This document shows positions 1 through 37,407 of a DNA stretch of 37,407 nt, piece by piece. Under the pieces are notes generated by a model that had not been told where the DNA came from, did no database searches, and worked only from the letters and a program-made list of their open reading frames with translations. Position 1 is the first letter of the stretch. Each line of letters opens with the position of its first letter. The stretch comes from Halomonas sp. GTDB taxonomy: Bacteria > Pseudomonadota > Gammaproteobacteria > Pseudomonadales > Halomonadaceae. Position numbers and translations under genes: made by a program. The stretch lies in contig JAIVHM010000144.1 in NCBI GenBank assembly GCA_020201095.1, forward strand, positions 1 through 37,407, given 5' to 3'.

Positions 1-493
1 TCGTCGAGGCGTCGAACCGTCGGCAGAGCCAATCTCCCACCAGTGGCCTGAAGGCTCAGTGACAAATCCCTTCGCTCGGCAGAGCCGATCTCCCACCTGT
101 GGATGGAAGTCTTGGAGGTTGTCCAGCAACCACCTGGGCTGTTGCTTCTGGTGGTTGTCCAGCTCTCACCTGGGCTGTTGCTTCTGGTGGCTATCCAGCT
201 CTCACCTAGGCTGTTGCTTCTGGTGGGAGCTGGGCTCCGCCCGGCGAATGGAGACCGAAGGGCTCCTGGGCGGTATGCGCCAGCGCCAGCAACACCGCCG
301 AGGCGGCTTCGCCGCCATTCGTCGAGGCGTCGAACCGTCGGCAGAGCCAATCTCCCACCAGTGGCCTGAAGGCTCAGTGACAAATCCCTTCGCTCGGCAT
401 AGCCGATCTCCCACCAGTGGATTGAAGTCCTGGAGGTTGTCCAGCAACCACCGAGGCTGTTGCTTCTGGAGGTTGTCCAGCTCCCACTAATAG
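1..493. repeat. Gene-free repeat block with 318-bp spaced duplication
   Basis: Bases 1 to about 170 recur at 319 to about 487 with only scattered substitutions, so the block is a tandem duplication with a period of 318 bp. A 36-bp unit runs three times at 118-153, 154-189 and 190-225, and returns at 436-471 with a partial copy at 472-493. A GGCGGC-TTC-GCCGCC stem lies at 302-316. The open frames here translate the repeat itself (recurrent Gly-Cys-Cys-Phe-Trp stretches) and match no family I recognise, so I call no gene. The block lies just downstream of the ycgN stop codon. Confidence 0.75.
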
Positions 494-535
494 CCTCAAG
501 GCTTGAGAGACTACAGCAGCGCTCTCCTGGCAGGA

Positions 536-982
536 TTAATCGATGGGAATGACCGCGATGATATGGTCCTCGTACTGCTCCTCCGGCACCCCACGACTCG
601 TGACGGCGAAATTGCGCACGCTGATGCCCTTGCGGTGCACCCTTTCAGGATCGCCCGAGAGCAGCGGGTGCCAGCGCGCCAGCTTGCGCCCCTCCGCTAC
701 TCGACGGTAGGCGCAGGAGTGGGGCAGCCAGCGGAACTGATCGATCAGTGCCGGGGTGAGCCGGGTACAGTCCGGCACCCGGGAGAGCCGGTTCGCGTAG
801 TCGCTGCACCGGCAGCTATGGATATCCAGCAGTTCGCAGGCCAGATTGAGCACCGCCAGCTCGCCGCTTTCGTCATCCTGGAATTTGAGCAGGCAACACT
901 GGCCACAACCGTCGCACAGCGCCTCCCACTCCTCGGCGGTGAGCTCCTCGAGGGGGTACTGCTCCCAGAATCGTTCACGCAT
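536..982 (-). CDS. ycgN: YcgN family Cys-cluster protein (UPF0260)
   Basis: This 148-residue protein belongs to the YcgN/UPF0260 group of putative zinc- or iron-chelating proteins, whose biochemical role is not established. The N-terminal CxxCxxCC cluster is at Cys23, Cys26, Cys29 and Cys30. It is followed by further conserved cysteines in the LACELLD, HSCRCSDY and PDCTRL segments, which is the normal family layout and length. The start codon overlaps the upstream ycgL stop by one base (TGATG), so the two are very likely translationally coupled. It is the last gene of the leftward rnd-ycgL-ycgN set, and repeat DNA follows its stop. No signal peptide is seen, so it is expected in the cytoplasm. 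Confidence 0.9.
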   Translation of the reverse strand: MRERFWEQYPLEELTAEEWEALCDGCGQCCLLKFQDDESGELAVLNLACELLDIHSCRCSDYANRLSRVPDCTRLTPALIDQFRWLPHSCAYRRVAEGRKLARWHPLLSGDPERVHRKGISVRNFAVTSRGVPEEQYEDHIIAVIPID

Positions 983-1293
983 CAGTAGCGAGCCTGGGTG
1001 GGGGTGCGGTACAGGTCAAGCAGGTACTCCTCCTTGGCGGGGGGCATTTGCAGGTAAAAACCCTTCTCGCGAATCGCCGCCATGATATCGGCCGCTTGGG
1101 CGCGGCCCATCCGCTTTTCGGGGGTAAGAATCAGGGTGATCGCCGGCGTCGGCTTGCCGAATCGCTCGAGCAGCGGCTCGGGCACCCGAATGAGCCCCTC
1201 GCGCTTGTCAACGTAGAGATACATCTCGTCCATGCGGGCGCTCTTGAACACCTCGCAGAGCAGCTTGTCGCCGCGCATCCGGTCGTCGCTCAT
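982..1293 (-). CDS. ycgL: YcgL domain protein
   Basis: A 103-residue protein with the YcgL domain: the segments EVFKSARMDEMYLYV near the start, LLERFGKP and LILTPEKR in the middle, and GFYLQMPP towards the end are typical of the family. YcgL is a small cytoplasmic protein found mainly in gammaproteobacteria and its function is unknown. The common neighbourhood of rnd, ycgL and ycgN is preserved here. Its start overlaps the rnd stop by four bases (ATGA) and its stop overlaps the ycgN start, so all three are probably read from one mRNA. Confidence 0.9.
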   Translation of the reverse strand: MSDDRMRGDKLLCEVFKSARMDEMYLYVDKREGLIRVPEPLLERFGKPTPAITLILTPEKRMGRAQAADIMAAIREKGFYLQMPPAKEEYLLDLYRTPTQARY

Positions 1294-2417
1294 CGGGGCT
1301 GTTCCTCCAACGCCTTCATGAGGCTCGCATTCAGCTGTTCACCGCGCCAGCCTGACGGCAGCGGCAGCGGTTGGTCTTCCAGGTGGGCGGTCACCAGGGC
1401 TTCAAGGTCACGGCGGCGCAGCAGCACCTCCGGGGCCAGGCTCTGGGCCTCGGCTTCGGCGTTGACCACCTTCTTCAGCGCCTTCATTACCCGCTTGAAC
1501 TCTGGCGCCATGGGCGACAGCAGCGCCGGAGGAAGCTCGGTCTCGTCCAGGTGGCGTGCCTCGGCCACCAGCGCCAGCAGGGTGTCGCCATCACGCTTGA
1601 TGAGGCTCGGCTTGACGTCCTCGATGCGGGCCAGTTCAAAGCGGTTCTCGGGCAGCGCCTCGGCGATGGCGTAGAGCACCCGGTCGTGAACCAGCCAGCC
1701 CCTTGGCAGGTTGCGGGCCCGGGTCTCTCCTTCTCGCCAGGTAGTCAAGCGGCGGTAGGCTTCGACCTGGCGCGGCGTCAGGCGCCACAGCTGGCGTTGG
1801 CGCAGGTACCACTGGCCATCGGCCGCGTCGCTGCGGCCGGACTGGGCGACCAGATCGGTGCAGTCCGCCTCCAGCCAGGCAAGACGACCGTGACGTTGGA
1901 GCGACTCGCGCTGCTGCTGCCACACCTCAACCAGGTAGATCACGTCCAGCGCCGCATAGGCCTGCTGGGTGTCGGAGAGCGGGCGCGCCAGCCAGTCGGA
2001 GCGTGTCTCGTCCTTGGGCAGAGTGTGGCCGGTCCAGTGTTCCACCAGTTTCTGGTAGCCCATAGAGGGGGTTTCGCCCAGCAGGCCCTGGGCCAGCTGG
2101 GTATCCACCAGTGGCGCCGGCGTCACACCGGCCCAGCCGGCGAAAACCTCAAGGTCCTCGCTGGCCGCGTGGACCAGCTTCAGCGGCCCCTCGGCCAGCA
2201 GCCGACGGAAGGCGTCGGTGCAGGCTACCGCCTGGGGGTCGACCAGCCAGGCCGGGCCTCCGGTGGAGAACTGGATCAGCGCCGGCACCGGGAAGAAGGT
2301 GTTCTCGCGGAAGAATTCGGTGTCCAGCGCGATAATATCGGCGCCGGCCACCTCGGCACAGGCGGCGTCCAGGGCCTCGGGAGTATCGATCCAGCGTATT
2401 TCGGGGGTCAAGGGCAT
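1290..2417 (-). CDS. rnd: Ribonuclease D
   Basis: RNase D, a 3'-5' exoribonuclease of the DEDDy class that trims tRNA precursors and other stable RNAs. The chosen start gives 375 residues, near the family norm. Exonuclease motif I is at Asp32 and Glu34 in ALDTEF, motif II at Asp87 in SEDLEVF, and motif III at Tyr153 and Asp157 in QAYAALDVIY. An HRDC domain follows from about residue 205. The frame is open upstream to an ATG at 2459, but residues before 2417 do not resemble the family, and the 2417 start places the catalytic domain as in E. coli RNase D. The stop overlaps ycgL. Confidence 0.92.
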   Translation of the reverse strand: MPLTPEIRWIDTPEALDAACAEVAGADIIALDTEFFRENTFFPVPALIQFSTGGPAWLVDPQAVACTDAFRRLLAEGPLKLVHAASEDLEVFAGWAGVTPAPLVDTQLAQGLLGETPSMGYQKLVEHWTGHTLPKDETRSDWLARPLSDTQQAYAALDVIYLVEVWQQQRESLQRHGRLAWLEADCTDLVAQSGRSDAADGQWYLRQRQLWRLTPRQVEAYRRLTTWREGETRARNLPRGWLVHDRVLYAIAEALPENRFELARIEDVKPSLIKRDGDTLLALVAEARHLDETELPPALLSPMAPEFKRVMKALKKVVNAEAEAQSLAPEVLLRRRDLEALVTAHLEDQPLPLPSGWRGEQLNASLMKALEEQPR

Positions 2418-2472
2418 GGGGGTTCCGGCAGGTCGGGAATCGTCAGAGACAGCAAGCATCGGAGACAGGGGG

Positions 2473-3078
2473 TCAATCGCCTCGGAATGGCAGACGACCG
2501 TTGAAGGCGCGGCTCAGAGTGCCGCCGTCCACGTATTCGAGCTCGCCGCCCATGGGCACACCATAGGCAAGGCGCGAAAGGCGCACCCCATGGGGAGCGA
2601 ACTGGGCGGCGATGTAATGGGCGGTGGCCTCGCCCTCCACGGTGGGGTTGGTGGCCAGGATCATCTCCTCGATGCCCCCCTCGGCTACCCGAGTCTCGAG
2701 CTGGTCGAGGCCGATATCCTCGGGGCCGATGCCATCCAGGGGCGAGAGATGGCCATGCAGCACGAAGTAGCGCCCATGAAAGCCGCCGGCGTCCTCGATG
2801 GCGAGCTGATCGGCGGGAGACTCCACCACGCAGAGCAGGGCATCATCGCGCCGCGCGCTGGTGCAAAGCCGACAGACCTCCTCCTCGGTGAGGGTGCGAC
2901 AGCGCCGGCAGTAGCCAACCCGTTCAATGGCTTCGTCGAGCACTCCCGCCAGGCGTCGGCCGCCGTCGCGGTCGCGCTCGAGCAGGTGCATGGCCATGCG
3001 CTGGGCGGTCTTGGGCCCAACGCCGGGCAGCACCCGCAGCGACTCCATGAGTTTCTCGACGAGGGGGGAAAAACTCAT
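2473..3078 (-). CDS. recR: Recombination mediator protein RecR
   Basis: RecR works with RecF and RecO to load RecA on gapped single-stranded DNA. The 201-residue length is standard. The order of elements is complete: helix-hairpin-helix [13 protein letters not shown] at 17-29, a four-cysteine zinc finger at Cys57, Cys60, Cys69 and Cys72, then a Toprim domain beginning at [10 protein letters not shown] (81-90). The start overlaps the ybaB stop by one base (TGATG). The ybaB-recR pairing downstream of dnaX is the classical arrangement in gammaproteobacteria. A 55-bp gap separates it from rnd, short enough for read-through. Confidence 0.96.
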
Positions 3079-3404
3079 CAGAAGGGCATCTTGAAACCGG
3101 GCGGCAAGTTCAGTCCGGCGGTCGCCTCCTCCATCTTGGCCTTGGAGTTGGCCTCCACCTTGCGCACGGCGTCGTTAACTGCGGCGGCCAGCAGGTTCTC
3201 GAGCAGTTCCTTGTCCTCCTCCATGACGCTGGGGTCGATGTCGACCTTGCTGACGTCGTGACGGCCGTTCATGGTCACCTTGACCATGCCCGCACCTGCC
3301 TCGCCGTGGACCTCTGCGCGGGCGGCCTCCTCCTGGACCTGCTGCATCTTTTCCTGCATCTCTTGGGCCTGCTTCATGATGTTGCCCATTCCACCCTTGA
3401 ACAT
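3078..3404 (-). CDS. ybaB: YbaB/EbfC family nucleoid-associated protein
   Basis: A 108-residue YbaB/EbfC protein, a dimeric nucleoid-associated DNA-binding protein. The N-terminal stretch [19 protein letters not shown] is the characteristic amphipathic helix. The centre carries [18 protein letters not shown], and the C-terminus a Gly/Pro/Met-rich tail LPPGFKMPF, as in the family. A GAGG ribosome binding site lies 8 nt before the ATG. It sits between dnaX and recR, the conserved order, and overlaps recR by one base, which supports co-transcription. Confidence 0.95.
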
Positions 3405-3494
3405 GATGAGTCCTCTTTGAAGTTGAGTCAGTTAAACGATCTGCGAATCAGTATGGCTCGAATTAATATGACTGTGACGCCGCGATGCTATTGC

Positions 3495-3545
3495 CGTTCA
3501 GACATGCACGACGTTCAGACATGTCCGAGCTTCAGACACACGGCC
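3495..3545. repeat. 17-bp imperfect tandem repeat downstream of dnaX
   Basis: A 17-bp unit beginning CGTTCAGACATG occurs at 3495-3511 and 3512-3528, with a degenerate third copy from 3529. It lies in the 142-bp spacer between the dnaX stop and the ybaB start. I see no strong terminator hairpin here. Confidence 0.6.
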
Positions 3546-3546
3546 G

Positions 3547-5454
3547 TCAGGAAGGCGCCCCGGCGTCGGCGGGCTTGACCGTGGATTCGACCAGCTGTGC
3601 CCCGAAGGCCTGCTGAAGCTTTTGGATATTGGGATCGCGCTGCAGGGCGGCAACGGCCTTGGCGTGGCGCTCGGCCGCCAGCCGTTCGGCCTGCTGGCGT
3701 GGCGTCTCGACCTCCTCGGGCAGGGTCCCCTCCTCCACGATCAGGTGGCGCGTCACGCCGTGACCAACCAAGGCATTGCGCATGCGCTCGAGATGAATGT
3801 CGGCGCGCATGGCAGACAGCGACGGATCGAGGCGCATTCGAAGCACCTCGCCATCGTCCTGCTCCACCACGCAGTTGGCCGCCAGGTTGCGGGTCAGTCC
3901 GCCCAGACCCAACGACTCGAAGCAGGCCAGCCAATCGGCGTGGCCGAAGAGGCCTTCGCTGCCAGGGGCCGGCACCGCTGTCGCGTGCTCTGGCTCTGGC
4001 TCTGGCTCTGGCAACTCAGTGGACGCCGAGTCATCGGCACCGGGCGATTCGACGGCCAGTGCACCTACCGTCTCAGGCAGTGCTTCCCAGGGCGGAGGCG
4101 CCTCGGATCTCGGCTCCGCGCTGCGCGTCGGCTCCGGATCCTCTGTCGAGGGCTCGGAACTGGAGGCAACCTGGCGATCAGGCCGCGGCTCAGGGGTACT
4201 CTCCGCGTCCATGGCGGCGGAGAGTACCCCGGACGGCGGGGCCGCCGAAGGAGCATCGAAAGCGCCGGGGGCACCCTGAGATGCATGAGACGTCACTGCG
4301 CCCTGCCCCGAGTCGCGCAGCGGCAGCGGCGTGGTGGCCGGCTTGGGCACTCCCTGGGGGCGAAAAGCCAGCATACGCAACAGCGTCATCTCCAGGGCGG
4401 AGCGCAGGTCAGGGGCATGTTCCATATCGCCGCGCCCCTGGATACCGATCTGATAGTAGAGCTGCACATCCTCGGCAGTGAAGCGCGCCGCAAGCCCTAG
4501 CAGCGCCTCGCGATCGCCGTGGCCGTTGTCCAGGGCGTCCGGCACCATCTGGGCGATAGCCAGGCGATGCAGCACCGCGGTGAGCTCGTCAAGCACTCCG
4601 GCGAAGTCGGGAGCACGCTCGGCAAGTGCCGCCAACTCGGACAGCACCCGGGCAGCATCCACGTCAGCCAGGGCCTCGACCAGCGCCAGCACATAGCGCT
4701 GGTCGAGGGTGCCGAGCATGGCCGCCACGTCAGCGTGCTCCACGCGCCCCTGACCGAAGGCGATGGCCTGGTCGGTGAGACTCATGGCGTCGCGCATGGA
4801 GCCTTCGGCGGCACGACCCAGAAGCCACAGGGCACTCTCCTCGAAGGGCACCGACTCGGCCTCGAGCACCTTGGCCAGGTGGCCGACGATACGCTCCGGC
4901 GGCATGTGTTTGAGGGTGAACTGCAGACAGCGCGAAAGCACCGTAGCGGGCAGCTTCTGCGGGTCGGTAGTGGCCAGCAGGAACTTCACGTGGGGCGGTG
5001 GCTCTTCCAGGGTCTTGAGCAGGGCATTGAAACTGCTGGTGGAGAGCATGTGTACCTCATCGATGAGGTACACCTTGTAGCGACCCTGGGTCGGTGCGTA
5101 CTGCACATTGTCGAGTAGCTCGCGGGTATCTTCCACCTTGGTGCGAGACGCGGCATCCACTTCGATCAGGTCGACGAAGCGCCCCTCGTCGATGGCCACG
5201 CAGCTGGCGCATTCCCCACAGGGAGTCGAGGTAATGCCCTCGTCGCCGTATCCCCCGGACGTGCAGTTGAGGCACTTGGCGAGGATACGCGCCAGGGTGG
5301 TCTTGCCGACCCCGCGGGTACCGGTGAACAGGTAGGCATGGTGAAGGCGCCCCTGATCCAGAGCGTTGACCAGCGCACGCTGGACGTGCTCCTGGCCCAC
5401 CAGCTCGTGGAAGGTACGCGGCCGCCACTTGCGGGCCAGAACCTGATAGCTCAT
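3547..5454 (-). CDS. dnaX: DNA polymerase III subunit tau (DnaX)
   Basis: Clamp-loader ATPase subunit of DNA polymerase III, 635 residues from the chosen ATG, close to the length of E. coli tau. Walker A GTRGVGKT is at 45-52. The zinc cysteines are Cys64, Cys79, Cys82 and Cys85, and Walker B VYLIDEVH is at 128-135, followed by a LSRCLQF sensor segment. The middle is a Pro/Glu/Ser-rich linker, and the C-terminal domain that contacts the polymerase alpha subunit is present. The frame is open 30 codons further upstream, but MSYQVLARKWRP is the conserved N-terminus, with AAGGA 11 nt before the ATG. I found no A-AAA-AAG-type slippery run, so production of a short gamma form is not evident. A 6-bp microsatellite at 3989-4012 encodes a Pro-Glu repeat in the linker. 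Confidence 0.96.
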   Translation of the reverse strand: MSYQVLARKWRPRTFHELVGQEHVQRALVNALDQGRLHHAYLFTGTRGVGKTTLARILAKCLNCTSGGYGDEGITSTPCGECASCVAIDEGRFVDLIEVDAASRTKVEDTRELLDNVQYAPTQGRYKVYLIDEVHMLSTSSFNALLKTLEEPPPHVKFLLATTDPQKLPATVLSRCLQFTLKHMPPERIVGHLAKVLEAESVPFEESALWLLGRAAEGSMRDAMSLTDQAIAFGQGRVEHADVAAMLGTLDQRYVLALVEALADVDAARVLSELAALAERAPDFAGVLDELTAVLHRLAIAQMVPDALDNGHGDREALLGLAARFTAEDVQLYYQIGIQGRGDMEHAPDLRSALEMTLLRMLAFRPQGVPKPATTPLPLRDSGQGAVTSHASQGAPGAFDAPSAAPPSGVLSAAMDAESTPEPRPDRQVASSSEPSTEDPEPTRSAEPRSEAPPPWEALPETVGALAVESPGADDSASTELPEPEPEPEHATAVPAPGSEGLFGHADWLACFESLGLGGLTRNLAANCVVEQDDGEVLRMRLDPSLSAMRADIHLERMRNALVGHGVTRHLIVEEGTLPEEVETPRQQAERLAAERHAKAVAALQRDPNIQKLQQAFGAQLVESTVKPADAGAPS

Positions 5455-5680
5455 GCAGCGCGGAATCCTTGCGGTGGTCAAATGTCGACGACGTGCCGGC
5501 GCCCGGAAATGGATCGGCGCCCGAAGCCCGACTGGATGATTCATTCTAGCGACTGGGGCCGGCCGCGGAAAGCAACGCGGGTCGTGCAGCGTCCAAAGCT
5601 CGCCTCAGCCTCTGCGCCAACCGCCGGCTGTGGTAGTCTCGCCGAAATGACACCGCAGCGCCTCGAACAGAGATGAGACC

Positions 5681-6658
5681 ATGAGCCGACAGCCTTCCTT
5701 ACCGCCTACGGCGGGGATTTCCTATGAGCAGGTCGCCGCCGCCGCCGAGAACCTTGAGGGCCGCGGGGCAGAGCCCACCCTGCAGCGAGTATGCGAGCAT
5801 CTGGGTGCCGGCTCGCCCAACCGTATTCAGCGCCACCTGAGCGCCTGGCGCGCCGCGCGGCCAGCGCCGGCACCCCCCACTCCCCGGCTGCCGGAGTCAC
5901 TCATCGGCGCCCTGGAGGAGGAACTCGCGCGACACGCCAGCGCCGCCCTCTCACGGGGCGAGCAGCTAGCCGAGGAGGCCCGCAGCGACGCCGCCAGTCT
6001 GGCCGAGCTTGGCGAAACCATGGAGCAACGCCTGGCCGAACTGGAGACACGAGCGGTCACGGCGGAGAGCGCCGCCGAGCAGGCCCTGGCGCGTCGCGAT
6101 GAACTGCAGACCGGTTTCAATGAGCTGCGCGAGAATCTAGGGAGTGAACAGCGCGAAGCGCGCACCCATCGCGAGGCGCTTCTGCAGACCCGTCAACAGG
6201 TAGAGATGCTCCGCGAGCAGCTTGAGGAGGCCGTGCAGGCACGGCTGGCCGCGGAGCGTCAGACGCGGGACGCCGATGCCGAGCGCATCAAGGCTGAGCG
6301 CAGTCAGGCCGTGGCCGAGACCCAGCGCGACAGCGCACTGGTCCAGGTGCGCGAGAAGACCGAGCAACATGCCGAACTGCAAAAGGAGCTGCAGGCCGAA
6401 CGTGCCCGCCAGCGCCAGGAGATCGCCGAGCTGCGCAGCGAGCAGAAGCAGCGCGCGGATGCCATGGAACGAGCCCGCCACGAAGCCCTGAAGCAGGCTC
6501 AGGAAGCGGCCCAGCGGGCCTCCAAGGCCGAGATTCGCGCCGAGGCGCTACAGGCCACCCAGGCCGCCCTCAAGTCACGCATGGACGCCATGCAGGTTCA
6601 GCAGCGTCAGCGCAGCCTGCGCACCAGCGGAGGACGCCCCAGCGGCGAGCGCGACTAA
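5681..6658 (+). CDS. KfrA-like DNA-binding coiled-coil protein
   Basis: A 325-residue protein of two parts. Residues 1 to about 60 form a helix-turn-helix-like region (ISYEQVAAAAENL, then TLQRVCEHLGAGSPNRIQRHLSAW) matching the KfrA N-terminal DNA-binding domain. From about residue 75 to the end is an almost unbroken alanine/glutamate/arginine-rich coiled coil. KfrA is known from plasmids such as RK2, where it binds its own operator and polymerises as a partition accessory. Chromosomal relatives are common but poorly understood. No plasmid replication or partition genes adjoin it. It diverges from dnaX across a 226-bp spacer. I infer a nucleoid-binding or scaffold role. The family call is fairly sure, the function is not. 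Confidence 0.82.
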   Translation: MSRQPSLPPTAGISYEQVAAAAENLEGRGAEPTLQRVCEHLGAGSPNRIQRHLSAWRAARPAPAPPTPRLPESLIGALEEELARHASAALSRGEQLAEEARSDAASLAELGETMEQRLAELETRAVTAESAAEQALARRDELQTGFNELRENLGSEQREARTHREALLQTRQQVEMLREQLEEAVQARLAAERQTRDADAERIKAERSQAVAETQRDSALVQVREKTEQHAELQKELQAERARQRQEIAELRSEQKQRADAMERARHEALKQAQEAAQRASKAEIRAEALQATQAALKSRMDAMQVQQRQRSLRTSGGRPSGERD

Positions 6659-6666
6659 CCTCGCTC

Positions 6667-6730
6667 GCAACTTCGCAACTTCGCAACTTCACATCTTCGC
6701 AACTTCACATCTTCGCAACTTCGCAACTTG
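6667..6730. repeat. 8-bp tandem repeat between convergent genes
   Basis: Eight consecutive 8-bp units GCAACTTC fill 6667-6730. Units four and six read ACATCTTC, and the last base differs. The array starts eight bases after the stop of the KfrA-like gene and lies before the stop of the convergent LysR gene. No coding frame or terminator hairpin is evident in it. Confidence 0.85.
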
Positions 6731-6765
6731 CCCTATCCCTCTACTTCCAAGCTCTTAGCTTAGAC

Positions 6766-7677
6766 TCAGTCCCGGTAATCGGCCATCAGCGCCTGGCCCC
6801 TGTCACGCAAGAAGGCCAGCACACGGGACTGTTTCCATTCGCCGCGATAGACCAGTCCGAAGCCGAACGTCATAGCCGGGAAGAAGGGGCGCACCACCAC
6901 TTCGTCTCGAGACGAGAGCTGGTCCCGGGCGGTCACCGGGTTCATCACCGTGATACCCACGCCGTTGGCCACCAGCGCTGCGATAGTACCGATATTGGCC
7001 TCGGTCTTACCGGCGATCTGGATGCCGTGGCGAGCGATGAGTTCAAGCAGCGGATTGGTGCTGATACTCGGCTGGTTGCTGATCACCAGGTGCTGATCGC
7101 ACAGGTCCTCGATGTCGATACGCGCCTTGTCTGCCAGGGGGTGAGCCGTCGGCAGCAGGCAGACCGCCTCGGTGGTCAACCAGGGTTCCACCTCCAGCAC
7201 CCGCGAGGCCACCGGCAGGGTGACGAAGCCGATATCGGCGTGGCTCGACTCTACGGCCAGCTGCACCTCATTGCTGGACAGCATATCCAGACTCACGCTG
7301 AAGCGGGGATTCTCCTTCAGCAGCGCCGCCACCAGGCTCGGTACGAAGCCAAAGGAGAGGCCGGGAATCGAGGCGATTCGCAGCCGCGACGTACCAAACT
7401 CCTTGAGTGCCAGCACGCTGTGACGCAGCTCCTCGATATTGCCCATCAGCCGCAGGATCTCGTCGTAGAGCTCACGGGCCTCCGGCGTGGCCACCAGGCG
7501 GTTCTTCTCGCGCAGGTAAAGCTGGATCCCGAGGTTCTCTTCAAGCTGTGCCAACGATCGACTGACCCCGGACTGGGTGATGCCCAGTGTCCGCGCCGCC
7601 TGGGACGCACTGCCCGCCTCGAACAACGTCTTGAAGATTGCCAGCGCCTTGAGGGAGTGAATGGTGACGTCTACCAT
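6766..7677 (-). CDS. LysR family transcriptional regulator
   Basis: A 303-residue LysR-type regulator. The winged helix-turn-helix occupies about residues 5-65 (FKTLFEAGSASQAARTLGITQSGVSRSLAQLE, split here as one helix-turn-helix core around ASQAARTLG and SGVSRSLAQLE). A co-inducer binding domain follows from about residue 92. It is transcribed divergently from the aminotransferase-CoA-transferase-thiolase-ABC cluster across a 112-bp spacer with a dyad. That is the usual geometry for a LysR activator that responds to a substrate or intermediate of the pathway it controls. I infer that it controls the adjacent cluster; its effector cannot be read from the sequence. Confidence 0.93.
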   Translation of the reverse strand: MVDVTIHSLKALAIFKTLFEAGSASQAARTLGITQSGVSRSLAQLEENLGIQLYLREKNRLVATPEARELYDEILRLMGNIEELRHSVLALKEFGTSRLRIASIPGLSFGFVPSLVAALLKENPRFSVSLDMLSSNEVQLAVESSHADIGFVTLPVASRVLEVEPWLTTEAVCLLPTAHPLADKARIDIEDLCDQHLVISNQPSISTNPLLELIARHGIQIAGKTEANIGTIAALVANGVGITVMNPVTARDQLSSRDEVVVRPFFPAMTFGFGLVYRGEWKQSRVLAFLRDRGQALMADYRD

Positions 7678-7708
7678 GACTAGAACTCATTAGATCCGAT
7701 AAAAACAT

Positions 7709-7724
7709 CATATATTGAAATATG
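7709..7724. promoter_or_regulatory. Interrupted dyad, candidate LysR operator
   Basis: The spacer between the LysR gene and the aminotransferase holds a perfect interrupted palindrome CATAT-N6-ATATG in locally AT-rich sequence. Interrupted dyads in the shared promoter region are typical LysR-type regulator sites. It is centred about 73 bp before the aminotransferase start and 40 bp before the LysR start, so one site could serve both autoregulation and activation. I could not fix convincing -35 and -10 boxes. Confidence 0.45.
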
Positions 7725-7789
7725 TTGTCGGCGCTATCTAGACTGAGTCGAGATTTCCTTCATCACCATAACGACAATCGGAATCCTCG

Positions 7790-9166
7790 ATGACCGACTC
7801 ACCGCTGTTCTACCAGGCCGGCCCCGCCCTGCCGGAAGTCAGCCATGCCGATGGCGTCACCCTGTGGGATACCCAGGGCAAGGCCTACCTGGACGGCTGC
7901 TCCGGCGCCATCTCCTGCAATCTCGGCCACGGCCGGCAGGATATCCGCAATGCCATGCTGGCTCAGTTAGACCGTGTCGCCTTCACCTACCGCACCCAGT
8001 TCGAGAATACCCCTGCCGTGGCCCTGGGCCGCGCCCTGGTCGAGATGACCGGCGGCGCTTTAGAGAAGGTATTCTTCGTCTGCAGCGGCTCAGAGGCCGT
8101 CGAGTCGGCCCTCAAGCTGGCACGGCAGTACGTTGTCGCCATCGGCGAGCCGCAGCGGCGCCGCTTCGTTTCCCTGCGCCCCTCCTACCACGGCAGCACC
8201 CTGGGAGCGCTGGGCGTCACCGGCTATCACCCTCTGGAGGCGCCCTTCACCGAGCTCACCCACGCCTCGCTCAAGGTGGCGGGGCCCGACTTCTATCGCC
8301 ACCAGGATGCCGACGACGACGCCCATGTCGACCGGTTGCTGGCCGAGACTCGCTCGGCCATCGAGGCCGCCGGTCCCGAGTCGATCATCGCCTTCATACT
8401 GGAACCGGTGGGTGGCGCCAGCACCGGCGCCCGGCTGCTCGGTGAGCGCTACCTGAGGGGCATCCGCGCGCTGTGCAACGAATTCGGCTGCCTGCTGATC
8501 CTCGACGAGGTACTCACCGGGGTTGGCCGCACCGGCGCCTGGTTCGCCTGGCAACACTACGGCGTCATCCCCGACCTTTTGGTCACTGCCAAGGGGCTGG
8601 GCGCCGGCTATTACCCGGTGGGGGCACTGCTGGCCCGCGACGACATCGTCACCGAGGTGATGGCCAGCGGCGGCTTCCAGCACGGCCACACCTACGCCGG
8701 CAACCCGCTGGCCTGCGCCACCGGACTTGCCGTGATCGAGGCGATCCGCCGGGAGCGGCTGCTGGAGAACACCCGGGCGCGAGGCGACCAGCTTGAGACC
8801 GGCCTGCGGGCGCTGGCCAAGCGCTACCCCTGGGTCGGCCACGTGCGCGGCCTCGGCCTGCTGTGGGGCGTCGAACTGGTGGCCGACCCCGACACTCGTC
8901 GACCCTTTCCCGCCGAGCAGAACCGTTTTGCCCAGATCACCGCCCTGGCCAAGGAAGAGGGGCTGCTGATCTACCCCCGCCGCAGCCTGGACGGCGTGGC
9001 CGGCGACCACTTCCTGGTCACCCCGCCGCTGACCATCCGCGCCGCGGAGATGGAAACGCTGCTCGAACGGCTGGGTCGCGCCATGGCCCGCTTCGACCGG
9101 GCGCTGGCCGACGAGGACGGCGCCGCTGCCTTTACCTCCCGGGCCAAGGAGGCCCCGACATCATGA
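7790..9166 (+). CDS. Class III PLP-dependent aminotransferase
   Basis: A 458-residue class III (omega) aminotransferase. Visible features are the cofactor-phosphate segment CSGSEAVESALKLAR at 98-112, YHGSTLG at 133-139, the pyridine-binding Asp239 in LILDEVLTGVGRTG, and the Schiff-base Lys268 in VTAKGLGAGYYP. This class transfers amino groups that are usually not alpha to the carboxylate (beta-alanine, GABA, ornithine and diamines), typically to pyruvate or 2-oxoglutarate. It is the first gene of a rightward set and its stop overlaps the CoA-transferase alpha start (ATGA). Because CoA-transferase and thiolase genes follow, I infer that it makes a 3-oxo acid from a beta-amino acid. The substrate is unassigned, and automatic labels such as aspartate aminotransferase family would not be informative. 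Confidence 0.9.
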   Translation: MTDSPLFYQAGPALPEVSHADGVTLWDTQGKAYLDGCSGAISCNLGHGRQDIRNAMLAQLDRVAFTYRTQFENTPAVALGRALVEMTGGALEKVFFVCSGSEAVESALKLARQYVVAIGEPQRRRFVSLRPSYHGSTLGALGVTGYHPLEAPFTELTHASLKVAGPDFYRHQDADDDAHVDRLLAETRSAIEAAGPESIIAFILEPVGGASTGARLLGERYLRGIRALCNEFGCLLILDEVLTGVGRTGAWFAWQHYGVIPDLLVTAKGLGAGYYPVGALLARDDIVTEVMASGGFQHGHTYAGNPLACATGLAVIEAIRRERLLENTRARGDQLETGLRALAKRYPWVGHVRGLGLLWGVELVADPDTRRPFPAEQNRFAQITALAKEEGLLIYPRRSLDGVAGDHFLVTPPLTIRAAEMETLLERLGRAMARFDRALADEDGAAAFTSRAKEAPTS

Positions 9167-9864
9167 CGCTGCTCACCCAGAAGGTCCGCGATCTCGAGGC
9201 GGCGGTGGCCGCCATTCCACAGGGGGCGACGATCATGGTCGGCGGCTTCGGCTCGCCGGGCACCCCCTTCGCCCTGCTCGACGCCCTGCTGGCCTGCGGC
9301 CAGGGCGAGCTCACCCTGATCAAGAACGACGCCAACGAACCGGGTATCGGCATCGGCAGGCTGATCGAGGCCGGGCGCGTCCGACGGCTGATTACTTCGC
9401 ACCTGGGGCTCAACCGCACCGCCATCGAGGCGATGAATGCCGGGCGGCTCGAGGTGAGTTTTCATCCCCAGGGCCTGCTCGCCGAGAAGATTCGCTGCGC
9501 CGGCGCCGGTCACGGCGGCTTTCTCACCGACATCGGCCAGGGCACCGAGATCGCCGAGGACCGCCGAGAGATCGAGATCGACGGCCGCACCTGGGGCATC
9601 GAGCCGGCCCTGCATGCGGACGTCGCCCTGGTGCACGCCGAGCGGGCCGATCGCTACGGCAACCTGATCTATCGCGCCACCGCCAGCAACTTCAACCCGC
9701 TGATGGCCATGGCCGCCGATCAGGTGATCGCCCAGACCTACCGCCTCGATGCGCCCGGCGAGCTGCCCATCGACGCTATCCATACCCCCTGCGCCTTCGT
9801 CAGCCAGGTGGTGCGGGTCGACCGAGCCACCAGTGAACAGGGAGTTCGCCAGCATGAGCTCTGA
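9163..9864 (+). CDS. 3-oxoacid CoA-transferase, alpha subunit
   Basis: A 233-residue alpha subunit of a family I CoA-transferase (AtoD/ScoA/PcaI type), which moves CoA from a donor such as succinyl-CoA or acetyl-CoA to a carboxylic acid. The glycine-rich GGFGSPGTP motif is at 27-35. NLIYRATASNFNPLMAMAAD near residue 170 is the conserved segment that precedes the C-terminus. The frame extends far upstream inside the aminotransferase, but the ATG at 9163, overlapping the preceding stop, gives the family start. It overlaps the beta subunit gene by 11 bases, which suits subunits needed in equal amounts. Confidence 0.92.
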   Translation: MTLLTQKVRDLEAAVAAIPQGATIMVGGFGSPGTPFALLDALLACGQGELTLIKNDANEPGIGIGRLIEAGRVRRLITSHLGLNRTAIEAMNAGRLEVSFHPQGLLAEKIRCAGAGHGGFLTDIGQGTEIAEDRREIEIDGRTWGIEPALHADVALVHAERADRYGNLIYRATASNFNPLMAMAADQVIAQTYRLDAPGELPIDAIHTPCAFVSQVVRVDRATSEQGVRQHEL

Positions 9865-10507
9865 TACGCAGCGCATTCTGACCCGAGCCGCCCGGGAGGT
9901 GATCCCCGGCCAGATCGTCAATCTCGGCATCGGCCTGCCGACCCGACTCTTTCACTATCTGCCCGACGAAATGGAGGTGCTGGTGCACTCCGAAAACGGC
10001 GTGCTGGGCTGCCGGCCGCGCCGCGACGACGAGGCGCCGGACCACGATATGATCGATTCTGGCGGGGCCTACATCACCACTCGCCCCGGGGCCAGCGTCT
10101 TCGACAGCGCCACCTCCTTCGCCATGATCCGACGCAGCCGGGTCGACCTCACCTTCATGGGCGCCTTCGAGGTCGACGCCGCCGGCAACCTGGCCAACTG
10201 GAAGATACCCGGAAAGTTCTCACCCGGCATCGGCGGCGCCATGGAGCTGGCTCAGAAGGTCAAGCGGCTGGTGGTGCTCTGCTCCCACAATGACAAACAC
10301 GGCAACCCCAAGATCCTCCAGCGCTGTCGCTTGCCGCTCACCGCTAGCGGCTGCGTGTCGCGCATCATCACCGACAAGGCGGTGATGGACGTGACCCCCG
10401 AGGGTCTACGTGTGGTGGAGATCGCCGAGGGCCTCGACCCGGCCGATCTGCAGGCGGCGACGGAAGCCCCGCTAATCATCGACGAATCACGGCTGGGGAG
10501 ATTCTGA
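9854..10507 (+). CDS. 3-oxoacid CoA-transferase, beta subunit
   Basis: A 217-residue beta subunit of the same family I CoA-transferase. The catalytic glutamate, which forms the glutamyl-CoA thioester, is Glu47 in the HSENGVLG motif. QIVNLGIGLPT at 20-30 and GGAYITTRPGASVFDSA further on are also characteristic. Candidate activities include acetoacetate, 3-oxoadipate and similar 3-oxo acid transferases, which sequence alone does not separate. I infer a 3-oxo acid substrate because a thiolase follows two genes later. The stop overlaps the M20 gene start by one base (TGATG). Confidence 0.92.
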   Translation: MSSDTQRILTRAAREVIPGQIVNLGIGLPTRLFHYLPDEMEVLVHSENGVLGCRPRRDDEAPDHDMIDSGGAYITTRPGASVFDSATSFAMIRRSRVDLTFMGAFEVDAAGNLANWKIPGKFSPGIGGAMELAQKVKRLVVLCSHNDKHGNPKILQRCRLPLTASGCVSRIITDKAVMDVTPEGLRVVEIAEGLDPADLQAATEAPLIIDESRLGRF

Positions 10508-11790
10508 TGCTGGATGACGCCGAGAAACGCATCGTCGCCGCCTGCGACGCGCTTATGGACGACACCCTGGCGCTGACTTGTGACCTGGTGCGCGGCTACA
10601 GCGTGCTGGGCCAGGAGCATGGGGCGCTGGACACCATGGAGGCCTGGCTCAAACGGCTCGACCTGCCGGCGACCCGGGTGCCGCTGGACGCCCCGGGGTT
10701 TGCCGAGCACCCCCACCGAGTGCCCACCGAGTGGGACAGCGCCGGTCGCTACAACCTGGTCTCGCGGCTCAATCCCGATGCCAGCGGTCCGCACCTGGTG
10801 TTCAACGGCCATCTGGACGTGGTACCCGCTGAGCCCATCGACATGTGGACCCGTCCGCCCTGGGAGCCCTGGGAGCAGGACGGCTGGCTCTACGGCCGCG
10901 GTGCCGGCGACATGAAGGCCGGCATCGCCGCCATGGTCATGGCGGTGCAGGCGGTACGCCAGGCCGGCGTGACCATCGACTTCCCGCTAACCCTGCAGAC
11001 GGTAATCGAGGAGGAATGCACCGGCAACGGCGCTCTGGCCTGCCTGCATCAGGGCTATAGCGGCGACTTCGTGCTGATCCCTGAGCCCTTCGGCGCCCGA
11101 ATCTACAGCGGTCAGGTGGGTGTGCTGTGGTTCCGCATGCAGATCGAGGGCCTGCCGGCTCACGTGCTCGACACCGCCGCCGGCCGCAACGCTATCGAGA
11201 CCCTGCAGCTCTACCTGCCGGCGCTCAAGGCCCTGGAAGAGGAGATCAACGCCCTGCCCCGCCCGGCGCCCTACGTCGACCATCCCCATCCCTTCAATCT
11301 CAGCATCGGTCGGGTAGAGGGCGGCAACTGGGCCTCCAGCGTGCCGGCCCACGCCATCCTCGAGGGGCGCGTCGGCTTTCCGCCGGGGATGACGCCCGAC
11401 GACGCCATGGGGCGGGTGCGCGAAACCCTTGCCGCTCGCCATGCCGAGCTTGACGATGCTACCCCGGCGCCCCGGGTCAGCTTCCATGGCTTCCGCTCAG
11501 AAGGGCACCTGGTCGACCTCGACACCCCGGGCATCCGGCTACTCTCGGAGTGCCACGAAGCGCTGCTTGGCGAGCCGCCGGCCCACTACCTTTCCACCTG
11601 CACCACCGACCTGCGCGCCTTCCACGTTTCGGGCGAGATCAACGGCACCTGCTACGGCCCGGTCGCCCAGCGCATCCATGGCGTGGACGAGTGCGTCGAC
11701 ATCGACTCCATCCGCCACGTGCTGACCACCTACGCGCTGTTCATCCACCGCTGGGCGCGCCTGACCGACCCCAAGGAGCCGACTCCATGA
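10507..11790 (+). CDS. M20 family metallo-deacylase (ArgE/DapE type)
   Basis: A 427-residue M20 metallohydrolase of the ArgE/DapE/ACY1 group, which cleaves N-acyl groups or small peptides with a di-zinc centre. Metal ligands are visible at His102 and Asp104 (GHLDVVP), Asp135 (GRGAGDMKAG) and the catalytic/ligand glutamates at 168-170 (TVIEEECTGNG), with a C-terminal ligand in RIHGVDECVD. A dimerisation domain lies between about 210 and 325. It overlaps both neighbours (TGATG before, ATGA after). Its place inside a degradation operon points to removal of an acyl group from the imported compound before transamination, not to arginine or lysine synthesis. This role is inferred. Confidence 0.88.
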   Translation: MLDDAEKRIVAACDALMDDTLALTCDLVRGYSVLGQEHGALDTMEAWLKRLDLPATRVPLDAPGFAEHPHRVPTEWDSAGRYNLVSRLNPDASGPHLVFNGHLDVVPAEPIDMWTRPPWEPWEQDGWLYGRGAGDMKAGIAAMVMAVQAVRQAGVTIDFPLTLQTVIEEECTGNGALACLHQGYSGDFVLIPEPFGARIYSGQVGVLWFRMQIEGLPAHVLDTAAGRNAIETLQLYLPALKALEEEINALPRPAPYVDHPHPFNLSIGRVEGGNWASSVPAHAILEGRVGFPPGMTPDDAMGRVRETLAARHAELDDATPAPRVSFHGFRSEGHLVDLDTPGIRLLSECHEALLGEPPAHYLSTCTTDLRAFHVSGEINGTCYGPVAQRIHGVDECVDIDSIRHVLTTYALFIHRWARLTDPKEPTP

Positions 11791-12977
11791 GAAACGTCTA
11801 TCTCGCCGACTATGCCCGCAGCGCCTTCACCCGTGCGCATCCCCGCAAGCCAGAGCTGGATGGCTGGGCCGACACTCGCAGCGACGCTCTGCTGGCTGCC
11901 GTGATCGACGGCCTGCTCGTGCGAGGCGACCTCGACGGCGCCGCCGTGGAGGACCTCAGCGTCGGCTGCGCCCTGCCGGTCAAGGAGCAGTGGAGCTTCG
12001 GTGGACGCTACCCGCTGTGGCTAGCCGAGCGCCTGGGCGAGCGGGGCCGCGCCTGTGCCACCCGCCAAATCGACCAGCAGTGCGGCTCGGGGCTGGCGGC
12101 CCTACGCAGCACCGCCCGTGAGATACAGGCGGGTGCCATTGAGGTCGGCATCGCCGGCGGCGTCGAGAACATGACCCGGGTGCCCATGGGCCCGGCGCTA
12201 TTCAAGGAAGGCGTGCTGACCAGCCCGGCCGCGCTGCAGGAAGCCGACTGGCTGGAGCTTGGGGTGGCTCTGAACATGGGCGTGACCGCCGAGCGCCTGG
12301 CCGAAGCCGCGGGCATCGGGCGCGAGGCCATGGATGCCTTCGCCCTGGCCTCGCACCAACGAGCCGCCGCGGCCGATGCCGAGGGGCGCTTCAACGGCGA
12401 GCGCCTGATGCTGGCCAATGCTGCCGGCGAGCGCATCGCCCGGGATGCCAATGTCCGCGCCGATACCACTGCTGAGCGTCTGGCCGGCCTCGACCCGGTG
12501 TTCCTGGAAGGCGGCCGGGTGACCGCCGGCAACAGCTCTCCGCTCACCTCCGGGGCCGCCGCCGCCCTGCTGATGTCCGAGGAGGCCCTAACGCACCATG
12601 GCGCAACGCCCCTCGCTCGAGTGGTGGGCATTGCCGACTGCGGCGTCGCTCCTGAACAGATGGGCGCCGGGGCGGCGGCGGCCATTCAGCGCGTGCTGGA
12701 TCAGACTGGCCTGGGCGTCGCTGATATCGATTACTGGGAGATCAACGAGGCCTTCGCTGCGGTGCCGCTGCACGCCACGGGCGAGCTCGCGCTAGACCCC
12801 GAACGAGTCAACGTCTGGGGCGGTGCCCTGGCGCTGGGTCACCCTCTCGGCGCCACCGGGATCCGCCTTGCCGGAACGCTGGCGCGAATATTGCAGTTCG
12901 AAAAGAAGCGCTTCGGCTGTGCGGCCGCCTGCATCGGCGGCGGCCAGGGCATCGCCCTGCTGCTTGAACGAGCGTGA
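11787..12977 (+). CDS. Thiolase (acetyl-CoA C-acyltransferase family)
   Basis: A 396-residue thiolase with all expected catalytic positions: nucleophile Cys99 in DQQCGSGLAALRS, the NEAF motif at 320-323, His352 in GHPLGATG and Cys382 in CIGGGQG. Degradative thiolases split a 3-oxoacyl-CoA with free CoA to acetyl-CoA plus a shortened acyl-CoA. The start overlaps the M20 stop (ATGA). Next to a CoA-transferase, the natural reading is that the transferase makes a 3-oxoacyl-CoA and this enzyme cleaves it. Chain specificity cannot be read here. Confidence 0.93.
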   Translation: MRNVYLADYARSAFTRAHPRKPELDGWADTRSDALLAAVIDGLLVRGDLDGAAVEDLSVGCALPVKEQWSFGGRYPLWLAERLGERGRACATRQIDQQCGSGLAALRSTAREIQAGAIEVGIAGGVENMTRVPMGPALFKEGVLTSPAALQEADWLELGVALNMGVTAERLAEAAGIGREAMDAFALASHQRAAAADAEGRFNGERLMLANAAGERIARDANVRADTTAERLAGLDPVFLEGGRVTAGNSSPLTSGAAAALLMSEEALTHHGATPLARVVGIADCGVAPEQMGAGAAAAIQRVLDQTGLGVADIDYWEINEAFAAVPLHATGELALDPERVNVWGGALALGHPLGATGIRLAGTLARILQFEKKRFGCAAACIGGGQGIALLLERA

Positions 12978-13062
12978 CCCGCACAGGCAAAAACGTCCTG
13001 TGCCTCATTTCCATCAGCCATCATCAGGAGGTAACCGCTAGAACCCAGAACGTCACCCGACA

Positions 13063-13116
13063 CCACTGAACAAACCAACTCCACTGAACAAAACAAATCC
13101 ACTGAACAAAACAACT
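13063..13116. repeat. 18-bp tandem repeat in the binding-protein gene leader
   Basis: Three tandem 18-bp units (13063-13080, 13081-13098, 13099-13116), each beginning CCACTGAACAAA, sit in the 160-bp spacer between the thiolase and the solute-binding-protein gene. They end 21 bases before the latter's ATG. The array is C/A-rich on the plus strand and would give an unstructured leader. Confidence 0.8.
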
Positions 13117-13137
13117 CCACAACAAGCAGGCATCGAC

Positions 13138-13941
13138 ATGAAAAATCACAATACGTCTTTCCATCGTCCCCTTATCGGCGCCATGGCGCTGCTGGGCGCC
13201 ATTTCCCTGGTCAGCTTGCAGGTCCAGGCCCGGGATCTTCCCGAGATCCAGGATGACGTCTTCCAGGTCGTCAATTCCGGCGCCTACCCGCCCTTCAGCT
13301 ATGTGGACACGGGCGGCAACCTGATCGGTTTCGATGTGGATATTGCCGAAGCCCTGGCGGACAGAATGGGGGTCGAGGTGGACATCCAGACGTCGCCCTG
13401 GAACGGCATCGTTGCCGCCCTGGCCGGCGGTCGTTTCGACGCCTGCATCTGCAGCATGAGCGTCACGGAAGAGCGCGAGGAGGCCGTCGACTTCACCGAC
13501 CCCTACTACCGCTCGGGGCTCTCAATCTGGGTGCGGGACGAAACCGATGACATCAGCAGCATCGATGACTTCGAGGGCAAGCGAGTCGGCTCGACACTCG
13601 GCGAAACCGGCAATCAGTGGGCCACCGAGATGGCCGAGGGAAGGTGGCGCAACCAGACCTTCCAGGGCCTGCCCGACATGCTCAACGGGCTCACCAACGG
13701 GCGCGTCGACGTGATGATCGCCGATGATATTCCCGTCTATGTGGCCATCGGTGACGGGGATATCGCCATCAAGCAGATCGATGTCGGCGAGCTGCCCAGC
13801 TGGCCCGCCGCCATCGCCATCCAGAAGAATACGCCGCAGCTTAAGGCAGCGCTCAATACGGCGCTGACCGAGATCCGTGAGGACGGTACCTACCAGGCCA
13901 TCGTCGACAAATGGATCGGTGAAGGCGTCGAGTTCAATTAG
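13138..13941 (+). CDS. Polar amino acid ABC transporter, periplasmic binding protein
   Basis: A 267-residue family 3 solute-binding protein (bacterial SBP_bac_3 fold). The N-terminal signal peptide has a hydrophobic core around residues 13-28 and a probable cleavage after VQA, before RDLPEIQ. The mature protein has the family landmarks YPPFSYVDTGGNLIGFDVDIAEAL, WNGIVAALAGGRFDACICSMSVTEER (shown as two adjoining motifs WNGIVAAL and GRFDACICSMS), and FTDPYYRSG. The family binds amino acids and related amines in the periplasm. Two permeases and an ATPase follow directly. Ligand type cannot be fixed from these motifs. Confidence 0.93.
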   Translation: MKNHNTSFHRPLIGAMALLGAISLVSLQVQARDLPEIQDDVFQVVNSGAYPPFSYVDTGGNLIGFDVDIAEALADRMGVEVDIQTSPWNGIVAALAGGRFDACICSMSVTEEREEAVDFTDPYYRSGLSIWVRDETDDISSIDDFEGKRVGSTLGETGNQWATEMAEGRWRNQTFQGLPDMLNGLTNGRVDVMIADDIPVYVAIGDGDIAIKQIDVGELPSWPAAIAIQKNTPQLKAALNTALTEIREDGTYQAIVDKWIGEGVEFN

Positions 13942-13953
13942 AGGATCCCTCGA

Positions 13954-13975
13954 CAGCAGGGCGCGAGCCCTGCTG
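13954..13975 (+). terminator. Intercistronic hairpin after the binding-protein gene
   Basis: A perfect 9-bp stem, arms CAGCAGGGC and GCCCTGCTG around a GCGA tetraloop, begins 12 bases after the binding-protein stop and is followed by CTTTC. A strong hairpin with only a weak pyrimidine tail between a binding-protein gene and its permease genes is a known way to stabilise the upstream message or attenuate read-through. That gives more binding protein than permease. Confidence 0.65.
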
Positions 13976-14019
13976 CTTTCAAACCTTCCTGACAACTCGA
14001 CAACAGGATAGAAGGGATC

Positions 14020-14676
14020 ATGGACATCAATCTGATGATCGAGATCGCGCCGCTGCTGGTGAAGGCGGCCTGGGTGACCGTGGACATCTCCGCGCGCGCC
14101 CTGTTCTTCGGTTTCATTATCGCCTCGGCGCTGGTGGCGCTGCGCACCTCGCGCATCCCGCCCGTTCGCTGGCTGGCCCGCGCCTATATCAGCGTGGTGC
14201 GCGGCACGCCCTATTTCGTGCAGCTCCTGCTGGTCTTCTACGGTGGCCCCGCCATTGGCCTGCGCCTGGATCCCTTCACCTGCGGTGTTGTGGTCGGCGC
14301 CTTCAACATCGGCGCCTACATGAGCGAAGCCATGCGCGGCGCCATCGAGTCGGTGGACAGCGGCCAGAGCGAGGCGTCGCGCTCCTTGGGCTTCGGCCGC
14401 CTGGCCACCCTGCAACACATCATCCTGCCCCAGGCGGCGGCCCTGATGATCCGCTCGGTAGGAGTGCTGGGCATCATTCTGGTCAAGAACTCCTCGCTGG
14501 TATCGATCATCTCGGTGGTCGAGCTGACCTATCAGGCCCAGCGGCTGATCGGCTCCACTTACAAGCCCCTGGAAGTCTTCATGCTCAGCGCGCTGATGTA
14601 CATCGTCATCATCTATGCGGTCATGGGCATCGTGGAATTCCTCTATCGACGGGCCACTCGCTACACCTTCCTGTAA
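14020..14676 (+). CDS. Polar amino acid ABC transporter, permease 1
   Basis: A 218-residue inner-membrane permease of the HisM/HisQ/GlnP type. The ABC-contacting EAA loop reads EASRSLGFGRLATLQHIILP near residues 120-139. Hydrophobic segments flank it, and VVRGTPYFVQLLLVFYG before it is the usual family signature. An AAGGG ribosome binding site precedes the ATG. It forms a heterodimeric channel with the second permease encoded next. Confidence 0.93.
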   Translation: MDINLMIEIAPLLVKAAWVTVDISARALFFGFIIASALVALRTSRIPPVRWLARAYISVVRGTPYFVQLLLVFYGGPAIGLRLDPFTCGVVVGAFNIGAYMSEAMRGAIESVDSGQSEASRSLGFGRLATLQHIILPQAAALMIRSVGVLGIILVKNSSLVSIISVVELTYQAQRLIGSTYKPLEVFMLSALMYIVIIYAVMGIVEFLYRRATRYTFL

Positions 14677-14721
14677 CACATGCCGGGCACTTAGCCGGGC
14701 CACAACTACCAGGATAGCCGC

Positions 14722-15375
14722 ATGGAATTCGACTTCAGCCCCGTCATTGACTACTGGCCCACCCTGCTCCAGGGCGTCGGCGTCACCCTGCTGATCGGCC
14801 TGGCCGTCGCCGTGATGTCGATCATCGGCGGCCAGATCGTGGCGGTCATCACGCTGTATACCCGCAAGATGGTGAACTGGCCGCTGCGCTTCTTCATCTG
14901 GCTGTTCATGACCACACCGCTGCTGCTTCAGCTGTATTTCCTGTATTTCGGTATCGGCGAGTGGATACTCATACCGGCGATCGTGGTGGGGGTTCTAGGC
15001 CTGGGCTTTCACTACATGGCCTATAACGCCGATATCTTCATCGCCACCATCAAGTCGGTCTCGAGCGGCCAATATGAAGCATCGCGCTCACTGGGTTTCG
15101 GCCACCTCCGCACGCTCCTGTATATCATTCTCCCCCAGGCCTTCTATCGCGCCCTGCCCCAGCTGAGCAACAACATGATCATCATGGTCAAGGACATTTC
15201 GGTGCTGTCGGCCATCGGCATCGGCGAGATGGTCTATGCCTCGCAGTACGCCATCAGCGTGACCTTCCGGCCCTTCGAGTTCTACATCACCATCGCCGTC
15301 ATCTACTACCTGATCAATCTGATGATGGAAGCCGGCCAGACGTGGATCGAACGTCGCGCCGCCTATCGCAGCTAA
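14722..15375 (+). CDS. Polar amino acid ABC transporter, permease 2
   Basis: A 217-residue permease related to the preceding one. The EAA loop EASRSLGFGHLRTLLYIILP is near residues 117-136 and is preceded by FMTTPLLLQLYFLYFG, the equivalent of the RGTP segment, here with TTPLLLQ. An AGGA box lies upstream of the ATG and only 45 bases separate it from permease 1. It is the second half of the membrane channel of the importer. Confidence 0.93.
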   Translation: MEFDFSPVIDYWPTLLQGVGVTLLIGLAVAVMSIIGGQIVAVITLYTRKMVNWPLRFFIWLFMTTPLLLQLYFLYFGIGEWILIPAIVVGVLGLGFHYMAYNADIFIATIKSVSSGQYEASRSLGFGHLRTLLYIILPQAFYRALPQLSNNMIIMVKDISVLSAIGIGEMVYASQYAISVTFRPFEFYITIAVIYYLINLMMEAGQTWIERRAAYRS

Positions 15376-15387
15376 CGAGGACGTCAT

Positions 15388-16167
15388 ATGACACAAACAC
15401 CAGAGACCCCGATGGTCGAGCTCAAGGGAATCAAGAAACGCTTCGGCGACCTGGAAGTGCTCAAGGGCATCGACCTCAGCGTAGATCGCGGCAAGATCAT
15501 CTCCATCATCGGCCCGTCAGGCTCGGGAAAAAGCACCCTGCTGCGCTCCGTCAACAATCTGGAAGTGATCGACGAGGGCACCATCCTGCTGGATGGCGTT
15601 CAGGTCAATCGGCCCGACCTGAAGGGCCTGGCCTACGAGAAACACATCAACCATATCCGCCAAAACATGGGCATGGTGTTCCAGCACTTCAATCTGTTTC
15701 CTCATCTTTCGACACTGGAAAACGTGACGCTGGCGCCCAGGAAGCTCAAGGGGATGAGCGCCAGGGAAGCTCAGGAGCTGGGCATGGAGCTGCTCGAGCG
15801 CGTAGGCCTGGCAGACAAGGCGCAGGTCTACCCGAGCGCGCTCTCCGGTGGCCAGAAACAGCGGGTGGCCATCGCCCGGGCGCTGGCCATGCGTCCCAAG
15901 GTCATGCTCTTCGACGAGGCCACCTCGGCGCTCGACCCCGAACTGGTCGAGGAGGTAAACCTTGTCGTGAAGGGTCTGGCCGAGGAGCATATGACCATGC
16001 TGATCGTCACCCATGAGATGACCTTTGCTCGCGACGTTTCCGACTGGACGATGTTCATGGATGGTGGCGTGGTGGTCGAGGCCAACACCCCCGAACACCT
16101 GTTCAGCCATCCCGACCAGGAACGCACCCAACACTTCCTGCGCAAGCACCTGGGGGCCCAGGCCTGA
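15388..16167 (+). CDS. Polar amino acid ABC transporter, ATPase
   Basis: A 259-residue ABC ATPase of the GlnQ/HisP group. Walker A GPSGSGKST, Q-loop MVFQHFNLFPHLS, signature LSGGQKQR, Walker B VMLFDEATSALD and the switch histidine in VTHEM are all present in order. A GAGG box sits 7 nt before the ATG. It is the last gene of the cluster and powers the importer. No clear intrinsic terminator follows. Confidence 0.95.
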   Translation: MTQTPETPMVELKGIKKRFGDLEVLKGIDLSVDRGKIISIIGPSGSGKSTLLRSVNNLEVIDEGTILLDGVQVNRPDLKGLAYEKHINHIRQNMGMVFQHFNLFPHLSTLENVTLAPRKLKGMSAREAQELGMELLERVGLADKAQVYPSALSGGQKQRVAIARALAMRPKVMLFDEATSALDPELVEEVNLVVKGLAEEHMTMLIVTHEMTFARDVSDWTMFMDGGVVVEANTPEHLFSHPDQERTQHFLRKHLGAQA

Positions 16168-16431
16168 TCTGGCGACTAACCGGGAAGCAACAATGAGCGC
16201 TTTGCATCGCCGATGTCACAGAGATCGGCTTTCCTAAAGGGGCAAGATGCGCGTTCGCATCGTGGCGCTCACCACAATAAAAGCTATTACAGAATAACCG
16301 GATGGTGTCAGGGGAGCTGATCGGTCCAGGCAGCACAACTTGACCACTGCATTAAAGGTGGTCTTCGGCGAAGGGCAGATAGCAGAAAAAAAGGGGGAGA
16401 CAGGCTTGGAAAACATGGGGGCACAAATGGA

Positions 16432-16541
16432 GGCGGCCCCGACAGCCACATCCCGGCACACGCGACCACCACTACCGTTGCTCCCTTCCGGGCCTGGCGG
16501 GGTTTGCGGCTTAGCATTGCGGGAGGACCGACAGGGCCACC
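16432..16541 (-). ncRNA. ffs: 4.5S RNA, signal recognition particle RNA
   Basis: Read on the minus strand, this 110-nt segment contains the conserved SRP tip, with CAGGCCCGGAAGGGAGCA matching the CAGGUCCGGAAGGAAGCA of E. coli 4.5S RNA. The stem segments CCTCCCGCAATGCTA and GTGTGCCGGGATGT also match. The 5' GGTGGCCC pairs with the 3' GGGCCGCC, which sets the ends. It binds Ffh to target membrane proteins. It lies alone between the ABC cluster and the ATP-grasp gene, on the opposite strand from both. An A-rich run on the plus strand at about 16384-16392 gives a U-tract after it and may help termination. Confidence 0.95.
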
Positions 16542-16736
16542 ATAAATCGTCGTCTTTGACCTAGACGTCGATGACTCGGCAGTTGCGACGTTGGCGATCA
16601 ACGTCTTGCTGAGTGCGGGCGCACTATATCAATGCCGGAGACAGTGGGCAAGGGGCGAATCCATCAGCGCATCGGGATGAACCCGTCCCATCGTTGCTGT
16701 ATCGTTTGCTTCGTTTTTTTCCGCACCAAGGCCTGT

Positions 16737-16750
16737 ATATGCTTGCATAT
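16737..16750. promoter_or_regulatory. Short palindrome upstream of the ATP-grasp gene
   Basis: ATATGC-TT-GCATAT is a perfect palindrome 45 bases before the proposed ATG at 16796. It could be an operator or part of a promoter. No regulator gene adjoins, so this is a weak call. Confidence 0.25.
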
Positions 16751-16795
16751 CGGCCGGCCTGGGCAATTGTCCATTTCCCCACCGGGAGACACTTC

Positions 16796-18019
16796 ATGAC
16801 AAAGGATCCGAACAAGGGTTACATCGCTCTGCTTGGCTGGAGTCTTAACGCCATCGAAGCCGCCGAAAACTTCGACCGTCGCTACGTGGTGGTCGCGCCC
16901 GACTGGGCCGAGGAGTACTGCCAGAAGCACGACATCCCCTATGTGTCCTGGAACTTCGAGCGTTTGAACGACCGCTCCCTGGAGATCGCCGAGACCCTCA
17001 AGGAACTGGGCGTCGACGTAGCGATACCGATGTTCGAGGAGACCGTGGAGTGGGCAGGCGCCATCAACTCGGTGCTGCTCGACAATCCTCGCCTCTACGG
17101 GCAGTCGCTGCTGCTGCGCGACAAGGCGCTGATGAAGCGCCGCGCTCAGCTGGGCGGTATTCGCGTGGGCATCTTCGAGGAGGCGCATGACAAGGAGGAC
17201 GTCGTTCGTTTTCTCAAGCGGGTCAACCAGACCCTGCTCAAGCTCGACGGCGACCCCAACGACCCCATCCACCTCAAGGCCTTCGACAAGGCTGGCTGTC
17301 TGGGCCACAGGATGATCCGCACCCCGGACGAGGTCGACTCCATCCCGGACGAGGAATTCCCGGTGCTGATGGAATCCCACCTGGACGGCTGGGAATTCGC
17401 CGTGGAAGCGTGGATCCACAATGGCAAGATCGCCTTTCTCAATATCTCCGAGTACGTGACCCTGGGCTACTCGGTGTTTGTGCCGGCATCGCCTGAGCTC
17501 GAATATTATCGCCCGCAGATTGCCGCGCAGATCGAGAAACTGATCAAGACGTTCGACATCGAATTTGGCCTGATCCATCCAGAGTACTTCGTCACCAGCG
17601 ACGGCGAGATGTACTTTGGCGAAGTGGCTTACCGTCCGCCTGGGTTCAAGGTGTTCGAACTGCTCGAGCGGGTTTACGGCTTCAACGCCTACCAAGCCTC
17701 CATGCTGGTGTTCGATCCCAAGACCACTGCCGAAGAGGTCTCGGCGTTCTTCCCCGAAGAGGTGGTGGACGCCGACGGCTTTGCCGGTTGCTTCGGGGTC
17801 TATCCGCGCCGCCGCGTGGTCAACAAACTGGAGATTCCGGAAGAGGTCGAGGACGATCCCTACTTCGAGTCCCACGAGCTCACCGCACCGATGGAAGAGA
17901 CCGTCACCAAGCGAACCGCCTTCGGTACCCACTGGGGCCTGATATACTTCAAGGGCGACGAATCTGTACGCATGAAGGAATTGCTCAAGCATATGGAAGA
18001 GCTTGATTTTTATATCTGA
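16796..18019 (+). CDS. ATP-grasp domain protein (carboxylate-amine ligase type)
   Basis: A 407-residue ATP-grasp enzyme. An N-terminal Rossmann-like domain (residues 1 to about 100) is followed by the ATP-grasp fold. RDKALMKRRAQLGGIRVG at 108-125 is the usual entry helix, and ATP contacts include Lys161 and Glu193 in LMESHLDGWEFAVEAW. The magnesium and substrate region is GLIHPEYFV (258-266) with Glu276 and Arg280 in GEVAYRPPG. Such enzymes join a carboxylate to an amine or thiol through an acyl-phosphate. The frame is open 61 codons upstream, but GGGAG before the ATG at 16796 supports this start. It lies 45 bases before a papain-like gene, which suggests one operon. The substrates are unknown. 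Confidence 0.87.
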   Translation: MTKDPNKGYIALLGWSLNAIEAAENFDRRYVVVAPDWAEEYCQKHDIPYVSWNFERLNDRSLEIAETLKELGVDVAIPMFEETVEWAGAINSVLLDNPRLYGQSLLLRDKALMKRRAQLGGIRVGIFEEAHDKEDVVRFLKRVNQTLLKLDGDPNDPIHLKAFDKAGCLGHRMIRTPDEVDSIPDEEFPVLMESHLDGWEFAVEAWIHNGKIAFLNISEYVTLGYSVFVPASPELEYYRPQIAAQIEKLIKTFDIEFGLIHPEYFVTSDGEMYFGEVAYRPPGFKVFELLERVYGFNAYQASMLVFDPKTTAEEVSAFFPEEVVDADGFAGCFGVYPRRRVVNKLEIPEEVEDDPYFESHELTAPMEETVTKRTAFGTHWGLIYFKGDESVRMKELLKHMEELDFYI

Positions 18020-18064
18020 TACAGGCGTCATGGCGATATGACATCCTGACGACAAGGAGTCGGC

Positions 18065-20101
18065 GTGACTACGCACCGACACACGCAAGACATGAGTGCA
18101 ACGCCTGCGGCCGACGAAAAGCTCGATGGCCTTTGCCAAAAACTGGACCAGGCAGTCAGTCTGCTGGCTAACGCCCCGAAGTTTGCAAGACCCGGCAAGC
18201 TGCCAAGGGTGCTCGACACCGCCCGCCGGGTGCTACTCCTGGAAGGCGGTGCCGCCGCCATCGAGGCCCGCGCCCAGGCCTATGAAAAGGCTGGGGTCTT
18301 TGCAGGCTCCGACTGGCAGACTCCCCAATACCTAGTGCCCTCGCTGACGACCCACTCCCTCAAGAGCGCCGATCCCAATCTGGTCGCGATTGAGGCGCTG
18401 AGCGAGCTGCGCCTGCTGGCCGTGGCAAAGGGGGAGTATCTGCATGACCAGATCTCGGCCGAACAGGCCCACCACTACCTGACCCAGGTAATGGCGATCA
18501 ATCTATGGCTGTTGTTTGGCGCACCCAGCGAGGCTGAGCGCGAGACTCAAGGCCGCCTGGCTCAGATTCCCCGCCATCTGTTCCAGCATCTGGCCGAGCG
18601 CATCGGCTACGAGCACATCATCGACCGGCTGATCGACGAGATCTGGCGCATCCTGCATCAGCGCCCCATCCAGGTTGAACCGGTCAAGACAATGATCACC
18701 CAGATCGCCATCTGCCAGGCCAATCCAGAGATCGATCTGGGTATCAGCGGCCAGGGCGCCGACCGCCTGGTCAGCTCGCTGTTCGGCCCTACCCGGGCCT
18801 GCCGCGAGGATCCCGGCATCGAGATCTATCGTGAACGGCTTTCCAGCATGGACGGCGCCGCGCTCCAGGGAGAGGCCACCGGCTTCGCCCGGGCCATGCA
18901 CGACACCGGGCTGGTCTCGGCCTATCATCCGGTGCTGCTGCGACACCTGTTGGATCACAGCGATCACCTGGTGGCCGAAGCGCTGGGACTCTCGGCCACC
19001 GGTCGCGATTGCCTGCTCTGCTACCGCGAGCTGGTCTCGGCGCTGATCCGCGGCGGCGTGCATCCATCCACGCCCCAAGCCGTCTTTGGCCTGGCACTGA
19101 TGCTGGAGCGCGGCATTCTCTACCAGCCGCCGGTAGCCCCGGCAATGTGGCGCCAGATGAGCCTGACGCTCACAGAATGGTCCCAGGCACGGCTCAACAC
19201 CGCCTTCGGTGAGGCGATCTCGCCCAGGGCAAGGCTGCTCGAGGGGGTGCTGTGCATGCTAGGTCAGCCGCTGGGCGTGGGTCAGGGCAACAACCCCACC
19301 TGCCAGTCGGCTCGGGCCCTCTCCATGTGGGCCTACAACGACCCCGACTACCTGCTGCAGATGGTGGCCTGGGCAGCCCGCGACGACGAGATCATCATGC
19401 ACTTCGAGGGTCAGCCGATCTCCTCGATGGAGAGCAGCGGCGGCGTGGCCAAGAACCTGCCCATGGACCTCGACCCGGTATCGCTGATCGTGGTGCCCCA
19501 CCTGGATCGTATCTATGCCGAGATGGGCCGACGTTGCAACGGTCGCGAGGGTGACCCTCACCGCTGGGTCAACCCCGAGTTCCACGGATGGTGGTCCGGC
19601 CGGGGCTTTCGCATCAACGTCGACGTGGCCACGGGCAAGCTTCACGAGCTGGACACCTTCCTGCGCCACTTCTACGCCAGCTACCACCCCTACTACAACG
19701 GCAATCAGCCGCTGATTCACCCTCAGCCGGCGGGCATCGCGGTGACCGACAGCGCCGCTCGCTTCATCGGCTGGCACGCCATCACCGTGCTGCGCGTATC
19801 GCTGGATCCTTCCGATGTGATGCGGGTTTATTTCTACAACCCCAACAACGACAGCGGCCAGGACTGGGGCGACGATATCAAGGTCAGCACCGCCGACCAC
19901 GGCGAGCGCGCTGGCGAGGCCTCACTGCCCTTCGATCAGTTCGCCTCACGTCTTTACATCTTCCATTACGACCCGCTGGAGCCCGGCGAGTTGGCCCAGG
20001 TCACTCAGGAGGAGCTCGATGTGGTGATCGGCCACATCCACCGCAGCTGGGGAGCGGACAGAATCCCGCCGGCCGACCTGCAGGCCGATGAAGGTCTCTA
20101 G
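18065..20101 (+). CDS. Large protein with candidate papain-like C-terminal domain
   Basis: I do not recognise the whole 678-residue protein as a named family. It starts at a GTG with AAGGAG five bases before; an ATG nine codons later is an alternative. No signal peptide or membrane segment is seen. Residues 1 to about 395 look helical and soluble. The C-terminal part shows a papain-like set: Gln407 and Cys413 in GQGNNPTCQSARALSMWA with the six-residue Gln-Cys spacing of papain, His571 in IGWHAITVLRV, and Asn592 in VYFYNPNNDSGQDWG. This is my inference from motifs. Together with the preceding ATP-grasp gene it recalls bifunctional ligase/amidase systems such as glutathionylspermidine synthetase/amidase. 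It could be a hydrolase, transamidase or inactive homologue. Confidence 0.7.
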   Translation: MTTHRHTQDMSATPAADEKLDGLCQKLDQAVSLLANAPKFARPGKLPRVLDTARRVLLLEGGAAAIEARAQAYEKAGVFAGSDWQTPQYLVPSLTTHSLKSADPNLVAIEALSELRLLAVAKGEYLHDQISAEQAHHYLTQVMAINLWLLFGAPSEAERETQGRLAQIPRHLFQHLAERIGYEHIIDRLIDEIWRILHQRPIQVEPVKTMITQIAICQANPEIDLGISGQGADRLVSSLFGPTRACREDPGIEIYRERLSSMDGAALQGEATGFARAMHDTGLVSAYHPVLLRHLLDHSDHLVAEALGLSATGRDCLLCYRELVSALIRGGVHPSTPQAVFGLALMLERGILYQPPVAPAMWRQMSLTLTEWSQARLNTAFGEAISPRARLLEGVLCMLGQPLGVGQGNNPTCQSARALSMWAYNDPDYLLQMVAWAARDDEIIMHFEGQPISSMESSGGVAKNLPMDLDPVSLIVVPHLDRIYAEMGRRCNGREGDPHRWVNPEFHGWWSGRGFRINVDVATGKLHELDTFLRHFYASYHPYYNGNQPLIHPQPAGIAVTDSAARFIGWHAITVLRVSLDPSDVMRVYFYNPNNDSGQDWGDDIKVSTADHGERAGEASLPFDQFASRLYIFHYDPLEPGELAQVTQEELDVVIGHIHRSWGADRIPPADLQADEGL

Positions 20102-20106
20102 GCGAT

Positions 20107-20883
20107 ATGCCACGCCTCGATCAGTTGCTTGTTACCCGCGGACTGGCTCGCTCGCGCACCCGAGCCCAGCGGCTAATTCGTTATGGGCGAGTTAGCCTGG
20201 CAGGCGGCGGCCGCGTGCTCACCAAGCCCGGAGAGAAACTGCCGGAGGACACTCATCTGGCAGTGGCGGAGGAGCCCGAGGAGCGCTACGTGTCCCGGGC
20301 GGGGCTCAAGCTCGAGGCGCTGATCGAGGCGCTGGGCCTGGATCTGACGGGCAAGCTGGTCCTCGACGTGGGGCAATCCACCGGCGGCTTCACCGACTGC
20401 GCCCTGGCCCACGGCGCTCGCCACGTGATCGGCGTGGAGGTGGGCCACGATCAACTCGATTCAAGCCTGCGCCAAGACTCCCGAGTGACCTGCCTGGAGG
20501 GGCTTAACGCCCGGGCCATGGCCGGTGACCCGCGACTATGTGAGGCTCTTGCCGCACAGGGCGCTGCGGGTCCAGGTCTTGCCGTCATGGATGTTTCCTT
20601 TATCTCTCAGACCCTGATCCTGCCAGAGCTCGCCGCCCTGCTGCTGCCCGGCGGTGAACTGGCCAGCCTGGTCAAGCCGCAATTCGAGGTGGGGCCTCGC
20701 GGAGTCAACGCCCGGGGCCTGGTCAATGACCCCGCCCGCTACGTTGAAGTGGAAGAGAGAATTCGCGCCTGCTGCCTCGCCGTAGGACTGTCGATCCACC
20801 ACTGGCGGGAAAGCCCCTTGCTTGGCGGCGACGGCAACCGCGAGTTTCTGCTCTATGCCGTTCGGGAGGCCCCACCGGCCTGA
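20107..20883 (+). CDS. tlyA: TlyA family rRNA (cytidine-2'-O)-methyltransferase
   Basis: A 258-residue TlyA-type protein. An S4 RNA-binding domain occupies about 1-60, then an FtsJ-like methyltransferase domain with the SAM loop LDVGQSTGGFTD at 86-97. The proposed catalytic tetrad of the family is visible at Lys68, Asp162, Lys190 and Glu246. TlyA 2'-O-methylates cytidines in 16S and/or 23S rRNA, and some homologues have been called haemolysins. It starts five bases after the papain-like gene stop, so it is probably on the same transcript, and it converges on the channel gene with a 12-bp gap. Confidence 0.92.
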   Translation: MPRLDQLLVTRGLARSRTRAQRLIRYGRVSLAGGGRVLTKPGEKLPEDTHLAVAEEPEERYVSRAGLKLEALIEALGLDLTGKLVLDVGQSTGGFTDCALAHGARHVIGVEVGHDQLDSSLRQDSRVTCLEGLNARAMAGDPRLCEALAAQGAAGPGLAVMDVSFISQTLILPELAALLLPGGELASLVKPQFEVGPRGVNARGLVNDPARYVEVEERIRACCLAVGLSIHHWRESPLLGGDGNREFLLYAVREAPPA

Positions 20884-20895
20884 GTTCACCTTATG

Positions 20896-23800
20896 TCAGC
20901 GCCCATCACCTCCCCCGCCACTGTCGCCGGGATCGACTTCACCCGGATCCCCCTCGGCCCCGGGAGGCGGATTCGCCAAAGCGGGCTCCTTTGAAGGCAC
21001 CACGCGCTGGACCCGCGCGGCCTGCCCGCCGGGGCGATGCAGCCAGACGTCGAGCTGGTTGAAGGCGATATCGACGTCATGCTCGGCGAACAACTCGCCC
21101 ACTCGACAGTTGATCTCGTCGGTGGCGTAGAGGCGGTCGCCCAGGGAGTTGACGAAGATCCGAAGCTCGAAGTTCAGGGTACTCTCACCGTAGTCCATGA
21201 ATAACACCAGAGGCTCGGGGTCGGCCAGCACCCGGGCGTTTTCGTCGGCGGCCTGGCGCAGCAGACGATGAACCAGCCGATGGTCTGACCCGTAGGCCAC
21301 GCCGAAGCTCAGCACCACTCGGGTGACCGTGTCCGACAGTGACCAGTTAATCAGTTGGTCGGTGACAAAGGTCTTGTTGGGAATGATGATTTCCTTGCGG
21401 TCGAAGTCGGTCACCGTTGTGGCACGAATACGGATCTTGCTCACCGTGCCGGTCAGATTGCCCAGTGTCACGGTGTCGCCGATGCGCACCGGGCGCTCGA
21501 AGAGGATGATCAGGCCCGACACGAAGTTGGCAAAGATCTCCTGCAGGCCGAAGCCCAGCCCCACGCTCAGCGCGGCCACCAGCCATTGCAGCTTGTCCCA
21601 GGAGACGCCGAGCGTGCCTAGAGACGAGACCAGGCCGGTGCCCACAATGGTGTAGGAGAGCAGCGAGGTAATGGCATAGGCGCTGCCCTGCTTCATCTCC
21701 AGACGCGACAGCACCATGACCTCGAGAAGGCCCGGCAGGTTACGGGCCATCATTAGCGTCAGCCCGATGATCAGCAGCGCGGTGAAGATATCGGCCACCG
21801 ACAGGGTGTTGCCAACCAGGTCGCCGCCTTCCAACTCGTCAGTTTCCCAGATCGCTACCTGTTCCAGATAACTCAGCACCGTCAGCAGGTCCGACCAGAC
21901 CAGGTAGAGCAGGAACACGAAGCCGATCAGCAGCATCAGTTTGGAGAGACGCAGCGACTGCTGGTTGATCTGGTCCATGTCCAGCGGCGGCTCTTCCACC
22001 ACCTCCTGCCCCCCGTCGGCCACCTCCTGAGCATGAGCCCGGCGCCTGGCCAGGGCCCGCTTGAAGGCCAACCGGCGTGCCGCTACCGCCAGACCACGCA
22101 CCACCGACGCCTCCACCAGGATCCACAGCCCCAATAGATAGAGGGTGAGCACAAAGCGCCCCACCAGGCTCAGCGCCGTGTATTCATAGCCGGCCACGAT
22201 CAGCCCGACCAGCACCAGGGGAACAGCGGCCATGGCTAGCCCCAGCACCAGGCGAAACAGCCGCACGCCGAAGTAGGGCGCATGGGCCAGGATCAGGCGG
22301 GCCTGCAGAAAGCTCATGGCCAGCAAACCCGTGACCAGCAGGCCCAGCGCTACCGGGCGGTGGTTAAGTCCAAAGTCGGTATCTCGCGCCAGAGTGGCGA
22401 TCACCAGTACCGGCACCAGGGCCAGTCCCAGCCAGCCGAGCAGCCAATGGAGACGTGCGGTGTAGTCCGCTGGCCAGTAGAAGTGCTTGGTGGCTACGCC
22501 GTCCAGGACCAACAGGCGTCGCCCCCAGGCAATCACTGCCCAGGCCAGCGAGAGCTGCAGGGCGGCCAGGCCCAGGCCGTGAGATATCCCCTCATTGCCC
22601 GCCAGCAATCCGCTGCCAGCGGCTGCCAGGATCAGGGGCCCGGGAATCGCCAGGGGGACATTCAACAACACTGCCCGGGGCGTGTGCAGCTGGGTATCGC
22701 TGCGCAGACGCCCAACCTGCTCATGCAGCGTCGCCAGACGGGCCTTGACCCGCCGGCGACTCAGCATCAGCCCGATCGCCACCAGTAACAGGGGCACGCT
22801 CGCCAGGGCACCGGCGTTGGGCAGGCGCCAATGCACCGGCAGCACCTGGCGCCACTCCCCCTCCTGCCACTCAAGCACAAGATTTTTGGGCAGCTGGCGC
22901 GCCCATGCCAGATCGAGCGGCCGAGTGTTGGCCACCCAGAAGAGCTGCTCGTCGATGGTCGCGCGCAGCTCGCGCGACGTCTCGAGCAGCTGCTGCTGGT
23001 TGAGCTGCATCTCGATGGCCGAACTCAGCAGAGTGCCATAGGTCTGCTCCAGGCGATCCACCAGCTCGCGGCGAGACTGGTAGAGACGCTGAAGGGAATC
23101 GACCAGGGCATCACTGACCTCGACACCGGCCTCTTCCAGGCGCTGTTTGGCCAGGCGCTCACCCTGGCGCAGCTCATCGCGTTGGCGCACCAAATCGAAT
23201 TGGCGCAGGCGCAGATCGGCGATCTCGTCCTGGAGGTTACGTCGCGATGCCACCTGGGGCAGCGAGCGGCGCTGCTCGCGAAGAATCCGCGACAGCAGAA
23301 TGCTGCCGCGGATCGCCTCGATCTGTTCGTTGAGGCTGCGCTGCAACTGTCGGACATAATCGAGCTGGCTACGCACCACCAGGCTCTCGCGCACCAGCGC
23401 ACTGCTTCGGTCGTTGGTTCTCAGCAGCTCAAGGCTGAGATCGCGATTGATCTGCTGGGCACGCTCGAGAACCGGGTGCCCTGCCTCGAGCAGCGGGTCG
23501 TCCCTGACGGCATCGGCGATGGCCTGCTCCGAAGCCAGGCGCCGCTTGCGCTCGATGACATTCTGCAGCACAGAGAGCTCCGACTCTTGCCGGGCGATCT
23601 GTTGGGTCATGAGGTCGCGGCGCTGCTGGTCGAGCTCGCGCAGGCGAGCGTTGGTAGTCAGCTCACGCTGATGAAACAGCAAGGTGAGCTCGGCCAGACG
23701 ACGCTCCACCCGTTGCTGCCAGAGCCGAGGGTCTTCGCTGGGAAGATCACGGTTCTCGAGTTCTTCCTGAGCGCGACGCGCCCTCTCCACCGCCTGCATG

Positions 23801-24348
23801 GCCTCGGAGATCGCATGCTGGGCGCGCTCCGGCAGAGTCTGGGACGAAAGCAATTGGGCGTTGACTTCGGCCAGACGATCCTGCATCCGCTGAAGCTCGA
23901 TCACCGACTCCTGCTGGCGCTGTTCCAGCTCATCCAGGGATAGGTCGTCCAGACCGGTGGCCGACAGGTCCCGGGCCGCCTCCTCCTCTGCTCGCAGCTC
24001 TCGCTCCAGGCGCAGCAGTTCTGAAGGGGCCCGCTCGACGCGTGCTTCAAGAGCCTCAATACGCTTTTCCATCTCTTCCAGAGAGGCCAGGGAGGACAGC
24101 GTCTCTTCCAGCAGTTCTTTCTCGCCAAGCTGAGCGGTACTGAGGCTCTCACCCTCTACGGGAGCCAAGGCATCGAGCCGCGCCTCTACGTCACCGCGCT
24201 CCGGCAGGCTCACTTCTGCACGTGCCGGCTGCACAACGGCCATCAACAGCAGGGCCATCAGCAGCAGGGCTAAAAGCACCAGGGCAGGCCATCCCCAGCG
24301 GCTCGCTCCCCCCCTACCCATGGGGCATACCCTTGCAGATTTCGCCAC
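20896..24348 (-). CDS. MscK/KefA-type mechanosensitive channel
   Basis: A 1150-residue MscS-superfamily channel of the large MscK (KefA)/YjeP type. A signal peptide ends near QPARA, about residue 44. A long periplasmic coiled-coil region rich in Glu, Gln and Arg reaches about residue 500. Multiple hydrophobic segments follow between about 520 and 960. The MscS pore and beta domain comes next, with the LGFGLQEIFANFVSGLIILF pore-helix segment and then RPVRIGDTVTLGNLTGTV. These channels release solutes on hypo-osmotic shock, important in a halophile. The start is read as GTG with GAGG before it; an in-frame ATG at 24321 is an alternative that would still leave a signal peptide. Confidence 0.92.
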   Translation of the reverse strand: MAKSARVCPMGRGGASRWGWPALVLLALLLMALLLMAVVQPARAEVSLPERGDVEARLDALAPVEGESLSTAQLGEKELLEETLSSLASLEEMEKRIEALEARVERAPSELLRLERELRAEEEAARDLSATGLDDLSLDELEQRQQESVIELQRMQDRLAEVNAQLLSSQTLPERAQHAISEAMQAVERARRAQEELENRDLPSEDPRLWQQRVERRLAELTLLFHQRELTTNARLRELDQQRRDLMTQQIARQESELSVLQNVIERKRRLASEQAIADAVRDDPLLEAGHPVLERAQQINRDLSLELLRTNDRSSALVRESLVVRSQLDYVRQLQRSLNEQIEAIRGSILLSRILREQRRSLPQVASRRNLQDEIADLRLRQFDLVRQRDELRQGERLAKQRLEEAGVEVSDALVDSLQRLYQSRRELVDRLEQTYGTLLSSAIEMQLNQQQLLETSRELRATIDEQLFWVANTRPLDLAWARQLPKNLVLEWQEGEWRQVLPVHWRLPNAGALASVPLLLVAIGLMLSRRRVKARLATLHEQVGRLRSDTQLHTPRAVLLNVPLAIPGPLILAAAGSGLLAGNEGISHGLGLAALQLSLAWAVIAWGRRLLVLDGVATKHFYWPADYTARLHWLLGWLGLALVPVLVIATLARDTDFGLNHRPVALGLLVTGLLAMSFLQARLILAHAPYFGVRLFRLVLGLAMAAVPLVLVGLIVAGYEYTALSLVGRFVLTLYLLGLWILVEASVVRGLAVAARRLAFKRALARRRAHAQEVADGGQEVVEEPPLDMDQINQQSLRLSKLMLLIGFVFLLYLVWSDLLTVLSYLEQVAIWETDELEGGDLVGNTLSVADIFTALLIIGLTLMMARNLPGLLEVMVLSRLEMKQGSAYAITSLLSYTIVGTGLVSSLGTLGVSWDKLQWLVAALSVGLGFGLQEIFANFVSGLIILFERPVRIGDTVTLGNLTGTVSKIRIRATTVTDFDRKEIIIPNKTFVTDQLINWSLSDTVTRVVLSFGVAYGSDHRLVHRLLRQAADENARVLADPEPLVLFMDYGESTLNFELRIFVNSLGDRLYATDEINCRVGELFAEHDVDIAFNQLDVWLHRPGGQAARVQRVVPSKEPALANPPPGAEGDPGEVDPGDSGGGGDGR

Positions 24349-24442
24349 AGCCTACCTCGCTTGCAAAACATATTGATCACTACTAATTCTCTTCCCCTGC
24401 GACAGGCATGGCAATCACCTTCCCCGTCAGGGTCCCACGCTG

Positions 24443-24470
24443 TTGACTTGACCGCCGGGCGTGGTAGAAC
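24443..24470 (+). promoter_or_regulatory. Candidate sigma-70 promoter of pldA
   Basis: TTGACT at 24443-24448 and TAGAAC at 24465-24470 are separated by 16 bases and end 36 bases before the pldA start. They match the -35 box well and the -10 box moderately. Confidence 0.45.
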
Positions 24471-24506
24471 GACTGTCTGAATCCCCATTGTCTTCCGGAT
24501 CTCCCC

Positions 24507-25592
24507 ATGACCTCGCTGAACCGCTCTGCCATTCTCGCCGGCGCAAGCCTGGCACTGTTGCTGCTCGCAGGTGTAACGCAGGCTGATACTCAGCAACTTC
24601 GGCAGAGTGACGGCAGCACCACCGGAGCCGGCGTCGGAGAAAGCGCCGCGGACCGCGGCGCCATTCAGGCCCGCATCCGGGCACTCAACGCGGAGCTCGA
24701 GTCGTTGCAGAGCGAGCTTCAAGCGCTGCCCGAAGACGGCGTCATCCAGTCCGAAACGATCCCAACCAACGAGGTCGCGGCTCTGCAGGCCCGTGAGCGT
24801 CGTGAGTTTGAGCTCGAGTCCCGCCGCAACCCCTTTTCCATTACCACCTATCGGCGCAACTATCTCTTCCCCGCCAGCTACACGACCAACCCCAACCGGG
24901 AAGCATTCCAGGACATTTCCTCTGAAAACGGTCCCGACAACATCGAGTTGAAGTTCCAGTTCAGCGCCAAGGTCAGCCTGGTCGATGGGCTGCTCGGCGA
25001 CACCGGCGACCTCTACTTTGCCTACACCCAGCGCAGCTGGTGGCAGGCGTACAACACCGACTCATCATCGCCTTTTCGCGAGACTAACTATGAGCCGGAA
25101 ATCTTCATGAATTTCGACAACGCCTGGCAGGCCCTGGGCTGGACCAATGTGCGTAACCGCCTGGCGCTGAACCATACCTCCAACGGTCGCTCCGCTCCGC
25201 TCTCGCGCAGCTGGAACCGGGTCTACCTCGAGAGCATCTTCCAGCGCGGCGACTGGGCCTTCAGCCTGGCCCCCCATTGGCGCATACCGGAGTCTGAGGG
25301 CGAGGATGATAACCCTGACATCGAGCGCTACATGGGCTACGGCGATGCCACCATCGCCCGGCGCTTCGGCGACAACGAGCTGAGCCTGCTTTGGCGGGGC
25401 AATCCCAGCGCGGGCAATATGGGTACCCAGGTGGACTACTCTTGGCCGCTGTTCAGCGGCAATGTCCGCGGCCACGTTCAGTACTACTACGGCCATGGCG
25501 AGAGCATGGTCGACTACGATCATCGCAACCATCGTCTGAGCCTGGGTTTCAGCCTCAATCCATTGTTCAGCGGCGGCAGCATGACCCGTTGA
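24507..25592 (+). CDS. pldA: Outer membrane phospholipase A (OMPLA)
   Basis: A 361-residue outer membrane phospholipase A1. A signal peptide ends near TQA (residue 26). A helical spacer of about 80 residues follows, longer than in E. coli, and then the 12-strand barrel domain from about 105. The catalytic triad is visible as His223 and Ser225 in NHTSNG and Asn237 in PLSRSWNR, with the same His to Asn spacing of 14 as E. coli His142/Asn156. The enzyme removes misplaced phospholipids from the outer leaflet when envelope asymmetry is lost, acting as a calcium-dependent dimer. It is divergent from the mechanosensitive channel gene. Confidence 0.94.
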   Translation: MTSLNRSAILAGASLALLLLAGVTQADTQQLRQSDGSTTGAGVGESAADRGAIQARIRALNAELESLQSELQALPEDGVIQSETIPTNEVAALQARERREFELESRRNPFSITTYRRNYLFPASYTTNPNREAFQDISSENGPDNIELKFQFSAKVSLVDGLLGDTGDLYFAYTQRSWWQAYNTDSSSPFRETNYEPEIFMNFDNAWQALGWTNVRNRLALNHTSNGRSAPLSRSWNRVYLESIFQRGDWAFSLAPHWRIPESEGEDDNPDIERYMGYGDATIARRFGDNELSLLWRGNPSAGNMGTQVDYSWPLFSGNVRGHVQYYYGHGESMVDYDHRNHRLSLGFSLNPLFSGGSMTR

Positions 25593-25636
25593 TGCTGATC
25601 TCGATCAAGCCGACTTCGGTCCAGGCCGCCGCAGCC

Positions 25637-25665
25637 GTGGCAAGCGCTGCGTCGACTGCTATGCT
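25637..25665 (+). promoter_or_regulatory. Candidate promoter of the yqjD-like operon
   Basis: GTGGCA (25637-25642), 17 bases, then TATGCT (25660-25665) preceded by a C. A -10 box of the form CTATGCT with a poor -35 resembles sigma-S promoters, which would suit a stationary-phase role like that of E. coli yqjD. This is suggestive only. Confidence 0.4.
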
Positions 25666-25697
25666 AGTCCTGTCATTCACCGTCAGAGGAAGACCCA

Positions 25698-26030
25698 ATG
25701 GCTAATCGTACCCCGCATACTCAAGATTCTACCCAGCAGCTAAAGGATGATCTGCACCATCTCACCCAGACCGTCGAGGAACTGGTCAACGCCACGGCCG
25801 ATGACTCCCGAAGCAATATCAAGGAGCTGCGCGACCGCGCCGAGAAACGCCTGAAGGAGACTCGGGACCGTCTCGAGGATCGCGGCGAGCGCCTTTATGG
25901 CGAGGCCCGGGAAACCGTTGAGCACCAGGTCGACGCCGTCGATCGCTACGTCCACGACAACACCTGGACCAGCATCGGCATCGGCGCCGCGCTGGGTATT
26001 GTCGTCGGCATGCTGATCGGGCGTCGCTGA
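25698..26030 (+). CDS. DUF883 family (YqjD/ElaB-like) membrane-anchored protein
   Basis: A 110-residue DUF883 protein. A long charged amphipathic helix occupies most of the length, and a single C-terminal membrane segment (SIGIGAALGIVVGMLIG) ends in Arg-Arg. E. coli relatives YqjD and ElaB are stationary-phase inner-membrane proteins that bind ribosomes. The ATG follows an AGAGGAAG purine box. It overlaps the next gene by one base (TGATG), which gives the same order as the E. coli yqjD-yqjE-yqjK set. Confidence 0.9.
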   Translation: MANRTPHTQDSTQQLKDDLHHLTQTVEELVNATADDSRSNIKELRDRAEKRLKETRDRLEDRGERLYGEARETVEHQVDAVDRYVHDNTWTSIGIGAALGIVVGMLIGRR

Positions 26031-26437
26031 TGGCGGAAAGCCAGGGACCGGCACAGCGTCTGTTCACCGCCGCCCGGCGCCTGCTGGGTAGCCTGTTGGC
26101 CACCGGCGAGACGCGCTTGCGTCTTGTCGTGGTGGAGCTCGAGGAGGAGCGGGTCCGGCTGGTGGGCCTGCTGCTGATTGTAGGGCTCAGCCTGATTCTA
26201 TTGATGCTCGGCATCGGGGTACTGGCTACCCTGGTGATCGCCGCCTTTTGGGACAGCTATCGGCTGACCGCCATCGGCGTCAGCGCCGGCGTGCTGCTGG
26301 GCGGCGGCGTGCTGCTGGCGCTGCGGGCGCTGCAGCTGGCCAAGCGGCGCACGTTGCTGGCCAGCACGTTGAAGCACCTGGCTACCGACCGCGAGTTGGT
26401 CGAGCAGGACCGCCTGGAGGAACGTCATGAGCGCTGA
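26030..26437 (+). CDS. YqjE/phage holin superfamily III-like membrane protein
   Basis: A 135-residue protein with an amphipathic N-terminus, then two hydrophobic segments at about 42-68 (LLLIVGLSLILLMLGIGVL) and 80-100 (GVSAGVLLGGGVLLALRA), and a charged tail. This is the YqjE / putative holin-X pattern. Despite the holin label, the family is usually encoded beside yqjD and not in prophages, and no phage genes are present here. The function is unknown. It overlaps both neighbours. Confidence 0.85.
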   Translation: MAESQGPAQRLFTAARRLLGSLLATGETRLRLVVVELEEERVRLVGLLLIVGLSLILLMLGIGVLATLVIAAFWDSYRLTAIGVSAGVLLGGGVLLALRALQLAKRRTLLASTLKHLATDRELVEQDRLEERHER

Positions 26438-26747
26438 TTCCCTATCGCAGCCGCCACGCCGTAGCGAGGTGCCGAAGCTCTCCCGCGGAGAACACAAGGC
26501 GCATTTGGAAGCCAGGATCGAGCAGCAGCGTATCGATATCCTGGTGGAGGCGAGCCGCTACCGCGAAGCAAGCCGCCCCATCGACGAGGGCTGGCAGACG
26601 CTGATGCGTTTCAAAGTGCCGCTCATGGTTCTGGGCGGTGCGCTGCTATTAAAGAGCGCCCGCCACCCGAACACTCTGATGCGGGTCGTCAAGCGGCTGG
26701 CAGCTGGCGGCCTGCTGCTGAGACGCGCTCGTCGCATGCTGCTCTGA
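26427..26747 (+). CDS. YqjK-like small membrane protein
   Basis: A 106-residue protein with a basic, helical N-terminal half (residues 18-45 rich in Arg, Glu and Gln), a weak hydrophobic segment around 64-76 (VPLMVLGGALLL) and a basic C-terminus. Position three in the set and overall look match YqjK-like proteins, but similarity in this family is low, so the label rests mainly on context. It overlaps the previous gene by 11 bases and ends 4 bases before the convergent barstar gene. Confidence 0.72.
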   Translation: MSADSLSQPPRRSEVPKLSRGEHKAHLEARIEQQRIDILVEASRYREASRPIDEGWQTLMRFKVPLMVLGGALLLKSARHPNTLMRVVKRLAAGGLLLRRARRMLL

Positions 26748-26751
26748 TTCC

Positions 26752-27252
26752 CTACCCCGTCTCCTCCCCCAGCGCCGAACCCGGTAGGGGCGGCACCGTC
26801 GCCAGCCACTCCGGCACCTGGCCGGCATCGTCGTCCTCTTCGCCCCAAACGCCATTCTCGACCATCAGGACTGCCAAGGACTTCCCCCGGGCCGCCCAGT
26901 GATGGCAGGCATCGCTAAGCAGCTCCAGAAAAATGGCCATGGCCACGCCGTCGGCCGGGGCTGCGGGCACCAGGATCACCCGCGCCTTGCCCGCCTTCCA
27001 GCCGAGTTCCGTCAGACAGTCCCAGGCCGCATCCCAGTTGCGGCCGAAGTGGGCGGGAAAGGCCAGGCTCACCGCCAGGGCATCCAGCAGCGTTTCACGA
27101 TTCCAGCGCCAGGGCGCGGGCAGGCAGTGCCAGCAAAGACCATCGGATTCTCCGAGACCCTGGGCCTGCGATAACGCCACACGATAGATACCGCCATGGA
27201 CGGGGTTGGCCAAAAAAAGCGACAGCGCCTCTCCGGAGGATCTCAAGGTCAT
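26752..27252 (-). CDS. Barstar family ribonuclease inhibitor
   Basis: A 166-residue barstar-like protein, longer than the 89-residue Bacillus amyloliquefaciens barstar because of N- and C-terminal extensions. The core is recognisable as LAVSLAFPAHFGRNWDAAWDCL near 58-80, matching the tyrosine/asparagine/tryptophan helix region of barstar that plugs the RNase active site. No signal peptide is present, so it stays in the cytoplasm. The start overlaps the stop of the ribonuclease gene by four bases (ATGA), and the nuclease is made first. Protection of the producer against its own RNase is the known role of the family. Confidence 0.87.
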   Translation of the reverse strand: MTLRSSGEALSLFLANPVHGGIYRVALSQAQGLGESDGLCWHCLPAPWRWNRETLLDALAVSLAFPAHFGRNWDAAWDCLTELGWKAGKARVILVPAAPADGVAMAIFLELLSDACHHWAARGKSLAVLMVENGVWGEEDDDAGQVPEWLATVPPLPGSALGEETG

Positions 27253-27632
27253 CGACGATCCTCCAGCACCCGGAATGAGGCGTAGTGATCATCGGTATAG
27301 TAGAAGATTTCCGGCGGGTTTCCGCCGGTGACGATGCGACGAGCGCCTCGGTGGGACAGCCCCGGGGTCTCGACGGTGTACTCGCGGTAGTAGCCCCGGG
27401 GGCGCTGGGGCAACAGCCGCTCGCGATTATGAAAGGTCGTGGCGTCCTGAGCATGCGGAAAGGGCCCACCCCGCTCGATCAACCGCAGCGTTTCATCAAC
27501 CTGGATCTGGCCCGAAGGGCGCTGTTCAACGGGGGCAGGCTCCCCGGACCCGGATCCGAACCATGACCCCAGCTCCTCGAACTGGGAGAAGCCTAGCAGG
27601 GCCACTAAAGCGATCAGCAGTATCTTCTTCAT
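27249..27632 (-). CDS. Secreted ribonuclease, barnase/RNase Sa family
   Basis: A 127-residue N1/T1-type guanyl-preferring ribonuclease. Residues 1 to about 17 form a signal peptide or membrane anchor, and a short Gly/Ser/Pro-rich spacer follows. The catalytic domain from about 50 to 124 aligns by eye with RNase Sa: FHNRE, then YYREYTV with the general base Glu84, Arg95 and Arg99 in SHRGARRIVTG, and His116 in DDHYASF. All key catalytic residues are therefore present and the enzyme should be active. It cleaves RNA outside the cytoplasm. The overlapping barstar gene supports the identification. Confidence 0.92.
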   Translation of the reverse strand: MKKILLIALVALLGFSQFEELGSWFGSGSGEPAPVEQRPSGQIQVDETLRLIERGGPFPHAQDATTFHNRERLLPQRPRGYYREYTVETPGLSHRGARRIVTGGNPPEIFYYTDDHYASFRVLEDRR

Positions 27633-27782
27633 GGTCTTCTCGAGGCAGATAAACAGGTGTTAGCCATCATGCCGTGAGACGTTGACGCCCACCAGCCGCA
27701 GATGACGCTGACCGCTGGATCGCGCTATGGTGAAAAGCGGCGCTAGGCCACCCGTTGACTCCGATAACGCAAGGACACTGCC

Positions 27783-28238
27783 ATGCCCATCGCTATTACC
27801 CTGCACGTGCTCGCCTCCGTCCTCTGGGTGGGCGGGATGTTCTTCGCCTGGATGGTACTGCGGCCAGTGGCGGCCGGTCTGCTTGAGCCGCCGGCTCGTC
27901 TGGCGCTGTGGCGCGGCGTCTTCGCCGGCTTCTTCCCCTGGGTATGGGCGTCCGTGGGAGTGCTGCTGGTCACCGGGCTGTGGATGCTGTTCGCGGTGTT
28001 CGGTGGCATGGCCGGAGCGCGCTGGCACATCCACCTGATGCTGCTGTTGGGCCTGGCGATGATGGCGATTTTCCTGCACCTCTGGTTTGCCCCCTATCGC
28101 CGGCTGTGCCGCGCGGTAGATGACGCCGACTGGCCCGAGGGCGGTCGCCAGCTCGGCCAGATACGCCGAATGATCGGGCTGAACCTGATTCTCGGTCTGC
28201 TCACCGTCGCCATCGCCAGCGGCGGACGCTATATGTGA
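27783..28238 (+). CDS. CopD-like integral membrane protein
   Basis: A 151-residue protein with four hydrophobic segments (about 3-30, 47-73, 80-103, 130-148). Conserved histidines in the first (ITLHVLASVLWVGGMFF) and third (HIHLMLLLGLAM) segments are as in the CopD/DUF4149-like group of putative copper or haem-related membrane proteins. AAGGA lies 7 nt before the ATG. It stands alone and diverges from the RNase-barstar pair. The molecular role is not established. Confidence 0.8.
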   Translation: MPIAITLHVLASVLWVGGMFFAWMVLRPVAAGLLEPPARLALWRGVFAGFFPWVWASVGVLLVTGLWMLFAVFGGMAGARWHIHLMLLLGLAMMAIFLHLWFAPYRRLCRAVDDADWPEGGRQLGQIRRMIGLNLILGLLTVAIASGGRYM

Positions 28239-28388
28239 AGGGCGGCGTCATGCAGAGCATCGTCCCCACCGCAGTCGACTGTCAGAAAAATGTCATCTTA
28301 TGGATTCGTGAAACTGCTAATGTACTGCAGCAACGTGCCTACCTGAAGGCAATGCGGTAAACGGGGAAGAATTGGGGGGAGGCACGCC

Positions 28389-29123
28389 ATGCGAATGTTG
28401 GCGCTTTACAGCATCAAGGGCGGGGTCGGCAAGACCGCCTCGGCGGTGAATCTTGCCGCCGAAGCCGCCGCGGCTGGATGGCGAGTTCTGCTGTGGGACC
28501 TCGATCCCCAAGCGGCCACCACTTTCTACCTTCGCGCCAAGCCGAAGGTTCGTGGCGGTATAGAACGGCTGGTCAAGGGTGATGCCGCTTTCCACAAGGT
28601 GATCCGGGCCACCGAGATCGAACGCCTCGACCTGCTCCCCGCCGCGCTGGCCTCACGGGATCTTGATCACCTGCTGGCCGCCCAGCGCGAGAATCAGCTG
28701 CGACGAATCCTCAAGCCGATTCGCGACGACTACGACCTGGTCATCCTGGACTGCCCGCCCAGCCTCTCGACCCTTTCAGAGAGCGTGTTCGCCAGCGTCG
28801 ATGCCCTGCTGGTGCCCATCGTGCCCACGGTGCTCTCGGTACGCACCCTGGAACAGCTGCGCGACTTCCTGGATGAGCGCGATATCCCCTGCCAGGTATG
28901 GCCCTTCGTGACCCTGGCGGACCGACGTCGCACCCTGCACCGAGAAACCATTGCCGCGCTGCCGGAACGCTGGCCCCTGCGACTCTCCACGTCCATTCCC
29001 AGCGCCAGCGTGGTGGAGCGCATGGGGGTGGAGCGCGCTCCGCTACGCCAGTTTGCCCCCGCGACCCCAGCGGCCCGAGCCTACCGGGCACTGTGGCAGG
29101 AGATCGCCCAGCGCCTGGAATAG
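28389..29123 (+). CDS. Orphan ParA/MinD-like ATPase
   Basis: A 244-residue deviant Walker A ATPase of the ParA family. KGGVGKTA is at 10-17 with the signature Lys10 and catalytic Lys15, and the last position is Ala where most ParA proteins have Thr. DLDPQAATTFYL at about 38-49 is the A' motif and VILDCPPSLS the Walker B. ParA ATPases position DNA or protein cargo, but no parB, centromere-like repeat or chemotaxis gene adjoins, so the cargo is unknown. GGGGGAGG precedes the ATG by 6 nt. The TAG stop lies in the first unit of a 12-bp tandem repeat. Confidence 0.88.
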   Translation: MRMLALYSIKGGVGKTASAVNLAAEAAAAGWRVLLWDLDPQAATTFYLRAKPKVRGGIERLVKGDAAFHKVIRATEIERLDLLPAALASRDLDHLLAAQRENQLRRILKPIRDDYDLVILDCPPSLSTLSESVFASVDALLVPIVPTVLSVRTLEQLRDFLDERDIPCQVWPFVTLADRRRTLHRETIAALPERWPLRLSTSIPSASVVERMGVERAPLRQFAPATPAARAYRALWQEIAQRLE

Positions 29124-29210
29124 CCCCTGGAATAGCCCCTGGAATAGCCCCTGGAATAGCACCTGGAATAGCACCTGGAATAGCGCTTGGAAGAGCCCCC
29201 GGAATCGCCG
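29115..29210. repeat. 12-bp tandem repeat carrying in-frame stop codons
   Basis: Eight 12-bp units of CTGGAATAGCCC type run from 29115 to 29210, the last two degenerate. Unit one contains the last codons and TAG stop of the ParA gene. Because 12 is a multiple of three, units one to six each place a TAG in the parA frame. The array ends 14 bases before the stop of the convergent flavoprotein gene. Confidence 0.9.
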
Positions 29211-29223
29211 CTCGGCGCAGCCC

Positions 29224-30414
29224 TCAAATCGCACCGCCGCAGGCCACCCCGCTGGCCCAGGCCCACTGGAAGTTATGCCCGCCGAGCTCGCCGGTAACGT
29301 CGAGCACCTCGCCAATGAAACGCAGCTGGGGCAAGCCCTCCACCGCAAAGGTCTTCGACGACACTGCCCGGGTGTCAACCCCGCCCATGGTCACTTCGGC
29401 CGTGCGCCAGCCCTCGGTGCCCGCCGGTTTGATTCGCCAGTCACCGAGATGAGCCGCCCAGGCGGCCAGCTCGGCGTTTCCCCGTTCGGCGAGCACGCCG
29501 TCTCCGCCGTGCCACTCGACCAGCGCCTGGGCCAGACGCCTGGGCAACTGCTCGGCCAGCCAGCTGGAGAGCTGGCGTTTGGGGGTCTCCCGGCGGGCGA
29601 TGCTCAGCGCTTCCAAAGCATCTATCCCCGGCAGCAGGTCGATGGCCAGTTCGTCGCCCGGCTCCCAGACGCTTGAGATCTGCAGCATCCCCGGCCCCGA
29701 CAGCCCGCGGTGGGTGAAGAGCAGGGGCTCTCGGTAGTGGCCGCGGGGCTCCCCGGCACGTAGAGCACGCACGGAAACATCGCAGGCCACCCCGGCCAGG
29801 GCCTCGGCCCGCGCTTTCCACCGAGAGGTCAGGGTGAAAGGCACCAGCGCCGGGCGTGTTTCGGTCACGGAGAGCCCAAACTGACGGGCAATATCGTAGC
29901 CAAAGCCGGTGGCGCCCATGCTGGGAATAGAGAGCCCGCCGGTCGCCACCACCAGGGCACCGCAGTCGATGGCGCCCGACGAGGTCACCAACCGCATGCC
30001 CTCGCCGTGGCGCTCGATGCGCTCCACGGAGGTCTTGAGTCGCAGCTCCACTCCGGCCCATTCGCATTCGGTGAGCAGCACCCGCACGATCTCCTTGGCC
30101 GAATCCGCGCAGAACAGCTGCCCCGGGGTCTTCTCCACGTAGTCGACGCCGTGGCGCTCCACCAGCTCAACGAAGTGCTCCGGACGGTAGCGCTTCAGCG
30201 CCGAGATGCAGAAGTGGGGATTATCCGAAAAGAAATTGGCCGGCGCGGAATTCAGATGGGTGAAGTTGCAGCGCCCCCCGCCGGACATCAGGATCTTGCG
30301 ACCGGCACGATTGGCATGGTCGATCACCAAGACCCGCCGCCCTGCGTAACCCGCCGTCAGGGCGCACATCAGCCCGGCGGCACCCGCTCCAACGATCACC
30401 GCATCATAAGTCAT
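29224..30414 (-). CDS. BaiN/HI0933-type FAD-dependent oxidoreductase
   Basis: A 396-residue flavoprotein of the YhiN/HI0933/BaiN group. The N-terminal dinucleotide fold reads VIVGAGAAGLMCAL (residues 6-19), followed by RAGRKILMSGGGRCNFTH, the family hallmark. The C-terminus has the second FAD signature GEVLDVTGELGGHNFQWAWASG. Family members are mostly uncharacterised, and one is linked to bile acid reduction in gut bacteria, which does not apply here. The frame is open 41 codons upstream, but those residues are unlike the family and MTYDAVIVGAG is the standard start. It converges on the ParA gene. Confidence 0.92.
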   Translation of the reverse strand: MTYDAVIVGAGAAGLMCALTAGYAGRRVLVIDHANRAGRKILMSGGGRCNFTHLNSAPANFFSDNPHFCISALKRYRPEHFVELVERHGVDYVEKTPGQLFCADSAKEIVRVLLTECEWAGVELRLKTSVERIERHGEGMRLVTSSGAIDCGALVVATGGLSIPSMGATGFGYDIARQFGLSVTETRPALVPFTLTSRWKARAEALAGVACDVSVRALRAGEPRGHYREPLLFTHRGLSGPGMLQISSVWEPGDELAIDLLPGIDALEALSIARRETPKRQLSSWLAEQLPRRLAQALVEWHGGDGVLAERGNAELAAWAAHLGDWRIKPAGTEGWRTAEVTMGGVDTRAVSSKTFAVEGLPQLRFIGEVLDVTGELGGHNFQWAWASGVACGGAI

Positions 30415-30530
30415 GGTCACTCCCGGCCGCGTCTCAAGGAGGCGCATTCTAGCAGGCCAGCGACATCCTGTTGATGAGCGCCGCGTTGCCGGCCTGATAC
30501 ATAAGGCCGGGTTAACAGCGATGGAACCAA

Positions 30531-30547
30531 TGTACAATTCTTGTACA
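30531..30547. promoter_or_regulatory. Perfect dyad operator upstream of the RND pump
   Basis: TGTACAA-TTC-TTGTACA is a perfect inverted repeat of 7-bp arms, 143 bases before the adaptor gene start. Its form is that expected of a homodimeric repressor such as a TetR-family protein. A second imperfect dyad TGTGA-N7-TCACA follows at 30571-30587. No regulator gene lies next to the pump within the window. Confidence 0.55.
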
Positions 30548-30689
30548 CTAACCGGCGTCAGCCAGTCGATTGTGAATTATTGTCACAGTGTCGACGGGTA
30601 TAGTGGCTAGCCTGTAAAGGACTCGGCCGCGGGCATGACGCCCACCGATGCTGTGTCATCTTCTCCCGGCCATTCAACCAAGAGCTCCC

Positions 30690-31802
30690 ATGACCGTCTC
30701 ATCGCCGTTCTTCCGCCGTATGTTCCCCCGAGCGCTCTCCGCCCTGCTGGCGATGATCATCGTGCTGCATGTCGCCTCGACTACTGCCGGCGCTCAGCAA
30801 ACGACGGCAGTGATTGGCGCTCGGGTGAGCCTGGAACCCTGGTCCGACCCGCTGGAGGCGCTGGGCACCCTGCGCGCCGATGAGAGCGTGACGCTGTCCG
30901 CTACCGTCACCGACACCGTTGTCGAGGTCAATTTCCGCGACGGTCAGATCGTCGAAGCTGGTCGGCTGTTGGTACGCCTGCAGGATGACGAGCAGCAGGC
31001 CCAGCTGCGCGCCGCCCAGGCTCAGCGCGACGAGCGCCGCGCCACGGTGAACCGCCTAGCCCAGCTGCAGACTCGCAATCTCGCCCCGCGAGCCGACGTG
31101 GAAGATGCCCAGGCACGGCTGCGCCAGGTCGAGGCGGAAATCCAGGGGCTGGAGGCGCGGCTGCGCAACTACCAAGTGCGCGCCCCCTTCGATGGCGTAG
31201 TGGGCTTTCGCAACATCAGCGTGGGCAGCCTGGTCACACCGGGCACCGAGCTCGTGACGCTGGATAAGGTCGATGTGGTAAAGCTCGACTTCAACGTACC
31301 AGAGGTGTTTCTGGGGATTCTCGAGCCTGGGCTGCCCCTGGTGGCACGCAGCGTGGCGTTTCCCGACGAGCGTTTTGAAGGGCAGGTGGAAAATGTTGGC
31401 AGCCGAGTCGACCCGGTCAGCCGAAGTGCCACGGTGCGTGCAGAGCTGCCCAACCCAGAACTGCGCCTGCGCCCCGGCATGCTGATGGAGGTCGTTGTTC
31501 AGCGCAGCCAGCGCCAGGCCGTGGTGGTACCGGAGGCCGCCCTTGTCCCCAGCGGTGGCCGCCAGTTCGTGCTAGTGGTCGACGAGCAGAACGAAAACCG
31601 CATAGAGCGCCGCGAGGTGCAGGTGGGCGAGCGGCGTACCGGCCAGGCGGAAATTCTTGAAGGGCTCGAGGCCGGAGAGCTGCTGGTGGCCCACGGCGTT
31701 CAGCGGGTCCGCGAGGGCGACAATGTGCGCCTGCTCGGGATCACCGACGACACCACCTCGGTGAGCGAGATCCTCGCGGCGTCACGCGAGGATCGTGGCT
31801 GA
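30690..31802 (+). CDS. RND efflux periplasmic adaptor subunit
   Basis: A 370-residue membrane fusion protein (HlyD/AcrA group). A hydrophobic N-terminal segment ends near TTAGAQQ and serves as signal or anchor. The split lipoyl domain is visible as ADESVTLSATVTDTVVEVNFRDGQIV and later VRAPFDGVVGFRNISVGSLVTPG (cited as landmarks VEVNFRDGQIVEAG and RAPFDGVVGF), enclosing a coiled-coil hairpin. Beta-barrel and proximal domains follow. Starts at 30648 and 30720 are also possible; 30690 leaves a normal signal. Its stop overlaps the permease start by one base (TGATG). It bridges the inner-membrane pump to an outer-membrane channel. Confidence 0.9.
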   Translation: MTVSSPFFRRMFPRALSALLAMIIVLHVASTTAGAQQTTAVIGARVSLEPWSDPLEALGTLRADESVTLSATVTDTVVEVNFRDGQIVEAGRLLVRLQDDEQQAQLRAAQAQRDERRATVNRLAQLQTRNLAPRADVEDAQARLRQVEAEIQGLEARLRNYQVRAPFDGVVGFRNISVGSLVTPGTELVTLDKVDVVKLDFNVPEVFLGILEPGLPLVARSVAFPDERFEGQVENVGSRVDPVSRSATVRAELPNPELRLRPGMLMEVVVQRSQRQAVVVPEAALVPSGGRQFVLVVDEQNENRIERREVQVGERRTGQAEILEGLEAGELLVAHGVQRVREGDNVRLLGITDDTTSVSEILAASREDRG

Positions 31803-34800
31803 TGCGTCTCTCCGATCTATCTGTCCAGCGGCCAGTACTGGCCACCGTACTGGCGCTGCTGATTGTCGCCTTTGGTCTGTTGGCCATGCAGCGCCTGCCG
31901 CTGCAGGAGTACCCGTCCATCGATCCGCCGGTGGTCAGCATCGATACTCGCTATCCCGGGGCTTCCGCCAGCGTGGTGGAAACACGCATCACCCAGCTGC
32001 TGGAGGATCGTATTGCCGGGGTGGAAGGCATAGAACTGATCACCTCCTCCAGCGAGGATGGCCGCTCGCGAATCAACGTCGAATTTCGACTCGACATGAA
32101 CATCGACGCTGCCGCCAACGACATCCGCGATCGGATCTCAGGAGCCCTGCGCAACCTTCCCGACGAGGCCGACCCGCCCGAGGTTCAGAAGGCCGATTCC
32201 AGTGAAGATGTGGTGGTGTGGCTTGCGCTTTCCGGCGACGGCTACAGCATTCCTGAATTGACCGACTATGCCGACCGCTACCTGGTCGATGGCTTCTCGG
32301 TGCTGCCTGGCGTGTCTCGGGTACGCATCGGTGGAGGCAACGAATATGCCATGCGGGTGTGGGTCGATCGCAATGCCCTGGCCGCACGCAATCTCACGGT
32401 GAGCGACGTGGAGAGCGCTCTGCGTGCTGAAAACGTGGAGCTGCCCGCCGGCGCCATCGAGTCTAGCGAGCGCCAGTTTATCGTGCGACTGCCACGGAGT
32501 TTCAACCAGCCGGACGATTTCGACCGCCTCGCCCTCACCCAGGGGGAAGACGGGTATCTGGTGCGGCTGTCCGACGTGGCCCGAGTAGAGATCGGGTCGG
32601 TGGAAGACCGCTCCGTCTTTCGAGCCAACGGCGTGCCCATGGTGGGGTTGGGCATCATGAAACAGTCCACCGCCAACGTGCTGGAGGTCTCGCGTGGGGT
32701 CCAGAAGGAACTTGAGCGCGTCCAGTCGAGCCTGCCTGAGGACATGACGCTGAGCCTCAACTATGACGCCTCGGTGTTCGTGGCCGGTGCGATCAAGCAG
32801 GTTGTGCTGACGCTGTTTATCGCCATGGGCCTGGTGGTGGTGGTGATCTTCATGTTTCTGGGGAACGTGCGCACCACCCTGATCCCCGCAGTGACCGTGC
32901 CGGTAGCGATTATCGGCGCCTTCATGGCCCTGGCGCTGATGGGCTTCTCTATCAATTTGCTGACCCTGCTTGCCCTGGTGCTGGCCATCGGCCTGATCGT
33001 CGACGATGCCATTGTGGTGCTGGAGAATATCCACCGGCGCATGCACGACTACGGCGAGACGCCCCTGGTCGCAGCCTTCAAGGGGACCCGCCAGATCGCC
33101 TTCGCGGTGATCGCCACTACCCTGGTACTGGTCGCCGTGTTTATACCGCTGGCGTTCCTGCAGGGCAACGTGGGCCGTCTGTTCTCGGAATTCGCCCTGA
33201 CCATGGCCGCCGCGGTGGCTATCTCCAGCGTTCTGGCGTTATCGCTGACGCCAATGATGGCCTCCAAGATCCTCAAGCCGAGCATGAACGACAGCCGCAT
33301 CGCCCGAGCCGTGCAGTGGCAGCTGGAGCTCACCCAGCGCCTTTATCGCACCCTGCTGATCTGGGTGCTCAAGGCGCGCCTGGCGGTGCTGGCGGTATTC
33401 GTGGCGCTGATCGCCGCCACCGTATGGCTGGCCGGGCTGCTGCCCAGTGAATACACCCCACAGGAGGACCGAGGAAGCTTCATCATCCTGGTCAACGGCC
33501 CTGAAGGCGCCACCTTCGACTACATCATGGATTATATGAACGAGATCGAGGCGCGCCTGCAGCCCATGTTGGAGAGTGGCGACATGGAGCGCGTGCTGAT
33601 CCGCGCGCCGCGAGGCTTCGGCAACATCGAGAACTTCAACAACGGCTTCGGCATTATTGGCCTCTCCGACTGGGGGCAGCGCCGCGACGCCTGGGCGATC
33701 ATGAGCGATGTGCGTCGCGAACTTGCTGGGCTGCCCGGCGTGCAGGCCTTCCCGGTGATGCGCCAAGGCTTCGGTCAGCGCATCAGCAAGCCCGTGGAGT
33801 TCGTGCTGGGCGGCGGCACCTATGAGGAGCTCGCCGAGTGGCGCGACACCCTGATGGCCCATGTCCGCGAGGACAATCCGCGGCTGATCGGCTTGGACAG
33901 CGACTACCGCGAGACCCAGCCCCAACTGCGGGTCGACATCGATTACGAGCGAGCCGCCTCGCTGGGCGTTACCGTCACCGAGATCGGCCGCACTCTTGAG
34001 GTTCTGTTGGGAGGCCGCAACGTCACCCGCTATATTGACAACGGCCAGGAGTACGACGTCATCGTCGAGGGCGAGCGCGGCAGCCAGTCGAGCCCGAGGG
34101 CGCTGGACAACATCCAGGTGCGCTCGTCACGCACCGGCGAGTTGATACCCCTGGCCAGCCTGGTGTCCTTCACTGACTTCGCCGGTGCCAGCACTCTCAA
34201 CCGCTTCAACCGTATCCGTTCAATCACCCTCGAGGCCAACCTGGCCGATGGCTACTCCCTGGGCGAGGCACTGGAGTATCTGGAGGCGGCCGCTGCCGAG
34301 CTGCTGCCAGCCCAGGTACAGACCGATGTCAGCGGTGCCTCACGGGACTTCGAGCGGGCCAGCGGCGCCACCACCTTCCTGCTGATCCTTGGCGCCCTGG
34401 TGGTATTCCTGGTGCTGGCCGCCCAGTTCGAAAGCTTCATCCACCCCTTCGTGATAATGCTCACCGTACCGCTCGCCATGAGCGGCGCCATGCTGGGACT
34501 CTTCGTCACCGGTCAATCGCTGAACATCTACAGCCAGGTGGGGCTGGTCATGCTGATTGGCCTGGCGTCCAAGAACGGCATCCTGATCGTGGAGTTCGCC
34601 AACCAATTACGCGACGAGGGCCTGGCCTTCCACGATGCCTTGATGGACGCCGCGGTGACCCGCCTGAGGCCAATTCTGATGACCGCGGTGACCACCATGG
34701 CCGGCTCCATCCCGCTGATCGTCTCGACAGGTGCCGGCGCCGAGTCGCGCATGGTAATCGGCACCGTGATACTCGCAGGCGTCGCCGCCGCCACCCTATT

Positions 34801-34915
34801 CACCCTCTTTGTGGTACCGGTCGCCTACGACCTGCTGGCCCGCCACACCGGTTCGCCCGGTGACGTCAAGCGACGTCTTGAAGAGGAGATGGAGGCGAGT
34901 GAAGCCCGCTACTGA
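31802..34915 (+). CDS. RND multidrug efflux permease (HAE1 family)
   Basis: A 1037-residue resistance-nodulation-division pump of the hydrophobe/amphiphile family. The proton relay is intact: Asp401 and Asp402 in GLIVDDAIVVLENIH, and Lys924 in GLASKNGILIVEFAN. N-terminal SVQRPVLATVLALL and QEYPSIDPPVVSI are typical of AcrB/MexB relatives. It exports drugs, dyes or lipophilic compounds using proton motive force. No outer-membrane channel gene follows, so it probably uses a TolC-like protein encoded elsewhere. Confidence 0.95.
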   Translation: MRLSDLSVQRPVLATVLALLIVAFGLLAMQRLPLQEYPSIDPPVVSIDTRYPGASASVVETRITQLLEDRIAGVEGIELITSSSEDGRSRINVEFRLDMNIDAAANDIRDRISGALRNLPDEADPPEVQKADSSEDVVVWLALSGDGYSIPELTDYADRYLVDGFSVLPGVSRVRIGGGNEYAMRVWVDRNALAARNLTVSDVESALRAENVELPAGAIESSERQFIVRLPRSFNQPDDFDRLALTQGEDGYLVRLSDVARVEIGSVEDRSVFRANGVPMVGLGIMKQSTANVLEVSRGVQKELERVQSSLPEDMTLSLNYDASVFVAGAIKQVVLTLFIAMGLVVVVIFMFLGNVRTTLIPAVTVPVAIIGAFMALALMGFSINLLTLLALVLAIGLIVDDAIVVLENIHRRMHDYGETPLVAAFKGTRQIAFAVIATTLVLVAVFIPLAFLQGNVGRLFSEFALTMAAAVAISSVLALSLTPMMASKILKPSMNDSRIARAVQWQLELTQRLYRTLLIWVLKARLAVLAVFVALIAATVWLAGLLPSEYTPQEDRGSFIILVNGPEGATFDYIMDYMNEIEARLQPMLESGDMERVLIRAPRGFGNIENFNNGFGIIGLSDWGQRRDAWAIMSDVRRELAGLPGVQAFPVMRQGFGQRISKPVEFVLGGGTYEELAEWRDTLMAHVREDNPRLIGLDSDYRETQPQLRVDIDYERAASLGVTVTEIGRTLEVLLGGRNVTRYIDNGQEYDVIVEGERGSQSSPRALDNIQVRSSRTGELIPLASLVSFTDFAGASTLNRFNRIRSITLEANLADGYSLGEALEYLEAAAAELLPAQVQTDVSGASRDFERASGATTFLLILGALVVFLVLAAQFESFIHPFVIMLTVPLAMSGAMLGLFVTGQSLNIYSQVGLVMLIGLASKNGILIVEFANQLRDEGLAFHDALMDAAVTRLRPILMTAVTTMAGSIPLIVSTGAGAESRMVIGTVILAGVAAATLFTLFVVPVAYDLLARHTGSPGDVKRRLEEEMEASEARY

Positions 34916-34983
34916 TGCCAGCATTCGGACCTGAAGCACCGTTTCGGCCATAACGTCGGCGTCCATCCACCCGCCAGAAACCA

Positions 34984-35011
34984 ACAGGGCCACCCCATGG
35001 GGTGGCCCTGT
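34984..35011. terminator. Perfect hairpin between convergent transcripts
   Basis: Arms ACAGGGCCACCCC and GGGGTGGCCCTGT form a perfect 13-bp inverted repeat around AT. It lies 68 bases after the RND permease stop and just beyond the intended end of the DUF3617 gene on the other strand. On the minus strand it is followed by TTGGTTTCT, a weak U-rich tail, so it may end the leftward transcript and possibly both. Confidence 0.65.
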
Positions 35012-35409
35012 CAGCTAAGTGGCTGGCCTGGCTCAGCAGTCGCTGAGTCGCTCGCCTTCGACAACGGTGTCCATCTGCATTTCACCCATGGGCGACTGGA
35101 CCTGGACGTTAACATTGCCCTGCCCTCTTCGCGGCAGATCATCCGGTAGTCGATGCCATCGGCAGAGACGTTGTGTTCAAGAAGCTCGCAGCCCTCCTCC
35201 ACCTCGAGAAACTGGAAGCCGGAATCTTCCAGGTCACCCTGGGCGATGCACTCCTGGTGGGTATCGGTCTGGTCGGGAATCGGTACCTCGCCGGTGACGG
35301 AAGTCGTGCTGGTGAACTCCCATAGCCCCGGCACGATATTCGGGGCATCGGCTGTGGCGGTCAGTGGCAAGGCCAACGCAGCGGCGATGAACAAAGAACG
35401 TAACGACAT
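35011..35409 (-). pseudogene. DUF3617 domain protein with one-base frameshift
   Basis: Starts at the ATG at 35409 with GGAG 7 nt upstream. A signal peptide (MSLRSLFIAAALALPLTATA) leads into NIVPGLWEFTSTT and a cysteine-containing body typical of periplasmic DUF3617 proteins, function unknown. After MICREEGR, near 35117-35127, the annotated frame turns into an unrelated Arg/Pro/Ser tail ending at 35011 inside the hairpin. Restoring one G there switches to a frame reading GNVNVQVQSPMGEMQMDTV and ending ERLSDC at a stop at 35033-35035. That is a convincing family C-terminus and stops before the hairpin. So one base appears to be missing, either a real mutation or a sequencing error. Confidence 0.8.
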
Positions 35410-35526
35410 GGAGTGTCTCCAAACGGTGAATGATATGCCTCTCCTTCGGCATTCATTCAGCTTACCGCCAATCAGCACGGGGCCCAACCGCCCAGGCCCC
35501 AGTTAGATTGGATTGTCGAGCACTCA

Positions 35527-36582
35527 TCAAGCCCCCAACCCAGCCAGAATAACGACACTAAGGACAACACCGAGCAGCAGCAAGGTTTCCAACACCATCA
35601 GGATAACCGGCCTCCACCCTACTACCGCAAGCTTCTGAAAGGATGTCTTGATCCCCAAGGCCGCAATGGCTGTTACCAGGCACCAGCGAGACAGAGTCGT
35701 CATTGCATCGTTCATCGGCTGCGGAATAGCTCCAAGGCTGTTCACCAGGACAAGAAGTACGAAGCCCACCAGGAAACCGGGTAACAAGGGCATCCGGGCT
35801 GTTTCACCCGCTTCTTGACGCGACTTGCGAAAAAGCCACATGAATACCATGACGACCGGCACCAGCATGGCAACGCGCACCAGCTTGACCAGCGTGGACA
35901 CGTCACCAGTCTCCTCCGAAATCATGTAACCAGCACCCACCACCTGGGCGACATCATGGATAGTGCCGCCGAGGAAAATGCCTATCTGGGTATCAGACAG
36001 CGAGAGAACGCCAGCAATCAGCGGGTATAGCACCATCGCCATGGTCGACAGGGTGGTAACACCCACCACTGTCAGGATCGTATTTCGCTCGCTGGTTTGA
36101 TTACGCGGCATCACCGCGGAAAGCGCCAAGGCCGCGGAAGCGCCGCAAATTGCGACAGCGCCGCCGGTCAATAGCCCTAATTCTCGCGTCAGGCCCAGCG
36201 CCTTTGAAAGCAGCCCCCCCAGGATGATGATCAACACAACAGACCCTACCACCATCATCACTGGGCCGAGACCCAACCCACCCACCTGCTCGAAGGTCAT
36301 GCGCGCGCCCAGTAACGCCACCCCCAGCCGAAGCACGGTGCGAGAGGCGAACTCGATACCCTCTCGGCAGCGACCCTCTTCACTGAGAAAATGCAGCGAC
36401 ATACCAAACAGCAGCGCATACAGGAGGGTAGGACCACCGTAATGGTCGGCAATAAAAGTCGTCGCAAGCGCAATAGTCACGCACACAAGAAGGCCACGAC
36501 CAACGGCACGATAGTGTCCAAGCGATCCACGAAAGTACGTTCGCACAGCGGCAAACGGGACGGCATTGGTACGTGATTTCAT
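35527..36582 (-). CDS. YeiH/UPF0324 family membrane protein (putative sulfate exporter)
   Basis: A 351-residue integral membrane protein of the YeiH family with about ten hydrophobic segments. Landmarks are YGGPTLLYALLFGMSLHFLS (residues 48-67), RLGVALLGARMTF, AICGASAALALSAVMP near 144-159 and GIFLGGTIHDVAQVVGAGY near 200-218, all strongly conserved in the family. Annotations as sulfate exporter rest on weak evidence. A GGAG box lies 8 nt before the ATG. E. coli yeiH adjoins a LysR gene, which is not seen here. It may be co-transcribed with the DUF3617 gene 117 bases downstream. Confidence 0.9.
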   Translation of the reverse strand: MKSRTNAVPFAAVRTYFRGSLGHYRAVGRGLLVCVTIALATTFIADHYGGPTLLYALLFGMSLHFLSEEGRCREGIEFASRTVLRLGVALLGARMTFEQVGGLGLGPVMMVVGSVVLIIILGGLLSKALGLTRELGLLTGGAVAICGASAALALSAVMPRNQTSERNTILTVVGVTTLSTMAMVLYPLIAGVLSLSDTQIGIFLGGTIHDVAQVVGAGYMISEETGDVSTLVKLVRVAMLVPVVMVFMWLFRKSRQEAGETARMPLLPGFLVGFVLLVLVNSLGAIPQPMNDAMTTLSRWCLVTAIAALGIKTSFQKLAVVGWRPVILMVLETLLLLGVVLSVVILAGLGA

Positions 36583-36826
36583 CGGAAGGTCTCCAGTTGC
36601 TTCCCGTCAATCGCGTAAAAGCGACCATGGATCGAAAGTCGCCGAACCATGAAAATATCCGAAAAATGGAAAAGCATAGCTTAATTTACTTAAAGTGGCA
36701 TGGTCTTGACGGCGCCTCGCGCTTATTGGCTATTTGAGTGCAGTTGCTGTATCAAATCACGAGACGAACGAGAAATTCGATAAATTATTTACCCATTTCC
36801 TTAAGTGAACCACAATCCCAGCTCCT

Positions 36827-37407
36827 TTAATTAGAAACCAAATGTGAAAGAGCCATCGCGAGCGACAACATTTTAGCTTCATTATTCGCGGAGCATGTTA
36901 TTTGCAAACCAACCGGCATACTTCCCGGAAGCCTTGAGAGTGGAATTGTCATTGCGCACATATCGTAAACGTTTGCAGCGCGTGTATAGCTCAAACTCCG
37001 AGCAACGAAATCGGACGCATTCAAAACATTTTCATTTACTTCACAGACTGGCCGTGGTGTTAATGGAACAGTTGGCCCGATAATTCCATCCAGTCCCTGC
37101 ATACGATCACGGGCAGCCGAGGCCAGTTTTTCCTGGATGCGTTTTAGGCGAATAAACTCAGTAGCCGGCATAGCCAAGGCTCCTTCAAGCCGCTTAACCG
37201 CAACCGGATCAATTTCATGACTATGATCCTGAAAACGTCTATGGCCGAGTGTCGCCAGAAGATAGGCGGGTACCATACCCGCAAAAATCGCCTTGATATC
37301 ACGTTGCTCCTGTTCGGTTGGCCATGACACTGATACAAGTTTAACGCCGGCTACCGAGAGGTCCTGAAGAGCAGATCGGTATTGGTCGGCGACGTCGTCA
37401 TCCATGG
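36827..37407 (-). CDS. Amidase family enzyme, C-terminal part (runs off window)
   Basis: An open frame of at least 192 residues that continues past the right edge, so the ATG at 37405 is not taken as the start. RMQGLDGIIGPTVPLTPRP and the closing segment RAANVYDMCAMTIPLSRLPG, followed by PVGLQI, match the C-terminal third of amidase-signature enzymes. The Ser-cisSer-Lys catalytic part would lie outside the window. Codon use is clearly more AT-rich than in the rest of the window. These enzymes hydrolyse amides, including allophanate, aryl amides and Glu-tRNA-linked amides; which one cannot be said. Confidence 0.83.
   Translation of the reverse strand, partial: MDDDVADQYRSALQDLSVAGVKLVSVSWPTEQEQRDIKAIFAGMVPAYLLATLGHRRFQDHSHEIDPVAVKRLEGALAMPATEFIRLKRIQEKLASAARDRMQGLDGIIGPTVPLTPRPVCEVNENVLNASDFVARSLSYTRAANVYDMCAMTIPLSRLPGSMPVGLQITCSANNEAKMLSLAMALSHLVSN

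Follow-up and report, generated by a model that had tools for sequence, protein, structure and literature searches.

Ligase and Cysteine Enzyme Pairs Resembling the Proposed A-P System

In the glutathionylspermidine and trypanothione synthetase/amidases, an ATP-grasp synthetase part is coupled to a papain-fold cysteine amidase, a combination resembling that of the two genes described here, a predicted ATP-grasp ligase (A) and a putative papain-type cysteine enzyme (P) encoded in a 37,407-nt stretch of DNA from Halomonas sp., hereafter the window. The amidase of these systems is placed in the CHAP/C51 group (PMC10318531). In contrast to them, A and P are separate genes, P has an extra N-terminal region, and several P copies accompany one A in places; the GSP synthetase and CHAP Pfam families were absent from the hmmscan matches of A, P, and their aligned relatives. 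Another ATP-grasp plus papain-fold enzyme within one pathway is found in butirosin synthesis, where BtrJ is the ATP-grasp and BtrH the acyltransferase. The papain fold of BtrH has been mentioned in print (PMC2922099). A-P differs in that neither a carrier protein nor any further biosynthetic gene is found repeatedly next to it across lineages, and no Pfam match ties the pair to the butirosin enzymes. Circularly permuted ATP-grasp/Alpha-E/transglutaminase-like peptidase clusters, reportedly described by Iyer and colleagues in 2009, are said to combine a ligase and a cysteine peptidase whose folds are related to those considered here; none of these Pfam components was found in A or P, and only A and P recur across lineages. 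No published description of the A-P pair was found in the open-access papers searched, PMC4431377 among them, and the evidence presented below speaks for an undescribed system for building an amide bond and for cutting or transferring it.

Organization and Conservation of the Locus

The two open reading frames were confirmed as the first-pass annotation had drawn them, with P starting 45 bp after A (Table 1). The start of A is an ATG, with a longer GTG frame beginning at 16613, and P starts with GTG. Purifying selection was apparent on both genes when compared to three relatives, A having dN/dS values of 0.04-0.07 and P of 0.08-0.14. Of 80 named loci, 65 contain A, P, and the neighbouring gene for the TlyA methyltransferase, and in these the median identity to the window was 90.7% for A, 81.8% for P, and 73.9% for TlyA; in more distant groups, identity was 43-58% for P, while A stayed at 74-94%. 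P gave nothing above the cut-off in Pfam or NCBIfam and no PADLOC or PHROG match, and A appears to be a remote ATP-grasp protein; both are nonetheless strongly conserved.

Table 1. Features of the A-P locus, with positions counted along the window.
Feature	Coordinates	Strand	Basis
A: 407-aa predicted ATP-grasp ligase, remotely related to L-amino acid (dipeptide) ligases	16796..18019	+	Pfam ATP-grasp_4, PDB profile matches, alignment A3
P: orphan protein, 678 aa, with papain-type catalytic signature Gln407/Cys413/His571/Asn592	18065..20101	+	Invariance in 103/103 sequences
P, N-terminal 383 residues: probably mostly helical, conservation below the rest of P	18065..19213	+	
P, putative catalytic part, residues 384-642	19214..19990	+	Alignment A4
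AAGGAG, probable ribosome-binding site preceding P	18054..18059	+	Sequence read

Gene A as a Putative ATP-Grasp Ligase

The ATP-grasp identity assigned to A in the first-pass annotation held at the level of the family, since all 30 sequences in alignment A3 matched Pfam ATP-grasp_4, with a best E of 7.3e-7. The protein of the window itself reached 23.0 bits, under the curated cut-off of 27 bits. Judged by these profile scores, A is a real but weak ATP-grasp member. Five residues were invariant in the alignment (30/30), comprising Lys110 and Lys161, which we take to be the ATP-binding lysines, and Glu263, Glu276, and Arg280, assigned to the metal-site region by alignment to 3vot. The best PDB profile matches were 3vot (BL00235) and 4wd3, at an E of 0.0014, suggesting a remote relationship to the L-amino acid ligases. 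The 3vot alignment shows in A the same metal-site motif as in these enzymes, H-x-E followed by E-V-x-x-R; A differs from them in the weakness of that match, in its score below the ATP-grasp_4 cut-off, and in its co-occurrence with P. Like the L-amino acid ligases, A would use ATP to activate a carboxylate as an acyl phosphate and would join it to an amine.

Catalytic Signature of P

At least 585 relatives of P were confirmed, 80 of them among those listed. For the analysis of invariance, sequences from 125 places were taken and 22 identical ones merged, giving 103 non-identical sequences including that of the window, with identities down to 43%. Gln407, Cys413, His571, and Asn592, which had been singled out as papain-like, were found at the positions claimed for them, and each is present in 103 of 103 sequences; homologues lacking them, an outcome named in advance as refuting the proposal, were absent from this set. 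Of the eight cysteines in the protein, Cys413 is the only invariant one, and 117 positions of P reach 99% identity in the same set. Across 24 diverse relatives (alignment A4), the catalytic part is 54-95% identical to the window.

The residues that in clan CA make up a Cys-His-Asn triad, with a Gln six residues before the Cys, are present and invariant in P, where they may assemble likewise. An Asn as third residue and the Q-x5-C arrangement are features of the C1/C2 peptidases, and calpain (C2) has the pattern QG-x4-C, H-A, and N plus G-x-x-W-G-like residues. P likewise shows QG-x4-C, H-A before a predicted strand, and N followed by G-x-x-W-G-like residues, a likeness judged by eye against aligned C1 sequences. 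Among 441 non-redundant proteins of the examined loci, 14 matched a strict form of the signature (QG-x4-C, H[AVGIL], and N[PSTA], in this order), namely five members of the P family and nine proteins in which the match overlapped Pfam Peptidase_C1. The strict form was also matched by 23 of 8820 shuffled proteins, and by only 7 of 11 aligned C1 sequences. A loose form matched 53 of the 441, and these counts serve as supporting evidence only because the pattern was composed after P had been seen.

When compared to C1 peptidases, P had no significant HMM or profile-profile match. No PF00112 (Peptidase_C1) match was obtained by hmmscan, and hmmscan and hmmsearch together tied no known peptidase to P above noise. 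In the profile-profile comparison (hhalign), with a C1 profile built from 11 of 20 Peptidase_C1 matches after omission of nine partial or split ones, the best match fell on the right His with a score of 15.8; shuffled C1 profiles (n = 40) reached 22.6, and the other controls were all near the real value (14.7 for the N-terminal part of P, 14.3 for A, 14.5 for a reversed C1 profile), in a comparison that is underpowered because the Neff of the catalytic part of P is 1.9. Peptidase_C2 (calpain) gave zero matches in 151 genomes and in 14 control genomes, and the comparison was thus made with C1 only. When 252 genomes were searched with a profile of the catalytic part, no intermediate family came to light, the next best match below the real members having an E of 0.03. 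The papain-like reading in the first-pass annotation fits the motif, its spacing, and its invariance, but the C1 profile comparison did not reach significance.

The lack of a significant profile link to any peptidase would also be expected if P were not of papain fold and the Q/C/H/N pattern were coincidental, with P binding A or serving it in a structural role. We consider this quite improbable, given the invariance of all four residues, Cys413 as the sole invariant cysteine, and the finding that the strict signature otherwise occurs among the 441 proteins only over Peptidase_C1 matches. A papain-type P, for which motif, invariance, and spacing argue, would take the acyl group of the product of A on Cys413; with water as the acceptor it would act as an amidase, and with another amine as a transamidase.

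For the N-terminal region, described earlier as large, helical, and possibly substrate-binding, the helical character has weak support: up to an E of 10, the P profile matched only three designed helical proteins in the PDB (E 0.026 to 0.31), and a crude propensity count gave 47% helix in this region versus 24% in the catalytic part. A hydropathy scan revealed no strongly hydrophobic stretch, and the site of action of the pair is presumably the cytoplasm.

Co-Occurrence and Arrangement of A and P

In each of three samples that overlap in part, the genomes with P were the same as those with a close A. They numbered 8 of 274, 11 of 398 (where a close A was defined by E <= 1e-50), and 14 of 19. 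The distinct positive genomes number 30 and carry 12 family labels, although these counts share ancestry and do not represent independent events. Of the 106 scanned P places, 93 have an A gene no more than 2.5 kb away, 91 of these within 400 bp. Five of the paired places in this count (L188, L191, L192, L193, and L195), and also L127 and L128, had been chosen for holding A; eight more P copies without A (L234-L241) lie outside the 106. The pairing extends far beyond the species, contrary to a restriction to it, which had been named in advance as refuting the proposal. Four arrangements were observed, with 81 tandem A-P, 7 tandem P-A, 4 divergent, and 1 convergent place. P without an adjoining A was found in 14 genomes, and all 14 carry an intact A elsewhere. 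In G678, G679, G680, G682, and G665, C-terminal remnants of A remain at most 100 bp upstream of P1, each genome also having an intact A2. There are five genomes whose only P is of type 1 and whose only intact A is of type 2, so the types look exchangeable between partners. P copies outnumber A in several cases, with three P and one A in G674, G675, and G677, and four P and two A in G435. A pair kept through four arrangements, with types mixing partners, provides a strong handle on a metabolite or modification.

That a ligase and a cysteine amide enzyme act together, as first proposed, is well supported by this genome evidence; the make-and-break relationship proposed with it came from analogy, and the Pfam families of the glutathionylspermidine enzymes did not match. 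Our preferred reading, to which we give about an even chance, is a self-contained cytoplasmic module of two enzymes, in which A would make the amide bond of a small peptide or conjugate and P would act on this same product as an amidase or transamidase. Strict make-and-break, in which P reverses the reaction of A and thereby sets the level of a conjugate, is a special case of this module. The side-by-side position of the ATP-grasp ligase gene and the gene for the papain-type enzyme, with A elsewhere when not adjacent, is consistent with it, but we regard it as unlikely, since the GSP synthetase and CHAP families are missing from the A and P matches, P has an Asn third residue, the Q-x5-C arrangement, and a separate 383-residue N-terminal region, and a plain one-to-one pair does not explain the genomes in which P copies outnumber A.

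Transfer or two-step synthesis by A and P is as conceivable as make-and-break. In a two-step synthesis, P would be a papain-fold acyl- or aminoacyl-transferase, comparable to BtrH of the butirosin pathway, preceding or following A in making one metabolite, with no breakdown. Two observations agree with this, namely that none of the three samples held a genome with a close A alone or P alone, as if both steps were needed, and that P has multiplied and diverged while A has stayed closer to the window, as if one ligase product fed several transferases. Against it, the pair has no recurrent neighbour across lineages that encodes a carrier protein or another biosynthetic function, and no Pfam link to BtrH was found among the A and P matches; we rate it as rather unlikely. 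Returning to the amide-bond module, we tentatively put forward a more specific possibility, in which one highly conserved ligase would make a common small peptide or conjugate, and diverged papain-type enzymes, as many as five in one genome, would each transfer or release that product differently, as an undescribed cytoplasmic system of Gammaproteobacteria and some relatives. If true, this would be low-molecular-weight conjugate metabolism, or small-molecule tagging, of a new class. As A-P occurs in culturable halophiles, it can be tested directly by gene removal and metabolomics.

Gene Neighbourhood and Distribution

With ORFs called mechanically, no third gene was found to recur beside A-P across lineages. 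The upstream amino-acid ABC transporter, the thiolase/CoA-transferase genes, TlyA, and MscS vary between lineages and were rejected as partners, as was the malate:quinone oxidoreductase adjoining A in three related genomes. The neighbours of solo P genes (ABC permeases, a desaturase, a pseudouridine synthase, and an alpha/beta hydrolase) differ from place to place and were likewise set aside.

Small ORFs (18-120 aa) lying no more than 1.5 kb away included none that was precursor-like; those shared across lineages were located only on the opposite strand at the start of A2 or inside larger ORFs of L114 and L125. The precursor peptide near the ATP-grasp gene that marks graspetide (RiPP) systems was thus not found. 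ATP-grasp branches 7 and 8 are described with peptidases and without a detectable precursor (PMC8939145). By this precedent, P could be a protease that cuts a cellular protein or peptide and supplies a fragment for modification by A; no precursor was found near A-P either. Such a role appears highly improbable, as A resembles the L-amino acid ligases at the profile level and the pair is not regularly accompanied by an exporter gene across lineages.

A role in anti-phage defence was discarded, PADLOC giving 0 families for A and P, and so was viral spread, since none of 80 pattern matches in viral contigs encoded a relative. Among 72,556 plasmid records, a single match was located, on a 1.8-Mb Halomonas replicon.

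Gene Pair and Surroundings in the Window

The ATP-grasp gene (A) and the gene encoding a 678-residue orphan protein (P) were arranged in tandem with a gap of 45 bp, confirming the first-pass annotation, which had noted this arrangement together with four papain-like residues in P. Among the matches listed, the closest named relatives of P were from Halomonas, and no prior description of the pair was found in the open-access literature searched. The small SRP RNA gene, on the opposite strand, stands between the pair and an amino-acid type ABC transporter belonging to a gene row that is apparently a cluster for taking up and degrading amino acids; a TlyA-family methyltransferase is the downstream neighbour. 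The window also carries a toxin-inhibitor type pair, and its own genome holds a second A and P pair in P-A order (L110:1210-3021), in which A is full-length and P lacks approximately residues 286-335 of the window protein.

Features located in the window
Feature	Position	Strand	Remarks
Class-III aminotransferase, CoA transferase subunit, M20 peptidase, thiolase, amino-acid type ABC transporter	7790-16167	+	In a row
Bacterial small SRP RNA gene	16437-16533	-	RF00169, 71.4 bits; upstream of A
A	16796-18019	+	407 aa counted from ATG
P	18065-20101	+	678 aa; GTG start, AAGGAG ahead of start
Barnase-family ribonuclease, then Barstar-domain ORF	26752-27632	-	PF00545; PF01337

Sequence Features of A and P

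All 30 aligned A sequences matched ATP-grasp_4 of Pfam (lowest E 7.3e-7), but the one from the window scored under the curated cut-off; its best NCBIfam match, PRK07206, was also weak (23.4 bits against a cut-off of 302). The 30-sequence profile had 3vot and 4wd3, both L-amino acid ligases, as top matches among 177,635 PDB sequences (E 0.0014), in an alignment covering the metal site, and the window protein as a single query retrieved 4wd3 at E 4e-4. Glu263, Glu276, and Arg280, invariant in 30/30 sequences, align with this site and are probable metal-site residues, judging by the alignment; Lys110 and Lys161, equally invariant, are presumably nucleotide-binding. Of the 80 named loci, 65 hold all three genes; in these, A had a median identity to the window of 90.7%, P of 81.8%, and TlyA of 73.9%. 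In comparisons with three relatives, dN/dS ranged from 0.04 to 0.07 for A and from 0.08 to 0.14 for P.

P and its relatives gave no significant match in Pfam, NCBIfam, PADLOC, PHROG, or PDB. Gln407, Cys413, His571, and Asn592 were kept in all 103 non-identical sequences; this set includes the window protein and represents 125 places, 22 identical entries having been merged and none falling below the 600-residue minimum. Cys413 is the sole invariant cysteine, and the invariant histidines are 499, 541, 571, and 634. The local contexts GQGNNPTC, GWHA, and YFYNPNNDSGQDWG are similar to those of C1/C2 peptidases. A strict joint pattern (QG-x4-C, then H[AVGIL], then N[PSTA]), written after P was seen, occurred in 14 of 441 non-redundant proteins, comprising five P members and nine overlapping a Peptidase_C1 match, in 23 of 8820 shuffled proteins, and in 7 of 11 C1 positive controls. 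Against these contexts and the joint pattern stands the hhalign comparison with the C1 profile, which scored 15.8, compared with up to 22.6 for 40 shuffled C1 profiles and 14.7, slightly less, for the N-terminal part of P; the best local match lay over the His-to-Asn region. A papain-type fold of P is thus likely.

Distribution and Pairing across Genomes

A full or nearly full-length A was located directly upstream of P on the same strand at 70 of 80 named loci. Among 106 P places (named plus further loci, one genome's two places being doubly counted via L027 and L191, and L127, L128, L188, L191, L192, L193, and L195 having been fetched as A-bearing), 81 were tandem A-P, seven tandem P-A, four divergent, and one convergent, and 13 had no A within 2.5 kb; eight extra P copies without A (L234-L241) lie outside this count. 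A thus lay within 2.5 kb of P at 93 of 106 places.

In three partly overlapping samples, the genomes with P were exactly those with a close A (8/274, 11/398, and 14/19), a close A being defined in the 398-genome sample by E <= 1e-50, and distant ATP-grasps, five in the 274-genome sample (E 1e-25 to 7e-4) and one in the 19-genome sample (29% identity, E 1.7e-4), not being counted. The 30 positive genomes bear 12 different family labels, with one genome (G286) outside the class; in another genome (G658), P was split into two pieces. No third gene recurring beside the pair across lineages and no precursor-like ORF near it were found. This, together with the mutual dependence and the adjacency maintained through rearrangement, leads us to argue for a self-contained two-enzyme module. 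The ligase/amidase interpretation of the first-pass annotation is partly supported; glutathionylspermidine synthetase/amidase, with which it had been compared, is an analogue in logic, and no relationship was detected here. P could act either by hydrolysis (make and break) or by transfer (two-step synthesis).

P without Adjacent A

All ten named loci lacking an adjacent intact A belong to genomes holding an intact type-2 A elsewhere, types being assigned from the tree. The A and P trees (FastTree, midpoint rooted) separated broadly the same deep groups, with discrepancies in the position of L126 and the order of groups. G678 to G682 each carry a single type-1 P and a single intact type-2 A; in the four of these five genomes fetched (L189, L190, L194, L197), this A has no P within the stretch. 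C-terminal A remnants lie <=100 bp upstream of the type-1 P in G678, G679, G680, G682, and G665, and none was among those listed for G681. Type-2 A thus seems to stand in for type-1 A, which would imply that A yields a common product and that a physical match of P to one A is not required.

An intact A was present elsewhere in 14/14 genomes having solo P, the eight extra copies included (G674-G683, G171, G399, G334, G435). P:A copies were 4:2 in G435, 3:1 each in G674, G675, and G677, and 3:3 in G399; G334 carries five full-length P and a fragment, with two A found when four of six A candidates were scored. These extra copies suggest that P confers specificity. At two solo P loci (L236:8320-10841, L237:7347-9868), P adjoins another ligase-hydrolase couple, a GCS2-like ligase with an AstE/AspA-like hydrolase; in the collected loci, this couple was encountered only in these two genomes, which share a genus.
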